A stretch of DNA of 64,000 nt, from the NCBI RefSeq assembly GCF_002806995.1, contig NZ_NIHE01000005.1:1-64000 (forward strand), given 5' to 3'. Position numbers and translations under genes: made by a program. Of this stretch, positions 1-64,000 are shown one piece after another; within the stretch, counting starts at the first letter, position 1; every line of letters begins with the position of its first letter. A model generated the notes under the pieces. The model was not told the DNA's origin and did not search any database. It saw only the letters and a list, made by a program, of their open reading frames with translations. This DNA is from Confluentibacter lentus. Lineage in GTDB: Bacteria; Bacteroidota; Bacteroidia; Flavobacteriales; Flavobacteriaceae.

Positions 1-81
1 CACCTCTTACCATTCCGAACAGAGTAGTTAAGCCCGTTAGCGCCGATGGTACTGCGAAAGTGGGAGAGTAGGTCGTTGCCT
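1..81 (+). rRNA. rrf: 5S ribosomal RNA, 3' part (5' end outside the window)
   Basis: The first 81 bases match the 3' two thirds of a bacterial 5S rRNA: the CCATTCCGAACAGAG-type loop B/C segment, the GCGCCGATGGTACTG segment and the TGGGAGAGTAGGTCG segment of helices IV/V are all present in order. An rRNA operon therefore lies upstream. The 3' boundary is placed by the end of the closing helix just before a T-run and terminator. Confidence 0.93.
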
Positions 82-88
82 TTCTTGG

Positions 89-121
89 AAGCCCTTCATA
101 GCAATATGAAGGGCTTTTTGT
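89..121 (+). terminator. Intrinsic terminator of the rRNA operon
   Basis: A perfect 12-bp stem (89-100 with 105-116) closed by a GCAA tetraloop and followed by a T-run. It sits 8 bases past the 5S rRNA. Confidence 0.92.
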
Positions 122-233
122 TTTATATAGATTGGTTGAGTATCTAATCATCTTTTCAGATAAAATTATTTATTTTTTCTTACAAGATTAAACTTCAAAT
201 TACTATCTTCAACTTCTATTTTTAAACTTACTG

Positions 234-2684
234 ATGGCTACAAATAAAGAATTAGAATTGGCCTGGGAGTTTGTAAACAATACAAACCGATCTATTTTTT
301 TAACAGGTAAGGCAGGTACAGGTAAAACTACATTCTTACATCGACTAAAAATGAATAGTTTAAAACGTTTGGTTGTTGTTGCTCCAACAGGCGTAGCAGC
401 TATTAATGCGAAAGGCGTGACCATACATTCGTTTTTTCAAATGCCTTTTGGACCGATTCTACCAGATACGGATTTGAATAATTCTTCAAGTTTTAATAGG
501 AAGTTTAGCAAGACTAAAATCAATATTATTAAGTCTATGGATTTATTGGTTATTGATGAAATTAGTATGGTTCGTGCTGATTTATTGGATGGTATAGATA
601 GAACCCTGCGTCGTTTTAGAAATAGAGATAAGGTATTTGGAGGTGTACAGTTGCTTATGATTGGTGATTTACAACAATTATCTCCTGTTGTTAAAGAGAA
701 CGAATGGGAATTATTGAAACATATTTATAGTAACGGATTCTTTTTTAGTAGCCAAGCATATAAAGAATGCAAGGCGGTTACTATAGAATTAAAGCATATT
801 TACAGACAAGAAAACCCTAAGTTCATTGAAATACTTAATGAGGTTAGAAATAATGTGCTAAGTGAAACTTCAGTAAAGGAATTAAATAAGAGATATATTC
901 CTAATTTTATACCAGAGCCAGATGCAGGTTATATTTCATTAACAACGCATAATAACAAAGCAGAAGCCACCAATCGCGTAGAGTTGGAGAAACTAAAAAC
1001 TAAAGCATTCACATATAAAGCTAAAGTAGAAGGGAAGTTTCCAGAGTTTTCTTTTCCTAATGATGAAATTCTTTCATTGAAAGTAGGAGCACAAGTCATG
1101 TTTATAAAGAATGATAGCAGTCCTGAAAAACGCTATTTTAATGGAAAAATTGGAAAGGTCATCTTATTAGATAAAGATGAAGTGGTAGTACATTGTCCTG
1201 ATGATGATTTTAATATTATAACGACTCCCGAAACTTGGGAAAACATTAATTATACGGTAGACGCCGAAACAAAGGCAATTACCGAAGATAAAATTGGAGC
1301 ATTTACGCAAATGCCATTACGATTGGCTTGGGCCATCACCATACATAAAAGTCAAGGTTTAACATTTGAAAGGGCTATTATTGATGCCGAAGGTGCTTTT
1401 GCTCACGGCCAAACCTATGTGGCATTAAGTAGATGTAAATCGTTAGAAGGGTTGGTTTTAAAAAGTAAAATTAATTCGAACCAAATTATTAGTGATAGCC
1501 ATGTTATTTCCTTTAATAAGAATGCGGAAGCAAATGAGCCTGATACCGCTATTTTGCATACGTCGCAAAAAATGTTTCAGTTAGATTTGATAGGTGACGT
1601 TTTTAATTTTTATGAATTTGTATATCCAGTAAATCGCATACTAGATATTTTTTATAAAAACAGAACAAGTATTGAAGGCAAAGTTGAAGTGCCTATGCTG
1701 ACTATAAAAAATGTAATTACCAGTTTTCTAAAGGTTAGCAATAGTTTTAATCTTCAATTAAAGCAGCTCTCTGCTAAAGATACGCTGCCTGAAAAAGATG
1801 AAATGATTCAAGAACGCTTTATAAAAGCCATTTCCTATTTTAAAACTGAAACTGAAACGAATTTGATTTTACCTTTAAAAGAGTTTGGTTTTACAACAGA
1901 TAACAAAGCTATTGGAGCTGATATTACAAAGAATCTAGATGCCATTGAAGAATTGCTGGAAGTTAAACTTTTATATTTTAGTGGACTGTCTGGAGGATTT
2001 ACAACAAAAAAACTTTTGGAACTGCGGGCTAAGTCAGTATTTATAGCCAAAGAAAAACCTAAGAAAACACGAAAAGCGGTTGTAGATGGAACTACAAATG
2101 TGGAATTATTTGAGTTGCTAAGAGTGTTAAGAAATGAAATTTCTAATGAAAATGATCTTGTTCATTATCAGGTATTCACTCAAAAGGCATTGTACGAAAT
2201 GTGTGAAACCTTGCCATTAACAAAAAAGGAACTGTTGCAAATAAGCGACATGGGAAAAACCAGAGTTGAAAAATATGGCAATGCAATCCTAAATGTCATT
2301 AAAAATTATTGTGATGAAAATGATATAGAAACTCCAAATGATGAAACCGTTTTTGAAGAAAATATACCAAAAAAATCAAAAGTTGATACTAAAAAATTGT
2401 CTTTGGAATTGTTTAAATCTGGTAAATCTATTCAAGATATTGCCAATGAACGAGAATTGAATGAGAACACTATTTTCGGACATTTAGTAAGCTTTGTTTC
2501 TTCTGGGGAAATAAAAATCACAGATTTAATGTCCAGAGAACATTTTGAAGAATTAAAGGAAATTATTCCTAAAATAACATTTGAAAATCTATCTGATTTA
2601 AAAAGTCAATTAGATGATAAATACACTTATGGCGAATTAAAATTAGTTTTAGAGTTTTTGAATTCTGAAAAAAGTAAAAGCTAA
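234..2684 (+). CDS. PIF1/RecD-like ATP-dependent DNA helicase with HRDC and helix-turn-helix domains
   Basis: Superfamily 1 helicase expected to unwind DNA or D-loops/G-quadruplexes in the cytoplasm. The Walker A motif GKAGTGKTT is at residues 25-33, a DEISM Walker B follows, and the motif around TIHKSQGLTF and VALSRCKSLEGL in the C-terminal helicase half is typical of the PIF1/TraA/RecD group. After the motor there is an HRDC-like nucleic-acid-binding domain (about 622-700, containing the LLQISDMGKTRVEKYG turn) and then a helix-turn-helix (about 719-770, SIQDIANERELNENTI). The ATG is the first after an in-frame stop and gives a full-length 816-residue protein. The stop overlaps that of the convergent acyl-CoA dehydrogenase gene. 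Family assignment is firm; the exact DNA substrate is not visible. Confidence 0.9.
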   Translation: MATNKELELAWEFVNNTNRSIFLTGKAGTGKTTFLHRLKMNSLKRLVVVAPTGVAAINAKGVTIHSFFQMPFGPILPDTDLNNSSSFNRKFSKTKINIIKSMDLLVIDEISMVRADLLDGIDRTLRRFRNRDKVFGGVQLLMIGDLQQLSPVVKENEWELLKHIYSNGFFFSSQAYKECKAVTIELKHIYRQENPKFIEILNEVRNNVLSETSVKELNKRYIPNFIPEPDAGYISLTTHNNKAEATNRVELEKLKTKAFTYKAKVEGKFPEFSFPNDEILSLKVGAQVMFIKNDSSPEKRYFNGKIGKVILLDKDEVVVHCPDDDFNIITTPETWENINYTVDAETKAITEDKIGAFTQMPLRLAWAITIHKSQGLTFERAIIDAEGAFAHGQTYVALSRCKSLEGLVLKSKINSNQIISDSHVISFNKNAEANEPDTAILHTSQKMFQLDLIGDVFNFYEFVYPVNRILDIFYKNRTSIEGKVEVPMLTIKNVITSFLKVSNSFNLQLKQLSAKDTLPEKDEMIQERFIKAISYFKTETETNLILPLKEFGFTTDNKAIGADITKNLDAIEELLEVKLLYFSGLSGGFTTKKLLELRAKSVFIAKEKPKKTRKAVVDGTTNVELFELLRVLRNEISNENDLVHYQVFTQKALYEMCETLPLTKKELLQISDMGKTRVEKYGNAILNVIKNYCDENDIETPNDETVFEENIPKKSKVDTKKLSLELFKSGKSIQDIANERELNENTIFGHLVSFVSSGEIKITDLMSREHFEELKEIIPKITFENLSDLKSQLDDKYTYGELKLVLEFLNSEKSKS

Positions 2685-3823
2685 TCTCTCAAAATACTTC
2701 TAGAAATAATGATTTTTTGAATTTCTGAAGTACCTTCGTAAATCTGCGTTATTTTGGCATCACGCATTAAGCGTTCTACATGATACTCTTTTACAAAACC
2801 ATTGCCACCGTGAATTTGAACGGCTTCTACCGTATGTTCCATAGCCACTTTTGAAGCATATAATTTTGCCATAGCGCTGGATATGTCATAATTATTACCT
2901 TGATCTTTATCGCAAGCAGCTTTCATAACCAAAAGACGAGCAGCAGAAATATCGGTATACATATCCGCCAATTTAAAAGCGATGGCTTGATGATTGGAAA
3001 TTTCTGTTCCAAAAGTTTTACGTTCTTTAGAATATTTTAAAGCCAATTCATAAGCACCTTGAGCAATTCCAAGAGCTTGGGCAGCAATGCCTATACGTCC
3101 GCCAGACAAGGTTTTCATGGCGAATCTAAAACCAAATCCGTCTTCACCAATTCTATTTTCTTTAGGCACTTTCACATCATTAAATTGTAAAGTGTGAGTA
3201 TCACTTCCGCGAATGCCTAATTTGTTTTCTTTAGGACCCACGTTAAAACCATCCATTCCTTTTTCAACAATAAACGCATTGATTCCGTGCGAGCCTTTGT
3301 CTTTATCAGTTTGAGCAATCACTAAATATATATCGGCTCTACCGCCATTAGTAATCCAATTTTTTGTCCCGTTAAGTAAATAATAATCGCCTTTATCAAT
3401 CGCTGTTGTTTTTTGCGATGTGGCATCACTTCCAGCTTCGGGTTCACTTAAACAAAAAGCACCAACAAATTCTCCTGTTACTAGTTTGGTTAAATATTTT
3501 TGTTTCTGAGCTTCATTGCCATAAGCTTCAATACCATAGCATACAAGGGAATTATTTACAGAAACAATGACAGAAGCTGACGCATCAATTTTAGATAATT
3601 CTGCCATGATGAGGACATAAGATATGGTATCCATACCGCTTCCTCCATATTTTGGGTCAACCATAACTCCCATAAATCCGAGCGCTCCCATTTTTTTGAC
3701 TAATGCATCGGGAAACTGTTGTTTTTCATCACGTTCAATAACACCTGGAAGCAATTCATTTATTGCAAAATCCCTGGCAGTATCACGTATCATGAGATGT
3801 TCTTCTGAAAGACTAAAATCCAT
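2681..3823 (-). CDS. Acyl-CoA dehydrogenase, short/medium-chain type
   Basis: FAD-dependent alpha,beta-dehydrogenation of acyl-CoA thioesters in beta-oxidation or amino-acid degradation, passing electrons to ETF. At 380 residues it has normal family length. The FAD/substrate loop LSEPEAGSD (about 125-133), the WITNG strand and the C-terminal IYEGTSEIQ motif are present. The catalytic base is Glu363 in YEGT, the position used by short- and medium-chain enzymes; the alternative helix-G position reads SGGR (241-243), without Glu, which fits. The promoter-like TATATTTG at 3870-3863 lies 40 bases upstream. The gene is monocistronic and converges on the helicase gene with a 4-base overlap of stop codons. 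Substrate chain length is inferred only from the family. Confidence 0.93.
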   Translation of the reverse strand: MDFSLSEEHLMIRDTARDFAINELLPGVIERDEKQQFPDALVKKMGALGFMGVMVDPKYGGSGMDTISYVLIMAELSKIDASASVIVSVNNSLVCYGIEAYGNEAQKQKYLTKLVTGEFVGAFCLSEPEAGSDATSQKTTAIDKGDYYLLNGTKNWITNGGRADIYLVIAQTDKDKGSHGINAFIVEKGMDGFNVGPKENKLGIRGSDTHTLQFNDVKVPKENRIGEDGFGFRFAMKTLSGGRIGIAAQALGIAQGAYELALKYSKERKTFGTEISNHQAIAFKLADMYTDISAARLLVMKAACDKDQGNNYDISSAMAKLYASKVAMEHTVEAVQIHGGNGFVKEYHVERLMRDAKITQIYEGTSEIQKIIISRSILRD

Positions 3824-3862
3824 AATTTCTAATTGTTTTGATAATTTAATAAACAGTTAACT

Positions 3863-3870
3863 CAAATATA
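3863..3870 (-). promoter_or_regulatory. -7 box (TATATTTG) for the acyl-CoA dehydrogenase gene
   Basis: On the minus strand this is a perfect Bacteroidota -7 element, TAnnTTTG, 40 bases before the start codon. No clear -33 TTG at the usual distance was found. Confidence 0.5.
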
Positions 3871-3917
3871 CCTTTTTAATAGGAGATTTTGAATGAGTAT
3901 TATTATTTTTACCTCAT

Positions 3918-4982
3918 ATGGTAAAAGCGGAATATAATATTATTGGTGTTATGTCTGGTACCTCTTTAGATGGTATTGATGTAGTATATGTGAAGTTTCA
4001 AAAAGATATTAAATGGAATTTTACAGTTATTGAAGCACAAACTTTTGAGTATGAATATGAATGGCTGGAAAAACTAAGCAAATTGGTTTCTTATTCTATT
4101 AGTGAGTTGGACTTAATAGATACCGATTACACGTATTATCTAGCCCATGTTATTAATGCTTTTATTGAAAAGAATGAAATTACAGAGATTGATGCCATTT
4201 GTTCGCATGGACATACAGCTTTGCACCAACCACAAAATAAATTGACTTATCAAATAGGAAATAAAGAAATGCTTGCTACTCTAACTAAAAATACGGTTGT
4301 ATGTGATTTTAGGGTTCAGGATGTTGAGCTAGGTGGTCAAGGAGCACCGCTTGTTCCCATTGGAGATGAGCTTCTTTTTTCTGAATATGATTTTTGTTTG
4401 AATTTAGGAGGTTTTGCAAATATTTCAACGAATATTGAAGGAGAACGGATTGCTTATGATATTTGTCCTGTTAATATTGTTCTTAATTATTATATAAAAC
4501 CTCTTGGTTTCCATTTTGATGATAAAGGAAATTTAGCTTCATCTGGAAGCGTTAATGACTCCTTGTTAAATGAATTAAATAGTTTGGATTTTTATGACTT
4601 ACCGTATCCAAAATCCTTAGGACTTGAATGGGTAAGACATTCTATTTTTCCTTTGATTGACTCTTACAATATGGAGATAAAAGATGTTCTGAGAACTTTT
4701 GTGGAACATGTTGCCATCCAAATTTCAAAAGAGATTAATATAAAAAGTAACGCATCCTTACTTGCCACGGGCGGTGGTGTTTATAACGAATTTCTTATAG
4801 ATAGAATTAAATATCATACTAACAACAAAATTTTAGCTCCTTCAAAAAATATAATTGAATTTAAAGAAGCTTTAATTTTTGGCTTTTTAGGTGTGCTAAG
4901 ACTTAGAAATGAGGTAAATACGCTTAAAAGTGTTACTGGGGCTATTAAAAACCACAGCGCAGGTAACATTTTTAGTTCTTAA
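3918..4982 (+). CDS. anmK: Anhydro-N-acetylmuramic acid kinase
   Basis: Cytoplasmic kinase that opens and phosphorylates 1,6-anhydro-MurNAc to MurNAc-6-phosphate during peptidoglycan recycling. The N-terminal phosphate-binding motif GVMSGTSLDGID is at residues 10-21. The family motif VELGGQGAPLVPIGD with the upstream CDFRVQD aspartate region (about 128-150), and the glycine-rich LATGGGVYN segment near the C-terminus, are all intact. Length 354 is slightly short of the E. coli enzyme but complete. It stands alone, divergent from the acyl-CoA dehydrogenase gene. Assignment is firm from the motifs. Confidence 0.95.
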   Translation: MVKAEYNIIGVMSGTSLDGIDVVYVKFQKDIKWNFTVIEAQTFEYEYEWLEKLSKLVSYSISELDLIDTDYTYYLAHVINAFIEKNEITEIDAICSHGHTALHQPQNKLTYQIGNKEMLATLTKNTVVCDFRVQDVELGGQGAPLVPIGDELLFSEYDFCLNLGGFANISTNIEGERIAYDICPVNIVLNYYIKPLGFHFDDKGNLASSGSVNDSLLNELNSLDFYDLPYPKSLGLEWVRHSIFPLIDSYNMEIKDVLRTFVEHVAIQISKEINIKSNASLLATGGGVYNEFLIDRIKYHTNNKILAPSKNIIEFKEALIFGFLGVLRLRNEVNTLKSVTGAIKNHSAGNIFSS

Positions 4983-5020
4983 AAATAATGTTAAATTAAA
5001 GTTTAAGGGTTTTAGTTTTT

Positions 5021-5028
5021 TATATTTG
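5021..5028 (+). promoter_or_regulatory. -7 box (TATATTTG) upstream of nhaD
   Basis: A perfect TAnnTTTG element about 96 bases upstream of the nhaD start, implying a leader of roughly 90 bases. The -33 element is not obvious. Confidence 0.55.
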
Positions 5029-5124
5029 TGAAATCAATAAAAATCTTAAAACCAATCAACTTTATAAGTAGTAAAATCATACTTATCTGAAATCGGTTCA
5101 ATCCCGAAAAACAACATTAATTTC

Positions 5125-6522
5125 ATGGAAACAGCAATTATTTTAGTATTTGTAATGGGGTATTTAGCCATTACTTTAGAGCATAATTTAAAAATAGATA
5201 AGTTAATTCCAGCTTTAGTAATGATGGCTATTTGTTGGGCATTAATCGCTCTAGGATTAGAAAGTTTCCCTCAATGGTTTGACTCTGCTAATCATAGTTT
5301 ATTAGAAGGATTTGGTTCTTTTACTTCAGATGAAAAAATGCACCTAATGGAAGAAACTTTACTTCATCATTTAGGTAAAACGGCAGAAATATTGGTGTTT
5401 CTTTTAGGAGCCATGACTATAGTTGAAATAATAGATTATTTTGATGGCTTTTCAACAATTAAGGACTTTGTAAAAACAAAAAAGAAAACAAAAATTTTAT
5501 GGATTTTTTCAATACTTGCGTTTATCTTATCTGCAATTATTGATAATTTAACGGCTACTATTGTATTAATATCCATACTTCAAAAAATAGTTAAAGACAG
5601 AAATGTAAGACTCTATTATGCTGGTTTGATTATTATTGCGGCAAACGCAGGTGGTGCTTGGTCTCCTATTGGAGATGTAACAACTACCATGTTATGGATA
5701 GGTAAAAAAGTTAGTACAGGACATTTGGTAGGATATTTGCTTCTTCCATCATTTTTATGTATGGCAGTTCCATCTTTTATAGCTTCTTTTCTGCCAGTAT
5801 TTAGAGGAAATTTGGATATTGAAGAGGGTGAAGAGGAAGTAAAGAAATCTAAATTTAGTGCTAGAATGCTTTATTTGGGTCTTGGAGCTATTGTATTTGT
5901 ACCTATTTTTAAAATGGTAACCCACCTACCTCCATATGTAGGCATGATGTTATCATTGTCTGTTGTTGCAACTTTTGCTGAGATATATAGTAGGAGGAAA
6001 TTTAGTTTAACAGAATTTAGCTCAGAGGAAAGTGATGCTCATGCCATTCATAGTCCAGTTCATCATTCTTTGTCCAGAATTGAATTGCCAAGTATTTTAT
6101 TCTTTTTAGGAATATTAATGGCCGTAGCGGCTTTAGAGTCTCTTGGTATTTTGTTTGATTTTGCAGGAACATTAGAAAGAACGATGCCAAGATTAGGGAC
6201 AGAGATGCATGTGGGCGAAGGTGTTTCAGATTTAGTGGTGTTATTGCTAGGTGTGGGATCTGCGATTATTGACAATGTGCCTTTGGTAGCAGCCAGCTTA
6301 GGAATGTTCCACGAACCTATGGATAATGAATTATGGCATTTTGTAGCCTATTCGGCAGGAACGGGAGGTAGTATGCTTATTATTGGGTCGGCTGCGGGAG
6401 TTGTAGCAATGGGAATGGAAAAAATTGATTTTTTCTGGTACCTAAAAAAGATTTCATGGTTGGCACTTATTGGCTTTTTGGTAGGTGCGGTAGCATTTAT
6501 GTTTACAAGAACTTTATTTTAA
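5125..6522 (+). CDS. nhaD: NhaD-type Na+/H+ antiporter
   Basis: Inner-membrane sodium/proton antiporter of the NhaD/ArsB-like ion transporter superfamily, important for Na+ homeostasis in marine bacteria. The 465-residue sequence has about 11-12 hydrophobic segments, the conserved AIIDNLTATIVL (about 139-150) and its second-half counterpart AIIDNVPLVAASLGM. These two inverted-repeat halves each carry the Asp-Asn pair expected in the ion path. A hydrophilic His/Glu-rich loop lies at about 295-312. The leader contains a Bacteroidota promoter. It is 52 bases upstream of exbB and may be co-transcribed with it. Confidence 0.93.
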   Translation: METAIILVFVMGYLAITLEHNLKIDKLIPALVMMAICWALIALGLESFPQWFDSANHSLLEGFGSFTSDEKMHLMEETLLHHLGKTAEILVFLLGAMTIVEIIDYFDGFSTIKDFVKTKKKTKILWIFSILAFILSAIIDNLTATIVLISILQKIVKDRNVRLYYAGLIIIAANAGGAWSPIGDVTTTMLWIGKKVSTGHLVGYLLLPSFLCMAVPSFIASFLPVFRGNLDIEEGEEEVKKSKFSARMLYLGLGAIVFVPIFKMVTHLPPYVGMMLSLSVVATFAEIYSRRKFSLTEFSSEESDAHAIHSPVHHSLSRIELPSILFFLGILMAVAALESLGILFDFAGTLERTMPRLGTEMHVGEGVSDLVVLLLGVGSAIIDNVPLVAASLGMFHEPMDNELWHFVAYSAGTGGSMLIIGSAAGVVAMGMEKIDFFWYLKKISWLALIGFLVGAVAFMFTRTLF

Positions 6523-6574
6523 TATACTTTAACAAAAAAACAAACGTTATACAATTCAAGAAATAAAATTTTAT

Positions 6575-7276
6575 ATGCTAAATACCATAATCCAAACTAC
6601 CCAAGAAGGTGCCGAGTTACTTACAGATGAAGTGCCTGTTGAAAAATCACTTTCAATAATCGAGTTAATTAGTAGTGGCGGACTTGCAGGACAAATCATA
6701 ATTGCAGTTTTGTTTTTAATGCTTGTTTTTGCCATATATATTTATTTTGAGCGCTTATTTGCCATTAAAGCAGCATCAAAAGTAGATTCAAATTTCATGA
6801 ATCAAATTAAAGATCATGTAAGTCATGGAAAAATTGACACAGCTCAAATACTTTGTGCACAAGCTAATACACCTGTATCTAGATTGATTGGAAAGGGAAT
6901 ATCTAGAATAGGAAAGCCCCTAGCAGATATTAATACCGCTCTGGAAAATGCCGGAAGATTAGAAATTTATGGATTGGAAAAAAACGTGAGTATGTTAGCT
7001 ACAATTTCTGGTGCTGGGCCTATGATAGGGTTTCTTGGTACGGTAGTTGGAATGATATTAGCGATATTTGAACTCGCCAATGCAGGAGGTACCATCCAAA
7101 TGGATGTTTTAGCTAGTGGACTTTATACAGCAATGACAACCACGGTTGCGGGTTTAATTGTTGGAATTGTTTCTTTTATGGCATACAATCATTTGGTGGT
7201 TAAAACCGACAAAGTTGTCTATCAAATGGAAGCAAACTCATTGGAGTTTCTGGATCATTTAAACGAACCATCATAG
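6575..7276 (+). CDS. exbB: MotA/TolQ/ExbB proton channel family protein
   Basis: Proton-conducting inner-membrane subunit of a TonB-ExbB-ExbD energy transduction complex. There are three membrane segments: about 40-60, then a pair at about 133-160 and 180-205 carrying the family hallmark GFLGTVVGMI and the TTTVAGLIVGI helix. At 233 residues it has the usual ExbB length. The stop codon is one base from exbD, and a tonB-like gene follows, so the operon context defines the role. TolQ or MotA alternatives are disfavoured by the neighbours. Confidence 0.92.
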   Translation: MLNTIIQTTQEGAELLTDEVPVEKSLSIIELISSGGLAGQIIIAVLFLMLVFAIYIYFERLFAIKAASKVDSNFMNQIKDHVSHGKIDTAQILCAQANTPVSRLIGKGISRIGKPLADINTALENAGRLEIYGLEKNVSMLATISGAGPMIGFLGTVVGMILAIFELANAGGTIQMDVLASGLYTAMTTTVAGLIVGIVSFMAYNHLVVKTDKVVYQMEANSLEFLDHLNEPS

Positions 7277-7277
7277 G

Positions 7278-7673
7278 ATGAATATTAGGGGAAGAAATAA
7301 AGTATCGCCAGAATTCAATATGTCATCTATGACAGATATTGTTTTTCTACTACTTATATTTTTTATGATAGCTTCTACATTGGTGTCTACGAGTGCTATT
7401 GATATTTTATTGCCAAAAGCTAGTGGTAAAACAGAGAATAAAAAATCGATAGCAGTGAGTATCCAGAAAGATTTGACCTATTATATTGATGAAAAAAGAG
7501 TTGGTGAAAGTGTGTTGGAATCAGAATTAATCACAGCACTTTCCACCGAAGAGAGCCCAACAATTATTTTACGTGCAGAAAAATCTGTACCAGTAGAAAA
7601 TGTTGTGAAAGTAATGGACATTGCCAACAGAAACAAATTTAAGATTATATTGGCAGTTAAACCAGGCAGTTAA
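7278..7673 (+). CDS. exbD: ExbD/TolR-type biopolymer transport protein
   Basis: Second subunit of the TonB energising complex: one N-terminal membrane helix (about 20-40) followed by a periplasmic domain. The family motif MTDIVFLLLIFFMIAST holds the membrane-embedded Asp (residue 19) needed for proton use. At 131 residues it is complete. It is spaced a single base from exbB and followed by the tonB-like gene after 98 bases. Confidence 0.93.
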   Translation: MNIRGRNKVSPEFNMSSMTDIVFLLLIFFMIASTLVSTSAIDILLPKASGKTENKKSIAVSIQKDLTYYIDEKRVGESVLESELITALSTEESPTIILRAEKSVPVENVVKVMDIANRNKFKIILAVKPGS

Positions 7674-7771
7674 TTATAGATTATTACATTAGAATTAGTT
7701 AGCAAGCCAAGTTTTAAATTTACTAAGGAATACAATCATCCATAATCAAAAAAATTAATAAGTATTAACAA

Positions 7772-8620
7772 ATGAAATTTTTAGAAACCAAACATGAAAG
7801 GGATTCTGCTAAATTAACAACATTAATTACAGTGATATTAATTTTATTATTATTTGTTGTGGGAGCACCATACATGGATCCACCGATTGAGTATGGCGTT
7901 GCGGTAAACTTTGGAACAACGGATTTCGGAAAAGGCGATGTTCAACCTTTGGAACCCATAAAATCAGAGCCAAAAGATATTAATGAACTGTATCAACCAG
8001 ATGTCTCAAAAACGGAACCAACGAAAGCATCTGAATCAAAAGAAGAAGTCTTAACTCAAGATAACCAAGAGGCCATTGCCATAAAAAAGCAAAAACAAGC
8101 TGAAGCGAATGCCAAAGCCATAGCTGATGCCAAAGCGAAAGCCGAAGCAGATAGAATTGCTAAAGAAAAGCAAGAGCAAGATGATAAGAAACGTAAATTG
8201 GATGCTTTAATAGGAGGCGTTAGCAAATCTGAAGGTACGGCTACTGGCGGAGAAGGTAATGACAATAAAGCTGGGGATAAAGGCCAATTAGACGGAGACC
8301 CTTATGCGCCAAGTTATTTTGGTTCTGGAGGCTCTGGAAGCGGTGGTGTTGGTTATGGATTAAATGGAAGGGGTAGGGCCACCTATAATACCTTAAAACA
8401 AAATTGTAATGAATCTGGAATGGTGATTGTTAGAATTACGGTCAATAGAAATGGTAATGTGATTGAAGCAGAACCAGGTGTAAAAGGAACAACTAATACA
8501 GCACCTTGCTTATTAGAACCTGCCAAAAAAATAGCATTATCACACAAATGGCAACCTGACCCTAATGCACCAACAAAACAAATAGGTTTCGTAAAAGTTA
8601 ACTTCCAGTTGGGTCAATAG
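7772..8620 (+). CDS. TonB-like energy transducer
   Basis: Periplasm-spanning protein that links the ExbBD motor to outer-membrane receptors. One N-terminal membrane helix (about 15-35) is followed by an acidic/proline spacer, a Lys/Ala/Glu-rich helical stretch (about 90-145, highly charged), a glycine-rich linker (about 150-200) and a C-terminal TonB-type domain containing GMVIVRITVNRNGNVIEAEPG. This is the usual TonB architecture in Bacteroidota, where several paralogues exist. It lies 98 bases after exbD and 2 bases before folC, so it is probably the last transport gene of the operon. Confidence 0.88.
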   Translation: MKFLETKHERDSAKLTTLITVILILLLFVVGAPYMDPPIEYGVAVNFGTTDFGKGDVQPLEPIKSEPKDINELYQPDVSKTEPTKASESKEEVLTQDNQEAIAIKKQKQAEANAKAIADAKAKAEADRIAKEKQEQDDKKRKLDALIGGVSKSEGTATGGEGNDNKAGDKGQLDGDPYAPSYFGSGGSGSGGVGYGLNGRGRATYNTLKQNCNESGMVIVRITVNRNGNVIEAEPGVKGTTNTAPCLLEPAKKIALSHKWQPDPNAPTKQIGFVKVNFQLGQ

Positions 8621-8622
8621 AA

Positions 8623-9840
8623 ATGACGTATCAAGATACACTAGATTGGATGTTTTCTCAACTGCCAATGTATCAAAGACAGGGTAAATCGGCTTTCAGA
8701 AAAGATTTATCAAATACCCTAAAATTAGCCGAGCATTTAAACTTTCCTGAAAGGTATTTTAAATCGGTTCATGTAGCAGGCACCAATGGTAAAGGTTCTA
8801 CTAGCCATATGCTGGCCTCTATATTGCAAGAAGCAGGCTATAAAGTTGGATTATATACATCGCCACATTTAAAAGACTTTAGAGAGCGCATTAAGATTAA
8901 CGGTAGGGTTGTTAGCAAACAATTTGTCATAGGTTTTATTAAACGAAATAAATCGTTTTTAGAATCCAATTCTTTATCGTTTTTCGAAATGACGGTGGGT
9001 ATGGCATTCGATTATTTCTCAAAGGAAAAAGTAGATATTGCTATTGTTGAAGTGGGTCTTGGCGGCCGATTGGATTCCACAAATATTATCACTCCGGAAG
9101 TGTCCGTTATAACTAATATAGGATTTGACCATATGCAATTTTTGGGAAATACGCTAGAAGATATAGCGTTTGAAAAAGGAGGTATTATAAAGCCTAATAT
9201 ACCTGTAGTTATTGGCGAAACACAAATGGAAACACAGCCTATTTTTAAGAATTTAGCTTCTAAAAATAATTCTCAAATTACGTTTGCTGACAAAGAAATT
9301 AAAGACGTTTTTGAAAGTGATTTAAAAGGCAGTTATCAAGAAAAGAACATTAAGACGGTTCTTCAATCTATAAATAAAATTCAAGAAAGAGGTTTCAAAA
9401 TATCTCAAATACATATTAAAAAAGGGTTGTTAAAGGTCGTGGATAATACAGGATTGATGGGAAGATGGCAAATTTTGCTGCAAAATCCGAAAGTAATTTG
9501 TGATACGGCGCATAACAAAGAAGGCCTGAGTTATGTCATGAAACAACTTTTGGACGAAACTTATAATTCACTTCATATTGTTTTTGGGGTGGTCAATGAT
9601 AAAGATGTCACATCTGTTTTGCCTTTATTGCCAAAAAAGGCAACTTATTATTTTTGTAAACCAGATATTCCACGAGGCTTAGATGCAAAAGAACTAAAAC
9701 AAATATTTTCAGATGCTGGATTTAATGGAAATGCTTATACTTCTGTAAAAGAAGCATATAAGGCTGCAAAAAATAATGCTAATGAAAATGATTGCATTTA
9801 TATTGGTGGAAGTACCTTTGTTGTTGCAGAAATAGTTTAA
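8623..9840 (+). CDS. folC: Folylpolyglutamate synthase / dihydrofolate synthase
   Basis: Cytoplasmic ATP-dependent ligase adding glutamate to dihydropteroate and folates. It has the Mur-ligase-like P-loop AGTNGKGST at residues 52-60, the family segment GLYTSPHLKDFRERIKI (about 77-93), EVGLGGRLDSTNI (about 142-154) and NIGFDHMQFLG (about 166-176). The C-terminal domain has DTAHNKEG. Full length at 405 residues. It begins 2 bases after the tonB-like stop, so translation is probably coupled, though the function is unrelated. Confidence 0.94.
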   Translation: MTYQDTLDWMFSQLPMYQRQGKSAFRKDLSNTLKLAEHLNFPERYFKSVHVAGTNGKGSTSHMLASILQEAGYKVGLYTSPHLKDFRERIKINGRVVSKQFVIGFIKRNKSFLESNSLSFFEMTVGMAFDYFSKEKVDIAIVEVGLGGRLDSTNIITPEVSVITNIGFDHMQFLGNTLEDIAFEKGGIIKPNIPVVIGETQMETQPIFKNLASKNNSQITFADKEIKDVFESDLKGSYQEKNIKTVLQSINKIQERGFKISQIHIKKGLLKVVDNTGLMGRWQILLQNPKVICDTAHNKEGLSYVMKQLLDETYNSLHIVFGVVNDKDVTSVLPLLPKKATYYFCKPDIPRGLDAKELKQIFSDAGFNGNAYTSVKEAYKAAKNNANENDCIYIGGSTFVVAEIV

Positions 9841-9859
9841 TTTTTTATTGAAAAAGTTT

Positions 9860-9888
9860 TTGCAGATTAAAAATCTAGCTTATATTTG
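9860..9888 (+). promoter_or_regulatory. Promoter of the tRNA-Val pair
   Basis: TTG at 9860-9862, an 18-base spacer and TATATTTG at 9881-9888, matching the Bacteroidota housekeeping consensus. The first tRNA starts 15 bases downstream. Confidence 0.8.
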
Positions 9889-9902
9889 CACACCTAATTA
9901 AA

Positions 9903-9977
9903 GGGCGACTAGCTCAGCTGGTTCAGAGCATTTGGTTTACACCCAAAGGGTCAGGGGTTCGAATCCCTTGTCGCCCA
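9903..9977 (+). tRNA. tRNA-Val (anticodon TAC)
   Basis: A complete cloverleaf: acceptor GGGCGAC pairs with GTCGCCC, the D-arm is GCTC/GAGC, the anticodon stem TTTGG/CCAAA closes loop TTTACAC (anticodon TAC), and the T-arm carries TTCGAAT. The CCA end is not encoded. Confidence 0.97.
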
Positions 9978-9980
9978 CAA

Positions 9981-10015
9981 AAAAAATCCTAAAGTACATA
10001 CTTTAGGATTTTTTG
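9981..10015 (+). terminator. Terminator-like hairpin between the two tRNA-Val genes
   Basis: A stem of at least 13 bp with an ACAT loop (9996-9999) and a six-T tail. It sits directly after the first tRNA-Val and only 15 bases before the second, which has no clear promoter of its own. Confidence 0.8.
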
Positions 10016-10029
10016 TTTAAATCATAAAA

Positions 10030-10104
10030 GGGTCATTAACTCAGTTGGTTCAGAGTGTCACGTCGACAACGTGGAAGTCACTGGTTCGAATCCAGTATGA
10101 CCCA
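10030..10104 (+). tRNA. tRNA-Val (anticodon GAC)
   Basis: The acceptor GGGTCAT/ATGACCC, D-stem ACTC/GAGT, anticodon stem TCACG/CGTGG and T-arm ACTGG/CCAGT all pair. The seven-base loop is TCGACAA, giving anticodon GAC (Val). The base before the anticodon, position 33, is C, where nearly all elongator tRNAs have U. Length 75, equal to its neighbour. Confidence 0.9.
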
Positions 10105-10303
10105 CTTTTTTTCTTTCTTTATTTTTGCAGTATATATAATATTCTTTCTGTCGCCATATCTCTTAAGCTTTTGTAAAAAATGTTTAATCATCAATGGCTT
10201 AAATTCAGCTTCCAAAGCTAAAAAGATTTATTAATCATAGCTTTGAAATGATTAAAAAAAACGCTACACTTGGTACTGATTTTCAACCTTTAAACACCAA
10301 AAA

Positions 10304-12802
10304 ATGAAATCGTTTTTCACCATCTTTTCAATACTGTGTATTTGTAATATTTATGCCCAGAAAAAAGTAGATTCAACACAAATATTTAAAATTAATAGCC
10401 AAGAGTATTTAGAAATGAGAGGTGCCAATGTCATGTTAGCACACGATTTTTATCCCGAAAGCCATCAAGGTGGTGTGGGTATTATTCAAAATGGTTTAAG
10501 GGTTGCAACAAACGGAGACTTAAGACTAGAACCTACTCCCGGGCAATGGCAGCCTGTTCCTAAAGTTGGTGAACGCCAAGTAGATCTTGGTAAACAAGAG
10601 ATTAGTGTACGTATGGAATATCCGGATGCATCAATAAATGGTGTTGGTTTTAATCCCATTTTCTATCCAGATTTAAATATGACCTATACGCTTAAAGTCA
10701 TTCCGCAAGGAAAATCTTTTAAAATTGTGGTGGATTTAGATAAACCTATTCCACAAGAGTGGGTTGGTAAAGTTGGTATGAACATAGAACTTTTTCCAGG
10801 TATTTTATTTGGAAAATCGTATTACATGGATAATCATTTTGGGATTTTCAACCGTCAAGCAAATGGTCCAGGATATAAAGACAGCGATAACGAATTTCAA
10901 TTAACTCCTATGGCAGAAGGGAAGGTTCTTGTAATTGCTCCGGAAACGACTTCACAAACTCTTACTATAAAGAATTTGAAAGATAGTAATTTGCAATTAA
11001 TAGATGGCCGGGCAAAACATTCCAACGGGTGGTTTGTGGTGCGCTCTCTAGTTCCTGCTGGTGCTACTAAAAATGCAATTGAATGGTTGGTAACCCCTAA
11101 AGTAGAGAATAATTATACCTATAGCCCAGTAGTTCAAGTGTCGCAAGTAGGTTATCATACCAATCAACCCAAAGTTGCTACTATAGAAACAGATAAAAAC
11201 GATATAGATGTTAAGAACATAAAACTGTTAAAGGTTAGTACTGAAGGTGGATTTACAGAGGTGATTTCTGAAACACCAAAAGAATGGGGTGCCTTTTTAC
11301 GTTATAAGTATTATCAATTCGATTTTTCTAAAATTACTGAACCAGGCATGTATATAGTTGAGTATGGAAGTTATAAAACAAATCCATTTCAAATAAGCGA
11401 TGATGTTTTTAAACGAAACGTTTGGCAGCCTACCCTTGAGTATTTCCTACCTGTACAAATGTGCCACATGCGTGTTAATGATAGGTACAAAGTGTGGCAT
11501 GGCCGCTGTCATTTAGATGATGCTCGAATGGCGCCCATAAACACAAACCATTTTGATGGCTATTTGCAAGGTCCTGAAACACTAACAAAATATAAATCGG
11601 GAGAGCATGTGCTAGGTATTAACGTTGGAGGATGGCATGATGCAGGTGATTATGACTTACGTGTTGAATCTCAAGCCTCAACAGTACAAGGATTATCACA
11701 AATATATGAGCTTTTTAATGTAGATTACGATAACACAAGTATCGACCAAGAAACCAAGACAGTCGAAATGTTGCAGCAAGATGGCAAACCAGATATGTTA
11801 CAACAAATTGAGCATGGCGCATTATCCATTGTTGGAGGTTACAAATCCATGGGTCGTTTTTACAGAGGCATTATTGAACCGCACAAAAGACAATACACCT
11901 TATTAGGGGATCCTGTTAACCATACTGATAATGAGGTTTATTCGCATGAAATGAAAACATCAGCAGTAGATACGGTTGGAATTGAAATGGGTAAATCTGG
12001 AATTGGTGATGACAGATGGGTTTTTACAGAGCAAAATCCTAACCGAGAACTAAATGCAGCGGCAGGATTAGCTGCAGCAGCAAGAGTTTTAAAAGGATTT
12101 AATGATGCTTTGGCAAAAGACTGTCTTGAAATTGCAGAAGAAATATGGGAAATAACCAAACCAAGAAATCCAATAGCCAAAACGAACTTGGCTGTAGAGC
12201 TGTTGAAAACAACCAAAAATGAGAAATACACGCAATTTTTAGTAGAGAATAAAGATGCCATTGCAGATAGATTTGAGCAAAATGGTTGGATTGTAGGCCC
12301 AATCATTCCGTTAATTAAAAATGAAAACTTTAAAGTTAAAATCACAGCGGCAGCTAAAACTTATTTTGAGAAAGTAAAAGAATTAGGGAAGAAAACACCT
12401 TACGGAATGCCTTATGAACCCAATATTTGGGGAGCTGGTTGGGGTATTCAAAATTTTGGAGTGCAACAATATTTTTTACATACTAGTTTCCCGGAAATAT
12501 TCCCAAACACCTATATGCTTAATGCCATGAATTTTGTTCTTGGTGTGCATCCAGGTGTTAATACATCGTCATTTGCATCAGGTGTTGGGTCCAGATCATT
12601 AACCCAGGCATATGGCGTAAATAGAGGAGAATTTTCATTTATTCCTGGAGGTGTTGGTTCGGGTACAGCTTTAATAAGACCAGATTTTCCTGAATTATTA
12701 GAATGGCCTTTTTTATGGCAGCAAACAGAATATGTTCTAGGTGGAGGTACAACGGATTATATCTTTTTGATTCTAGCAGCAAATCAGCTATTGAATAGAT
12801 AG
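10304..12802 (+). CDS. Glycoside hydrolase family 9 (cellulase-like), secreted
   Basis: Predicted exported endoglucanase-type enzyme acting on beta-glucans. A signal peptide ends at about residue 18 (NIYAQ). Residues about 20-270 form a beta-rich region I cannot assign. An Ig-like CelD_N-type domain follows (about 273-360, starting QVSQVGYH), then the GH9 (alpha/alpha)6 catalytic domain. The catalytic-base motif GGWHDAGDY is at 442-450 (Asp446/Asp449), and the C-terminal acid is probably Glu809 in QQTEYV. No dockerin, carbohydrate-binding module or T9SS sorting domain is seen at the C-terminus. It has no SusC/SusD neighbours. A TATTTTTG box at 10120-10127 could give a leader of about 170 bases. 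Family is firm, substrate is not. Confidence 0.88.
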   Translation: MKSFFTIFSILCICNIYAQKKVDSTQIFKINSQEYLEMRGANVMLAHDFYPESHQGGVGIIQNGLRVATNGDLRLEPTPGQWQPVPKVGERQVDLGKQEISVRMEYPDASINGVGFNPIFYPDLNMTYTLKVIPQGKSFKIVVDLDKPIPQEWVGKVGMNIELFPGILFGKSYYMDNHFGIFNRQANGPGYKDSDNEFQLTPMAEGKVLVIAPETTSQTLTIKNLKDSNLQLIDGRAKHSNGWFVVRSLVPAGATKNAIEWLVTPKVENNYTYSPVVQVSQVGYHTNQPKVATIETDKNDIDVKNIKLLKVSTEGGFTEVISETPKEWGAFLRYKYYQFDFSKITEPGMYIVEYGSYKTNPFQISDDVFKRNVWQPTLEYFLPVQMCHMRVNDRYKVWHGRCHLDDARMAPINTNHFDGYLQGPETLTKYKSGEHVLGINVGGWHDAGDYDLRVESQASTVQGLSQIYELFNVDYDNTSIDQETKTVEMLQQDGKPDMLQQIEHGALSIVGGYKSMGRFYRGIIEPHKRQYTLLGDPVNHTDNEVYSHEMKTSAVDTVGIEMGKSGIGDDRWVFTEQNPNRELNAAAGLAAAARVLKGFNDALAKDCLEIAEEIWEITKPRNPIAKTNLAVELLKTTKNEKYTQFLVENKDAIADRFEQNGWIVGPIIPLIKNENFKVKITAAAKTYFEKVKELGKKTPYGMPYEPNIWGAGWGIQNFGVQQYFLHTSFPEIFPNTYMLNAMNFVLGVHPGVNTSSFASGVGSRSLTQAYGVNRGEFSFIPGGVGSGTALIRPDFPELLEWPFLWQQTEYVLGGGTTDYIFLILAANQLLNR

Positions 12803-12832
12803 ATGAATTGAAAGAAACGAATTAATCTAATT

Positions 12833-14113
12833 TTATAATAGATCTAAAACGCGTTCCAGTGCCATACCTCTGGAGCCTTTTATTAAAATTGTAGAATCTT
12901 TAATGGATAAAGGTTTAAATTGATCTTTGAAATCTGAGAAAGATTTGTATTTGGTTATTTTTTCAGAAGCTGTTTTAGTTTGAAAAAAGTTTTCTCCAAT
13001 AAAAATTAATTGATTGATATTTAATGAAATTGCCAATTCAGTAATATGTTGATGCTCTTTTTTTGCCTCATCACCAAGTTCAAACATATCTCCAATAATA
13101 CTAATTTTATGGCCCATTTGCTTTTCAAGATTCAATAAGGCAGCGCTCATACTTGTTGGGTTGGCATTATAAGCATCTAAAATAATTTTGTTGTTCCCTT
13201 TCTGTATAATCTGAGAACGATTATTGGCTGGAATATAATTTTCAATGGCTTGTTTTATAGAGATGCTGTCAACTTTAAAATAGTTAGCAATGGTAATTGC
13301 TGCAGCAATATTATTAAAGTTATAATCGCCGATAAGTTTGCTTTCTATAGTTTGATTGTCATAAAAACATTTTACAAAAGGCTGGGCTTCAATAAAATCA
13401 ACACTCACATTGGTTTTTGAAGTTTTATTTCCAAAAGTATAAGTGGTTGTTTTTTGAGTTTTCTCTAATTGAATGGCATCGTTTGCATTCACAAAAATGG
13501 TTTTGTTATTTGCTTTAAGATAATCATACATTTCACTTTTTCCTTTAATAACGCCTTCAACACTTCCAAAACCTTCTAAATGCGCTTTCCCGAAATTTGT
13601 GATATAACCATAGTCTGGTTTTGCAATACCACATAAAAATGCTATTTCTTTTAAGTGATTAGCGCCCATTTCCACAATACCGATTTCGGTATTCTTATCC
13701 ATAGACAACAATGTTAATGGAACACCTATATGGTTGTTTAAATTGCCAACAGTAGCTGTTGTTTTGTATTTTTTTGATAGTGTTGTATTGATTAACTCTT
13801 TGGTTGTTGTTTTTCCATTGCTGCCCGTTAATGCAATAATGGGGATATTTAAAAAAGTGCGATGATATGAAGCCAACTTCTGAAGTGTTTCCAATACATT
13901 ATCCACTAGAATGGTCTGGGAGTTTTTATAATATTCGAATTCGTCTATAATAACGTATTTGGCGCCAAGATTTATGGCTTGTTGCGCATAAGCATTTCCA
14001 TTGAAATTATCACCTTTAAGAGCAAAAAACATATCATTTTCTTTGATTTTTCTAGTGTCAGTGCAAGCTGAATGGCATTCCAAGAATAACGTGTGGAGTT
14101 GTTGAATTTTCAA
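12833..14113 (-). CDS. murF: UDP-N-acetylmuramoyl-tripeptide--D-alanyl-D-alanine ligase
   Basis: Cytoplasmic ATP-dependent ligase that completes the UDP-MurNAc-pentapeptide. The P-loop GSNGKTTT is at 97-104, the VEMGANH motif at about 157, and the N-terminal TDTRKI...FFALKG domain and C-terminal Mur ligase domain are complete (426 residues). The start codon is TTG: the N-terminus it gives (MKIQQLHTLF) has the expected spacing to the TDTR motif, and no in-frame ATG exists just upstream. It follows gldJ on the same strand, but a terminator separates them. The TTG overlaps a TACTTTTG sequence that resembles a -7 box, so the true promoter position is unclear. Confidence 0.93.
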   Translation of the reverse strand: MKIQQLHTLFLECHSACTDTRKIKENDMFFALKGDNFNGNAYAQQAINLGAKYVIIDEFEYYKNSQTILVDNVLETLQKLASYHRTFLNIPIIALTGSNGKTTTKELINTTLSKKYKTTATVGNLNNHIGVPLTLLSMDKNTEIGIVEMGANHLKEIAFLCGIAKPDYGYITNFGKAHLEGFGSVEGVIKGKSEMYDYLKANNKTIFVNANDAIQLEKTQKTTTYTFGNKTSKTNVSVDFIEAQPFVKCFYDNQTIESKLIGDYNFNNIAAAITIANYFKVDSISIKQAIENYIPANNRSQIIQKGNNKIILDAYNANPTSMSAALLNLEKQMGHKISIIGDMFELGDEAKKEHQHITELAISLNINQLIFIGENFFQTKTASEKITKYKSFSDFKDQFKPLSIKDSTILIKGSRGMALERVLDLL

Positions 14114-14148
14114 AAGTAAAGTATTTTAGTTATAAAATTAAATGTATA

Positions 14149-14180
14149 AAAAAAGTCCTAACATTTGCTAGGACTTTTTA
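14149..14180 (-). terminator. Terminator after gldJ
   Basis: A 10-bp stem (14151-14160 with 14169-14178), an 8-base loop, and a T-run when read on the minus strand, 23 bases beyond the gldJ stop. Confidence 0.85.
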
Positions 14181-14202
14181 ATATTATAGAATATTTTTTT
14201 TA

Positions 14203-15897
14203 CTAATTCTTCGTTTTATTTTTTGCTTTGCTTTTTGAACCTACTCTAGACATAGCACATCTAAATCCAATGTAGTCTGTTGCCATATCTTGAGGGAAAT
14301 AGCGTCTTTGAGCAGGGTCTAACCAATATTCTCTGTCTTTCCAAGAACCACCTTTATAAACCCTAGTTTCATCATTAATTAAAGAGGTTCTGTTGTTGTT
14401 TTTATCATACTCTCTAACAATGTTGCCTAAAGAATCCCTAGTTACAGAATGCTTGGGAGCATTGTACATTTTTCTGGTTTCAGCATCCTCTTTATTTTTA
14501 CCTTCGGTTTCATCGTCGTTAAAACTTTCGAAATATCTAGATGAGCGTTTGTCACCGTCTCTAAAATTAATCTCGTTACTTTTATCGAAGTTTGTTCTTA
14601 AATAGGTTTCATTTTCATCAACAGGAACTTGTAAAATTTGTCCAGGAAGATTTCTCGCAACCAATTTACCGGTAGATAGTGTATCATATACAATATTATC
14701 TGATGTCACAATTTTTACCGTTCCATCATCATTAATGGCATTTTTAGTATAAACATTTCCTCTGTAGTAATTGAAATCATTAAATTCATCATCTACAATT
14801 GGTCTATAAACATCGGCAACCCATTCAGCAACATTTCCAGCCATATCATATAAACCGAAATCGTTAGGATCATAAGATTTAACTTTGTTTGTAATATCAG
14901 CACCATCATCAGACCATCCTGCTATTCCGCCATAATCTCCTTTTCCTTGTTTGAAATTAGCTAATTGATCACCACGGGTTTTACGTTTTCCAGAACGTGT
15001 ATATTGTCCGTCCCATGGATATTTTTTACGACCACGGTATAAATTGTAAGCTCTTATTTCACTTAAACCTAAAGCAGCATATTCCCATTCTGTTTCTGTT
15101 GGTAGTCTGTATTTCGGCGATATAATACCAGTTTCTCTAGTAGCAAACACGCCTACAGGATTTCCGTCTGCATCAGTACGTACGTTTCTTCTTCCACTAT
15201 CAGGGTTGATAATTTCTTCATTTCCACCATATGTTAATGTTGGAGCATTAATATATGTATCTGTATTAAACGTGGATTCTGCATTAACATCTGTCGTTTT
15301 AGCATCGCGTTTTAAATAACCAGCATTTTCTAAATAGTATTCATTAACACGATCCGATCTCCAATTAGCAAATTCTACAGCTTGAATCCAACTAACACCA
15401 ACAACAGGATATTCAGCATATCCAGGGTGACGTAGATAATTTTCTGTCATGATTTCATTAAAACCTAAGCGGTTTCTCCAAACAAGAGTGTCTGGTAAAG
15501 CCCCATGGTAAATAGCTCTAAAATTTTCATCAGAGGGTGGATAAACTCTCTTAATCCAATCTAGATACTCTAGATACATCATATTGGTAACTTCAGTTTC
15601 ATCCATGTAGAAAGACTGGACGTGTTGCTGTGTTGGCGTATTATTCCAATCATGCATAACGTCATCTTGAACCCTACCTTTTGTAAAAGTTCCGCCTTCT
15701 ACAAAAACTAAACCAGGTGAAGTTTCTTGTTCTTCAAAGCTAGTATTGTATTGAAAACCCCCTTCTTTGTCGTTAATATTCCATCCTGTGGCTCTTGAAC
15801 TATTCTTTGAGCTCGATGATTTTTTACAACCAATCAAGACCACAGATAATGTTAGGATTAATAATACTTTGATTGTCACTACTTTTTTCATATCCAT
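14203..15897 (-). CDS. gldJ: Gliding motility lipoprotein GldJ
   Basis: Outer-membrane-associated lipoprotein required in flavobacteria for gliding and for stability of the GldK/T9SS core. The signal peptide ends in the lipobox LIGC with Cys24. The rest is a formylglycine-generating-enzyme (SUMF1)-like fold: GLVFVEGGTFTKG near the start, YRLPTETEWEYAALG in the middle, GLYDMAGNVAEWVADVY and a C-terminal RVYKGGSWKD...IGFRCAMS. Two in-frame ATGs (15897 and 15891) precede the signal peptide. It is divergent from porU, as in other flavobacteria, and the shared 264-bp intergenic region carries regularly spaced repeats. Followed by a terminator. A catalytic sulfatase-modifying role is not implied. 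Confidence 0.95.
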   Translation of the reverse strand: MDMKKVVTIKVLLILTLSVVLIGCKKSSSSKNSSRATGWNINDKEGGFQYNTSFEEQETSPGLVFVEGGTFTKGRVQDDVMHDWNNTPTQQHVQSFYMDETEVTNMMYLEYLDWIKRVYPPSDENFRAIYHGALPDTLVWRNRLGFNEIMTENYLRHPGYAEYPVVGVSWIQAVEFANWRSDRVNEYYLENAGYLKRDAKTTDVNAESTFNTDTYINAPTLTYGGNEEIINPDSGRRNVRTDADGNPVGVFATRETGIISPKYRLPTETEWEYAALGLSEIRAYNLYRGRKKYPWDGQYTRSGKRKTRGDQLANFKQGKGDYGGIAGWSDDGADITNKVKSYDPNDFGLYDMAGNVAEWVADVYRPIVDDEFNDFNYYRGNVYTKNAINDDGTVKIVTSDNIVYDTLSTGKLVARNLPGQILQVPVDENETYLRTNFDKSNEINFRDGDKRSSRYFESFNDDETEGKNKEDAETRKMYNAPKHSVTRDSLGNIVREYDKNNNRTSLINDETRVYKGGSWKDREYWLDPAQRRYFPQDMATDYIGFRCAMSRVGSKSKAKNKTKN

Positions 15898-15969
15898 ACG
15901 TTTAAGTAAGCTAATAATGTTTTTGGTGCTGCAATATAGTAATTAAACCGAACATCGCAAGCGTTTTTT

Positions 15970-16020
15970 TGCATTTCAACCAAAAAAAAGTGCATTTCAC
16001 CCTATTTTTAATGCATTACA
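15970..16020. promoter_or_regulatory. Three TGCATT(T/A)CA elements at exact 21-bp spacing
   Basis: The elements start at 15970, 15991 and 16012. The first two share TGCATTTCA, the third reads TGCATTACA. The 21-bp period puts them on one face of the helix, as expected for a direct-repeat operator. The site is 73 bp upstream of gldJ and 142 bp upstream of porU. The bound factor is unknown. Confidence 0.55.
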
Positions 16021-16087
16021 TCGATGTTTTTGGATTATTTCTTTGTTATTTGGTGGTTTTATAACGCCTATATCCCGATTATTATTG

Positions 16088-16095
16088 TATTTTTG
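16088..16095 (+). promoter_or_regulatory. -7 box (TATTTTTG) upstream of porU
   Basis: Perfect TAnnTTTG, 66 bases before the porU start; no convincing -33 element. Confidence 0.45.
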
Positions 16096-16161
16096 AATCA
16101 GTTTTAAAAAAATGTTGATTATTTCCAGTAATAAGACAGATACAAATACGTTAATTAATCA

Positions 16162-19100
16162 ATGAAAAGGAAATTTCTACTTTTATTTTTATTCATTTCT
16201 ATTGTTTGTCTCTCTCAACAAAAAAATTATACTGTTAATTGGGAGGGAAAACAAGTGTTATCTGCTGGAAATCATTCCTTAGAAATACCTTCATTTAATA
16301 AAGAACATTTTAGTTATGATTTTGAAGAAGGATTGCAATTCGTCGACCAATGGAAAATAACCAGTCCGATTAATGAATCTTCAATAGTTATAACTAATGT
16401 TTCATATTCCAACATATCTAAAAGCGAATTAGGTGATTTGGATATTAATAAATTACCGAATGAATTAAAGTTTAGCTTAGAAAATTCCAAATCAAGGGAT
16501 AAACAATATGCCTTTTTTAAATTATCGCCTATTATAAAGAACACTGATGGTTCATTTAAAAAAATCACTTCTTTCCAAATTACCTACAATGAAATCACTA
16601 ATACGAATAGAACTACTGCAGCAAATAAATCATTTGGTTCTTTGGCTGTTTCAAATTCTGTGTTAAGTACTGGGAGATGGTTTAAATTTTATGTTGAAGA
16701 GACTGGTGTTTTCAGATTGTCGAAGAATTTTATAAGGCAATTAGGTGTTGATGTTGATAATGTGGACCCGCGTACTATCAAAATATATGGCAATGGCGGA
16801 CAAATGATACCGTATTCCAATACTATTGCTCAATCATTTGATGTTATTGAAAATGCCATAAAATTTGTTGGTGAAGCAGACGGCGTGTTTAATAATGAAG
16901 ACTATATACTGTTTTATGCGCAAGGTCCTAAAGAATTTAATTCAGAAAGCAATACCAATATAAATTGTTACACAGATAAAACATACTACTATATTAATGT
17001 GGGAACTGGTAATGGGAAACGTATTCAGCCATTTAATCAACCAACTGGTGCGATAGATTTGGTAATTAATACGTTTGAAGATTATCATTTTCATGAAGTA
17101 GATGAATACAATTTAGCGTCTTTGGGAAGACGATGGTTTGGTGATAGATTTGATATTCAAAATCAAAAAACATTTCAATTTGATGTTCCCAATTTGGTTA
17201 CAACAGCTCCAGTAAGACTTAAGGTGTATTTCGCTTCAACATCTACAACTCAAAGTTCTTTAAAAATTGATGTTAATGGAACGGCTGTTTCTACTTTGTT
17301 AATAAATGGTGTTTCTGGAACAAATTTAGCTAATGAGGCATCCTACATTGGAAATGTAAACGTAGGGTCTTCAACAATTTCAGTGAATCTTAATTTTGAT
17401 AATCAGGGAAATCCAAGTGGTGTTGGTTATTTGGATTATGTTTCTGTTGAAAGTTTAAGAAATCTGAGCTTTTCGAATAAGCAGTTTCAGTTCAAAAATA
17501 GTATTGTTACATCAACTTCTGGCATTGGTCAATACAATATAACCAATGCATCACAAGTCTCAGAAGTTTGGGACGTTACGGATAAATATAACGTCACAAG
17601 TCTTGAAAACACAAATGCAAGTGCCACTTTTAGTTTTACATCTACATTAGGCACTTTAAAAACTTATGTGGCTGTAACTCCAACAGATTATTATGAGCCA
17701 AAAGCAGATTCAAATACCTCATTAAGTAATCAGAACTTAAAAGGAACACTTTTTTTAAATAGTTCAGGGCAATTTCAAGATATAGATTATGTTATTGTAG
17801 CACCCAATAATATGCTCGCCCAAGCAGAACGTTTGGCGCAAATAAATAGAAATCAATACAATCTAAATGTTAAGGTTGTTGGCTTGAACGAGATTTATAA
17901 TGAGTTTAGTACAGGTAATCAAGATATTGGTGCCATTAGAAATATGGTAAAATATGTGTATGATAATGCCAGCACTCCAGATAACAGATTAAAGTATTTA
18001 TGTTTGTTTGGAGACGGTTCTTTTGACTATAAAGACAGAATACAGAACAATACAAACATTATGCCTTCGTGGTATTCTTATAATAGTTTCAATCTAACGA
18101 GTTCTTTTGTTTCTGATGATTTTTATGGTATGATGGATGCTAATGAAGGTACCATGGGAACCAGTGATAGATTGGATATTGCTGTTGGTAGAATTCTTGC
18201 CGAAACGCCCCAACAAGCAAAGGACATGGTTGATAAAGTAGAATCTTATTATTCCAAGGAATCCTTTGGAAGCTGGCGTAATAATTATGTTGTAGTTTCG
18301 GATGATGTAGACCGGGATTGGGAAGGGATTTTGCAACAAACCACAGACAATATCGGAAATTTGGTTACCCAAGAAAAACCGTTTGTAAACGTTGTAAAAG
18401 TGCATTCTGATGCTTTTAAACAGGAGTCTTCGGCAGGCGGAAATACCTATCCAAAAGTCAATGAGGCTTTTGTAAATGCCATTGATAACGGTGCTTTGGT
18501 GGTAAACTACTTTGGACATGGTGGTGAAGATGGTTTGGCTGGTGAACGTATATTGTTGAAACCGGATATACAGGGTTTGAGAAATTTTAATAAGCTCCAT
18601 TGTTTTGTGTCCGTTACATGTGAGTTTACCAAGTTCGATAATCCGTTTAGGCAAACGGCTGGTGAATTCGCTTATTGGAATAAGCAAGCAGGAGCAATAG
18701 GTCTTATTACTACAACTCGACAAATATTCGTGAATTTTGCTATCAACTTTAATAATCTTTTGGGGCAGTATTTATTTTCATATAGTGATGACGATAATTA
18801 TAGCGATTTTGAATATCCAACTATGGCCGAATCATTGCGATTGACTAAAAATAATCCGTCAATAGCTTCAAACAGTCAAAATAGATTGGTGTTTTTTATC
18901 GGTGATCCTGCTATGAAGTTGGCATTTCCTAAACCAAATATTAGATTAACAAAAATTAATGATGTAGACATCACACAAGCGACAGATACCTTAAAAGCAT
19001 TAAGTCGCATAAAATTATCAGGTGAAGTAACCGATTTGTCTGGAAATATTTTAAGCAATTATAACGGTGTACTTTCTACAACCATTTATGATAAAGATAT

Positions 19101-20049
19101 AAACAGGCAAACCCTTGCTAATGATGGTACTAGAGATGTCAATGGGCAAGTAGTAAGATTGGATTTCACAACACTTGGTGCAATTATTTTTAGGGGTCAG
19201 GCATCTGTTCAAAACGGGCAATTCGAATTTAATTTTGTGGTTCCAAAAGATATTGGTATTCCTGTAGGCTTTGGTAAAGTGAGTTTTTATTCAGAAAAGG
19301 CCGCCTTGTTGGAAGACCAAACGGGAGCGGCCATAAATACGGTAAAAATAGGGGGTTTGAATGAAAATGCAGAAGAAGATAATATAGGTCCTACCATTAC
19401 ATTATACATGAATGATGAGAATTTTGTATCAGGAGGTATTACTAATGAATCACCTACATTGTTGGTAAAATTGGAAGACGCCAATGGTATTAATACGGCA
19501 AGTGGTATTGGTCATGACATTGTAGCCATTTTAGATGGTGATGAAACCAATCCGTTTATATTGAATGATTATTATCAAACAGAAGTTGATGATTATCAAA
19601 AAGGAATCGCCACCTATCCTTTTAGGGATTTAGAACCTGGTCTTCACACTTTAACACTCAAAGCTTGGGATGTTTATAATAATTCTTCCATTGCAGAAAT
19701 TCAATTCATTGTATTTGATAAAGACCAAGAATTGGTTATAAATAATGTGTTGAATTATCCCAATCCATTTGTTAATTATACCGAATTTTGGTTCAATCAC
19801 AATAGTTCTGATGCTTTAGACGTTTCAATACAAATATTTACCGTTTCTGGGAAACTGGTTAGAACGCTCAATGGTCAAACTATGGGTGGAGGCATTGTTA
19901 ATAGCACGTTATCTAGGGATATTGTTTGGGACGGTAGGGACGATTTTGGAGATAGAATAGGAAAAGGAGTTTATATTTATAAATTAACCGTTCACTCAAA
20001 TCTTTTAAATAAAAAAGTGGAAAAAATCGAGAAACTTGTAATACTATAA
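16162..20049 (+). CDS. porU: Type IX secretion system sortase PorU
   Basis: Cell-surface cysteine protease that removes C-terminal signals from T9SS cargo and links cargo to the surface. A signal peptide ends at about residue 19. A large N-terminal region leads to the gingipain-like C25 peptidase domain. The catalytic dyad is visible as His786 in NYFGHGGED and Cys820 in VSVTCEF. Ig-like domains follow, and the C-terminus has the NYPNPFVNYTEFWF...GKGVYIYKL pattern of a T9SS sorting domain. At 1295 residues it matches flavobacterial PorU. porV follows 34 bases later. The divergent gldJ supports the assignment. Confidence 0.96.
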   Translation: MKRKFLLLFLFISIVCLSQQKNYTVNWEGKQVLSAGNHSLEIPSFNKEHFSYDFEEGLQFVDQWKITSPINESSIVITNVSYSNISKSELGDLDINKLPNELKFSLENSKSRDKQYAFFKLSPIIKNTDGSFKKITSFQITYNEITNTNRTTAANKSFGSLAVSNSVLSTGRWFKFYVEETGVFRLSKNFIRQLGVDVDNVDPRTIKIYGNGGQMIPYSNTIAQSFDVIENAIKFVGEADGVFNNEDYILFYAQGPKEFNSESNTNINCYTDKTYYYINVGTGNGKRIQPFNQPTGAIDLVINTFEDYHFHEVDEYNLASLGRRWFGDRFDIQNQKTFQFDVPNLVTTAPVRLKVYFASTSTTQSSLKIDVNGTAVSTLLINGVSGTNLANEASYIGNVNVGSSTISVNLNFDNQGNPSGVGYLDYVSVESLRNLSFSNKQFQFKNSIVTSTSGIGQYNITNASQVSEVWDVTDKYNVTSLENTNASATFSFTSTLGTLKTYVAVTPTDYYEPKADSNTSLSNQNLKGTLFLNSSGQFQDIDYVIVAPNNMLAQAERLAQINRNQYNLNVKVVGLNEIYNEFSTGNQDIGAIRNMVKYVYDNASTPDNRLKYLCLFGDGSFDYKDRIQNNTNIMPSWYSYNSFNLTSSFVSDDFYGMMDANEGTMGTSDRLDIAVGRILAETPQQAKDMVDKVESYYSKESFGSWRNNYVVVSDDVDRDWEGILQQTTDNIGNLVTQEKPFVNVVKVHSDAFKQESSAGGNTYPKVNEAFVNAIDNGALVVNYFGHGGEDGLAGERILLKPDIQGLRNFNKLHCFVSVTCEFTKFDNPFRQTAGEFAYWNKQAGAIGLITTTRQIFVNFAINFNNLLGQYLFSYSDDDNYSDFEYPTMAESLRLTKNNPSIASNSQNRLVFFIGDPAMKLAFPKPNIRLTKINDVDITQATDTLKALSRIKLSGEVTDLSGNILSNYNGVLSTTIYDKDINRQTLANDGTRDVNGQVVRLDFTTLGAIIFRGQASVQNGQFEFNFVVPKDIGIPVGFGKVSFYSEKAALLEDQTGAAINTVKIGGLNENAEEDNIGPTITLYMNDENFVSGGITNESPTLLVKLEDANGINTASGIGHDIVAILDGDETNPFILNDYYQTEVDDYQKGIATYPFRDLEPGLHTLTLKAWDVYNNSSIAEIQFIVFDKDQELVINNVLNYPNPFVNYTEFWFNHNSSDALDVSIQIFTVSGKLVRTLNGQTMGGGIVNSTLSRDIVWDGRDDFGDRIGKGVYIYKLTVHSNLLNKKVEKIEKLVIL

Positions 20050-20057
20050 TAAAAAAT

Positions 20058-20065
20058 TATATTTG
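20058..20065 (+). promoter_or_regulatory. -7 box (TATATTTG) in front of porV
   Basis: Perfect TAnnTTTG between porU and porV, 18 bases before the porV start, so porV may be transcribed both with porU and on its own. Confidence 0.45.
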
Positions 20066-20083
20066 TTAAATAAAAATTGATAC

Positions 20084-21316
20084 ATGAAGAATAAAGTATG
20101 CGTTTTAATGCTCTTGGTAACTGTATTTAAAATAAGTGCACAAACTACCATAATCCCTGATGACAACGATTCTAGAGTCATAACCACAGGAATGCCTTTT
20201 GTCCTCATTGCGGCAGATGCACGTGCAGCTGCTATGGGCGATATGGGAGTTGCTACCTCGGTAGATGGTTTTTCACAACAATGGAATTCATCGAAATATG
20301 TTTTTTCGGAAACCAAATCAGGCATAGCGGTCAGTTACACGCCTTATTTAAGTAAATTGGTAAATGATATTTTTTTAGGAAATGTCACTTATTTTAATCG
20401 TTTAGATGAGCGTAGTGCCTTTGCTGCTAGTTTTAGATATTTTTCTTTGGGAGATATTGAATTTAGAGAGAATGAAATATCACAAGCATTAATACAGAGA
20501 CCTAACGAATTGACCATAGACGCTTCTTACGCCTTAAGATTGTCAGATCAATTCGCCATGTCTGTTGCTATGCGATATTTACGATCTGATTTAAGACTTG
20601 ATGATGGAACTGGTAATGTGGCAGCAGCAAATACTTTTGGAGTAGATATTTCGGGATATTATCAAAGTGAAGAAGAAGCATACTCAGATTTTAATGGGCG
20701 ATGGAGAGCTGGGTTTGCCGTTCAAAATTTAGGGCCAAAATTCAAATATGATGATGGTGGTGTAGAAAATTTTCAACCAACAAATCTACGCTTAGGGGCT
20801 GGTTTTGATTTTATTTTTGATGAGTACAATAAATTGGCTGTGACGGCAGAAGTAGCCAAACTGTTGGTGCCAACTCCTCCTATATATGGTGATGAGTATA
20901 ATTATGTTGATACAAATAGTAATGGTGTTTATGATGATGGAGAAGAAACAACTTTGGTTCAGGAGGGTGTCATTTACAAAGGTCAAGACCCTAATGTGGA
21001 TTTCTTGTCCGGTATTTTTCAGTCTTTTGGAGATGCACCGGGTGGTTTTAGCGAAGAATTAAAAGAATTCACTTGGGCATTAGGCGCAGAATATACCTAT
21101 CAAGATTCCTTCGCATTCAGGGCAGGTTATTTTAATGAAAGTGAAGAAAAAGGTGCTAGAAAATTTTTGGCTTTAGGTGCTGGCTTTAAGTATAATGTAG
21201 TTAATATCGATTTATCATACTTATTTTCGGCATCAAAAGTGCAAAGTCCTCTGGAAAGTACGTTGCGTTTTGCATTAACATTTAATTTTGGTGCAGGCGA
21301 ATACAGAGAATACTAA
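20084..21316 (+). CDS. porV: Type IX secretion system outer-membrane protein PorV
   Basis: Outer-membrane beta-barrel shuttle that receives T9SS cargo from the translocon and delivers it to PorU. The signal peptide ends around residue 19 (KISAQ). The N-terminal motif GMPFVLIAADARAAAMGDMGVATS is the PorV/PorQ hallmark. Alternating amphipathic strands continue to the C-terminal FALTFNFGAGEYREY barrel end. Length 410 is normal. An acidic loop with a DTNSNGVYDDGEE calcium-like pattern lies at about 278-290. It lies directly after porU, and a strong terminator follows. Confidence 0.96.
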   Translation: MKNKVCVLMLLVTVFKISAQTTIIPDDNDSRVITTGMPFVLIAADARAAAMGDMGVATSVDGFSQQWNSSKYVFSETKSGIAVSYTPYLSKLVNDIFLGNVTYFNRLDERSAFAASFRYFSLGDIEFRENEISQALIQRPNELTIDASYALRLSDQFAMSVAMRYLRSDLRLDDGTGNVAAANTFGVDISGYYQSEEEAYSDFNGRWRAGFAVQNLGPKFKYDDGGVENFQPTNLRLGAGFDFIFDEYNKLAVTAEVAKLLVPTPPIYGDEYNYVDTNSNGVYDDGEETTLVQEGVIYKGQDPNVDFLSGIFQSFGDAPGGFSEELKEFTWALGAEYTYQDSFAFRAGYFNESEEKGARKFLALGAGFKYNVVNIDLSYLFSASKVQSPLESTLRFALTFNFGAGEYREY

Positions 21317-21342
21317 TTAGTATGAAGCATTTTATGATATCT

Positions 21343-21373
21343 AAAAACTATTACAAATCGTAATAGTTTTTTT
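21343..21373 (+). terminator. Terminator of porU-porV
   Basis: An 11-bp stem AAAAACTATTA/TAATAGTTTTT with a 7-base loop and a T-run, 26 bases past the porV stop. Confidence 0.88.
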
Positions 21374-21414
21374 GTTTAAAATAGTATCGTAACTTTATTA
21401 AAAAAGTTTAACGC

Positions 21415-21897
21415 ATGAAAGAACTCAAAATAGAATCCATTTTTCAAGTCTACGACGACTTAAATGAACTTCCCAATGATGTATTTCTATTAATGAATAA
21501 TGCCATTAAAGCAAGAATCAAGGCCTATGCGCCATATTCTAAATTTAAAGTGGGGGCAGCTATCTTATTAGATAATGGGGAAATAGTAACAGGAAATAAC
21601 CAAGAAAACGTCTCCTACCCTTCAGGTTTGTGTGCCGAACGTACTGCCATATATTATGCAGGCGCCAAATACCCAGATTCCAAAATATTAAAGATGGCTA
21701 TTACAGCGGCTTCAAGTAATCAAAAAACCAAGCAACCCATTCCGCCATGTGGCGCTTGCAGGCAAGCGATAGCGGAATATGAAATTAAGCAAGACTCCCC
21801 TGTAGAAATTTATTTTATGGGTGAAGTTGGTAACATTATGAAATCGAATTCCCTAAGCAATTTGCTGCCCTTACTTTTTGATAAAAAAGCATTGTAA
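21415..21897 (+). CDS. cdd: Cytidine deaminase
   Basis: Zinc-dependent hydrolytic deamination of cytidine and deoxycytidine to uridines, in pyrimidine salvage. The zinc site is intact: Cys73-Ala-Glu75 (CAERTAIYYAG, Glu75 the proton shuttle) and PCGACRQ with Cys112 and Cys115. At 160 residues it is a small tetrameric-type enzyme with an N-terminal extension of about 20 residues. Monocistronic: a terminator precedes it and the pdhA promoter follows. Confidence 0.95.
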   Translation: MKELKIESIFQVYDDLNELPNDVFLLMNNAIKARIKAYAPYSKFKVGAAILLDNGEIVTGNNQENVSYPSGLCAERTAIYYAGAKYPDSKILKMAITAASSNQKTKQPIPPCGACRQAIAEYEIKQDSPVEIYFMGEVGNIMKSNSLSNLLPLLFDKKAL

Positions 21898-21994
21898 TTA
21901 TTGTAGTAATCTTTTCAAAAAAACAGTAAATAATTAAAATTTTCCAAAAAGATATCAAATTCAATATTTTTTCGACTTTAATGAATTTACGTTT

Positions 21995-22023
21995 TTGCAA
22001 TCCCTAGCAATGTATTACTTTTG
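21995..22023 (+). promoter_or_regulatory. Promoter of pdhA-pdhC
   Basis: TTG at 21995-21997, an 18-base spacer, TACTTTTG at 22016-22023; the start codon is 37 bases downstream. Confidence 0.75.
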
Positions 22024-22060
22024 TGTTTCGCTTAAGTAAAATCTAATATTATATTAGTCG

Positions 22061-23059
22061 ATGCAAAAAATCACAAAAGAAGTTTACCTCAAATGGTACG
22101 AAGACATGTCATTCTGGAGAAAGTTTGAAGACAAACTAGCTGCAGTATATATACAACAAAAAGTAAGAGGGTTTCTTCACTTGTACAATGGTCAGGAAGC
22201 TGTATTGGCAGGGGCTTTACATGCTATGGACTTAACAAAAGATAAAATGATTACCGCCTATAGAAATCACGTTCAGCCAATTGGCATGGGTGTAGATCCA
22301 AGACGTGTTATGGCAGAGCTTTTTGGAAAAGGTACTGGGACATCACAAGGTCTTGGGGGGTCCATGCACATTTTTTCTAAAGAATTCCGTTTTTATGGAG
22401 GTCATGGTATTGTTGGGGGTCAAATTCCACTCGGTGCAGGAATTGCTTTTGGAGATAAGTATCATGGTAGCGATGCCGTAACATTATGCTGTTTTGGTGA
22501 TGGCGCTGCTCGTCAAGGGTCGTTGCATGAATCGTTCAATTTAGCCATGCTTTGGAAATTGCCAGTTGTATTTGTTTGTGAAAACAACGGATATGCTATG
22601 GGAACGTCTGTAGAGCGTACAGCTAACCATACTGAAATTTGGAAATTAGGTTTGGGTTATGAAATGCCTTGTGGCCCTGTTAATGGGATGAATCCTATAA
22701 AAGTTGCAGAAGCTTTTGATGAGGCCATTCAACGTGCACGTCGTGGTGAAGGACCAACGTTTTTAGAGTTGAAAACATACCGCTATAGAGGCCACTCCAT
22801 GAGTGATGCTCAACATTATAGGACAAAGGCAGAAGTTGAAGAATACAAGAAAATAGACCCAATAACCCAGATTAAAGATATTATTCTTGAAAAGAAATAT
22901 GCTTCTGAAGACGATTTAAAAATCATAGACAAACGTGTTAAGGATTTGGTTGAAGAATGCGAGAAATTTGCAGATGAGTCACCATATCCAGAGAAAAATG
23001 TTATGTACGACGTTGTTTACGAGCAAGAAGATTATCCATTTATTCAACATAAAATATAA
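22061..23059 (+). CDS. pdhA: Pyruvate dehydrogenase E1 component, alpha subunit
   Basis: Thiamine-diphosphate-dependent decarboxylation of pyruvate in the cytoplasmic pyruvate dehydrogenase complex, together with a beta subunit. The TPP-binding motif GDGAARQGSLHESFNLA...ENN is at about 146-176. The regulatory-loop-like YRYRGHSMSDAQHYRTK is near residue 243. Length 332 is normal for the alpha chain of an alpha2beta2 E1. The E2 gene starts 3 bases after the stop. No pdhB or lpd is in the window, so the beta chain and E3 must be encoded elsewhere. A branched-chain E1 alpha is possible but less likely beside this E2. Confidence 0.93.
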   Translation: MQKITKEVYLKWYEDMSFWRKFEDKLAAVYIQQKVRGFLHLYNGQEAVLAGALHAMDLTKDKMITAYRNHVQPIGMGVDPRRVMAELFGKGTGTSQGLGGSMHIFSKEFRFYGGHGIVGGQIPLGAGIAFGDKYHGSDAVTLCCFGDGAARQGSLHESFNLAMLWKLPVVFVCENNGYAMGTSVERTANHTEIWKLGLGYEMPCGPVNGMNPIKVAEAFDEAIQRARRGEGPTFLELKTYRYRGHSMSDAQHYRTKAEVEEYKKIDPITQIKDIILEKKYASEDDLKIIDKRVKDLVEECEKFADESPYPEKNVMYDVVYEQEDYPFIQHKI

Positions 23060-23062
23060 GCT

Positions 23063-24712
23063 ATGGCAGAAATAATAAATATGCCGCGATTGAGCGATAC
23101 CATGGAAGAAGGAACTGTGGCCACTTGGTTAAAAAAGGTTGGTGACAAAATAAGTGAAGGCGATATTTTAGCTGAAATTGAAACTGATAAAGCCACTATG
23201 GAATTTGAGTCTTTTCATGAAGGTACATTACTCCATATTGGTGTTAAAGAAGGGGAAACTACCAAGGTTGATGAATTGTTGGCCATCATTGGTGAAGAAG
23301 GTGAAGATATTTCCAGTTTATTAAGTGGTGGTAGCAAATCTACTCCTGAAGTGAAGCCTGAGCCAAAGAAAGAAGAAAAAGAATCTACAGAAATAAAAGC
23401 GCCAATAGAAGAAAAATCAGAGGATCAAACGGCTTCTTCAAATGCCGATTTACCTGATGGTGTTGTTGTGGTTACGATGCCTCGTTTAAGTGATACCATG
23501 GAAGAAGGTACAGTTGCTACTTGGCTGAAAAAAGTTGGTGATACCGTTACGGAAGGTGAAATTTTAGCAGAAATCGAAACAGATAAAGCTACTATGGAAT
23601 TTGAATCCTTTCAATCAGGAACCTTATTATATATTGGTTTAAAAGAAGGTGAATCTGCAAAAGTAGATTCATTACTAGCTATTATAGGCCCTACTGGGAC
23701 AGATGTATCTGGAGTGGCATCTAGTTTTAAAGCTGGTGCAACAACTGCTAAGAAAGAAGAATCACCAAAAAAAGTTGAAGAGCCAAAAGTCGAAACTTCA
23801 AAAGAAATTCAGAAACAAGAAGCTCCAAAGGAATCCAAGCCAGCTGCTAAAACAGCTACTAACGGAAGGTTATTTGTATCTCCATTAGCTAAAAAAATCG
23901 CTGAAGAAAAAGGAATTAATTTACAACAAGTACAAGGGTCGGGTGAAAACGGACGTATTGTAAAAAGTGATATTGAGAATTACACGCCTTCAGTAGCAGC
24001 GTCAGTTGGTAAATTTATGCCACTTGGTCAAGAAGATTTTGAAGAGATTCCTAATTCCCAAATGCGTAAAGCTATTGCTAAAGCATTAACCAATTCTAAG
24101 TTTACAGCACCTCATTATTATTTGAGTGTTGAGTTTGATATGGATAATGCCATTTCATTCCGAGCACAGTTTAATTCCATCCCAGACACAAAAATATCGT
24201 ATAACGATATGGTTATCAAGGCATGTGCTTTGGCATTAAAGCAACATCCACAAGTCAACTCACAATGGTTTCCAGATAAAATGCGCTTGAATAATCATGT
24301 TCATATTGGTGTTGCCGTAGCTGTGCCAGACGGTTTGGTGGTTCCTGTAGTTAAGTTCGCGAATGAACAAACCTTACCTCAAATAGGTGCGGCGGTAAAA
24401 GATCTTGCAGGGAAGGCTAGAAATAAAAAACTAACGCCCCAAGAAATGGAAGGCAGTACGTTCACGGTTTCTAACTTAGGGATGTTTGGGATAGATACAT
24501 TTACCTCTATTATCAATCAGCCAAATTCAGCCATTCTTTCCGTTGGTAATATTGTTGAAAAACCGGTTGTTAAGAATGGACAAATAGTTGTTGGTAATAC
24601 CATGAAATTGTCATTGGCCTGCGACCATAGAACTGTTGATGGAGCTACAGGGGCACAATTTCTGCAAACATTAAAAGGATATATTGAAAATCCTGTTACT
24701 ATGTTGGTGTAA
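23063..24712 (+). CDS. pdhC: Dihydrolipoamide acetyltransferase (PDH E2) with two lipoyl domains
   Basis: Core acetyltransferase of the pyruvate dehydrogenase complex. There are two near-identical lipoyl domains (about 1-76 and 134-209), with lipoylated Lys43 and Lys175 in ETDKATMEFES. An acidic/alanine-rich linker follows each. The peripheral-subunit binding domain (about 272-308: SPLAKKIAEEKGI...GRIVKSDI) and the catalytic domain ending CDHRTVDGATGAQF, with active-site His and Asp, are intact. The duplicate lipoyl domains are almost identical in protein but differ at many silent sites, so the duplication is old. It starts 3 bases after pdhA; a terminator follows. Confidence 0.95.
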   Translation: MAEIINMPRLSDTMEEGTVATWLKKVGDKISEGDILAEIETDKATMEFESFHEGTLLHIGVKEGETTKVDELLAIIGEEGEDISSLLSGGSKSTPEVKPEPKKEEKESTEIKAPIEEKSEDQTASSNADLPDGVVVVTMPRLSDTMEEGTVATWLKKVGDTVTEGEILAEIETDKATMEFESFQSGTLLYIGLKEGESAKVDSLLAIIGPTGTDVSGVASSFKAGATTAKKEESPKKVEEPKVETSKEIQKQEAPKESKPAAKTATNGRLFVSPLAKKIAEEKGINLQQVQGSGENGRIVKSDIENYTPSVAASVGKFMPLGQEDFEEIPNSQMRKAIAKALTNSKFTAPHYYLSVEFDMDNAISFRAQFNSIPDTKISYNDMVIKACALALKQHPQVNSQWFPDKMRLNNHVHIGVAVAVPDGLVVPVVKFANEQTLPQIGAAVKDLAGKARNKKLTPQEMEGSTFTVSNLGMFGIDTFTSIINQPNSAILSVGNIVEKPVVKNGQIVVGNTMKLSLACDHRTVDGATGAQFLQTLKGYIENPVTMLV

Positions 24713-24756
24713 GAATGTCACTTAGAGTGCAGTCTTAAGACCTCTTTATAAAATTT

Positions 24757-24802
24757 AAACCTGTTTCTCCTGAAAATTTCCTGGATTGAAGCAGGTTTTT
24801 TT
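24757..24802 (+). terminator. Terminator of pdhA-pdhC
   Basis: An 11-bp stem (AAACCTG extended by TTTC/GAAG) around a 20-base loop, followed by a seven-T run. Confidence 0.75.
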
Positions 24803-24826
24803 ATCTTTAAGCATGAAATATTTACT

Positions 24827-25771
24827 ATGAAAAAAATCTTTATAATCATCCCTTTTGCCATTTTAATTGGATTTGTAAGCTTCAAAGTACTTAATAAGGA
24901 TAGTGTGTCGCCCAAAGCCTTAGAAATGATTACGGCCTATCTTTCATCCAATGAATTGGAAGGGCGTGAAATAGGGTCTGTAGGAATTGAAAAAGCAGCC
25001 ATATACATTGAGGCTGTTTTTGAAAAAAATAATATCAAACCTTATTTTGAAACGTATAGAAACAATTTTAAGTGGAGTGTTTTAGATGCTTACAATATTG
25101 TTGGCTATATAGAAGGTAATGACCCCAAACTTAAAAACGAGGTTGTTATTATAGGGGCGCATTATGATCATATTGGACTAGCAGATAAAGTTGGTAACGA
25201 TGAACTTGCCAACGGGGCTAACGATAATGCATCGGGAGTGAGTGGGGTTTTACTAATAGCACAACATTTTGCAGCAACAAAAAGTAATAAGCGAAGCATT
25301 ATAGTCGCCTTATTTTCTGCCGAAGAAAAAGGCATGTTAGGTTCGGCCCATTTAGCAAAAACACTTAAAGAGGATAATATAGACCTATACACCATGTTGA
25401 ATTTTGAAATGATTGGAGTTCCTTTTCCAGATAGGGATTATATGGCATTTGTGACTGGATATGGACTATCAAATATATCTGAAAAAATAAATGAGTACAG
25501 CGATTTCAATCTTACTGGTTTATCTGAGATTTCAGAAGAAAGAGATTTATTTAAACGTTCAGATAATCATCCTTTTTATGAGACTTTTAAAGTGCCTTGC
25601 CACACCATATCATGTAGCGATTTGTCTAACTATGATTATTATCACCATGTAGATGATGAAACCGATAAATTGGATTACAAACACATGGCTAAATTAATAA
25701 GGAAAATCATCCCAGCTATTGAAGCCATTTGCAATACACCAACTAAAGAAATTAAACTATATAATGAGTAA
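24827..25771 (+). CDS. M28 family metallopeptidase, membrane-anchored or exported
   Basis: Zinc aminopeptidase-like enzyme predicted to act outside the cytoplasm. An N-terminal hydrophobic segment (about 3-20) is a signal or anchor. The di-zinc ligands of family M28 are visible: His112 in GAHYDHIG, Asp133 in ANDNASG, the catalytic Glu pair in SAEEKGMLGSAH (about 166-167) and a late His in YYHHVDDETD. At 314 residues it is only the peptidase domain. Its stop codon overlaps the start of the SDR gene (8 bases), so the two are co-translated. The peptide substrate is unknown. Confidence 0.9.
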   Translation: MKKIFIIIPFAILIGFVSFKVLNKDSVSPKALEMITAYLSSNELEGREIGSVGIEKAAIYIEAVFEKNNIKPYFETYRNNFKWSVLDAYNIVGYIEGNDPKLKNEVVIIGAHYDHIGLADKVGNDELANGANDNASGVSGVLLIAQHFAATKSNKRSIIVALFSAEEKGMLGSAHLAKTLKEDNIDLYTMLNFEMIGVPFPDRDYMAFVTGYGLSNISEKINEYSDFNLTGLSEISEERDLFKRSDNHPFYETFKVPCHTISCSDLSNYDYYHHVDDETDKLDYKHMAKLIRKIIPAIEAICNTPTKEIKLYNE

Positions 25772-26444
25772 TATAATTATAACGGGTACAAGTAGAGGTA
25801 TTGGTTTTGAGTTGGTTAAATTGTTTGCCAAGGCTGGGCATCACGTATTGGCACTTTCACGTAACGAAAAGTCAATAGCACTGCTTAAATTACATAATGT
25901 CACGTCTTTTTCGTTCGATTTAAGTGATGCCAATGCTTACAAAAAGGTATCGGATTTTATAAATACGAATTGGCAGCAAGTAGATGTGTTGATTAATAAT
26001 GCTGGTATGCTTGTTAATAAACCATTTTCCCAACTTACTGTGGAAGATTTTGAAACCGTTTATAAAACCAATGTGTTTGGTGTGGTTGAATTAACTAAAA
26101 TAGTGTTGCCTTATATGAAACAAGGTAGTCATGTGGTTACTATCAGTTCTATGGGTGGTGTACAAGGTAGCATAAAGTTTTCGGGATTGGCGGCCTACAG
26201 TTCCAGTAAAGCAGCCGTTATTAACTTGACCGAATTATTGGCTGAAGAATACAAAGATTCCGGTATCTCATTTAATGTGTTAGCGTTGGGAGCCGTACAA
26301 ACCGAAATGTTGCAAGAAGCCTTTCCTGGTTACATAGCATCAACTTCAGCTTTAGAAATGGCAAACTATATTTTTGATTTTGCTCTAAACGGACAAAAAT
26401 ATTATAATGGGAAATTGTTACAAGTTTCTAATTCTACGCCTTAA
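25764..26444 (+). CDS. Short-chain dehydrogenase/reductase (SDR)
   Basis: NAD(P)-dependent oxidoreductase of the classical SDR family. The start at 25764 overlaps the upstream stop and gives MSNIIITGTSRGIGFE, with the Rossmann glycine motif TGTSRGIG right at the N-terminus; upstream in-frame codons lie inside the peptidase gene and lack SDR sequence. NNAG is at about residue 76, and the catalytic YSSSK (Tyr-X-X-X-Lys) is at about 150, after an active-site serine in ISSMGG. Length 226. The substrate cannot be told. Confidence 0.92.
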   Translation: MSNIIITGTSRGIGFELVKLFAKAGHHVLALSRNEKSIALLKLHNVTSFSFDLSDANAYKKVSDFINTNWQQVDVLINNAGMLVNKPFSQLTVEDFETVYKTNVFGVVELTKIVLPYMKQGSHVVTISSMGGVQGSIKFSGLAAYSSSKAAVINLTELLAEEYKDSGISFNVLALGAVQTEMLQEAFPGYIASTSALEMANYIFDFALNGQKYYNGKLLQVSNSTP

Positions 26445-26506
26445 AATTGTTCGACGTTATTTTTTACATTAAAACAGAAAATTGAAATCAATTAATTCCT
26501 GTTTTA

Positions 26507-26514
26507 TATATTTG
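26507..26514 (+). promoter_or_regulatory. -7 box (TATATTTG) 5 bases before an ATG
   Basis: Perfect TAnnTTTG with only TTCCA between it and the start codon at 26520, which implies a leaderless or nearly leaderless mRNA. A TTG lies 22 bases upstream, a slightly long spacing. Confidence 0.6.
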
Positions 26515-26519
26515 TTCCA

Positions 26520-29500
26520 ATGAGGAATATTCTTTCTTTGATTTTTTTGCTAAACCTAGGAATAGGATTTGCTCAAATAACATTAACGCATAATGTTGGT
26601 AATATACCTATCGATACGGGGATGTTTTCTTGTGAGGATAGGGATGAAGGTTGGTCTAAAATTTTTAAGTTATCGGATTTTGGAATAAAACCAAATGAAC
26701 AATTTTTTATTAACTCTTTACAAGTTGCTTTAAGCGAGTCTAATACTGGCGCCCACTTACAATTTAGTGTTTACAGTATTGATGAAAATTTCCCTATTTT
26801 TTTTCATTCGCTGTATCCCAGATCTGCTTTGGGAACTCGTGGTTATGGGCAAGCACCGTTAATTAATGGCCCTCCAGAAATTATGAATGTGTATTTTGAA
26901 GAGCCCATTATTGTTCCAGCAGGTACAGAAAAAATATTAGTCACGGTACACAAAAGTGTCGATTTTTATAATCCCGAATCGGCTAGGGTTGTTGTTGCTG
27001 GAACAGCTGAAGATACTGGTGAATCTTGGTATAGCGGATGTGATGAAAATTATGGTTTAACAAGAGTGTCAGAACTTAATAACCCAGTACCTAATGCAAA
27101 TTTTTATATTAATGTAACTGGTGAAGCCATTGATATTACTAACTCAGGAGATTTATTAAGATTGTCTCATAACGTAGGTGACAATTTGTTAAGAACCAAC
27201 ATGTTTGGCTGCTCAAGTGCCATGTTTTATTGGGCAAGAGTTTTTGATTTGGATCAATTTAGAGTATTAGCCAATGAAGAATTAGTTATTAATTCCGGTC
27301 AGGTTGGTATAAGTGGTTCTGATGGTGGAACAAATATCAAATTTAATATTTACAAAATTGATGACAATTTTCCTGATTCATTTTCAGAATCTAATTTAAT
27401 AGGAACTAGCAAATATGTTAGGGTGCCTTATATTAGCGAATATGATCCGCAAATAATAAATATCACGTTTGACGATCCTATTGTTATAAAACCAGCAGTT
27501 GATAAAATTTTAGTTGAGGTTGTTCATGATATAGTATGGGCTAGTGGCGTCATGTTTATTGCTGGTACAGAAGTGGATACAGACTTTTCATGGTATAAAG
27601 GTTGTGGAACGAAAGATTACTATGATGATTATTGTAATATGAAATATATTACCACAGAAGAACTAGGGCGTCCGAACAGCAAATTTTATATTAATTTAAC
27701 AGGTAATAAGAATATAGTAGCGGAAAGTAAATTTGAAATATATACGACAAGTATTTGTTCAGAGTTTTTAAAGGAGTTTAGGGTAGAGAAAAAAGAAAAT
27801 GTCGCTTCTATAGTTTGGAATTTTGGAGATCCGGCCTCTGGAGCAGATAATATCTCGACAGATATATCCCCTTTTCATGATTTTTCAGGAAATGGTACCT
27901 ATACTGTTACAGCTAGGGTTACAGGTAATGATGGGAGTGTTGAGAATTTAACCCAAACTATTGATGTTAAAGAGCCTCCAACTGCCTACGGAATTAATAA
28001 TATTTATGCTTGTGAAGACATTTTTAACTCTGATATTTCAACATCTTTTGATGTGTCTGCTATAGAACAGCAAGTTCTAGGTGGGCAAGTAAACAAACAA
28101 GTTACTTATATTGATGGATCAGGCAATCAATACTATACATTGCCGAATCCATTTACAAACACAATTAAGAATAGGGAAACCATAACGGTTAGAGTTGCTT
28201 ATGATGATAACTCGTGTTGTTATTCTGAAACTACTTTCGATTTAATAGTTAATTCAAATAACCTTAATATTGATAATGTAGATGATTTATATGTTTGTGA
28301 TAATGATTCTGATGGTTTTACAGTTTTTGATTTAACCCAAACCGAATCTGAAATTAAAAATGGAAACTCAGACTTGGTTGTTGAATTTTATCATCAAGAT
28401 GGTGAATTAATCAATTCACTAAATACTGTAAATAGAGTTGTCAATCAAGAGACTGTAACAGGAAAAGTAACTAATATTAATACTAATTGTTCTAATGAGA
28501 TTACTTTTAATTTAATAGTAATTCCACTACCAATAGCAAATACATTTAACGAAATAATTGGCTGCGACGACAACAACGATGGTATTTCAGAATATTTTGA
28601 TACTTCAAATATTGAATCTCAAGTTTTAGGCAATCAAACAGGTTTGCAAGTCTCTTATTTTGATGTCAACGGAAATCCATTACCAAGTCCACTGCCAAAT
28701 CCTTATACCAATACAGTTTCTAATGAGGAATTAATTACAGTACGAGTTATAAATCCAATAACGACTTGCTTTTCCGAAACTTCGGTAACTTTAAGAACGG
28801 CGTCTCAACCACAAATAAACCAACCTCAAACACTTTATGCCTGTGATTTAGGAAATGGTTTTGCAAATTTTAATACAACACATATTGAAAACGAAATCAT
28901 AGGAAATCAAAACGGATTAAAAATCACCTATTTTGATGCAGGAAACAATCAATTGCCAAGTCCTTTGCCTTCAACGTTTCAAAATACCCAACCTTGGTCA
29001 CAAATCATTTATGTTAGGGTAGAAAATGAGCTTAATAGTTTATGCTTTTCTGAGACCAGTTTTAATTTGATTGTAAACCCATTACCATTAGTTTCTATGG
29101 AGGATTCTTATTTTTTATGCAATTTAGAGCCATCATTAAGCGTAAGTGTTGAAAGTAATTTTGATACTTATAATTGGAAATATCAAGATGGCACAATTAT
29201 TTCAAGTTCCTACCAAGCTGATTTGATTAATGCCGGAAATTACACCCTTACGGTTGGACAAAACAATAATGACATTTATTGTGAAAATAGTTTTGACTTT
29301 AAGTTGATTCGTTCTGAGCTTCCAAGTATCGTTAACGTGGAATTCAAAGAGCTATCTGATGATAATTATATAAAAATAAATGCTTCGGGAGATGGTGATT
29401 TTGAATATTCGATTGATGGCATTAATTATCAAAACAGTAATTTATTCAACAATGTTTCAGGGGGAATTTACATAGTTTCTGTTAAAGATAAATTAGGATG

Positions 29501-29786
29501 TGGTGAAGATTTTGAAGAGGTTGTTATTATAGATTATCCTAAATATTTCACTCCAAACGGAGATGGCGTAAATGATACTTGGCAAATAAAAGGAATAACA
29601 GATTATCCAAATGCTGAAATATTTATACATGACCGGTATGGCAAACTTTTAAAGCAAATTTCCGCAAAAGATGAGGGATGGGATGGTACTTTTAGAGGCC
29701 AAAAGTTGACTGCTACCGATTACTGGTTTACGGTTAAGCTAAATGATAACAATACGTTTACCGGACATTTTGCTTTGAAACGTTAA
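26520..29786 (+). CDS. Large modular T9SS cargo with gliding-motility-type (type B) C-terminal sorting domain
   Basis: Predicted cell-surface or secreted adhesin-like protein of 1088 residues. A signal peptide ends near residue 18 (GFAQ). Two homologous modules of about 195 residues follow (about 20-205 and 213-395, each opening with L.HNVG and closing FYIN.TG). Then come a PKD-like domain (about 425-485, containing WNFGDPASG) and four modules of about 90-100 residues (about 490-860), each with a Y.C.D start, an I...VLG.Q segment, a PLPNP-type turn and a C.SET.F end. The C-terminus, YFTPNGDGVNDTWQI...HFALKR, is a CHU_C/type B sorting domain. Function is unknown beyond export by T9SS. Confidence 0.88.
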   Translation: MRNILSLIFLLNLGIGFAQITLTHNVGNIPIDTGMFSCEDRDEGWSKIFKLSDFGIKPNEQFFINSLQVALSESNTGAHLQFSVYSIDENFPIFFHSLYPRSALGTRGYGQAPLINGPPEIMNVYFEEPIIVPAGTEKILVTVHKSVDFYNPESARVVVAGTAEDTGESWYSGCDENYGLTRVSELNNPVPNANFYINVTGEAIDITNSGDLLRLSHNVGDNLLRTNMFGCSSAMFYWARVFDLDQFRVLANEELVINSGQVGISGSDGGTNIKFNIYKIDDNFPDSFSESNLIGTSKYVRVPYISEYDPQIINITFDDPIVIKPAVDKILVEVVHDIVWASGVMFIAGTEVDTDFSWYKGCGTKDYYDDYCNMKYITTEELGRPNSKFYINLTGNKNIVAESKFEIYTTSICSEFLKEFRVEKKENVASIVWNFGDPASGADNISTDISPFHDFSGNGTYTVTARVTGNDGSVENLTQTIDVKEPPTAYGINNIYACEDIFNSDISTSFDVSAIEQQVLGGQVNKQVTYIDGSGNQYYTLPNPFTNTIKNRETITVRVAYDDNSCCYSETTFDLIVNSNNLNIDNVDDLYVCDNDSDGFTVFDLTQTESEIKNGNSDLVVEFYHQDGELINSLNTVNRVVNQETVTGKVTNINTNCSNEITFNLIVIPLPIANTFNEIIGCDDNNDGISEYFDTSNIESQVLGNQTGLQVSYFDVNGNPLPSPLPNPYTNTVSNEELITVRVINPITTCFSETSVTLRTASQPQINQPQTLYACDLGNGFANFNTTHIENEIIGNQNGLKITYFDAGNNQLPSPLPSTFQNTQPWSQIIYVRVENELNSLCFSETSFNLIVNPLPLVSMEDSYFLCNLEPSLSVSVESNFDTYNWKYQDGTIISSSYQADLINAGNYTLTVGQNNNDIYCENSFDFKLIRSELPSIVNVEFKELSDDNYIKINASGDGDFEYSIDGINYQNSNLFNNVSGGIYIVSVKDKLGCGEDFEEVVIIDYPKYFTPNGDGVNDTWQIKGITDYPNAEIFIHDRYGKLLKQISAKDEGWDGTFRGQKLTATDYWFTVKLNDNNTFTGHFALKR

Positions 29787-29788
29787 TT

Positions 29789-30184
29789 TCAATTATTCTC
29801 AATATCACTGATATGATGTTCCAAAGCCTTTACGGATATCTGTATTTCTTTAATAAGCAATGCCAAAGATACAATCAATAATACTAAGGCGGCACCAAAT
29901 ACCCAAACCGCAATGGTTTGTTGTTGTACATAAATAAGAAACATAGTTAATACACATAACAACAAACTGCTAATACCATAAATTTGCATAGCGCGTGTTA
30001 GGTACAATCGTTTCTTTATATTCTCTATCTGCTTTATAAGTTGTTTGTCTTTTTTCTCAAGGTATTTGTCATGCAAACTTCTTACTACGGCAGCATAAGC
30101 CAAAAATCGGTTGGTGTAGGCGAGCATGATTAATGTAATGGCTGAAAATAAAACAGCAGGAGTGGTAAGCGTGAGTTCTTCCAT
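29789..30184 (-). CDS. DUF2721-type membrane protein
   Basis: A 131-residue protein with an N-terminal membrane segment (about 8-28), a charged helical middle (about 35-60, rich in Lys and Arg) and two further membrane helices (about 65-87 and 90-112). The pattern, including TNRFLAYAAVVRSLH, is that of the DUF2721 family, which has no known role. It converges on the T9SS cargo gene with a 2-base gap and no terminator between them. Confidence 0.75.
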   Translation of the reverse strand: MEELTLTTPAVLFSAITLIMLAYTNRFLAYAAVVRSLHDKYLEKKDKQLIKQIENIKKRLYLTRAMQIYGISSLLLCVLTMFLIYVQQQTIAVWVFGAALVLLIVSLALLIKEIQISVKALEHHISDIENN

Positions 30185-30264
30185 GTACGTTTAAGTTTCC
30201 TATAAAGTTAAAGAACTTTTTAAACTAAGAGATTTATTAGATAAAAAATTTTAAATCAAAATTA

Positions 30265-30293
30265 TTGCCATTTTAAAACTTTTCCTACTTTAG
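30265..30293 (+). promoter_or_regulatory. Promoter-like TTG-N18-TACTTTAG just before an ATG
   Basis: TTG at 30265-30267 and TACTTTAG at 30286-30293, one mismatch from TAnnTTTG, only 4 bases before the start codon at 30298; suggests a leaderless mRNA. Confidence 0.45.
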
Positions 30294-30297
30294 AAGC

Positions 30298-31572
30298 ATG
30301 CAAGAAGATTTTTTACATTATCTCTGGAAACATAAAAAAATAGATGTTTCCAATATTAAAACCACAGATAACGAAATTATTAATCTACATTCTGTTGGGC
30401 AACATAATTTTAACGCTGGGCCTGATTTTTTTAATGCCCAATTAGAAATTGATAATCAGCTTTGGGCTGGTAATGTAGAGGTTCATATAAAATCATCCGA
30501 TTGGTTTTTGCACAATCACGAATTGGATAAAGCGTATGATAATGTGATTTTGCATGTGGTCTGGGAGCATGATACCGATATATTCCGAAGAAATAATACA
30601 AAGATTCCAACTTTAGAATTAAAAAACTACTTATCTAAATCAGCCTTGAATAATTATGAAAAATTATTCTCCAAATCTGGTAAATGGATTAATTGCGAAT
30701 ATGATTTTTCAAGCATCAACGATTTTGATATTTTCAATTGGCTAGAACGTTTGTATTTGGAACGTTTAGAACGAAAATCAGAACACATTAATGCTTTGTT
30801 ACTAGCTTCAAAAAACGATTGGGAAGCTGTTTTGTTTAAAATGCTTCTCAAAAATTTTGGGCTAAAGGTAAATGGCGATGCGTTTTTAAGTTTGGCAAAT
30901 AGCGTAGATTTCTCAATTATTAGAAAGACGCTAACTAATAATACCACTTTAGAAGCCTTACTATTTGGACAAGCAGCATTATTGGAGCAAGAAATAGAAG
31001 AACCTTATTATTTAGAGTTGGCAAAAGAATATGAATTTTTAAAACAAAAATTTTTACTGTATAATAAGAATGTCATGCCCATCCAGTTTTTTAGGTTGCG
31101 TCCACCCAATTTCCCGACCATTAGACTATCGCAATTAGCAACATTATACCATCAAAATAAAAACTTATTTTCAAAAATTATAGAAATAAATACTTTAGAT
31201 GATTTCTATGATTTGTTTTCTGTACCAACATCATCTTTTTGGGAATCGCATTATACCTTTGGGAAATCTTCAAAAAAATCAAGGAAAGTGCTAACCAAGG
31301 GATTTGTCGATTTGTTATTAATAAATACAATTATACCTTTAAAATTTAGCTATGCGAAATTTCAAGGCATTCATACTGAAGATTCCATAATAAGTTTGAT
31401 CGAGTCTATTGCTTCAGAAAAGAACAACATTATAGAAAAATTCAATTCATTAAAATTAGTATCAAGGTCTGCATTACAATCCCAAGGATTGCTTCAGCTT
31501 AAAAACGATTATTGTAATAAAAATAAGTGTTTACAATGTGCCATAGGAAATTCTCTTTTACATAGTAATTGA
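30298..31572 (+). CDS. DUF2851 family protein
   Basis: A 424-residue cytoplasmic-looking protein. The N-terminus (EDFLHYLWKHKKID...HNFNAGPDFFNAQLEI...WAGNVEVHIKSSDWFLHNH) is the hallmark of DUF2851, widespread in Bacteroidota. The C-terminus has a cysteine cluster, CNKNKCLQCAIG, which could bind a metal. It has no signal peptide or membrane helix. A PspC-family gene follows after 12 bases, probably in the same operon. Function unknown. Confidence 0.85.
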   Translation: MQEDFLHYLWKHKKIDVSNIKTTDNEIINLHSVGQHNFNAGPDFFNAQLEIDNQLWAGNVEVHIKSSDWFLHNHELDKAYDNVILHVVWEHDTDIFRRNNTKIPTLELKNYLSKSALNNYEKLFSKSGKWINCEYDFSSINDFDIFNWLERLYLERLERKSEHINALLLASKNDWEAVLFKMLLKNFGLKVNGDAFLSLANSVDFSIIRKTLTNNTTLEALLFGQAALLEQEIEEPYYLELAKEYEFLKQKFLLYNKNVMPIQFFRLRPPNFPTIRLSQLATLYHQNKNLFSKIIEINTLDDFYDLFSVPTSSFWESHYTFGKSSKKSRKVLTKGFVDLLLINTIIPLKFSYAKFQGIHTEDSIISLIESIASEKNNIIEKFNSLKLVSRSALQSQGLLQLKNDYCNKNKCLQCAIGNSLLHSN

Positions 31573-31584
31573 TTAAATTGCAGC

Positions 31585-31812
31585 ATGAATATATTTTATA
31601 AAGTCTTATTATATTTTCAAAAACATGGGTATTATGTTTGCCAACGTATTGCCGATAGATTGGGTATTCGCGCCAAAGTTGTTAGAACGTCGTTTATGTA
31701 TTTAACGTTTGTAACTGTAGGTTTTGGTTTTGCATTGTACTTGTTTTTGGCTTTTTGGATGCGTATTAAAGATTTGCTTTACACTAAACGATCTTCGGTT
31801 TTTGATTTATAG
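31585..31812 (+). CDS. PspC domain-containing small membrane protein
   Basis: A 75-residue protein with a PspC-like N-terminal half (YYVCQRIADRLGIRAKVVRTSFMYLTFV) and one or two membrane segments (about 35-60), followed by a short basic tail. PspC proteins respond to inner-membrane stress in other bacteria; here the rest of a Psp system is not nearby, so that role is inference. It is 12 bases downstream of the DUF2851 gene. Confidence 0.8.
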   Translation: MNIFYKVLLYFQKHGYYVCQRIADRLGIRAKVVRTSFMYLTFVTVGFGFALYLFLAFWMRIKDLLYTKRSSVFDL

Positions 31813-31966
31813 TTTTTTAAATTATAAAAATTAAAGCTTCAGAAGTAAAAATGCATTAATGGTTTTGTATTTTTATCAGCAGAAGTTTTAAAAAGCCATT
31901 TTTTTTTAGCATCTTGCTTACTTCTAGTAATTATTTTTCAATAAATCTAACCAACATAGAATTCTT

Positions 31967-33643
31967 ATGAAGAAATATCTTCCTTCAATTTTCACTTTAT
32001 TACCATTTTTAGCAATTGCACAAGACGTTACAGAAAAAGGACTTGATGAAAAAGTAAATGATGCTTTCATGCCTTTTGCTACTTGGTGGGAAGGTTTTAT
32101 CTTGACTAAAGTTCCTATTGGGGAGTATCAAATTCCATTTGTGGTGCTTCTTTTGGTTTTAGGAGCGTCTTTTTTCACCATCTATTTTAAGTTTCCTAGT
32201 ATTACTAAATTCTGGACAGCTATCAGTACCGTAAGGGGTAAGTATGTTGATATTGAAAAGCATGGCGTTGATAAGCTTTATAACAATGATGAAGCCTTGG
32301 CGGTTGAAGATATTCCGCATACTATAAGAGACGAAAGCGCTCATGGAGAAGTATCCCATTTTCAGGCATTGGCAACAGCTGTTTCTGGAACTGTTGGCCT
32401 TGGGAATATTGCTGGGGTTGCAGTAGCAATAGGCCTAGGTGGGCCAGGAGCCACGTTTTGGATGATTGTTTGTGGTTTATTAGGGATGTCAACCAAATTT
32501 GTGGAATGTACCTTAGGCGTAAAATATAGGGATATAGGGAAAGATGGTACTGTGTACGGTGGCCCCATGTACTATTTATCTAAAGGGATGAAAGAAATTG
32601 GTTTTGGTAAACTTGGTAAAGTATTAGGGATTCTATTTGCTGTGCTTTGCGTAGGGGCATCTTTTGGTGGTGGTAATGCATTTCAATCCAATCAGGCTGC
32701 TGTTCAAATAAGTACTTTATTAAATTTACAAGGAGGGGCCACTGGTGTTATTATAGGCATTGCTCTAGCCATTTTTGTTGGTATAGTAATTATAGGTGGT
32801 ATAAAACGTATTGCTAAAATCACTGAGAAAATTGTGCCTTTTATGGCAGGACTTTACATTTTAGCTTCTTTGGTTATCATATTTGCTAATTTTAGTGATA
32901 TAGGATTGGCATTTTCATTAATTATTAATGGAGCATTTTCACCTATGGCTGGTCTTGGTGGAGTGGTTGGCATAATCATTGTCGGATTTCAAAGAGCCGC
33001 TTTTTCTAACGAAGCGGGAGCAGGTTCAGCTGCTATTGCACACTCTGCGGTACGTACACAATATCCAGCTTCCGAAGGTGTTGTAGCTCTTTTAGAACCA
33101 TTTATTGATACCGTTGTTATTTGTACCATGACTGCTTTGGTTATTATTTTCTTTAATATTAATGGTACAGACCCGCAAGCAGTATTCGATTATACGGCAC
33201 AACATGGAAGTAGCGTGATTTTAAAATCAACCGGACTGCCCATTAGCGGAGTCGATTTAACCTCTTTGGCATTTGATTCGGTCATTCCTCACTTTTCCTA
33301 TGTATTAACCATTGCTATTGTCTTGTTTGCTTTATCAACCATGATTTCTTGGTCATATTATGGCTTACAATCATGGAAATATTTATTTGGAAGAGGAAAA
33401 AAAGCGGACTTGGTTTATAAAATATTATTCTTATTCTTTGTAGTTATTGGAGCGGCAGCAACTTTAGATGCCGTTATCAAATTCTCTGATGCCATGATTT
33501 TGGCATTGGTATTCCCAAATATGATAGGATTATTTTTCTTATTTCCTAAAGTGAAACAAGAAATGAAACGGTATTTGGATGCCATCATGATTAAAAAAGA
33601 AGCCATTCAAGACGGCGCAGAGGATATTACAAAACACATGTAA
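31967..33643 (+). CDS. Alanine/sodium symporter (AGCS family)
   Basis: Inner-membrane Na+- or H+-coupled amino-acid importer, most likely for alanine or glycine. The family signature is clear: GTVGLGNIAGVAVAIGLGGPGATFWM (about 143-168), KFVECTLGVKYR, and GFQRAAFSNEAGAGSAAIAHSA (about 341-362). There are about 11 membrane helices over 558 residues. An extra cleavable-looking signal peptide (MKKYLPSIF...LAIAQ, about 1-18) precedes the first helix. The HHH gene follows after 18 bases. A 154-bp spacer with an 8-bp inverted repeat (31841-31848 with 31918-31925) separates it from the PspC gene. Confidence 0.92.
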   Translation: MKKYLPSIFTLLPFLAIAQDVTEKGLDEKVNDAFMPFATWWEGFILTKVPIGEYQIPFVVLLLVLGASFFTIYFKFPSITKFWTAISTVRGKYVDIEKHGVDKLYNNDEALAVEDIPHTIRDESAHGEVSHFQALATAVSGTVGLGNIAGVAVAIGLGGPGATFWMIVCGLLGMSTKFVECTLGVKYRDIGKDGTVYGGPMYYLSKGMKEIGFGKLGKVLGILFAVLCVGASFGGGNAFQSNQAAVQISTLLNLQGGATGVIIGIALAIFVGIVIIGGIKRIAKITEKIVPFMAGLYILASLVIIFANFSDIGLAFSLIINGAFSPMAGLGGVVGIIIVGFQRAAFSNEAGAGSAAIAHSAVRTQYPASEGVVALLEPFIDTVVICTMTALVIIFFNINGTDPQAVFDYTAQHGSSVILKSTGLPISGVDLTSLAFDSVIPHFSYVLTIAIVLFALSTMISWSYYGLQSWKYLFGRGKKADLVYKILFLFFVVIGAAATLDAVIKFSDAMILALVFPNMIGLFFLFPKVKQEMKRYLDAIMIKKEAIQDGAEDITKHM

Positions 33644-33661
33644 TTTTTTAAAAGAGTTTAT

Positions 33662-34525
33662 ATGAAATCCCATTTTACGTTTTCTAAAAGTCAGCGCAAT
33701 GGGATTTTTTTATTGATAGTCCTTATCATTGTTTTTCAATGTATTTATTTTTTTATTGATGTTTCACCCGAAAAAATTAATGTCAACCAAGCATTATTAG
33801 AATCCTACAATAAAGAAATAGATTCATTACGCATGGCAGAATTGGAAGCTAGAAAACCAACCACCTATCCGTTTAATCCCAATTATATAACAGATTATAA
33901 AGGCGCTTCTTTAGGAATGACTAATGAAGAAATTGACAGGTTGTTGGCTTTTAAAAAGCAAAATCAATGGATTAATTCGGCAAAACAATTTCAGGAAGTT
34001 ACCAAAATTTCAGATTCACTTTTAAATACCATATCACCCTATTTTAAATTTCCAGATTGGGTAGAGAATCCAGTTTCCAAACCCATTTCAACGTATAATA
34101 ATAGTCCAAAAACCTTGGCTCAAAAGCAAGATTTAAATACAGCTACTGCGCAACAACTTCAAAAAGTGTATGGTGTGGGCGACGCTTTATCCCAACGCAT
34201 CATTAAATACAGGAATAAATTTAAAGGTGGTTTTATTGCCGATATTCAACTTCAAGAAGTGTATGGTTTAACACCAGAGGTTATTGAAAACATCACAAAA
34301 GAATTCACGGTAAAAACACCTAGACCGATTGTTAAAATTAATTTAAATCAAGCAACTTCAGAGGAGCTTGTCACCATCCCATATCTAGATTATGATTTGG
34401 TTCATAACATCATAGAACAAAGACAATTAAGGGACGGATTTAAGGCAATTGAGGAATTAACAAAAGTTAAGGATTTTCCAATCGATAAATTAGATATAAT
34501 TAAATTATATTTGTCGCTTCATTGA
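33662..34525 (+). CDS. Helix-hairpin-helix (ComEA-like) membrane-anchored protein
   Basis: A 287-residue protein with an N-terminal membrane anchor (about 14-32) and repeated helix-hairpin-helix units: one in DLNTATAQQLQKVYGVGDALSQRIIKYRNKFKGG (about 159-192) and one in KINLNQATSEELVTIPYLDYDLVHNIIEQRQ (about 224-254). A degenerate third precedes them. Such domains bind DNA non-specifically; ComEA is the competence receptor, but no other com gene is here, so DNA uptake is only a possibility. Confidence 0.82.
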   Translation: MKSHFTFSKSQRNGIFLLIVLIIVFQCIYFFIDVSPEKINVNQALLESYNKEIDSLRMAELEARKPTTYPFNPNYITDYKGASLGMTNEEIDRLLAFKKQNQWINSAKQFQEVTKISDSLLNTISPYFKFPDWVENPVSKPISTYNNSPKTLAQKQDLNTATAQQLQKVYGVGDALSQRIIKYRNKFKGGFIADIQLQEVYGLTPEVIENITKEFTVKTPRPIVKINLNQATSEELVTIPYLDYDLVHNIIEQRQLRDGFKAIEELTKVKDFPIDKLDIIKLYLSLH

Positions 34526-34546
34526 AAAAGAAAAAGAAAAACAAAA

Positions 34547-35713
34547 ATGAATAATATGTACTTCACTGAAGAACATCATCTTTTTAGAAAAAGTCTTCAA
34601 GATTTTTTAAAAAAAGAAGTCGTTCAAAATGTAGATAAATGGGAACAAACAGGTGTCATTGATAAGGATATCTGGAAAAAATTTGGCGACATGGGCTTTT
34701 TGGGAATCAATTACCCAGAAGCTTATGGCGGATTAAATCTAGATCTTTTCTACACCGTTATTCTTCTAGAAGAACTTCAAAAAGTAAACTCTGGAGGTTT
34801 TGCAGCTGCTATTTGGGCGCATGTGTATTTAGCCATGACGCATTTAAATGCCGAAGGCAGTGAAGCTATTAAACAAACCTATTTAGCCCCAAGTATTACA
34901 GGTGATAAAGTTGGTTGCCTTTGCATTACCGAACCTTTTGGAGGAAGTGATGTAGCGGGTTTAAGAACAACCGCCGTTAAAGAAGGCGACTTTTATATCA
35001 TTAATGGGTCTAAAACCTTTATTACTAACGGTGTTTATAGCGATTATTTAATTGTTACGGCAAAAACAAAACCAGAAGCAGGCAATAAAGGCATCAGTAT
35101 TTTTGTTATTGATAGGGAAACACCAGGTATAACTTCAACCAAATTGAATAAACTTGGTTGGCGAGCGTCCGATACCGGAGAGATTGCCTTTAATAACGTC
35201 AAGATTTCTGCGAGCAATTTATTGGGTGAAGAAAACGACGGTTTTGGTTATATACTACAACATTTTGCTTTAGAAAGATTGGTTATGGGTATCAATGCCC
35301 ATGCCCGTGCGGAATACGCTTTAGAATATACCTTAAATTATATGTCACAACGCGAAGCTTTCGGAAAGTCAATCGATAAATTTCAGGCTTTAAGACATAC
35401 GTTGGTAGATATATATACCGATATGGAAATCTGTAAAGAATTCAATTATTCGGTGGCTTACAGATTGAATAAAGGCGAATACGTTGTGAAACAAGCCACA
35501 ATGTCTAAATTAAAGTCCACTAAAATGGCCGATGAGGTTATTTACCAATGCCTTCAATTTTTAGGTGGTTACGGCTATATGGAAGATTATCCGTTGGCAA
35601 GACTATTTAGAGACAGTAGGTTAGGACCTATTGGTGGAGGCACTTCAGAAATTCTTAGGGAAATATTAGCTAAAATTATTATAGATAAAAAGGATTATAA
35701 ACCAGTAGTATAA
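34547..35713 (+). CDS. Acyl-CoA dehydrogenase, long-chain/isovaleryl type
   Basis: FAD-dependent acyl-CoA dehydrogenase of 388 residues; CITEPFGGSD (about 126-135) and TFITNGVYSD are the FAD-binding segments. The C-terminal position that holds the catalytic Glu in short-chain enzymes is Gly364 here (GGGTSEI), while Glu243 sits in ALERLV on helix G. That is the arrangement of isovaleryl-CoA and long-chain dehydrogenases. Two start ATGs, 34547 and 34556, are equally possible. Its mechanism class therefore differs from the enzyme at 2681-3823. Substrate is inferred only. Confidence 0.92.
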   Translation: MNNMYFTEEHHLFRKSLQDFLKKEVVQNVDKWEQTGVIDKDIWKKFGDMGFLGINYPEAYGGLNLDLFYTVILLEELQKVNSGGFAAAIWAHVYLAMTHLNAEGSEAIKQTYLAPSITGDKVGCLCITEPFGGSDVAGLRTTAVKEGDFYIINGSKTFITNGVYSDYLIVTAKTKPEAGNKGISIFVIDRETPGITSTKLNKLGWRASDTGEIAFNNVKISASNLLGEENDGFGYILQHFALERLVMGINAHARAEYALEYTLNYMSQREAFGKSIDKFQALRHTLVDIYTDMEICKEFNYSVAYRLNKGEYVVKQATMSKLKSTKMADEVIYQCLQFLGGYGYMEDYPLARLFRDSRLGPIGGGTSEILREILAKIIIDKKDYKPVV

Positions 35714-35752
35714 AAAATTCAGAATTTTGAATTCAGAATTCAGAATTAATTA

Positions 35753-35760
35753 TATATTTG
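35753..35760 (+). promoter_or_regulatory. -7 box (TATATTTG) upstream of rpsU
   Basis: Perfect TAnnTTTG, 37 bases before the rpsU start; transcription would begin around 35765. A run of GAATTCA-type short repeats lies just upstream (35716-35746). Confidence 0.7.
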
Positions 35761-35781
35761 CACTCTGAAATTCTAAAAGAG

Positions 35782-35787
35782 AGGAGG
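35782..35787 (+). promoter_or_regulatory. Strong Shine-Dalgarno sequence (AGGAGG) of rpsU
   Basis: AGGAGG with 10 bases to the ATG, inside GAGAGGAGGTT. Other leaders in this window are AT-rich and lack it. In Bacteroidota, bS21 helps hide the anti-Shine-Dalgarno end of 16S rRNA, so such a site in its own mRNA fits autoregulation. Confidence 0.85.
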
Positions 35788-35797
35788 TTAAGACACT

Positions 35798-35995
35798 ATG
35801 TTAATAATACCAATTAAAGAAGGAGAAAACATCGATAGAGCGTTAAAGCGTTTTAAACGTAAGTTTGATAAAACAGGCGTAAAACGTCAGTTACAAAACA
35901 GAAAGCAGTTTACAAAGCCTTCAGTAGAGCGTAGGGCACAAATACAAAAAGCGCAATACATTCAAGGTTTAAGAGATGCAGAAGATAATATTTAA
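35798..35995 (+). CDS. rpsU: 30S ribosomal protein S21
   Basis: Small basic protein (65 residues) of the 30S platform near the 3' end of 16S rRNA. The N-terminus LIIPIKEGENIDRALKRFKRKFDKTG and the Arg/Lys-rich helical C-terminus match bS21. It has its own promoter and terminator, and its leader carries the only strong Shine-Dalgarno sequence I found. It sits upstream of xerC and hpf, another ribosome-associated gene. Confidence 0.96.
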   Translation: MLIIPIKEGENIDRALKRFKRKFDKTGVKRQLQNRKQFTKPSVERRAQIQKAQYIQGLRDAEDNI

Positions 35996-36023
35996 TGAGC
36001 TTCTAAATCGTATATAATTTAAT

Positions 36024-36049
36024 TCCCGCAACTCGCGGGATTTTTTTTT
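36024..36049 (+). terminator. Terminator of rpsU
   Basis: The stem TCCCGC/GCGGGA with a 5-base loop (36030-36034), followed by a nine-T run, 29 bases past the stop. Confidence 0.9.
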
Positions 36050-36080
36050 GTCCTAAAATTGAACATATCCCTGTTAAACT

Positions 36081-36111
36081 TTGTACTTTTAAGGTTGTAC
36101 TTCTAACTTTG
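36081..36111 (+). promoter_or_regulatory. Promoter of xerC (TTG-N20-TAACTTTG), 4 bases before the ATG
   Basis: TTG at 36081-36083 and TAACTTTG at 36104-36111; the start codon is at 36116, so the mRNA is probably leaderless. Confidence 0.65.
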
Positions 36112-36115
36112 ATAA

Positions 36116-37006
36116 ATGTCTTTAAAAAAATTCACGGATTATTTATTGCTTGAGAAAAAGTATTCTACCCTAACGGTGAAAGCCTACCAAACCGATTTGG
36201 AAAGTTTTGTTGACTTTGTAAAAAGTGAATTTGATGAAGTCGCCATCCAAAACGTAAACTATTCCCAAATACGGAGTTGGATTGTATCCTTGGTTGAGAA
36301 AAAAGTATCCAATAGAAGCATCAACAGAAAAGTATCGGCTTTAAATACTTATTTTAAGTTTCTTCAAAAAGTAGGCGATATTAAATTAAATCCATTAACA
36401 AAACATAAAGCCTTAAAAACCAGTAAAAAAATTCAAATCCCTTTTTCGGAATCGGAAATCAATACGGCCATAGACGATTTATTTTATGAAGATAGTTTTG
36501 AAGGTATTCGTGATAAATTAATCATTGAGCTGTTTTATTCAACAGGAATAAGACGTATTGAGTTGGTGGAGTTGAAGCTTGCTAGCATCGATTTTCAAAA
36601 CAACACCTTAAAAGTTTTAGGAAAAAGAAATAAAGAACGGTTAGTGCCGTTATTACATTCAGTAGTACAATCATTACATCATTATTTAAAATCCAGAAGT
36701 GAATTAAAAACCGTTGTCGATACCGATAAACTATTTTTAACAAAAAATGGCGTTAAAGTATATGAAACACTTGTTTACAGAATAATAAATGATTATTTTA
36801 GTAAGGCATCTTCAAAAGTGAAAAAGAGTCCGCATATTTTACGGCATTCTTTCGCAACACATTTGCTTAACCAAGGTGCAGATTTAAATGCTGTTAAAGA
36901 GCTTTTAGGACATTCCAGTTTAGCGGCAACTCAAGTTTATACGCATAATAGTATTGCAGAGTTGAAAAAAGTGCACGTAAATGCACATCCTAGAAGTAAA
37001 AAGTAA
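36116..37006 (+). CDS. xerC: Tyrosine recombinase XerC/XerD family
   Basis: Site-specific recombinase expected to resolve chromosome dimers at dif. The SAM-like N-terminal core-binding domain (1-90) precedes a complete catalytic domain: Arg146 (STGIRRIE), the beta-hairpin Lys around 173 (GKRNKER), His240 and Arg243 (HILRHSFATH), His266 (LGHSS) and nucleophile Tyr275 (QVYTH). At 296 residues it is standard Xer size. The setting (rpsU upstream, hpf and tuf downstream) is chromosomal core, not a mobile element, so a housekeeping Xer protein rather than an integrase is likely. XerC versus XerD cannot be decided from sequence alone. Confidence 0.9.
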   Translation: MSLKKFTDYLLLEKKYSTLTVKAYQTDLESFVDFVKSEFDEVAIQNVNYSQIRSWIVSLVEKKVSNRSINRKVSALNTYFKFLQKVGDIKLNPLTKHKALKTSKKIQIPFSESEINTAIDDLFYEDSFEGIRDKLIIELFYSTGIRRIELVELKLASIDFQNNTLKVLGKRNKERLVPLLHSVVQSLHHYLKSRSELKTVVDTDKLFLTKNGVKVYETLVYRIINDYFSKASSKVKKSPHILRHSFATHLLNQGADLNAVKELLGHSSLAATQVYTHNSIAELKKVHVNAHPRSKK

Positions 37007-37034
37007 AATATTGTCTAACCCAAAACATGTAAGT

Positions 37035-37337
37035 ATGAAAGTAAACACGCAGTCCGTTAATTTCAACGCAGACAAAAAGTTGATTAATTTTATCCAAAAG
37101 CGGATGGATAAATTAGATTTGTTTTATGATAAAGTCATACAATCCGACGTATATTTAAAGGTAGAAAACACGAGTGATAAAGAAAATAAAATTTTTGAAG
37201 CTAGGGTAAGTGTGCCGGGAGATAGCTTTGTAGTAAAAAAACAATGTAAATCGTTTGAAGAAGGAGCCGATATGGCGGCAGCGTCACTTGAACGACAACT
37301 TAAAAAGAGAAAAGAAAAGTTAAGAGCAAAATTGTGA
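37035..37337 (+). CDS. hpf: Ribosome hibernation promoting factor (HPF/RaiA family, short form)
   Basis: Small protein that binds the 30S A/P-site region of stalled or dormant ribosomes. The start at 37035 gives MKVNTQSVNFNADKKLINFIQKRMDKL, the beta-alpha-beta beginning of the family; an earlier in-frame ATG at 36981 lies within the xerC gene. The 100 residues end in the basic tail SLERQLKKRKEKLRAKL. There is no C-terminal dimerisation domain, so it is the short form. A terminator and the tRNA operon promoter follow. Confidence 0.93.
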   Translation: MKVNTQSVNFNADKKLINFIQKRMDKLDLFYDKVIQSDVYLKVENTSDKENKIFEARVSVPGDSFVVKKQCKSFEEGADMAAASLERQLKKRKEKLRAKL

Positions 37338-37358
37338 CAAAATTTATCAAAAAATGTT

Positions 37359-37387
37359 TTGATTAAATAAATAAATCTATACATTTG
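37359..37387 (+). promoter_or_regulatory. Promoter of the tRNA-tuf operon
   Basis: TTG at 37359-37361, an 18-base spacer and TACATTTG at 37380-37387. The expected start site (about 37391-37394) lies in the 5' arm of the following hairpin. Confidence 0.75.
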
Positions 37388-37388
37388 C

Positions 37389-37417
37389 AGTCCGTTAGAA
37401 ATAGCGGGCTTTTTTTG
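37389..37417 (+). terminator. Terminator of hpf, overlapping the tRNA operon start site
   Basis: The stem AGTCCGT/GCGGGCT (two G.T pairs), an 8-base loop and a seven-T run. RNA started at the adjacent promoter would lack part of the 5' arm and so escape it. Confidence 0.7.
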
Positions 37418-37438
37418 TGCTAAAAAAGTAAGAAAAAG

Positions 37439-37512
37439 GCCGATGTAGCTCAGTTGGCTAGAGCAGCTGATTTGTAATCAGCAGGTCGTGGGTTCGAGCC
37501 CCTCCATCGGCT
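37439..37512 (+). tRNA. tRNA-Thr (anticodon TGT)
   Basis: Acceptor GCCGATG/CATCGGC; anticodon stem CTGAT/... with loop TTTGTAA read as anticodon TGT; T-arm GTGGG-type. All 74 bases are identical to the copy at 55550. Confidence 0.95.
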
Positions 37513-37572
37513 CTTTTAAAAAGACATTTCCCTTTGGGATTTGGATTTTGGAAATTGAAATTTTGAAAATTT

Positions 37573-37654
<82 letters not shown>

Positions 37655-37660
37655 CAATGA

Positions 37661-37680
37661 ATTTCTGCTAAAGCAGGAAT
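37661..37680. repeat. REP-like palindrome, copy 1
   Basis: ATTTCTGC-TAAA-GCAGGAAT followed by CTG: an 8-bp stem (one G.T) with a four-base loop. A related copy is at 50810-50831. Confidence 0.5.
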
Positions 37681-37784
37681 CTGAAATTTTGGTTTTCTAA
37701 TCTAAAAAATTAGAATAACTAAGGTTTTATACGTTCTTTAAGAAAGTGGATAGGAATTTCTTTTATGGAGATTTCATAAAAATT

Positions 37785-37857
37785 GCGGGAGTAGCTCAGT
37801 TGGTAGAGCGTCAGCCTTCCAAGCTGAATGTCGCCGGTTCGAACCCGGTCTCCCGCT
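37785..37857 (+). tRNA. tRNA-Gly (anticodon TCC)
   Basis: Acceptor GCGGGAG/CTCCCGC, anticodon stem TCAGC/GCTGA with loop CTTCCAA, T-arm GCCGG/CCGGT-type; 73 bases. Confidence 0.96.
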
Positions 37858-37927
37858 CTAAAAATTTACGAGTTACGAAGTACAATTTCAAATTGTAAAT
37901 GTAAAATCGGCAAATCGTAAATGAAAC

Positions 37928-37999
37928 GCCGGTGTAGCTCAGGGGTAGAGCGTTTCCTTGGTAAGGAAGAGGTCACGAGTTCAATTCTCGTCATTGGCT
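37928..37999 (+). tRNA. tRNA-Thr (anticodon GGT)
   Basis: Acceptor GCCGGTG/CATTGGC with two G.T pairs, anticodon stem TTTCC/GGAAG around TTGGTAA, T-arm CGAG/CTCG; 72 bases. Directly precedes tuf. Confidence 0.93.
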
Positions 38000-38000
38000 C

Positions 38001-38008
38001 TATATTTG
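38001..38008 (+). promoter_or_regulatory. -7 box (TATATTTG) in front of tuf
   Basis: Perfect TAnnTTTG starting two bases after the tRNA-Thr end, 58 bases before the tuf start; tuf may thus have its own promoter besides read-through from the tRNAs. No -33 TTG at the right distance was found in the tRNA. Confidence 0.45.
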
Positions 38009-38066
38009 CAAAGAATTAGAATACACTAATATTATTATATAACTAAGATTTAAATTATTTAAAAAC

Positions 38067-39254
38067 ATGGCAAAGGCAACTTTCGATCGTTCAAAACCAC
38101 ACTTAAACATTGGTACAATTGGACACGTAGATCACGGTAAAACAACTTTAACTGCTGCTATTACTAAAGTATTAGCTGATGCAGGTTTATCAGAAGCAAA
38201 ATCATTCGATCAGATTGATAACGCACCAGAAGAAAAAGAAAGAGGTATTACAATTAATACATCTCACGTAGAATATGCAACAGCTAACCGTCACTACGCT
38301 CACGTTGACTGTCCAGGTCACGCGGATTACGTAAAGAACATGGTTACTGGTGCTGCACAAATGGATGGTGCTATTTTAGTAGTTGCTGCTACAGATGGTC
38401 CTATGCCACAAACTCGTGAGCACATCTTATTAGGTCGTCAAGTAGGAATTCCTCGTATGGTTGTATTCATGAATAAAGTGGATATGGTTGATGATGAAGA
38501 GTTATTAGAGTTAGTTGAAATGGAAATCAGGGATTTATTATCTTTCTATGAATATGATGGAGATAATGGGCCTGTAATTGCTGGTTCTGCTTTAGGTGCA
38601 CTTAATGGTGAGCCAAAATGGGTTGAAACAGTGATGCAATTAATGGAAGCTTGTGATACTTGGATTGAAGAGCCATTAAGAGAAATTGACAAACCATTCT
38701 TGATGCCTATCGAAGACGTATTCTCTATCACTGGTCGTGGTACTGTTGCTACAGGTCGTATAGAAACAGGTATCGCTAAAACTGGAGATCCAGTTGAGAT
38801 CATTGGTATGGGAGCTGAGAAATTGACTTCTACTATCACTGGTATCGAGATGTTCCGTCAAATATTAGATAGAGGTGAAGCTGGAGATAACGCAGGTATC
38901 TTATTAAGAGGTATTGAGAAATCTCAAATCTCTAGAGGTATGGTTATTGTAAAACCAGGTTCTGTAACTCCACACGCTAAATTTAAAGCTGAGGTTTACA
39001 TCCTTAAAAAAGAAGAAGGTGGACGTCATACTCCATTCCATAACAACTACCGTCCACAGTTCTACGTACGTACAACTGACGTGACAGGAAACATTTCTTT
39101 ACCTTCAGGTGTTGAGATGGTTATGCCAGGAGACAACCTTACTATAACTGTTGAGCTTATCCAAAAAATTGCAATGAACGTAGGTTTACGTTTTGCAATC
39201 CGTGAAGGTGGTAGAACAGTAGGTGCTGGTCAGGTTACTGAAATTTTAGACTAA
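38067..39254 (+). CDS. tuf: Translation elongation factor Tu
   Basis: GTPase that brings aminoacyl-tRNA to the ribosome. G1 motif GHVDHGKTT at 19-27, DCPGHADY (G3), NKVDMVDD (G4) and SALGA region (G5) are all present; domains 2 and 3 are complete at 395 residues. The gene follows four tRNA genes and precedes tRNA-Trp and secE, the same order as the E. coli tufB locus. Codon use is strongly biased (TTA, GGT, CGT, GAA), as for a very highly expressed gene. Confidence 0.98.
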
Positions 39255-39279
39255 GATAGTTAAGTAAATACTGTAAGCT

Positions 39280-39307
39280 AAGGTATTCCGTTTTTTCGGA
39301 ATACCTT
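39280..39307 (+). other. Intercistronic hairpin between tuf and tRNA-Trp, without a T-run
   Basis: A perfect 11-bp stem AAGGTATTCCG/CGGAATACCTT with a six-T loop; the sequence after it is GACTTATG, so it is not a normal terminator. It may be a processing site separating the mRNA from the tRNA. Confidence 0.6.
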
Positions 39308-39318
39308 GACTTATGTTT

Positions 39319-39391
39319 ACGGGTTTAGCTCAGTTGGTAGAGCACTGGTCTCCAAAACCAGGTGTCGTGAGTTCGAGTCTCCCAACCCGTG
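39319..39391 (+). tRNA. tRNA-Trp (anticodon CCA)
   Basis: Acceptor ACGGGTT/AACCCGT, anticodon stem CTGGT/ACCAG around loop CTCCAAA, discriminator G as usual for tRNA-Trp; 73 bases. Confidence 0.96.
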
Positions 39392-39518
39392 CTAAAGTTA
39401 AAGATTGCTATTAAAAGTAACTTTATTGATTAGATTTAAAAGTGTTTGAAAATTTCTAATTTGATTTTAGAATATTAAAAAGGAATTTTTAATCCATTAA
39501 AAAATAAATATTTATAGA

Positions 39519-39716
39519 ATGGCTGGATTTGTAAATTATATAAAAGAATCGTTTGGAGAACTAAAAAACAATGTAACCTGGCCAACATGGGCAGAAGCAC
39601 AAAGTTTAACGGTTTTAGTTGCTGTATTTTCAATTATATTTTCACTTGCTATTTGGGGTGTCGATACGGTGTTCAGCAAAGTCATAACACTTTATTTCCA
39701 ATGGATTAATGGATAA
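39519..39716 (+). CDS. secE: Preprotein translocase subunit SecE
   Basis: Single-helix essential partner of SecY in the inner membrane. The 65 residues carry the conserved amphipathic ESFGELKNNVTWPTWAEAQSLT followed by one membrane helix (about 31-55), the minimal SecE form. It lies directly before nusG, the near-universal neighbour. Its stop lies just inside the first possible nusG ATG. Confidence 0.95.
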   Translation: MAGFVNYIKESFGELKNNVTWPTWAEAQSLTVLVAVFSIIFSLAIWGVDTVFSKVITLYFQWING

Positions 39717-39726
39717 AACAAATTTT

Positions 39727-40281
39727 ATGTCTGAAGTAGGTGAAAAAAAATGGTATGTTGTTAGGGCTGTAAGTGGTCAAGAAAACAAAATTAAGACTTA
39801 TATAGAGAATGAAATTGCTCGATTAGGTCTTCAAGATTATGTTGATCATGTTTTAGTTCCAACTGAAAAAGTGATTCAGATTAGAAATGGGAAAAAAATA
39901 AATAAAGAAAAAGTTTATTTTCCAGGATATATAATGATTCAAGCAAACTTAACAGGTGAAATTCCTCATATTATTAGGTCTGTTACTAATGTCATAGGTT
40001 TTTTAGGTGAAACTAAAGGAGGAGATCCTGTGCCGTTAAGGCTATCTGAAGTTAACAGAATGTTAGGTAAGGTTGATGAGTTGTCTGTTGATGAAAGTGC
40101 AAATGTTATGATACCATTTACCAAAGGTGAGACCGTCAAAGTTATTGACGGACCATTCAATGGATTTGACGGTACCATTGAAAATATTAATGAAGAGAAG
40201 CGTAAACTTGAAGTTATGGTGAAAATTTTCGGAAGAAAAACACCATTGGAATTGAGCTTTATGCAAGTTGAAAAAGTATAA
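39727..40281 (+). CDS. nusG: Transcription termination/antitermination protein NusG
   Basis: RNA polymerase-binding elongation factor that couples transcription to Rho or the ribosome. The NGN domain (KKWYVVRAVSGQENKIKTYIE...YFPGYIMIQANL...IRSVTNVIGFLG) and the KOW motif (KGETVKVIDGPFNGFDGTIENIN) are complete. The start at 39727 puts six residues before KKWYVV, as is usual. An in-frame ATG at 39709 would overlap the secE stop by 8 bases and add six residues; either is possible. Part of the secE-nusG-rplKAJL-rpoBC cluster. Confidence 0.95.
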   Translation: MSEVGEKKWYVVRAVSGQENKIKTYIENEIARLGLQDYVDHVLVPTEKVIQIRNGKKINKEKVYFPGYIMIQANLTGEIPHIIRSVTNVIGFLGETKGGDPVPLRLSEVNRMLGKVDELSVDESANVMIPFTKGETVKVIDGPFNGFDGTIENINEEKRKLEVMVKIFGRKTPLELSFMQVEKV

Positions 40282-40355
40282 TAATTGTTACACTATATAA
40301 ATGATGTGCTACTAGGCTTCCAATTTTAGAAGTATATCGACTTAAATTATTAAAA

Positions 40356-40793
40356 ATGGCAAAAGAATTATTTAAAGTAGTTAAGCTACAAGTTAGGGGA
40401 GGTGCAGCGAATCCGTCGCCACCGGTTGGACCCGCTTTAGGAGCTGCTGGAGTTAATATCATGGAATTCTGTAAGCAATTTAATGCTAGAACCCAAGATA
40501 AGCCTGGTAAAGTATTACCAGTTGCTATCTCTGTTTACAAAGACAAATCATTTGACTTTGTAATTAAGACTCCTCCTGCAGCGGTACAATTATTAGAAGC
40601 GGCCAAATTAAAAAAAGGTTCAGGAGAACCAAACCGAAAAAAAGTAGCTAAAGTTTCGTGGGACCAAATCAAAACAATAGCAGAAGATAAGATGGTAGAT
40701 TTAAATGCATTTACTCTAGTGTCTGCTATGAAAATGGTTGCTGGTACTGCAAGGTCTATGGGTATAACCGTAACCGGAAACGCACCGTTTTAA
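40356..40793 (+). CDS. rplK: 50S ribosomal protein L11
   Basis: GTPase-centre protein binding 23S rRNA helices 43-44. The N-terminal motif [27 protein letters not shown]-like segment and the C-terminal RNA-binding domain ([32 protein letters not shown]) are complete at 145 residues. It opens the rplKAJL group, 74 bases after nusG, and rplA follows after 20 bases. Confidence 0.98.
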
Positions 40794-40813
40794 TCTATAA
40801 AAGACATTAAGAA

Positions 40814-41503
40814 ATGGCAAGATTAACAAGAAAGCAAAAAGAAGCTTTAGCAAAAATAGAAAAAGGGAGACTTTATTCTCTTGATGAAGCATCAGTATTA
40901 GTAAAAGAAATTACAAGTACTAAGTTTGACGCATCAGTAGATATCGCGGTAAAATTGGGTGTAGATCCAAGAAAAGCGAACCAAATGGTAAGAGGTGTTG
41001 TATCGCTTCCACATGGTACTGGTAAAGACATGAAAGTATTAGCATTAGTAACTCCAGATAAAGAAGCAGAAGCTAAAGAAGCAGGAGCAGATTATGTTGG
41101 GTTGGATGAATATTTGGATAAAATCAAGAATGGTTGGACAGATGTTGATGTTATTATTACCATGCCTAGCGTAATGGGTAAATTAGGTCCGTTAGGACGT
41201 GTATTAGGCCCACGTGGTTTAATGCCAAACCCAAAGACAGGAACAGTAACAATGGATATTGCTAAAGCAGTAACAGAAGTAAAAGCTGGTAAAATCGATT
41301 TTAAAGTTGATAAAACTGGTATTGTACACGCTGCTATTGGTAAAGCATCATTTACAGCTGATAAAATTGCAGGAAATGCAAATGAATTAATTCAAACATT
41401 ATTAAAACTTAAGCCAACTGCTGCAAAAGGTACTTATGTTAAAAGTATTCATATATCTAGCACCATGAGTCCTAGTGTTGCAATTGATCCTAAAGTTAGC
41501 TAA
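40814..41503 (+). CDS. rplA: 50S ribosomal protein L1
   Basis: L1-stalk protein that binds 23S rRNA and, in many bacteria, represses its own operon. The 229 residues include the family signature ([20 protein letters not shown], about 129-148). rplJ starts only 19 bases after its stop, leaving no room for the long L10-binding leader found in enterobacteria. Confidence 0.98.
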
Positions 41504-41522
41504 TTAGTTAAAAACTTTTATT

Positions 41523-42044
41523 ATGACAAGAGAAGAAAAATCACAAGTAATTCAAGAATTAACTGCAGACCTAGCTAACAATGCTAACATTTACATAGCA
41601 GATATTTCAGGATTAAATGCAGGTACGACTTCAGATTTACGTCGTGCTTGTTTTAAAGCGAACATAAAATTAGCTGTAGTTAAGAATACCTTGCTTGCAA
41701 AAGCAATGGAGGCTTCAGATAGAGAATTCGGAAATTTACCTTCAGTTTTAAAAGGTAATACCTCCGTTATGTATTCTGAAACTGGTAATGGTCCAGCTAA
41801 GTTAATTAAAACCTTCCGCAAGAAATCAGAAAAGCCTTTATTAAAAGGAGCATTTATTGAGGAATGTGTTTATATTGGAGATAACCAACTAGACATGCTA
41901 GTAGATATCAAGTCTAAAGAAGAGTTGATAGGTGAGATTATAGGATTACTACAATCTCCTGCTAAAAATGTTGTTTCTGCACTTAAATCAAGTGGTGGAA
42001 AACTAGCTGGAATTCTTAAAACACTATCCGAAAAAGAAGGATAG
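41523..42044 (+). CDS. rplJ: 50S ribosomal protein L10
   Basis: Base of the L7/L12 stalk. The N-terminal REEKSQVIQELTADLANNANIYIADISGL and RRACFKANIKLAVVKNTLLAKA are typical, and the C-terminal helix (LLQSPAKNVVSALKSSGGKLAGILKTLSEKE) that binds L12 dimers is present. Length 173. Confidence 0.97.
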   Translation: MTREEKSQVIQELTADLANNANIYIADISGLNAGTTSDLRRACFKANIKLAVVKNTLLAKAMEASDREFGNLPSVLKGNTSVMYSETGNGPAKLIKTFRKKSEKPLLKGAFIEECVYIGDNQLDMLVDIKSKEELIGEIIGLLQSPAKNVVSALKSSGGKLAGILKTLSEKEG

Positions 42045-42107
42045 TATCACATAGTACGCACTTAATTACATTATATTAAATTAAAATTTATTAAAAACGA
42101 TAGAAAA

Positions 42108-42485
42108 ATGGCAGATTTAAAAGATTTCGCAGAACAATTAGTTAACTTAACAGTAAAAGAAGTTAATGAATTAGCTAAAATATTAAAAGAAGAGTATGGC
42201 ATCGAGCCTGCTGCTGCTGCAGTTGCAGTTGCTGCTGGTCCTGCTGCTGGAGGTGATGAGGCAGCTGAAGTACAAACAGAATTTAATGTTATCCTTAAAG
42301 CAGCTGGTGCTTCTAAATTAGCAGTTGTTAAATTAGTTAAAGAATTAACTGGTTTAGGATTAAAAGAAGCTAAAGAATTAGTAGATAATGCGCCAAGCCC
42401 AGTTAAAGAGGGTGTTTCTAAAGATGAAGCAGAAGGCTTAAAAGCATCGTTAGAAGAAGCTGGAGCAGAGGTTGAGCTTAAATAA
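42108..42485 (+). CDS. rplL: 50S ribosomal protein L7/L12
   Basis: Acidic stalk protein that recruits translation GTPases. It has an N-terminal dimerisation helix, an Ala/Gly-rich hinge (about 35-52) and the C-terminal domain ([31 protein letters not shown]...). Length 125. A hairpin lies between it and rpoB. Confidence 0.98.
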
Positions 42486-42508
42486 GCTTAGCAGCTAAAC
42501 AATACCAA

Positions 42509-42545
42509 GGTTTAGGTCTGAAGTTAGCACTTCCAGACCTAAACC
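42509..42545 (+). other. Hairpin between rplL and rpoB
   Basis: A 12-bp perfect outer stem (GGTTTAGGTCTG with CAGACCTAAACC), one bulged C, 3 more pairs and a six-base loop. Only four T follow. It recalls the E. coli rplL-rpoB region, which holds an attenuator and an RNase III site; a similar role is inference. Confidence 0.65.
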
Positions 42546-42609
42546 ATTTTGCGTATATAACCATAAGATACGCCAATTATTATTTTTTTAATCAAAATTC
42601 CGTCCATTG

Positions 42610-45600
42610 ATGTTATCAACACAAGCTGAAAGATTAAATTTCTCGTCTATTGTTAATAGAACAGAATACCCGGATTTCTTGGATATTCAGATAAAATCCT
42701 TTCAGGATTTTTTCCAATTAGAAACTAAATCTGAAGAAAGAGGACATGAAGGTTTATATAATACCTTCATGGAAAACTTCCCAATCACTGATTCACGTAA
42801 TCAATTTGTTTTAGAATTTCTAGATTACTTTGTAGATCCACCAAGATATGCCATAGAGGAGTGTATAGAAAGAGGTCTTACTTATAGCGTTCCGTTAAAA
42901 GCAAGGTTAAAGTTATATTGTACAGACCCTGAACATGAGGATTTCGAGACCATTGTTCAAGATGTGTACTTAGGAACGATACCTTACATGACGCCAAGTG
43001 GTACTTTTGTTATCAATGGTGCCGAACGTGTTGTAGTATCTCAATTGCACCGTTCACCAGGGGTATTCTTTGGTCAATCATTCCATGCAAATGGGACTAA
43101 ACTTTACTCAGCGAGAGTCATTCCATTTAAAGGTTCTTGGATTGAATTTGCTACAGATATTAACCAAGTGATGTATGCTTATATCGACAGAAAGAAAAAA
43201 CTTCCTGTAACTACATTATTTAGAGCTATTGGTTTTGAACGTGATAAAGACATTCTTGAAATTTTCGACCTAGCTGAAGAAATTAAAGTTTCTAAATCTG
43301 GATTAAAAAAATACCAAGGAAGAAAATTAGCGGCGCGTGTTCTTAATACATGGCACGAGGATTTTGTGGATGAGGATACTGGTGAGGTTGTATCTATTGA
43401 GCGTAATGAAATTGTGCTTGATCGTGATACTGTTTTAGATAAAGATAATATTGAAGAAATTATAGAAGCCGATGTTAAGACGATTCTTTTACACAAAGAA
43501 AGTGCACAACAAGGTGATTATGCTATTATTCATAACACGCTTCAAAAAGATCCAACAAACTCTGAAAAAGAGGCTGTTGAACATATATATAGACAACTAC
43601 GTAATGCTGAACCACCCGATGAGGAAACTGCACGTGGTATCATAGATAAATTATTCTTTAGTGACCAACGTTACTCTTTGGGTGAAGTAGGTCGTTATAG
43701 AATGAACAAAAAATTGAATCTTGATATTGGAATGGACAAACAAGTTTTGACCAAAGAAGATATCATTACCATTATAAAATATTTAATCGAGCTTATCAAT
43801 TCTAAAGCTGAGATTGATGATATTGACCACTTATCAAACCGTCGTGTACGTACAGTTGGTGAGCAACTATCACAACAATTTGGTGTTGGTTTAGCGCGTA
43901 TGGCTCGTACCATTCGTGAGCGTATGAACGTTCGTGATAATGAGGTGTTTACACCAATAGATTTAATTAATGCTAAGACATTATCGTCTGTTATTAATTC
44001 ATTCTTCGGTACAAACCAGTTATCTCAATTCATGGATCAAACAAATCCGTTAGCTGAGATTACACACAAACGTCGTTTATCAGCTCTAGGACCAGGAGGT
44101 TTATCAAGAGAGAGAGCAGGTTTTGAGGTACGTGACGTTCACTATACCCATTATGGAAGACTTTGTCCAATTGAAACACCAGAGGGACCAAATATTGGTT
44201 TAATTTCATCACTATCTGTTTTTGCGAAAGTCAACTCCATGGGATTCATTGAAACGCCTTATCGCCCTGTGACAAATGGTGCCGTTGATATTAAAAATGC
44301 CCCCGTTTACTTAAGTGCTGAAGAAGAAGAAGGTAAATTGATTGCTCAAGCAACTGTTAAAGTTGATGGAAATGGCAAGATTTTACATGATAAGGTAATT
44401 GCTAGAATGGAAGGTGATTTCCCAGTAATCGATCCATCCAATCTTCATTTTACGGATGTGGCACCAAACCAAATTTCATCAATATCAGCATCTTTAATTC
44501 CTTTCTTGGAACATGATGATGCGAATAGAGCATTGATGGGATCGAACATGATGCGTCAAGCAGTACCATTATTGTTACCGCAAGCACCTATCGTTGGAAC
44601 TGGTTTAGAGCGTCAAGTCGCTTCAGATTCCCGTGTATTGATTAATGCTGAAGGAAGTGGAGTCGTGCTTTATGTGGATGCAAATGAGATAAGAATACAA
44701 TACGATCGTACTGAAGATGAAGCTGCGGTAAGTTTTGATAGTGATGTTAAAACCTATCCGTTAGTAAAATTCAGAAAAACCAATCAAGGCACCAGTATCA
44801 ACTTAAAACCAATTGTGGTTAAAGGAGATAAAGTAACTAAAGGTCAAGTGTTGTGTGAAGGTTATGCAACCCAAAAAGGAGAATTGGCATTAGGTAGAAA
44901 TATGAAAGTGGCCTTCATGCCTTGGAAAGGTTATAATTTCGAGGATGCGATTGTAATTTCTGAGAAAGTAGTTCGTGAAGATATATTTACATCGATTCAC
45001 GTTGATGAATATTCTTTAGAAGTTAGAGATACTAAATTAGGAAATGAGGAATTGACTAATGATATTCCTAACGTTTCTGAAGAAGCAACAAAAGATTTGG
45101 ATGAAAACGGTATGATTCGCATTGGCGCAGAAGTGAAACCGGGAGACATTCTTATCGGTAAAATCACTCCTAAAGGAGAATCAGATCCAACACCTGAAGA
45201 GAAATTACTTAGAGCAATCTTTGGTGATAAAGCAGGTGATGTGAAAGATGCGTCTTTAAAAGCATCTCCATCATTAAATGGTGTTGTCATTGATAAAAAA
45301 TTATTCTCTCGTGCTGTAAAAGATAAACGTAAGAGAGCACAGGATAAAGATGATATTACGCATTTAGAAGCAATTTATGATGCTAAGTTTGAAGATTTAA
45401 AAACGATTTTAATCGACAAATTATTCAACATCGTTAATGGTAAAACATCCCAAGGTATCTTTAATGATTTAGGTGAAGAAGTATTGCCAAAAGGTAAAAA
45501 ATTCACACTTAAAATGTTAAATGCAGTTGATGATTATGCGCATTTAATATCTGGAAAATGGACCACAGATGACCATACCAATAAATTGGTTGCCGACTTA

Positions 45601-46422
45601 ATCCATAACTATAAAATTAAAGAAAACGACTTACAAGGGTCTTTAAGACGTGAGAAGTTTACAATTTCTGTAGGAGATGAGTTGCCAGCTGGTATCATTA
45701 AACTTGCTAAAGTATATATCGCTAAAAAGCGTAAACTTAAAGTAGGTGATAAAATGGCAGGACGTCATGGTAATAAAGGTATTGTAGCTCGTATTGTTAG
45801 AGCAGAAGATATGCCTTTCTTAGAAGACGGAACACCTGTTGATATCGTATTAAATCCGTTAGGTGTACCATCGCGTATGAACATCGGACAGATTTACGAA
45901 ACTGTTCTTGGATGGGCGGGTCAAAAATTAGGGCGCACTTATGCAACTCCTATTTTTGATGGTGCTACGATAGATCAAATTAATGAACTGACTGATGAAG
46001 CAGGTATTCCAAGATATGGACATACTTATTTATATGATGGTGGAACAGGAGAGCGTTTTGATCAACCAGCAACGGTTGGTGTCATCTATATGTTGAAATT
46101 AGGACATATGGTTGATGATAAAATGCACGCACGTTCTATCGGACCATACTCATTAATAACGCAACAACCGCTTGGTGGTAAAGCACAATTTGGTGGTCAA
46201 CGTTTTGGTGAGATGGAGGTATGGGCTTTAGAAGCTTATGGCGCTTCAGCTACATTAAGAGAAATTTTAACTGTAAAATCTGATGACGTTATTGGTAGAG
46301 CCAAAACTTACGAAGCTATCGTAAAAGGTGAGCCAATGCCAGAACCTGGATTACCAGAATCATTTAATGTATTAATGCACGAACTTAAAGGTTTAGGCTT
46401 AGACATTAGATTAGAGGAATAA
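42610..46422 (+). CDS. rpoB: DNA-directed RNA polymerase subunit beta
   Basis: Catalytic beta subunit of RNA polymerase, 1270 residues. The start is the ATG at 42610, giving [14 protein letters not shown]. The rifampicin region ([25 protein letters not shown]) and [39 protein letters not shown] are intact and look wild type. The C-terminus has the switch/clamp segment [25 protein letters not shown] hairpin precedes it and another separates it from rpoC. Confidence 0.98.
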
Positions 46423-46429
46423 TGAATTT

Positions 46430-46459
46430 CATGGTTCAGACGAATTAGTCTGAACCATG
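46430..46459 (+). other. Hairpin between rpoB and rpoC
   Basis: A perfect 12-bp stem (46430-46441 with 46448-46459) and a six-base loop GAATTA, with no T-run after it. Probably an mRNA processing or stability element. Confidence 0.65.
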
Positions 46460-46503
46460 GATTCTATATAATGTTTACAAATAATTCGATATCACCATAT
46501 ATC

Positions 46504-49500
46504 ATGGCAAGAAAACAAGATAAGAATACAGTAAAAAGATTTAACAAAATCACAATTGGTTTAGCATCGCCAGAATCAATTTTAGCGGAGTCTAGAGGCG
46601 AGGTTTTAAAACCAGAAACTATCAATTATCGTACCCACAAACCAGAAAGAGATGGTTTGTTCTGTGAGCGTATTTTTGGTCCAGTTAAGGATTATGAATG
46701 TGCTTGCGGTAAATATAAAAGAATTCGCTACAAAGGCATCGTTTGCGATCGTTGTGGTGTAGAAGTAACTGAAAAGAAAGTGCGTCGTGATCGCGTAGGG
46801 CATATCAATTTAGTGGTGCCAATTGCTCATATCTGGTACTTCCGTTCGTTACCAAATAAAATAGGATATCTTTTAGGCTTACCGTCTAAAAAATTAGATA
46901 TGATTATCTATTATGAGCGTTATGTGGTTATTCAACCGGGTAATGCAAAGAATGAAGATGGAGAGCCATTACAAACGATGGATTTCTTAACAGAGGAAGA
47001 GTATTTAAATATACTGGAGTCACTTCCACAAGATAATCAATATTTAGATGACCACGACCCTAACAAGTTTCTTGCTAAAATGGGTGCGGAGTGTTTAATT
47101 GAATTGTTGGCTAGAATTGATTTAGAAGCGTTGTCTTATGAATTACGCCATAAAGCGAATACTGAAACTTCTAAGCAACGTAAAACGGAAAGTTTAAAAC
47201 GTTTACAAGTTGTTGAATCGCTTCGTGAATCGAATCAAAATAGAGAAAACCGTCCTGAGTGGATGATTATGAAAGTCATTCCAATCATCCCACCAGAATT
47301 ACGTCCGTTAGTGCCGTTAGATGGTGGTCGTTTTGCAACATCAGATTTAAATGATTTATACCGTCGTGTGATCATCCGTAACAATCGTTTAAAAAGATTG
47401 GTGGAGATTAAAGCTCCTGAAGTGATTTTACGTAATGAAAAACGTATGCTTCAAGAGTCTGTAGATTCATTATTTGATAATACACGTAAATCTTCGGCTG
47501 TAAAAACCGATTCTAACAGGCCATTAAAATCATTATCAGATTCATTAAAAGGTAAACAAGGACGTTTCCGTCAAAACCTTTTAGGAAAACGTGTCGATTA
47601 TTCTGCACGTTCTGTTATTGTTGTGGGACCAGAATTAAAATTACATGAATGTGGATTGCCAAAAAACATGGCCGCAGAATTATACAAACCTTTCGTTATC
47701 AGAAAATTGATTGAAAGAGGTATTGTAAAAACTGTAAAATCTGCAAAGAAAATTATAGATAAAAGAGAACCTGTAGTTTGGGATATTTTAGAAAACGTTT
47801 TAAAAGGACATCCAGTACTTTTAAATCGTGCTCCTACATTACACAGACTAGGTATTCAAGCATTTCAACCAAAATTAATTGAAGGGAAAGCCATTCAGTT
47901 GCACCCTTTAGTGTGTACAGCGTTTAACGCGGATTTTGATGGTGACCAAATGGCGGTACATTTACCATTAGGTCCAGAAGCTATTTTAGAGTGTCAATTA
48001 TTAATGTTGGCATCTCACAATATCTTAAATCCAGCGAACGGTTCACCAGTTACTGTACCATCTCAAGACATGGTTCTTGGTCTGTATTACATGACCAAGT
48101 TACGTAAGTCTACACCAGATGCACCAGTAAAAGGTGAAGGTTTAACTTTCTATGCACCAGAAGAAGTTGAAATCGCTTTTAATGAGAAAAAAGTAGACTT
48201 AAACGCAGCTATTAAAGTAAGAACTTTAGATATTAATGCCGATGGTAAATTAGCACCAACAATTATTGAAACTACTGTTGGTCGTGTGTTATTTAACCAA
48301 AAAGTGCCACAAGCAGCAGGTTATATTAATGAGGTACTTACCAAAAAGTCGTTAAGAGATATTATTGGAAACATTCTTAAGTTCACATCTGTTCCTGAAA
48401 CAGCTGATTTCCTTGATGAAATTAGAACTTTAGGATTTAAGTTTGCATTCCAAGGTGGATTGTCATTCAGTTTGGGTGATATTATTATTCCACCAGAAAA
48501 ACAAGGTATGATTGATAAAGCCAATACGCTTGTTGATGGTATCATGGCCAACTATAATATGGGTCTTATTACAAACAACGAACGTTATAACCAGGTTATT
48601 GATATATGGACTTCTACCAATGCTGAATTGACTGAATTGTCAATGAAACGTATTCGTGAAGACCAACAAGGGTTTAACTCGGTGTATATGATGCTTGATT
48701 CTGGAGCTCGTGGATCTAAAGAACAAATTCGTCAGCTTACAGGGATGCGTGGTTTGATGGCGAAGCCTAAAAAATCGAATGCAGGTGGAGGAGAGATTAT
48801 TGAAAATCCGATTCTTTCTAACTTTAAAGAAGGTCTTTCAATTTTAGAATACTTCATTTCTACACACGGTGCTCGTAAAGGTCTTGCCGATACGGCTTTA
48901 AAAACGGCCGATGCTGGTTACTTAACCCGTCGTTTGGTGGACGTTTCTCAAGATGTTATTATTAATACAGTAGATTGTGGTACTTTAAGAGGTGTTGAAG
49001 TTGAGGCATTAAAGAAAAATGACGAAGTTGTTGAAACTCTTGAAGAAAGAATTGTAGGTCGTGTATCATTAAATGATGTTTACAACCCGTTAACTGAAGA
49101 ATTGTTAGTAGCTTCTGGAGAATTAATTGACGATGATGTTGCCAAAGCGATTGAAGAATCTCCAATTGATGCTGTTGAAGTACGTTCTGCTTTAACTTGT
49201 GAAGCATTAAAAGGCATTTGTGCTAAATGTTACGGACGTAACTTGGCTACAGGCAAAATGGTTCAACGTGGTGAAGCGGTTGGTGTTGTTGCAGCTCAGT
49301 CTATTGGAGAGCCTGGAACACAGTTAACACTTCGTACATTCCACGTAGGGGGTATTGCAGGTAACATTTCCGAAGAAAATAAATTAGCCGTTAAATTCAA
49401 TGGTATTGCAGAAATTGAAGATTTAAAAACAGTCAAAGGACAGGACAGCGAAGGTAATGCGATTGATATTGTTATTTCACGTACCTCTGAGATTAAACTT

Positions 49501-50805
49501 GTTGATAAGAAAACAGGTATTACTTTAAGTACCAACAATATTCCTTACGGCTCTACTATTTATGTTAAAAATGGACAAGAATTAACCAAAGGTGATGTGG
49601 TTTGTACCTGGGATCCATACAACGGTGTTATTATTTCTGAGTTTGCTGGAAAAATCAAATATGAGAATATAGAGCAAGGTATGACTTATCAAGTGGAGAT
49701 TGATGAGCAAACAGGTTTCCAAGAAAAAGTAATTTCTGAATCTAGAAACAAGCGATTAATCCCAACACTTCATATTGAGGATGGAAAAGGAGAAATCATA
49801 CGTTCCTACAACTTACCAGTTGGTGCCCACTTAATGATTGATAATGGAGAGAAAATTAATGTTGGTAGAATATTAGTTAAAATTCCAAGAAAATCATCTA
49901 AATCTGGAGATATTACAGGAGGTTTACCACGTGTAACTGAGTTGTTCGAAGCACGAAACCCTTCCAATCCAGCGGTGGTAAGTGAAATTGATGGTGTTGT
50001 TTCTTTTGGAAAAATCAAAAGAGGTAACCGCGAGATTGTCATTGAATCTAAATTAGGAGAGGTTAAGAAATATCTAGTAAAATTATCTAATCAAATTCTT
50101 GTTCAAGAGAATGATTACGTAAAAGCGGGTATGGCATTATCTGATGGTTCCATCACGCCTAACGACATATTGGATATTAAAGGGCCATCTGCGGTTCAGC
50201 AATATTTAGTGAATGAAGTACAAGAAGTATATCGTTTACAAGGTGTGAAAATCAACGACAAACACTTTGAGGTTGTTGTAAGACAGATGATGCGTAAAGT
50301 GAGGATTATTGATTCTGGTGATACCTTGTTCTTAGAAGATCAATTGGCTCATAAAGATGATTTTATCATGGAAAATGATGCCATCTTCGGAATGAAAGTG
50401 GTAGAAGATGCTGGAGATTCAGTAAACCTTAAACCAGGTCAAATTATAACACCTCGTGTATTAAGGGATGAAAACTCTATTTTACGTAGAGAAGATAAAA
50501 AACTTGTTGAGGCAAGGGATGCAAGACCTGCAACCGCTACGCCAATATTACAAGGTATTACTAGAGCATCACTTCAAACAAAATCATTTATTTCGGCAGC
50601 ATCGTTCCAAGAAACAACGAAGGTTCTTAACGAAGCGGCAGTTGCTGGAAAAATTGATGATTTAGAAGGACTTAAAGAAAATGTAATTGTAGGACACAGA
50701 ATTCCAGCAGGAACAGGTATGCGTCGCTACTCTGATATTATCGTAGGTTCTAAAGAAGAGTTTGATGAAATGATGCAAGTAAAAAAAGAATTAAATTATA
50801 ATTAA
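46504..50805 (+). CDS. rpoC: DNA-directed RNA polymerase subunit beta'
   Basis: Catalytic beta' subunit, 1433 residues from the start at 46504 ([16 protein letters not shown]); an in-frame ATG at 46471 would add 11 residues unlike the family. Zinc-ribbon cysteines 66, 68, 81 and 84 (CACGKY...CDRCG) are present, and the active-site Mg motif NADFDGDQM supplies Asp477, Asp479 and Asp481. The second zinc site ([16 protein letters not shown]) and the trigger-loop region [16 protein letters not shown] are present. A REP-like palindrome and a terminator follow. Confidence 0.98.
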
Positions 50806-50809
50806 TTGT

Positions 50810-50831
50810 GATTCCTGCGGAGGTAGGAATC
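50810..50831. repeat. REP-like palindrome, copy 2
   Basis: GATTCCTGC-GGAG-GTAGGAATC, a 9-bp stem (one G.T) with a four-base loop, followed by TG. It resembles the element at 37661-37680. Confidence 0.5.
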
Positions 50832-50839
50832 TGTCAAAA

Positions 50840-50877
50840 CAAAAGCCTTCATGTATATTAACTTGAAGGCTTTTTAA
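50840..50877 (+). terminator. Terminator of the rpl-rpo operon
   Basis: The stem AAAGCCTTCA/TTGAAGGCTTT extended past one mismatch, a six-base loop and five T; 35 bases past the rpoC stop. Confidence 0.88.
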
Positions 50878-50893
50878 TTCAAATCATGAGATT

Positions 50894-51211
50894 ATGTCAA
50901 ACGAAAAAGATAAGCCAAAACAAGGGCAAATTAACATAGAGTTAGACGAGAATATAGCTGACGGAATCTATTCTAATTTGGCCATTATTAACCATTCTGT
51001 TTCTGAATTTGTGGTAGATTTTGTGAGTATTATGCCTGGGGTGCCAAAAAGCAAAGTAAAATCCAGAATTATATTAACGCCTCAACATGCTAAGCGTTTA
51101 TTGAAAGCTTTGGGTGAAAATGTGGCCAGATTTGAACATTCTCATGGTGAAATTAAGGATTACGAACAACCGCCAATACCTTTGAATTTTGGTCCAACGG
51201 GGCAAGCGTAA
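50894..51211 (+). CDS. DUF3467 domain protein
   Basis: A 105-residue cytoplasmic protein. The core (INIELDENIADGIYSNLAIINHSVSEFVVDFVSIMPGVPKSKVKSRIILTPQHAKRLLKAL, about 17-76) is that of DUF3467, a family common in Bacteroidota and of unknown function. The proline-rich C-terminus QPPIPLNFGPTGQA is conserved. A decayed second copy follows directly. The gene lies between the rpoC terminator and its own terminator, so it is transcribed alone. Confidence 0.88.
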   Translation: MSNEKDKPKQGQINIELDENIADGIYSNLAIINHSVSEFVVDFVSIMPGVPKSKVKSRIILTPQHAKRLLKALGENVARFEHSHGEIKDYEQPPIPLNFGPTGQA

Positions 51212-51219
51212 AAAAACAA

Positions 51220-51317
51220 AAAATGCGAGAAGTGTTTAACTTTTGAAAGGTTGTTCGAAATGTTTCAATGAACAACCTCCCATCCCATTAAATTTTGGAC
51301 CAACAGGACGAGCATAA
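51220..51317 (+). pseudogene. Relic of a second DUF3467 gene (3' end only)
   Basis: Bases 51273-51317 encode QPPIPLNFGPTGRA and a stop, matching the last 14 residues of the upstream gene (QPPIPLNFGPTGQA). Of 10 base differences in 45, nine are silent. The part before it (51220-51272) resembles the parent's last section only weakly and is out of frame, so the gene is dead. The pattern points to a once-functional paralogue rather than a recent partial duplication. Confidence 0.75.
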
Positions 51318-51320
51318 ATT

Positions 51321-51356
51321 AAAAGCCCTTTGAAATCAATTCAAAGGGCTTTTTTG
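51321..51356 (+). terminator. Terminator after the DUF3467 gene and relic
   Basis: A perfect 14-bp stem (51321-51334 with 51340-51353), a 5-base loop and a T-run. It is 109 bases beyond the intact gene's stop but only 4 bases beyond the relic's. Confidence 0.9.
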
Positions 51357-51381
51357 TTTAAAAACACATTTATGGTTGAAT

Positions 51382-51618
51382 TTAGCTAGCTTGTTTCACT
51401 GCGTTCATTCTGAATTTTAAAGCTCCAGAAGGACACCTTTTGATTTGATTTATTATTTTTTCTGATTCAGTATCGTCTAAGTTAATCCAAGGAATAATCG
51501 AAAAACTAAAAACGTCAGATAATTCTTTGGCACAGATTCCTGATTGAACACATATACTAGGTTCAAACGTTACTGTAATGTCTTTGTTACTAAATTCATT
51601 GTCATCAGTATTTTTCAT
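51382..51618 (-). CDS. Small 4Fe-4S mono-cluster-like protein (Fer4_19/YjdI type)
   Basis: A 78-residue protein whose pattern (VTFEPSICVQSGICAKELSDVF...PWINLDD...IINQIKRCPSGALKF) fits the divergent 4Fe-4S mono-cluster family, often found alone or joined to CDGSH iron-sulfur domains. Cysteines 23, 29 and the one in RCPSGAL are visible; a fourth ligand is not obvious. Probable electron-transfer or Fe-S role, not proven. It is transcribed toward the DUF3467 terminator. Confidence 0.8.
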   Translation of the reverse strand: MKNTDDNEFSNKDITVTFEPSICVQSGICAKELSDVFSFSIIPWINLDDTESEKIINQIKRCPSGALKFRMNAVKQAS

Positions 51619-51695
51619 GGCAGTTCAATTTGGGGTTAAACTTTAATCTAAAGTCTTTAATATTATTGTTTTAATAAAATAAAATCGTCGTTTCG

Positions 51696-53282
51696 TTAAA
51701 ATTCTGAGGTAAAATGAAACTTTAAGCTTGGGTATTTTTGTTGCGTCATTTCCAGGGAAAAATGGGAATCCGCCAAAAACACCAATTGGTTTTGTTTGTC
51801 TTTTGCCAAAAATCGTTGTTTGACCCTCATAAAATCTTTGTATTCTTCACTTTTAGAATCTTTTGGATCCACCCAACAGGCTTTATATACATTTAAATTT
51901 TCATAAGTACATTTAGCACCGTATTCGTGTTCAAGCCTGTATTGAATCACTTCGTATTGTAAAGCACCAACGGTTCCAATGACTTTTCTGCCATTAAGTT
52001 CCAAGGTAAATAACTGCGCAACCCCTTCATCCATTAATTGGTCAATGCCCTTAAATAACTGTTTCGATTTTAAAGGATCGGCATTATTAATATATCTAAA
52101 ATGTTCAGGAGAAAAACTAGGAACCCCTTTATAATTAATAACTTCACCTTCGGTCAGCGTATCTCCAATTTTAAAATTCCCAGTATCATGAAGTCCCACG
52201 ATGTCGCCTGCGTAGGAGATATCTACAATCTCTTTCTTTTCTGCAAAAAAAGCATTCGGACTAGAGAATTTTAATTTTTTTCCATGTCTAACGTGCAAGT
52301 AAGGTTTGTTTCTTTCAAACGTTCCAGATACGATTTTTACAAACGCTAATCTATCTCTATGGTTTGGATCCATGTTAGCATGTATTTTAAATACAAACCC
52401 AGAGAATTTATCTTCTTCGGGTGTTACTAAACGTTCCTCACTTTGTTTTGGTCTTGGTTTAGGGGCAATTTCAATAAAGCAATCCAACAATTCCCTAACA
52501 CCAAAATTATTTAAAGCCGAACCAAAAAAGACGGGTTGTAATTGTCCGTTTAGGTAAGCGTCTTTATCAAACGGTGGATAAATACCTTCAACCAATTCTA
52601 TTTCTTCTCGCAGTGTATTTGCCGATTTTTCACCAACGAGTTTGGTTAATTCAGGAGATTCTAAATCAGATATCTCAATAGTTTCTTCAATATTCTTTCT
52701 GCTATCACCACTAAAAAGGTTGATGTTTTTTTCCCAAATATTATAAATCCCTTTAAAGTCGTAACCCATGCCGATCGGGAAACTTAAAGGGGTCACACTC
52801 AAACCTAATTTTTGTTCCACTTCATCTAGCAAATCAAAAGCATCTTTCCCCTCTCTATCCATTTTGTTGATAAACACAATCATAGGAATATTCCGCATAC
52901 GGCAAACTTCAACTAATTTTTCAGTCTGTTCCTCAACACCTTTTGCCACGTCAATCACTACAATCACACTATCAACAGCCGTTAAAGTTCTAAAAGTGTC
53001 TTCAGCAAAATCCTTATGCCCTGGTGTGTCTAGAATATTGATTTTAATACCATCATATTCAAAAGCCAAGACAGAAGTTGCAACCGAAATACCACGTTGG
53101 CGTTCAATTTCCATGAAATCGCTCGTAGCTCCTTTTTTAATTTTATTACTTTTTACAGCACCAGCTTCTTGGATTGCGCCTCCAAAAAGAAGCAATTTTT
53201 CAGTCAAAGTAGTTTTCCCAGCATCTGGATGTGAAATGATGCCAAAGGTACGTCTGCGTTGTATTTCTTTTAAAAAACTCAT
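51696..53282 (-). CDS. prfC: Peptide chain release factor 3
   Basis: Ribosomal GTPase that recycles RF1/RF2 after termination. The G1 motif HPDAGKTT is at 18-25, then DTPGHKDF (G3) and NKMDRE (G4). The RF3-specific C-terminal domain (GTVGALQYEVIQYRLEHEYGAKC) distinguishes it from EF-G. Length 528 is full. A minus-strand promoter box TATCTTTG lies 22 bases upstream. It is divergent from idi. Confidence 0.96.
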   Translation of the reverse strand: MSFLKEIQRRRTFGIISHPDAGKTTLTEKLLLFGGAIQEAGAVKSNKIKKGATSDFMEIERQRGISVATSVLAFEYDGIKINILDTPGHKDFAEDTFRTLTAVDSVIVVIDVAKGVEEQTEKLVEVCRMRNIPMIVFINKMDREGKDAFDLLDEVEQKLGLSVTPLSFPIGMGYDFKGIYNIWEKNINLFSGDSRKNIEETIEISDLESPELTKLVGEKSANTLREEIELVEGIYPPFDKDAYLNGQLQPVFFGSALNNFGVRELLDCFIEIAPKPRPKQSEERLVTPEEDKFSGFVFKIHANMDPNHRDRLAFVKIVSGTFERNKPYLHVRHGKKLKFSSPNAFFAEKKEIVDISYAGDIVGLHDTGNFKIGDTLTEGEVINYKGVPSFSPEHFRYINNADPLKSKQLFKGIDQLMDEGVAQLFTLELNGRKVIGTVGALQYEVIQYRLEHEYGAKCTYENLNVYKACWVDPKDSKSEEYKDFMRVKQRFLAKDKQNQLVFLADSHFSLEMTQQKYPSLKFHFTSEF

Positions 53283-53303
53283 ATGTTATATGCAAATGGG
53301 ATG

Positions 53304-53311
53304 CAAAGATA
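53304..53311 (-). promoter_or_regulatory. -7 box (TATCTTTG) of prfC
   Basis: Perfect TAnnTTTG on the minus strand, 21 bases before the start codon. Confidence 0.5.
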
Positions 53312-53385
53312 CTTTATAAATATGATTTGGGAATTTTGATTTTAGAATTTCTTGTTAAGATTGATTATATTAATGTTTTACTTGG

Positions 53386-53393
53386 TATTTTTG
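53386..53393 (+). promoter_or_regulatory. -7 box (TATTTTTG) of idi-queD, 7 bases before the ATG
   Basis: Perfect TAnnTTTG; TTG at 53361-53363 is 22 bases upstream. The transcript would start at or within a few bases of the start codon at 53401. Confidence 0.55.
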
Positions 53394-53400
53394 TTCTACT

Positions 53401-53928
53401 ATGAAAGAAGAACAAGTGATCCTTGTAAACGAAAAGGACGAACAAATTGGCTTAATGCCAAAAATGGAAGCGCATGAAAAAGCATTGTTGCATCGTGCAT
53501 TTTCAGTGTTTATTTTTAATGACAATAATGAATTGATGCTTCAGCAACGGGCTTTAACCAAATACCATTCGCCCGGACTTTGGACCAATACATGCTGTAG
53601 CCATCAACGTGAAGGTGAAAGCAATATTCAAGCTGGCAAAAGACGTTTATTTGAAGAAATGGGATTTGTGGTCGATTTACAAGAATCCATCTCATTTATT
53701 TATAAAGCACCTTTTGATAATGGACTGACTGAACACGAATTTGACCATATTTTGATTGGTAATTATAATGATGCACCAATTATTAATCCGGAAGAAGTTG
53801 CCAGTTGGAAATGGATGTCACTTGAAACCGTAAAAAATGATATTTTAGAAAGGCCAGGGCTTTATACTGAATGGTTTAAGATTATTTTTGATAAATTCTA
53901 CGAACATATAAACATCTCTAAAAAATGA
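53401..53928 (+). CDS. idi: Isopentenyl-diphosphate delta-isomerase, type I
   Basis: Nudix-fold enzyme interconverting isopentenyl and dimethylallyl diphosphate for isoprenoid synthesis. It has HRAFSVFIFN at 31-40, the catalytic Cys region WTNTCCSHQ (Cys66), the GKRRLFEEMGF Nudix helix (about 79-89) and the Glu-bearing LTEHEFDHILIG. Length 175 is normal for type I. The stop overlaps the queD start by 4 bases (ATGA), so they form an operon, a common pairing in flavobacteria. Confidence 0.95.
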   Translation: MKEEQVILVNEKDEQIGLMPKMEAHEKALLHRAFSVFIFNDNNELMLQQRALTKYHSPGLWTNTCCSHQREGESNIQAGKRRLFEEMGFVVDLQESISFIYKAPFDNGLTEHEFDHILIGNYNDAPIINPEEVASWKWMSLETVKNDILERPGLYTEWFKIIFDKFYEHINISKK

Positions 53929-54335
53929 ACGTAACCGTTAGTAGAAAAGCGCATTTTAATGCAGCGCATAGACTCTATAGAAAAGATTGGACTGATGAGA
54001 AAAACAGTTTAATTTTTGGAAAATGTAGCAATCCAAATTATCATGGACATAATTACGAGCTCATTGTAAGTGTTACGGGAGAAATTGATAAGGAAACGGG
54101 TTATGTAATTGATATTCAGTTTTTAAAGGATATCATAAAAGAGGAGGTGGAAGATGCTTTCGACCATAAAAACTTAAATGTAGAAGTACCTGAGTTTAAA
54201 GATTTGAATCCAACCGCTGAACATATAGCCGTTGTTATTTACAACAAGATAAAGCCAAAATTAAAACCAAATTTACACTTAGAAATTACTCTTTACGAAA
54301 CACCACGTAATTTTGTAAGTTATTCTGGCAAATAG
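53925..54335 (+). CDS. queD: 6-carboxytetrahydropterin synthase family protein (QueD/PTPS)
   Basis: Zinc enzyme that converts 7,8-dihydroneopterin triphosphate in queuosine (or pterin) biosynthesis. The zinc ligands are His15 (NAAHRLY), His40 and His42 (YHGHNYEL); the catalytic Cys is at 34 (FGKCSNPNY). The DHKNLN and PTAEHIAVVIY segments complete the family pattern. Length 136. No other que gene is adjacent, so a 6-pyruvoyltetrahydropterin synthase role cannot be excluded. It is coupled to idi by a 4-base overlap. Confidence 0.9.
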   Translation: MNVTVSRKAHFNAAHRLYRKDWTDEKNSLIFGKCSNPNYHGHNYELIVSVTGEIDKETGYVIDIQFLKDIIKEEVEDAFDHKNLNVEVPEFKDLNPTAEHIAVVIYNKIKPKLKPNLHLEITLYETPRNFVSYSGK

Positions 54336-54379
54336 CATGCACATTGATACACTATCAAGTTTGAATCATTTTAAATAAA

Positions 54380-54412
54380 AAAATTCCCAAGAAGTATACT
54401 TGGGAATTTTAT
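54380..54412. terminator. Bidirectional terminator between queD and the 54413-54781 gene
   Basis: A perfect 12-bp stem AAAATTCCCAAG/CTTGGGAATTTT with a 7-base loop; A- and T-rich flanks allow it to act for both converging genes. Confidence 0.85.
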
Positions 54413-54781
54413 TTAACAAGCTGTTCTGTTTACGGTAAAATGTTTGTTCTCTTTGGGAAAATCAAAAAACGCACTAGAAATTCGTTCTTGGTAATTTGTT
54501 GCAGATTTTTCTTTTGTAACGATAATGTTTACCCAATAGCTACCCTCATTTTGTTTTACTAATTGGGCTTGTATGGTTAGTTTGTCGTTAACAAAGGCAT
54601 TCTTATACATTTTGAATTTGAAATTTCCAATATCAGGAACCCCTTGTAAATAAAATTCCTTAACGGGATAAGTAGCAACTGTTTTTATTTTATCATAAAG
54701 TATATGTGGTAATAAAAAGCCATTTGCATTGCTTATATCTTTAGTTACTATAAATGATGTGTTTATATGATGTGTTTTCAT
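54413..54781 (-). CDS. Uncharacterised protein, possibly a divergent hotdog-fold thioesterase
   Basis: I do not recognise this 122-residue protein with confidence. The middle and C-terminal pattern (FKMYKNAFVNDKLTIQAQLVKQNEGSYWVNIIVTKE...RISSAFFDF) resembles the second half of hotdog acyl-CoA thioesterases, where a 'vGD.l.i.A.v...g.ss..i.v.v' strand-turn precedes a final F.FV strand. The N-terminal catalytic helix (SNANGFLLPHILYDKIKTVA) lacks the usual acidic residue and glycine-rich turn. It ends in a lone cysteine. It has no signal peptide and stands alone with a shared terminator. Confidence 0.6.
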   Translation of the reverse strand: MKTHHINTSFIVTKDISNANGFLLPHILYDKIKTVATYPVKEFYLQGVPDIGNFKFKMYKNAFVNDKLTIQAQLVKQNEGSYWVNIIVTKEKSATNYQERISSAFFDFPKENKHFTVNRTAC

Positions 54782-54942
54782 GATTTTATTTTTTAAGGGT
54801 ATAACAATAATGGATACAAATTGTGTTTGTGAAATATAGTATGCATGACTTTTTTACAGGCATTTACATTGAATACAAACTGAAGCTTTTGGGTAATGGA
54901 ATTAAATGTTTTCATGGTTTTTAAAATTTAAATTGATATAAA

Positions 54943-54972
54943 ATAAAAAAGGTGCTTTAAAAAAAGCACCTT
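54943..54972 (-). terminator. Terminator of the candidate RNA
   Basis: An 8-10 bp stem (AAGGTGCTTT/AAAGCACCTT) with a four-base loop; on the minus strand it is followed by a six-T run. Confidence 0.88.
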
Positions 54973-55121
54973 GATTTGTTATAGATATAATTATATTATT
55001 AACGTTTATTCAAGATGCATATAACGGTCTTTGGTTTTAAGACATACGAACGTGTCCGACATATTCTGTTGGGAAATGCGGTTGCAAATTTGGTTATATG
55101 ACATCTTACTTGAATTCATAG
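54944..55121 (-). ncRNA. Candidate structured RNA, 6S-like (possible Flavo-1/6S-Flavo type)
   Basis: A minus-strand transcription unit of about 178 bases bounded by a perfect promoter (TTG-N19-TATATTTG, 55154-55125) and an intrinsic terminator (54972-54944). Its core ends pair: ATTC, AAGATG and CATATAAC (55117-55093) pair with GTTATATG, CATCTT and GAAT (about 55026-55007), 18 bp with two small bulges on the 5' strand. Inside are a wide, asymmetric open loop and a small apical hairpin (GACA/TGTC). A rod with a closing stem and a large central bubble is the 6S RNA plan; Flavo-1 is a flavobacterial RNA of similar size, from memory and not checked. A 37-codon ORF (55119-55006) runs through it but uses both stem arms, so I prefer RNA. 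Confidence 0.7.
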
Positions 55122-55124
55122 AAA

Positions 55125-55154
55125 CAAATATAAAATATTTTTTTTCGAAAACAA
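55125..55154 (-). promoter_or_regulatory. Promoter of the candidate RNA
   Basis: On the minus strand TTG at 55154-55152, a 19-base spacer and TATATTTG at 55132-55125. It is divergent from the small-protein gene at 55217. Confidence 0.8.
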
Positions 55155-55216
55155 TAATCTTTTATAAGGATTTTGAATAGATTAATGTAATTTTGCGTCA
55201 AAATAAATATTTAAAT

Positions 55217-55486
55217 ATGGCAAATGTTAGAAACCTAAAGAAAGATATTAATTATGTTTTAGGTGATATTATAGAAGCAGTTTACGTTTGGGAATTCGCA
55301 AACCAAGGAAAAGACACTAAAAAAAGCGAAGCAATAATTGATGAGGCAATTGAAACTTTTGATGCTTTAATTGCTAAAATAAACGATAGTAAAGTGGTTA
55401 ATAAAAAATCCCATTTTAAAGCTATTGCTAATGAGCTTGAAACTAAAGGACGTGCTTTAATCGAAAAAATTAACGCTCTAGGATAA
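55217..55486 (+). CDS. Small conserved helical protein of unknown function
   Basis: An 89-residue protein, mostly helical, rich in Ala, Lys, Glu and Asp (MANVRNLKKDINYVLGDIIEAVY...). The start at 55217 is the first ATG; upstream in-frame codons only offer TTG. A TAATTTTG box at 55188-55195 ends 21 bases before it. There is no signal peptide, membrane segment or cysteine. I recognise the pattern as one seen in flavobacteria but know of no function. It is divergent from the candidate RNA and 63 bases upstream of tRNA-Thr. Confidence 0.8.
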   Translation: MANVRNLKKDINYVLGDIIEAVYVWEFANQGKDTKKSEAIIDEAIETFDALIAKINDSKVVNKKSHFKAIANELETKGRALIEKINALG

Positions 55487-55526
55487 AAATTAATGAATTC
55501 AGATTTGCAAATATGTAACTAAGAAT

Positions 55527-55534
55527 TATATTTG
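55527..55534 (+). promoter_or_regulatory. -7 box (TATATTTG) of the second tRNA-Thr
   Basis: Perfect TAnnTTTG, 15 bases before the tRNA, the same distance as in the tRNA-Val unit. Confidence 0.7.
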
Positions 55535-55549
55535 CCGAGTCAAAAATTC

Positions 55550-55623
55550 GCCGATGTAGCTCAGTTGGCTAGAGCAGCTGATTTGTAATCAGCAGGTCGT
55601 GGGTTCGAGCCCCTCCATCGGCT
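55550..55623 (+). tRNA. tRNA-Thr (anticodon TGT), second copy
   Basis: All 74 bases are identical to the tRNA at 37439-37512. Its last 17 bases are repeated, with changes, 150 bases further on. Confidence 0.95.
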
Positions 55624-55663
55624 CAATAAGACCTCAATCATGTAAATGGTTGGGGTTTTTTGT
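55607..55663. repeat. Direct repeat, copy 1 (tRNA-Thr 3' end plus terminator)
   Basis: It covers the last 17 bases of tRNA-Thr, the following spacer and the terminator stem, and matches 55757-55813 at a fixed offset of 150 bases with about nine to ten differences. Confidence 0.75.
55631..55661 (+). terminator. Terminator of the second tRNA-Thr
   Basis: An 11-bp stem ACCTCAATCAT/ATGGTTGGGGT (two G.T), loop GTAA and a T-run, 7 bases past the tRNA. Confidence 0.85.
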
Positions 55664-55706
55664 TGGTAGTCCTTTGGGCGAGAAGTTTATCCTGAGCATT
55701 ACTGAA

Positions 55707-55728
55707 AAAACAAAATATATTTTGTTTT
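55707..55728. repeat. Perfect 22-bp palindrome inside an imperfect inverted repeat
   Basis: AAAACAAAATA followed directly by its reverse complement. Weaker complementarity between flanking arms (55670-55706 and 55729-55757) suggests a small dispersed hairpin element between the two direct repeats. Confidence 0.55.
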
Positions 55729-55756
55729 GAAAGTAGCAAACGAAGTTTGTCGAAGG

Positions 55757-55813
55757 GAGCTCTTCCATCGGTTCAATAAAACCTTAATCATATAAATGAT
55801 TGGGGTTTTGTGT
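55757..55813. repeat. Direct repeat, copy 2 (tRNA 3' end remnant plus terminator)
   Basis: A divergent copy of 55607-55663. Its hairpin (ACCTTAATCAT/ATGATTGGGGT) keeps pairing despite changes, so it can still act as a terminator; it lies 7 bases from the end of the PBP gene. Confidence 0.7.
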
Positions 55814-55819
55814 TATAAA

Positions 55820-58126
55820 TCATTTTTTGTTTTTCCTAAACCAAGAAAAAATACCACCTTTCGGTTTTTCTTCATTGAATTCTTTGGTGTCTTTTTTGTT
55901 TCCAAACAAACGCTCAAAAAGACCGTCTTTTTTAGATGGTTCACATATTAAGGATTCCAAAACATCCTCTGAGGGGGTTTCAAATTTAGCAGAAACGATG
56001 GGTGCATATTTTGAATCTTGACTTAATAGCTGTAAGTAATTGGCGAATATGGGCAACGCCGAATTGGCTCCTTGGCCTATCGATGTATTACTGAAGCCTA
56101 TTTGCTGGTTATCATTTCCAACCCATGTAATGGTGACCAATTTTGGCATGATGCCCACAAACCAACCATCTTTATTATTTTGGGTGGTTCCTGTTTTGCC
56201 TGCTAAATCGTTGTTAAAGTGGTATTGTGAACGTAGTCTTTGTGCAGTTCCACTATCGATAGTTGCTTTCATAAACTCAAGCATCACCTGTCTTGTGGTA
56301 TCACTAAATGCTTTTTCTATTCGTTTTTTAGGATTTAAATCATCATAAGATGCTATTAAGTTGCCGTCTTTATCTTCAATTTTGGTAATAAATAAGGGGG
56401 TAGAGGGTATGCTGTTATTCACATAGGATGTATATGCTTTTGCCAGTTCTAAAACGCTTAGGTTTGAAGAGCCTAAAGCTATGGAAGGCACTTCTTCAAT
56501 AGTGCTTTCAATACCCATCATTTTTGCTTGATTGATGACTTTTGGTATGCCTATTTCATTCAATACTTTTACCGCTATGGTGTTTACGGAGTTGCTTAAT
56601 GCATATTGCAAAGAATAATTTAAATCGTCATCATGATCTCCGCCAGCGTTTGATGGTGTCCAATCTTCAACATCGGTATAAGTGATTGCTTTAATAGGGA
56701 AGTAGGTGCAGGGTTCCATACCGTTTTCTAAGGCAGCTGTATAAACAATGGGCTTAAATGTTGAGCCTACTTGGCGCTTGCTTTGCGATACATGGTCGTA
56801 TTGAAAATAGCGATAATCAATACCTCCAACATAAGCTTTGATGGCTCCAGAAGAAGGGTCTAGCGAAATCATGCCTGCATTGAGAAATTTTAAATAATAC
56901 TCCAAACTATCAAGTGTGGATAACTGTTTTATTTCAGTTTTGCTCCAGCTAAACAATTCTATGTCGCGTTTTTTCTTTAATTCGGCTTCAATTTCTTTTT
57001 CTGTTAAACCGGCTGCTTTTAGTTTTTTATAAGCAACCAAACGTATTTTAGCGGCTTTATAAGCCTGCTTGTTTTTAAGCCAAGGCGCATTATTGCCATA
57101 AGCTTTTTCATATTGCTTTTGTAAACCTGTCATGTGCTTTGTCATGGCAATTTCAGCATACTCTTGAAGTGTATTGTCTAAAGTTGTATAAATTTTTAAG
57201 CCATCATGAAAAATATTATAGATTTCGCCATTGGGTTTCCTAAATTTTTGTAATTGAAGAATCGTGTCTAATTGCCGTTTTATTTCAGCTCTGAAATAAG
57301 GGGCTAGCCCTTGGTTTGGGTCGTAAGAGCGATAGTCTAGAACAAGCGGTTCTTTTGAAATTTTTAAAGCTTCATCAGCATTCAAATACCCATATTTTTT
57401 CATTTGATTAATCACCACGTTCCTTCTGGTAATTGCTCTTTCTGGGTTAACCCTAGGGTTGTAATAGGTATTGGCTTTTAAAGAGCCGATAAGTGTTGCG
57501 GCTTGTGCTATGCTTATATCTTTTGTGTGCATGTTAAAGAATTTTTTCGATGCACTTTCAATCCCGTACGTATTATCAGGAAAAGGAACGGTATTGAGGT
57601 ACAGGGTAAGAATGTCTTCTTTGGAATACACTTTTTCAATTCTGGTAGCGACGATGCTTTCCATAATTTTATTGATGACTATGCTTAAAAAGCCATGGTC
57701 CTTTCTTCCGAATAGATTTTTAGCCAGTTGTAATGTAATGGTACTTCCGCCTCCAGATGCATCATTGGAGAGCAATATGGTTTTTAAAAATACACGCGCT
57801 AGACTTTTGTTATCTACACCATCATGATTGTAAAATCTGATATCTTCCGTACAAATAAGGGCATTTATAAGATGTTCAGGAAAATCTTTGTAAGTGATGG
57901 ATTGTCTATCAAACACGTAAAACTTACCGATTAACTCGTTGTTTGTGTCTAAAACTTCTGTGGCTTGGCTTTGCTTAAGGGTTTCCAAAGACTTAAGGGA
58001 AGGCACTTCGCCCCACATACCATAATAAATACTTCCAAAAAAGGAAACTAAAAGAAGGATTAAAAAAAAGGTGGCCGTTACAATAATTTTAAGCCATTTA
58101 TTTTTTAGAAATTTTATTTTAAGCAT
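55820..58126 (-). CDS. mrcA: Penicillin-binding protein 1A (bifunctional transglycosylase/transpeptidase)
   Basis: Class A PBP that polymerises and cross-links peptidoglycan on the outer face of the inner membrane. There is an N-terminal anchor (about 12-35). The GT51 domain has the catalytic Glu94 in EDIRFYNHDG, plus GGGSTITLQLAKNLF (about 126-140). The transpeptidase domain has S455-TFK458 (SxxK), S513-V-N515 (SxN) and K644-TG. A charged insert rich in Lys and Glu lies at about 340-400. Full length at 768 residues, with a basic tail. Upstream by 63 bases is the DUF4369 lipoprotein gene, so they may be co-transcribed. Confidence 0.95.
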   Translation of the reverse strand: MLKIKFLKNKWLKIIVTATFFLILLLVSFFGSIYYGMWGEVPSLKSLETLKQSQATEVLDTNNELIGKFYVFDRQSITYKDFPEHLINALICTEDIRFYNHDGVDNKSLARVFLKTILLSNDASGGGSTITLQLAKNLFGRKDHGFLSIVINKIMESIVATRIEKVYSKEDILTLYLNTVPFPDNTYGIESASKKFFNMHTKDISIAQAATLIGSLKANTYYNPRVNPERAITRRNVVINQMKKYGYLNADEALKISKEPLVLDYRSYDPNQGLAPYFRAEIKRQLDTILQLQKFRKPNGEIYNIFHDGLKIYTTLDNTLQEYAEIAMTKHMTGLQKQYEKAYGNNAPWLKNKQAYKAAKIRLVAYKKLKAAGLTEKEIEAELKKKRDIELFSWSKTEIKQLSTLDSLEYYLKFLNAGMISLDPSSGAIKAYVGGIDYRYFQYDHVSQSKRQVGSTFKPIVYTAALENGMEPCTYFPIKAITYTDVEDWTPSNAGGDHDDDLNYSLQYALSNSVNTIAVKVLNEIGIPKVINQAKMMGIESTIEEVPSIALGSSNLSVLELAKAYTSYVNNSIPSTPLFITKIEDKDGNLIASYDDLNPKKRIEKAFSDTTRQVMLEFMKATIDSGTAQRLRSQYHFNNDLAGKTGTTQNNKDGWFVGIMPKLVTITWVGNDNQQIGFSNTSIGQGANSALPIFANYLQLLSQDSKYAPIVSAKFETPSEDVLESLICEPSKKDGLFERLFGNKKDTKEFNEEKPKGGIFSWFRKNKK

Positions 58127-58189
58127 AGCGTTGTATTATCATATTTACGATTTAAAAATGGATACAGATGCCGCCCGCTTATTGTTTTT

Positions 58190-58897
58190 TTATTGCTCCT
58201 CTAATTTAATTTGATCGACAAATTTTTGAAGTTCTTTCCCATATTTTGAAGCTTTAACTTTGGGAGTTAATGATTTATTGATAGTGTCCAGCAGACTGAT
58301 TTTTGCATTATAGATTTCCGTTAATGCTAAATAGGGTGCTACCTCACTATCCTTATTGTTTATTGCAAAATTCACAGTATATAAATAGCGTCTTTTTAAA
58401 TTGTTCTCGTAATCCTTTTGGATTTTGTTTATTTTAGAAGTGTCGCCCGCTTGTTGTGATTCTAAATCTTCCTTTATGAGATCCAGATTTTTTTCATTGA
58501 ACTTTGCGGCCATAAGCTTGTACTTTTCCCAGACTTTTTGTTGCTCAGAGCCATTTATTTTTGCATCATATACAAACCTTTTCATAGAGGTATTTATTTC
58601 GGTAATGCCTTTATCTGCAAAGAATGCAATTCTATCTTCTTCACTTGAATTTTTATCCAAATACAAATAAAACATTTCAGGAGTATCTATGCTGCTATGT
58701 AATTCAAAGTCAGGAATTCCATTAATAATTACAGAATCAACAGTAACGAGTGAAGTATCTTGCTCCTTTTTAAGATAAATAGTTCCCTTTTTCAATCCTT
58801 CAATGGTGCCTTTTACAATTAAATCAGGAGTGGCTTCTTTGTTACATGAAACTACAAAAGCCAATAGTATTAATAATAGAATTTTTTTCATTTCCAA
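58190..58897 (-). CDS. DUF4369 domain lipoprotein
   Basis: A lipoprotein: the signal peptide ends in the lipobox VVSC with Cys18. The next part, VKGTIEGLKKGTIYLKK...VDSVIINGIPDFELHSSIDTPEMFYLYLD, is a DUF4369 domain, which normally forms the N-terminal part of TlpA/ResA-like thiol-disulfide proteins in Bacteroidota. Here, the remaining residues (about 105-235) are a charged helical region with no thioredoxin fold and no CXXC, so it is a stand-alone form. It precedes the PBP gene on the same strand. Role unknown. Confidence 0.82.
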   Translation of the reverse strand: MEMKKILLLILLAFVVSCNKEATPDLIVKGTIEGLKKGTIYLKKEQDTSLVTVDSVIINGIPDFELHSSIDTPEMFYLYLDKNSSEEDRIAFFADKGITEINTSMKRFVYDAKINGSEQQKVWEKYKLMAAKFNEKNLDLIKEDLESQQAGDTSKINKIQKDYENNLKRRYLYTVNFAINNKDSEVAPYLALTEIYNAKISLLDTINKSLTPKVKASKYGKELQKFVDQIKLEEQ

Positions 58898-59014
58898 CTA
58901 AATTTTAGAATCGCAAATATCTTATAATTATATTTCAAATTCTAATTGTGGCATCTTAATTTTTTTTGAGGAAATCGAATCAAAAAAGAAATTTAAACCA
59001 TGTATTATTAAAGT

Positions 59015-59031
59015 TTGGCACGATGCTTGTT
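59015..59031 (+). promoter_or_regulatory. Sigma-54-like promoter (TTGGCACG-N4-TTGT)
   Basis: TTGGCACG at 59015-59022, four bases, TTGTT at 59027-59031. It differs from the -24/-12 consensus TGGCACG-N4-TTGC only by T for the -12 C. The start would be near 59042. No protein gene follows. Confidence 0.5.
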
Positions 59032-59041
59032 TGTATGTATT

Positions 59042-59165
59042 CGTTGCAATCATGTTCACAAGTTTATTGAGTGGTTACTTTAAACTTATAATCGCAACTC
59101 ATATTTTTGGTTAGTTAGTTAGTTAGTTAGAGAAAAAGCACTCCTATTTAGGGGTGCTTTTTTTG
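59042..59165 (+). ncRNA. Candidate small RNA with TTAG repeat and terminator
   Basis: A predicted RNA of about 124 bases from the sigma-54-like promoter to the terminator. Its 5' part can fold: GTTGC (59043-59047) with GCAAC (59094-59098), and inside AAGTTTA (59060-59066) with TAAACTT (59081-59087). Five UUAG units and the terminator follow. No ORF of note. Existence of the RNA is inference. Confidence 0.45.
59111..59130 (+). repeat. Tandem tetranucleotide (TTAG)5
   Basis: Five perfect TTAG units directly upstream of the terminator stem; the only such array noticed in the window. Confidence 0.9.
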
Positions 59166-59166
59166 T
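59134..59166 (+). terminator. Orphan terminator 1
   Basis: A 12-bp stem AAAAGCACTCCT/AGGGGTGCTTTT (one G.T), a four-base loop and a seven-T run on the plus strand. Both flanking genes on this side are minus-strand, so it has no protein gene to end. Confidence 0.88.
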
Positions 59167-59213
59167 TTAAAATAATTCTAATAACTAATGTTTTATGTTT
59201 CTGGTTTGTGTAT

Positions 59214-59246
59214 TTTATCGTTGAAATGAAATATTACAACGATAAA
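59214..59246. promoter_or_regulatory. 10-bp inverted repeat (operator-like)
   Basis: TTTATCGTTG and CAACGATAAA are perfect inverted copies with a 13-base spacer. A related ATTTCATCGAT element lies at 59263-59273. It could be a dimeric repressor site or an RNA hairpin. Confidence 0.6.
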
Positions 59247-59435
59247 TGTTAAAAAATGATGTATTTCATCGATTTATTGTGTTTTTTGTCGTTCATATTG
59301 AATTATATTTTTACTTTTGAAGTGTACTAAATAACATACTTTTTAGTTCAATGGATTAATTAATTAATATTTGCATTATGTTGTTGATATAGAAGCCCTA
59401 AATCGATCTTCATAATATAAAAAGCAAATAAGGAG

Positions 59436-59467
59436 AAACCGAGTTTGAGGGAACTCGGTTTTTTTGT
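59436..59467 (+). terminator. Orphan terminator 2
   Basis: The stem AAACCGAGTT/AACTCGGTTT with a six-base loop and a strong T-run on the plus strand. No plus-strand gene precedes it. The minus-strand tail is too weak for it to serve the DoxX gene well. Confidence 0.85.
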
Positions 59468-59485
59468 GCTTATAATTCTCATATT

Positions 59486-59845
59486 TTATAAGTTGAGGTA
59501 GGAGTAAGCCCAATACATAAGTAAAAACTGCAAAGGAATTCTTGAAATGAGCGCCCAGGTTGGTAATCCTGCAGATGCTTTTTTGTCAGTAAGCATATAA
59601 AAATGTACTAAAAGAAACATCAGTAACATGATGATGATAAAGATAATGGCTATGTCTTTTACCGCTGGAATACATACCGATATACCTAAAATTACTTCTG
59701 CCATCCCGCTTAAATAAACCAATAATATATGTTTTGGTATATAATACGGCATAATGCGTGTATAGAATTTAGGTTTTATAAAATGATTGATTCCTGCGAC
59801 CATATATAGTGCAGCCATTACGTATAAATGCCAAGGATAATTCAT
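59486..59845 (-). CDS. DoxX-like small membrane protein
   Basis: A 119-residue protein with four membrane helices (about 3-18, 41-60, 64-85 and 100-116). The pattern YMVAGINHFIKPKFYTRIMPYYIP followed by GMAEVILGISVCIP is that of DoxX-like/DUF4267-type membrane proteins. Such proteins are linked to redox stress in some bacteria, but no role is shown here. It is divergent from the VanX-like gene with 38 bases between. Confidence 0.78.
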   Translation of the reverse strand: MNYPWHLYVMAALYMVAGINHFIKPKFYTRIMPYYIPKHILLVYLSGMAEVILGISVCIPAVKDIAIIFIIIMLLMFLLVHFYMLTDKKASAGLPTWALISRIPLQFLLMYWAYSYLNL

Positions 59846-59883
59846 GTTTAAAATGTATTTTCTCTAAATTAGCATAATTTGAA

Positions 59884-60555
59884 ATGTATATGAAACATAG
59901 AATAGCTTTTTTGTTTTTATTTATTTGTTTTAAAGTTCTTGGCCAATTACCAGAAGGATTTGTATATGTAAAAGATGTGATTCCAGATTTAGAAGTCGAA
60001 TTAAGGTACTCTTCATCAAAAAATTTTGTTGGTAAAGTAATTGATGGCTATCAATCCAATAAACTTATTTTAACCGAAGCTGCTGCCAATGCCTTGAAAT
60101 TGGTGCAACTGGAATTAGAGCAACAAGATATGTGTTTACTGTTGTTTGATGGGTATAGACCACAACGTGCCGTTAATCATTTTATGAAGTGGGCAGAAGA
60201 TTTAAATGATACCATTAACAAAAACCAATTTTATCCTGATGTGGATAAAAAAGATTTATTTAAAGAAGATTATATCGCCTCACGTTCTGGGCATAGTAAA
60301 GGAAGTACGGTAGATGTTACCATCATCAACGCTAAAACAAAGAAGCCTTTAGATATGGGAAGCAACTATGATTTCTTCGGAAAACAATCATGGACAGATT
60401 ATAAAGATATTTCCGAAGAACAAAAATCAAACAGAAAACTATTGCTAAAAATAATGACCAAACATGGTTTCGTGAATTTCTATAAAGAATGGTGGCATTT
60501 TACTTTAAAAAATGAACCTTTTCCTAATACGTATTTTGATTTTCCAGTAAAATAA
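59884..60555 (+). CDS. D-alanyl-D-alanine dipeptidase (VanX/DdpX, M15D)
   Basis: Zinc dipeptidase predicted to cleave D-Ala-D-Ala outside the cytoplasm. A signal peptide ends near residue 20 (CFKVLG). The zinc ligands and base are intact: His137 and Asp144 in SGHSKGSTVDVTI, and Glu202 with His205 in EWWHF. The FDGYRP motif at 88-93 carries the conserved Arg of the family. Length 223. Two ATGs, 59884 and 59890, are possible. There is no vanHA neighbourhood, so it is more likely a wall-turnover enzyme than a resistance gene. Confidence 0.9.
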   Translation: MYMKHRIAFLFLFICFKVLGQLPEGFVYVKDVIPDLEVELRYSSSKNFVGKVIDGYQSNKLILTEAAANALKLVQLELEQQDMCLLLFDGYRPQRAVNHFMKWAEDLNDTINKNQFYPDVDKKDLFKEDYIASRSGHSKGSTVDVTIINAKTKKPLDMGSNYDFFGKQSWTDYKDISEEQKSNRKLLLKIMTKHGFVNFYKEWWHFTLKNEPFPNTYFDFPVK

Positions 60556-60603
60556 AAACTTTTTATGTTTTGGGTCCTGGGTCTTAGGTCTGTAGTCTAT
60601 TGT

Positions 60604-61533
60604 CTAGCTTCTATCCTCTAACTTCATTTCCTCGCGCATCTGCTTAATAGTTAGTGTACTTCCATCATGGCTCCATCCTGGAGGACCAAAAGCATACATG
60701 AATTTATGATACCAATTCGGACTTTGCTTCATATCCTTCCAAATGTCTTTGTATTCATGCGTTAAAATAACCAAAGGGTTATAGGAATTAGGTGGTTTGG
60801 TAACACCATATTCAATGTCAATAGTCTCGTCTAATTCTTTCCAAGTTCCAAATAGTTTGTCGAACATATTTAAAAATCCACCGTGGTTTTTATCCATATA
60901 TTCCAAATTTTTAGCGTGGTGTACTTGGTGCATGGTGTGTGTATTGAATACTTTTTCAATAATTCCCATTTTCGGGACGTAAGCCGTATGTAACTGAAAT
61001 TGCCAAAGTGCTTCGATGCCTAAACATACAATCACCATTTCTGGAGGAAACCCAATGGCGGGCAACCACATATAAAAGAATGGTTTATATAAAATGGTGA
61101 ACCAGCCGTTTCTAACGGCCGTTCCTAGATTGAAATTGTCAGAAGAGTGATGTACAATATGTGCCGCCCATAAAAAGCGGACCATATGATTTTGCCTATG
61201 AAACCAATAATAGGTGAAATCGTCTAAAAACTGACATAAAATCCAAACATACCAAGCATAGCCAAAAGATTCCCAACCCATAATATTGGTGCGAACGCCA
61301 TCAACAATAGGATTGAACAATTCATATACATAATTGAAGATGACAATAGCCGAAATCGTTTTTATTAAAGGCGCTAAAATCACCGAGCCAACGCCCATAG
61401 TCATACTAGACGCTAGATCTTTCCATTTGTAGAGGTGTTTGTGGTCGTCGTGGGATTTGCTATAAGTGAGCTCCAATAAAATAAGCCCTAAAAAGCAGGG
61501 AACACCATACACTAACGGGTTTGTAAAATCCAT
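60604..61533 (-). CDS. Sterol desaturase/fatty acid hydroxylase family membrane enzyme
   Basis: Di-iron membrane oxygenase acting on a lipid. The histidine clusters of the family are complete: HRQNH (112-116), HIVHH (125-129) and HTMHQVHH (about 205-212), between four or five hydrophobic helices. Length 309. Possible substrates include fatty acyl chains, carotenoids or hopanoid/sterol-like lipids; none can be chosen from sequence. It lies alone on the minus strand; just downstream (60571-60603) is a run of GGTCT-type degenerate repeats. Confidence 0.88.
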   Translation of the reverse strand: MDFTNPLVYGVPCFLGLILLELTYSKSHDDHKHLYKWKDLASSMTMGVGSVILAPLIKTISAIVIFNYVYELFNPIVDGVRTNIMGWESFGYAWYVWILCQFLDDFTYYWFHRQNHMVRFLWAAHIVHHSSDNFNLGTAVRNGWFTILYKPFFYMWLPAIGFPPEMVIVCLGIEALWQFQLHTAYVPKMGIIEKVFNTHTMHQVHHAKNLEYMDKNHGGFLNMFDKLFGTWKELDETIDIEYGVTKPPNSYNPLVILTHEYKDIWKDMKQSPNWYHKFMYAFGPPGWSHDGSTLTIKQMREEMKLEDRS

Positions 61534-61632
61534 TTAATATCTAAATTTTAAAAACGTTGGTGTGGTTAGTAGTGTAGTGATGGTTTTTAATTTTCATCAA
61601 TATAGTAATTAACTAGCGGAATTACAACCAAT

Positions 61633-62871
61633 TTAATACCAACGTTTCTTATTTTTTTTTGAACCTTCGCTTTTACGCCCCTTTTTATGCTTGCTTTTTC
61701 CTGGGGTTTTATGGATTTCCTTTTTAGTTTTTGGGTCTAAAGGATATGGATGGTCATCAACCACATCCAATTGCATATTGATAAGTTGCTGAATGGTTGC
61801 TACATAGGTTTTTTCATCTGCCGAACATAAAGAATAGGACGTTCCTGAGTTTCCAGCTCTGGCGGTTCTACCAATTCGGTGCACATACGTTTCTGGCACA
61901 TTGGGTAAATCGAAATTCACAACCGCATCTAAATTATCAATATCAATCCCACGGGCTGCTACATCGGTGGCGATTAAAATGGTGGCTTGTTTATCTTTAA
62001 ATTTTTGCAAGGCTTCTTGTCGCAGATTCTGACTCTTATCACCGTGGATGCTTTCCACTTTATAGCCATTTTTAATAAGTGTTTGTTCCAATTTCTCCAC
62101 ACCAAATTTGGTGCGTCTAAAAATAAGAATACTGCCTTTAATAGTATTTCGTAATAAATGCAAACACAGTTCTATTTTATTGCGCTTTGGCACATAATAT
62201 AATACTTGGTTGACGTTTTTTGAGGTGGACGAATTGGGTGCCACTTCCACACGTTCTGGTTCATTTAAAATGGTGTTTGCCAATTGTTCCACTTTAAAAG
62301 GGATGGTTGCCGAAAACAATAAAATTTGTTTCTCTCTGGTACACAAACGTTCTATTTTTTTAACATCGTCAATAAAACCCATATCGAGCATTAAATCCGC
62401 TTCATCCAATACCAAAATCTCCACATAATCTAGGTTTACGGTATCTTGTTTGTGCAAATCCAATAAACGTCCGGGCGTGGCAATTAAAATATCGACGCCT
62501 TTTTTAAGCACATCTTTTTGTGGCTCAATGGATGTGCCGCCGTACACCACCGTGGTTCTTAAATTGGTGTATTTACAATAGGTTTTAAAATTTTCTTCAA
62601 TTTGAACCGCCAATTCGCGGGTCGGACTTATTATCAACGCTTTTATTTTTTTGCCACTTTTACTGGCATCTTGTTTATCAAATAGCAATTGCAAAATAGG
62701 TAAGGCAAACGCAGCGGTTTTTCCGGTGCCGGTTTGTGCCGAAACAATCACGTCTTTTTTAGCTAATACCAACGGAATTGTTTTTTCCTGAACCAAGGTT
62801 GGGTTATCGTAACCAGCTTCTGCAACGGCTCTTAAAATGGGTTTGTTTAATTGTAAGTCTTTAAACGACAT
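61633..62871 (-). CDS. DEAD-box RNA helicase (RhlE-like)
   Basis: ATP-dependent RNA helicase for RNA remodelling, probably in ribosome assembly or cold growth. The Q motif region (MSFKDLQLNKPILRAVAEAGYDNPTLVQ), motif I AQTGTGKT (45-52), PTRELA, DEAD in VLDEADLMLDMGF, SAT and HRIGRTARAG are all intact. It ends in a basic tail (KTPGKSKHKKGRK...), usual for RhlE. The start at 62871 is chosen because a -7 box (TATCTTTG, 62898-62891) sits just downstream of the earlier ATG at 62901, so only 62871 is inside the transcript. Length 412. Confidence 0.93.
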   Translation of the reverse strand: MSFKDLQLNKPILRAVAEAGYDNPTLVQEKTIPLVLAKKDVIVSAQTGTGKTAAFALPILQLLFDKQDASKSGKKIKALIISPTRELAVQIEENFKTYCKYTNLRTTVVYGGTSIEPQKDVLKKGVDILIATPGRLLDLHKQDTVNLDYVEILVLDEADLMLDMGFIDDVKKIERLCTREKQILLFSATIPFKVEQLANTILNEPERVEVAPNSSTSKNVNQVLYYVPKRNKIELCLHLLRNTIKGSILIFRRTKFGVEKLEQTLIKNGYKVESIHGDKSQNLRQEALQKFKDKQATILIATDVAARGIDIDNLDAVVNFDLPNVPETYVHRIGRTARAGNSGTSYSLCSADEKTYVATIQQLINMQLDVVDDHPYPLDPKTKKEIHKTPGKSKHKKGRKSEGSKKNKKRWY

Positions 62872-62890
62872 AGTGTATTGAAATTTGCTG

Positions 62891-62898
62891 CAAAGATA
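62891..62898 (-). promoter_or_regulatory. -7 box (TATCTTTG) of the DEAD-box helicase gene
   Basis: Perfect TAnnTTTG on the minus strand, 19 bases before the start at 62871; it decides the start codon. Confidence 0.6.
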
Positions 62899-62992
62899 CA
62901 TAAAAGTTATCGGGGTAATTTTAGTATCCTTTCATGGATATATGCTCAAACATTTTCTAATTTTACCACACATTATAATTTGCTAAAAACCC

Positions 62993-63850
62993 ATGGTACA
63001 ATACAACCCAAAAGACTGGATTACCTTTATTTTTAGATTCCATAAATCGGATACGTTTCGGAAACTGATTCCCATGATGATTTTTATTGGGCTTTATACC
63101 TATGGCGTTGGGTATTTGGAATTGGAATATTGGAACCTCTCCGAGAAAAACCATTTATCAAACATTACCGTCATGCACAGTATGTTGGGCTTTGTCATTT
63201 CCTTATTGTTGGTATTTAGAACGAATACGGCTTACGATCGCTGGTGGGAAGGCCGAAAACTATGGGGTGCGTTGGTGAACAACAGCCGAAATTTAGCCAT
63301 GAAGCTAAGTGTTATGTTGAAGGAAGATCACGACAGGGCATATTTCAGGAAATTGATTCCGGGTTATGCTTCTATATTGTCCAAACATTTAACCGATAAG
63401 GAAACCAGTTTGCAATTGTTTGAAGGCATTGATTTAGACAATCATAAACACCGACCCAACCAAATTGCCACCATGATTTATCAAAAGGTGAACGATTTAC
63501 ATGAACAAAATAAAATTTCGGGCGACCAAATCATTACCATCAATGCCGAATTACAGTCGTTTACAGATATTTGTGGTGCTTGCGAACGAATAAAAAATAC
63601 GCCCATTCCCTATTCTTACAGCGCGTTTATTAAAAAATTTATCTTTTTTTATGTGATGACCTTACCTTTTGGTTATGTGTTTAGTTTGGGATATTATGCG
63701 GTACCAGTAGTTATTTTTATTTTTTACGTATTGGCAAGTTTAGAGTTGATTGCCGAAGAAATTGAAGACCCATTTGGTTTTGATGCCAACGATTTGCCTA
63801 TTGAAAAGATTTCGGCAAACATTAAAAAGCATGTGGAGGAGATTATTTAG
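62993..63850 (+). CDS. Bestrophin family ion channel
   Basis: Predicted pentameric inner-membrane channel; bacterial bestrophins conduct cations. The N-terminus (DWITFIFRFHKSDTFRKLIPMMIFIGLYTYGVGYLE) and VMHSMLGFVISLLLVFRTNTAYDRWWEGRKLWGALVNNSRNLA are the family pattern. The C-terminal SLELIAEEIEDPFGFDANDLPIE segment holds the acidic cluster. Length 285 is typical. It is divergent from the DEAD-box gene. The last 150 bases of the window hold no gene I can support. Confidence 0.92.
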   Translation: MVQYNPKDWITFIFRFHKSDTFRKLIPMMIFIGLYTYGVGYLELEYWNLSEKNHLSNITVMHSMLGFVISLLLVFRTNTAYDRWWEGRKLWGALVNNSRNLAMKLSVMLKEDHDRAYFRKLIPGYASILSKHLTDKETSLQLFEGIDLDNHKHRPNQIATMIYQKVNDLHEQNKISGDQIITINAELQSFTDICGACERIKNTPIPYSYSAFIKKFIFFYVMTLPFGYVFSLGYYAVPVVIFIFYVLASLELIAEEIEDPFGFDANDLPIEKISANIKKHVEEII

Positions 63851-64000
63851 GAATATTTATAGTTGAGGCTTTTTTGAAATTGCGCTTAAACATATTTTAT
63901 ATGAAAAGCAATATATTTTTATGATATTTTTCATAGAATTAATTCTGAGCAGTTATTTTATTTAACAATATTTAATTCTTGATATATAGATTTTTTAATT

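Follow-up and report, generated by a model that had tools for sequence, protein, structure and literature searches.

The locus described here lies within a window of 64,000 nucleotides from Confluentibacter lentus (contig NZ_NIHE01000005.1, positions 1 to 64,000), a term by which we denote the whole stretch of DNA that was analyzed. On the minus strand, the order of features at this locus is a putative promoter, a small open reading frame (sORF1), an intrinsic terminator, a second small open reading frame (sORF2) and a gene for a hotdog-fold protein. The positions of these features, and of the RNA segments referred to below as regions 1 to 4, are given in Table 1; loci from other genomes are identified by L numbers where they need to be told apart. 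Within the genus, two of the four other Confluentibacter genomes carry this stretch, with 87% and 82% identity. The locus is flanked on the plus strand by a divergent gene (55217-55486) for an 89 aa protein (MANVR...), which is strongly conserved in Flavobacteriaceae and scores above the cut-off for no Pfam or NCBIfam family. Further along the plus strand, a tRNA 3′ end followed by a terminator-like sequence (ccatcggctcaataagacctcaatc...) at 55615-55665 recurs imperfectly about 150 bp downstream (55764-55815), perhaps as an insertion scar at a tRNA gene.

Table 1. Features of the sORF1-hotdog locus and their positions in the window.
Feature	Position	Strand	Remarks
Promoter, taken to be of Bacteroidetes type	55125..55154	minus	TTG (55154-55152), N19, TATATTTG (55132-55125)
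sORF1, 37-codon putative leader ORF (MNSSKMSYNQ...YMHLE)	55006..55119	minus	about 5 nt after promoter box
Region 1, 5′ arm of the 18-bp stem, inside sORF1	55093..55115	minus	kept in close relatives, without covariation
Region 2, 3′ arm at sORF1 end	55008..55025	minus	core GCATCTTG at 55018-55011; complementary to regions 1 and 3
Region 3, CAAGGTGC	54966..54973	minus	5′ arm of terminator; partner of region 2
Intrinsic terminator (regions 3, 4 and T run)	54945..54972	minus	exact pattern once in genome
sORF2, 40 codons	54793..54915	minus	ends in PLLLYP-stop, 11 nt before hotdog ATG
Hotdog-fold thioesterase-like protein (predicted), 122 aa	54413..54781	minus	presumed attenuator target

The arrangement of TTG, a 19 nt spacer and TATATTTG upstream of sORF1 had been pointed out in an earlier note on this DNA and is present as described there; we take it to be a promoter of the Bacteroidetes type. 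Among the 25 Flavobacteriaceae loci that contain the hotdog gene, a TAnnTTT[GA] box is found 4-9 nt upstream of the sORF1 ATG in 23, the exceptions being L118, where the spacing is 18 nt, and L119, which lacks the box. Only 11 of these 25 loci were found to have a TTG at the usual distance (15-24 nt).

The 37-codon ORF, which the same note had observed to enclose both arms of a proposed 18-bp stem, is indeed located in this manner, and sORF1 occupies the same place in all 25 Flavobacteriaceae hotdog loci. In five pairs of relatives, its pooled pN was 0.184 in comparison to a pS of 0.425, and the differences at codon positions 1, 2, and 3 numbered 38, 30, and 59, respectively. The frame is open in 32/32 loci, which were selected for its openness, versus 0/32 for the other two frames. 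Judged from these substitutions, sORF1 is a conserved coding frame. A Trp residue is present in 21 of the 32 sORF1 peptides, at codon 18 or 19 in 12 of them and within codons 14-23 in 20, compared with only 2 of the 26 sORF2 peptides (that of L105 being entered one codon short in the sORF2 peptide comparisons). The remaining 11 sORF1 peptides, including that of Confluentibacter, contain no Trp, and this residue should be treated as a lead rather than a rule. No run of control codons was seen in the leader ORF.

The second small ORF, sORF2, is likewise present in all 25 Flavobacteriaceae hotdog loci and it is missing in L152 and L154-L157. Its pN and pS values (0.231 and 0.467) and the differences at the three codon positions (47/43/73; five pairs) indicate that it is coding. 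The C-terminal PLLLYP-stop is kept in many relatives, while the remainder of the peptide drifts. The constraint on both small ORFs is weaker than that on the hotdog gene, for which pN was 0.096 and pS 0.487, with codon-position differences of 84/45/194 in five pairs. The 122 aa product of this gene is predicted to adopt a hotdog fold, as an AlphaFold2 model based upon 25 homologues (pLDDT 86.4) had as its best structural match the acyl-CoA hydrolase 5egk_B (Z 16.5 over 114 residues, rmsd 2.3). The predicted fold is common to this protein and the YciA/4HBT-type acyl-CoA thioesterases. However, the window protein matches no family in Pfam or NCBIfam and it differs from these enzymes at the Asp of the MD motif, the catalytic Asp of YciA-type thioesterases. 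In the alignment this position holds Lys in both the window protein and L105, Glu in L116 as well as L151, and Asn in L154; L159, L163, L166, and L169 have Asp. Because this Asp is replaced by Lys in the window protein, its catalytic activity is doubtful.

The distribution of this gene was examined by searches at three taxonomic levels. Within the Flavobacteriaceae, 25 of the 397 genomes matched the hotdog profile, and in six of these 25 loci the protein is only 23-30% identical to that of the window. Its presence is patchy, the gene being found in 7 of 80 loci retrieved by means of the neighbouring 89 aa gene. The order-level search yielded matches in 8 of 395 genomes, one of them the window's own; the other loci belong to family f2 (three loci, of which L151 and L153 have both small ORFs and L152 lacks sORF2) and to family f7 (four loci, L154-L157, with one small ORF and no sORF2). 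In the class-wide search 24 of 395 genomes matched, again including the window's own, and in a scripted scan of the other 23 loci L159 alone showed both a small ORF and, ahead of the gene, a terminator. The same scan found a small ORF and no terminator in L162, L163, and L164. In two of these (L162:1312-1395 and L164:1304-1381), Cys-rich ORFs of 25-27 codons with a GCCMPM motif and no visible terminator precede ordinary YciA-like thioesterase genes of another family, and these are perhaps related leaders.

The earlier note had interpreted the interval from the promoter to the terminator as a candidate 6S-like RNA, on account of an end-to-end stem, a central bubble and a terminator. Of the structure proposed for the core, 18 pairs do join its two ends, but in the minimum-energy fold they are arranged in blocks of 5 + 5 + 8 rather than 8 + 6 + 4. 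Both bulges are on the 5′ strand, as had been described, and measure 4 and 1 nt. In place of a single apical hairpin, the minimum-energy fold has three small hairpins in the loop, and the centroid retains two of them. The folding energy of the core is -23.3 kcal/mol (z -3.15), and that of the core with the terminator is -37.3 kcal/mol (z -4.48), with none of 200 dinucleotide shuffles being as good in either case. In 13 close relatives 78.8% of the cells of this stem are paired, versus 21.6-48.1% when it is slid. However, covariation in these relatives was equal to that in shuffles, and RNAalifold predicted the terminator alone and not this stem, and for these two reasons the stem is excluded from our evidence. 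The duplex of regions 1 and 2 was better than shuffles (p < 0.05) in 7 of 28 loci, and the stem is weak or absent outside the close relatives. The most plausible interpretation of the stem is that it may shield region 2 within this clade.

The covariance models provide no support for a 6S RNA at this locus either. When all families of Rfam 15 were compared with the window, gathering scores were obtained only for eight tRNAs and a part of 5S rRNA, and neither the 6S nor the Flavo-1 model, whose use had been proposed as a check, matched at the locus. For positions 54700-55400, three matches were seen up to an E value of 5 (rox2, BTnc060, and enod40), all of which were rejected as their scores are far under gathering; Flavo-1 (RF01705) is absent from the matches at the locus, and 11 related loci gave only tRNAs at gathering scores. 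The 6S-Flavo family (RF01685) has its match on another contig of the genome (G000:C23:259960-260066, 114.5 bits), whereas the general 6S model (RF00013) has no match in the genome. The locus has its phylum in common with 6S-Flavo and Flavo-1. These are two separate motifs in a table of RNAs listed for Bacteroidetes in PMC2864571. Although the end-to-end stem, bubble and terminator recall a 6S-type RNA that binds RNA polymerase, the unmatched models, the high-scoring 6S-Flavo elsewhere in the genome, the coding frame within the core and the weakness or absence of the stem beyond close relatives make this reading exceedingly improbable. The combination of a conserved frame, synonymous change and lack of covariation in the 18-bp stem, which had been named in advance as pointing to a small-protein gene, is what was observed. 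The RNA level nonetheless appears to matter, through a pairing between regions 2 and 3 that the first examination had overlooked together with the downstream sORF2 and hotdog gene.

The intrinsic terminator noted earlier is well borne out, with a hairpin at 54972-54949 where shuffled sequences give 0.1 terminator-like sites. It lies between sORF1 and the gene presumed to be controlled in all 25 Flavobacteriaceae loci, where the order sORF1-terminator-sORF2-hotdog is without exception. In the window, 8 pairs, one of them G-U, join GCAUCUUG at the end of sORF1 to CAAGGUGC, the 5′ arm of the terminator. Regions 2 and 3 are nearly invariant in 13 close relatives, and with so little variation they yield no covariation there. 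The suggestion that, failing 6S, this is an undescribed structured RNA holds in so far as the 3′ arm and terminator are kept as RNA, but their form is a different one and fits a transcription attenuator.

The exact pattern of the terminator occurs once in the genome, and hence its being a repeated element was rejected. It is found in 27 of the 397 family genomes, 19 of which are among the 25 with a hotdog match; in the remaining six hotdog genomes the exact pattern is missing. Eight genomes have the pattern and no hotdog match; six of these match on both strands, and in eight loci from these genomes (one of the two G389 sites being included) no sORF-hotdog layout was found. Four weaker DNA matches (L006, L011, L012, and L013) were set aside as terminators behind one identical unrelated gene.

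Several observations indicate that the complementarity between the end of sORF1 and the terminator is retained beyond the close relatives. In 23 of 28 loci, the final 45 nt of sORF1 contain the motif GCA[TC][TC], compared with 4 of 25 for the ends of sORF2, which served as a control. It is read in the same frame as in the window in 16 loci, in a second frame in three (L105, L151, and L153) and in a third in four (L107, L111, L116, and L118). As the motif occurs in three reading frames while the peptides diverge, it is the letters rather than the amino acids that are kept. In the f7 loci the terminator itself is different: its arm in L154 and L156 is GCCTTCAC, and the end of sORF1 contains GTGAAGGC, the exact complement, with six of these pairs retained in L155. 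In L119, AAAAGTGC replaces AAAGGTGC, and 10 pairs join the altered arm to a segment of sORF1. Against this, 5 of 28 loci (L099, L100, L113, L115, and L118) have the best partner of region 3 somewhere other than in the final 25 nt of sORF1.

When the last 50 nt of sORF1 were compared with 1000 shuffled tails, 20 of the 32 loci bound their own arm better with p < 0.05 (p range 0.001 to 0.275 overall), and p exceeded 0.1 in five (L113, L115, L117, L155, and L159). The combined p was 1.4e-8 over 11 hand-picked representatives, with their relatedness ignored. The binding is specific for the type of arm, the Flavobacteriaceae tails binding the f7 arm with a mean of -3.8 kcal/mol versus -10.3 to the GGTGC arm, and the f7 tails binding the GGTGC arm with -5.9 kcal/mol versus -14.0 to their own. 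L159, the sole class-wide locus added to these tests and chosen for its layout, provides no clear third case, as its terminator arm resembles that of f7 and is bound by f7 tails at -11.5 kcal/mol. L157 was left out of the 2:3 tests, its leader peptide being the same as that of L156 although the DNA is not identical, and L101, which has sORF1, GCATCTTG and the terminator, stands outside the 28- and 32-locus counts.

When the transcript was folded before addition of region 4, region 3 was paired to the tail of sORF1 in 30 of the 32 loci, against an expectation of 12.3 from shuffled tails; in 28 loci its partner was the named region 2. The four loci whose nascent fold lacks the named 2:3 helix are L104, L115, L154, and L155; in the latter two, a helix between mid-ORF and post-stop sequence competes with it. 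In L154-L156, GGGTTGTTAT in the middle of the ORF pairs with the post-stop sequence (ATAACAACCC in L155) and encloses region 2, and this protecting helix differs from that of Confluentibacter. Once region 4 was added, region 3 shifted into the terminator in 32/32 loci.

These results bear upon two other explanations of the locus. According to the first, sORF1 is a separate small-protein gene followed by an ordinary terminator, and sORF2 and the hotdog gene form a second unit with its own promoter, there being no attenuation. The coding signature and promoter of sORF1 accord with this, as does a weak box (TAAATTTT) in AT-rich sequence directly before sORF2 in the window, where an internal promoter may exist. 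However, this explanation, which we consider unlikely, does not account for the match of the sORF1 end to the terminator arm, which is seen in three frames and with terminators of different sequence, or for the retention of the terminator sequence where the hotdog proteins are 23-30% identical. According to the second, termination is controlled not by a ribosome on sORF1 but by the binding of some RNA or protein to region 2 or to the hairpin, the role of the ORF being minor or separate. The near-invariance of the terminator and region 2 in close relatives is what a binding site would show, but region 2 and the terminator change together in the f7 loci, and the ORF is open in every locus so chosen when the other two frames are open in none. 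We regard this explanation as quite improbable.

Across the loci compared, conserved ORFs, a terminator, complementarity of regions 2 and 3 and a downstream gene are observed. A leader ORF, an antiterminator, a terminator and a controlled gene constitute the layout of a ribosome-controlled transcription attenuator, and at the sequence level the first three of these are present, the antiterminator with exceptions (the four loci lacking the named helix and others). The interval is probably the front end of an mRNA rather than a 6S RNA, and we consider it likely that the locus forms the 5′ leader in an operon comprised of sORF1, an attenuator, sORF2 and the hotdog gene, under ribosome-controlled attenuation. 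Against this stand the hotdog gene, which is an unusual target for an attenuator, the lack of a control-codon run, the possible internal promoter before sORF2, the lack of covariation in the 1:2 stem and in regions 2 and 3 of close relatives, and the loci named above in which the 2:3 pairing is weak, displaced or not formed.

From this arrangement we infer a start site, a stall, a trigger for the stall and a direction of control, as follows. Transcription would start at or just before the sORF1 ATG, and a start at this position would enable ribosomes to follow directly behind RNA polymerase. In this group of bacteria only a minority of mRNAs are near-leaderless: they make up 5.5% in Flavobacterium psychrophilum according to excerpts of PMC9723704, and 87% of the predicted transcripts of F. 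johnsoniae have leaders >10 nt according to those of PMC6847099, where Bacteroidota are also described as lacking Shine-Dalgarno sequences. If sORF1 is read smoothly, the ribosome would reach the stop codon just after region 2 and cover this region, so that the terminator (3:4) forms and transcription yields no more than an RNA of about 175 nt. Without translation of sORF1, the 1:2 stem would hide region 2 in the Confluentibacter clade and termination would result as well. A ribosome held in the middle of the ORF would instead leave region 2 free to pair with the emerging region 3, and this pairing would pre-empt the terminator and allow read-through into sORF2 and the hotdog gene. Translation of the latter may then be coupled to or regulated by sORF2, whose Pro before the stop, near the hotdog start, could provide a second, translational control point.

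A broader and considerably more tentative proposal, which we put forward as a possibility that may well prove wrong, is that sORF1 belongs to an ancient family of leader peptides in Bacteroidia that act as sensors (arrest peptides), with Trp near codon 18 in most lineages examined. Such peptides would hold ribosomes in response to a metabolite, a lipid-related state or an inhibitor, and a hotdog acyl-CoA-binding protein would be switched on via the RNA switch, which would on one or more occasions have been rebuilt around another terminator sequence, with the leader ORF and the target staying in place. Should the attenuator reading be correct, the locus would constitute a conserved case from Bacteroidota in which the leader ORF is near-leaderless and the target thioesterase-like, and a regulator for a protein family that has no match in Pfam or NCBIfam. 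It would also offer a ready system for studying the coupling of ribosomes and RNA polymerase in Bacteroidota and what the leader senses.

Attenuators of the trp/his type consist of a short translated leader ORF, competing 1:2, 2:3, and 3:4 helices and a terminator before the controlled gene. A leader ORF, putative competing helices and a terminator before the presumed target are shared by the present locus. However, its putative target is a hotdog gene and not an amino acid operon, it has no run of control codons, its leader ORF is near-leaderless, a second small ORF follows the terminator, and the 1:2 helix is limited to one clade. TnaC ends in Pro-stop. In this regard sORF2 is TnaC-like, as are many sORF1 peptides in having Trp near codon 18, whereas the 11 Trp-free sORF1 peptides are not and stalling at the locus is putative. 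As in TnaC and in antibiotic-sensing leader peptides such as the Erm leaders, the ribosome may be held by a peptide motif instead of a codon run. Leader peptides of this class are the subject of PMC8429421 and PMC4935803. According to PMC2965389, leader-peptide systems had by 2010 been demonstrated in Proteobacteria and Actinobacteria alone, a further case being reported there from Firmicutes. The kind of regulator considered here, a leader-peptide attenuator, is known; a search of open-licence papers returned nothing on the present locus, and this case appears to be undescribed in that literature. A parallel comes from F. psychrophilum, where leader-peptide attenuation is suspected upstream of amino acid operons (PMC9723704). 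The excerpts of this paper, which name no hotdog gene, place these leaders before amino acid biosynthesis operons, and they discuss Rfp18, considered here from text that does not include its sequence. By these descriptions, the F. psychrophilum leaders have in common with our locus both the phylum and the kind of mechanism proposed.
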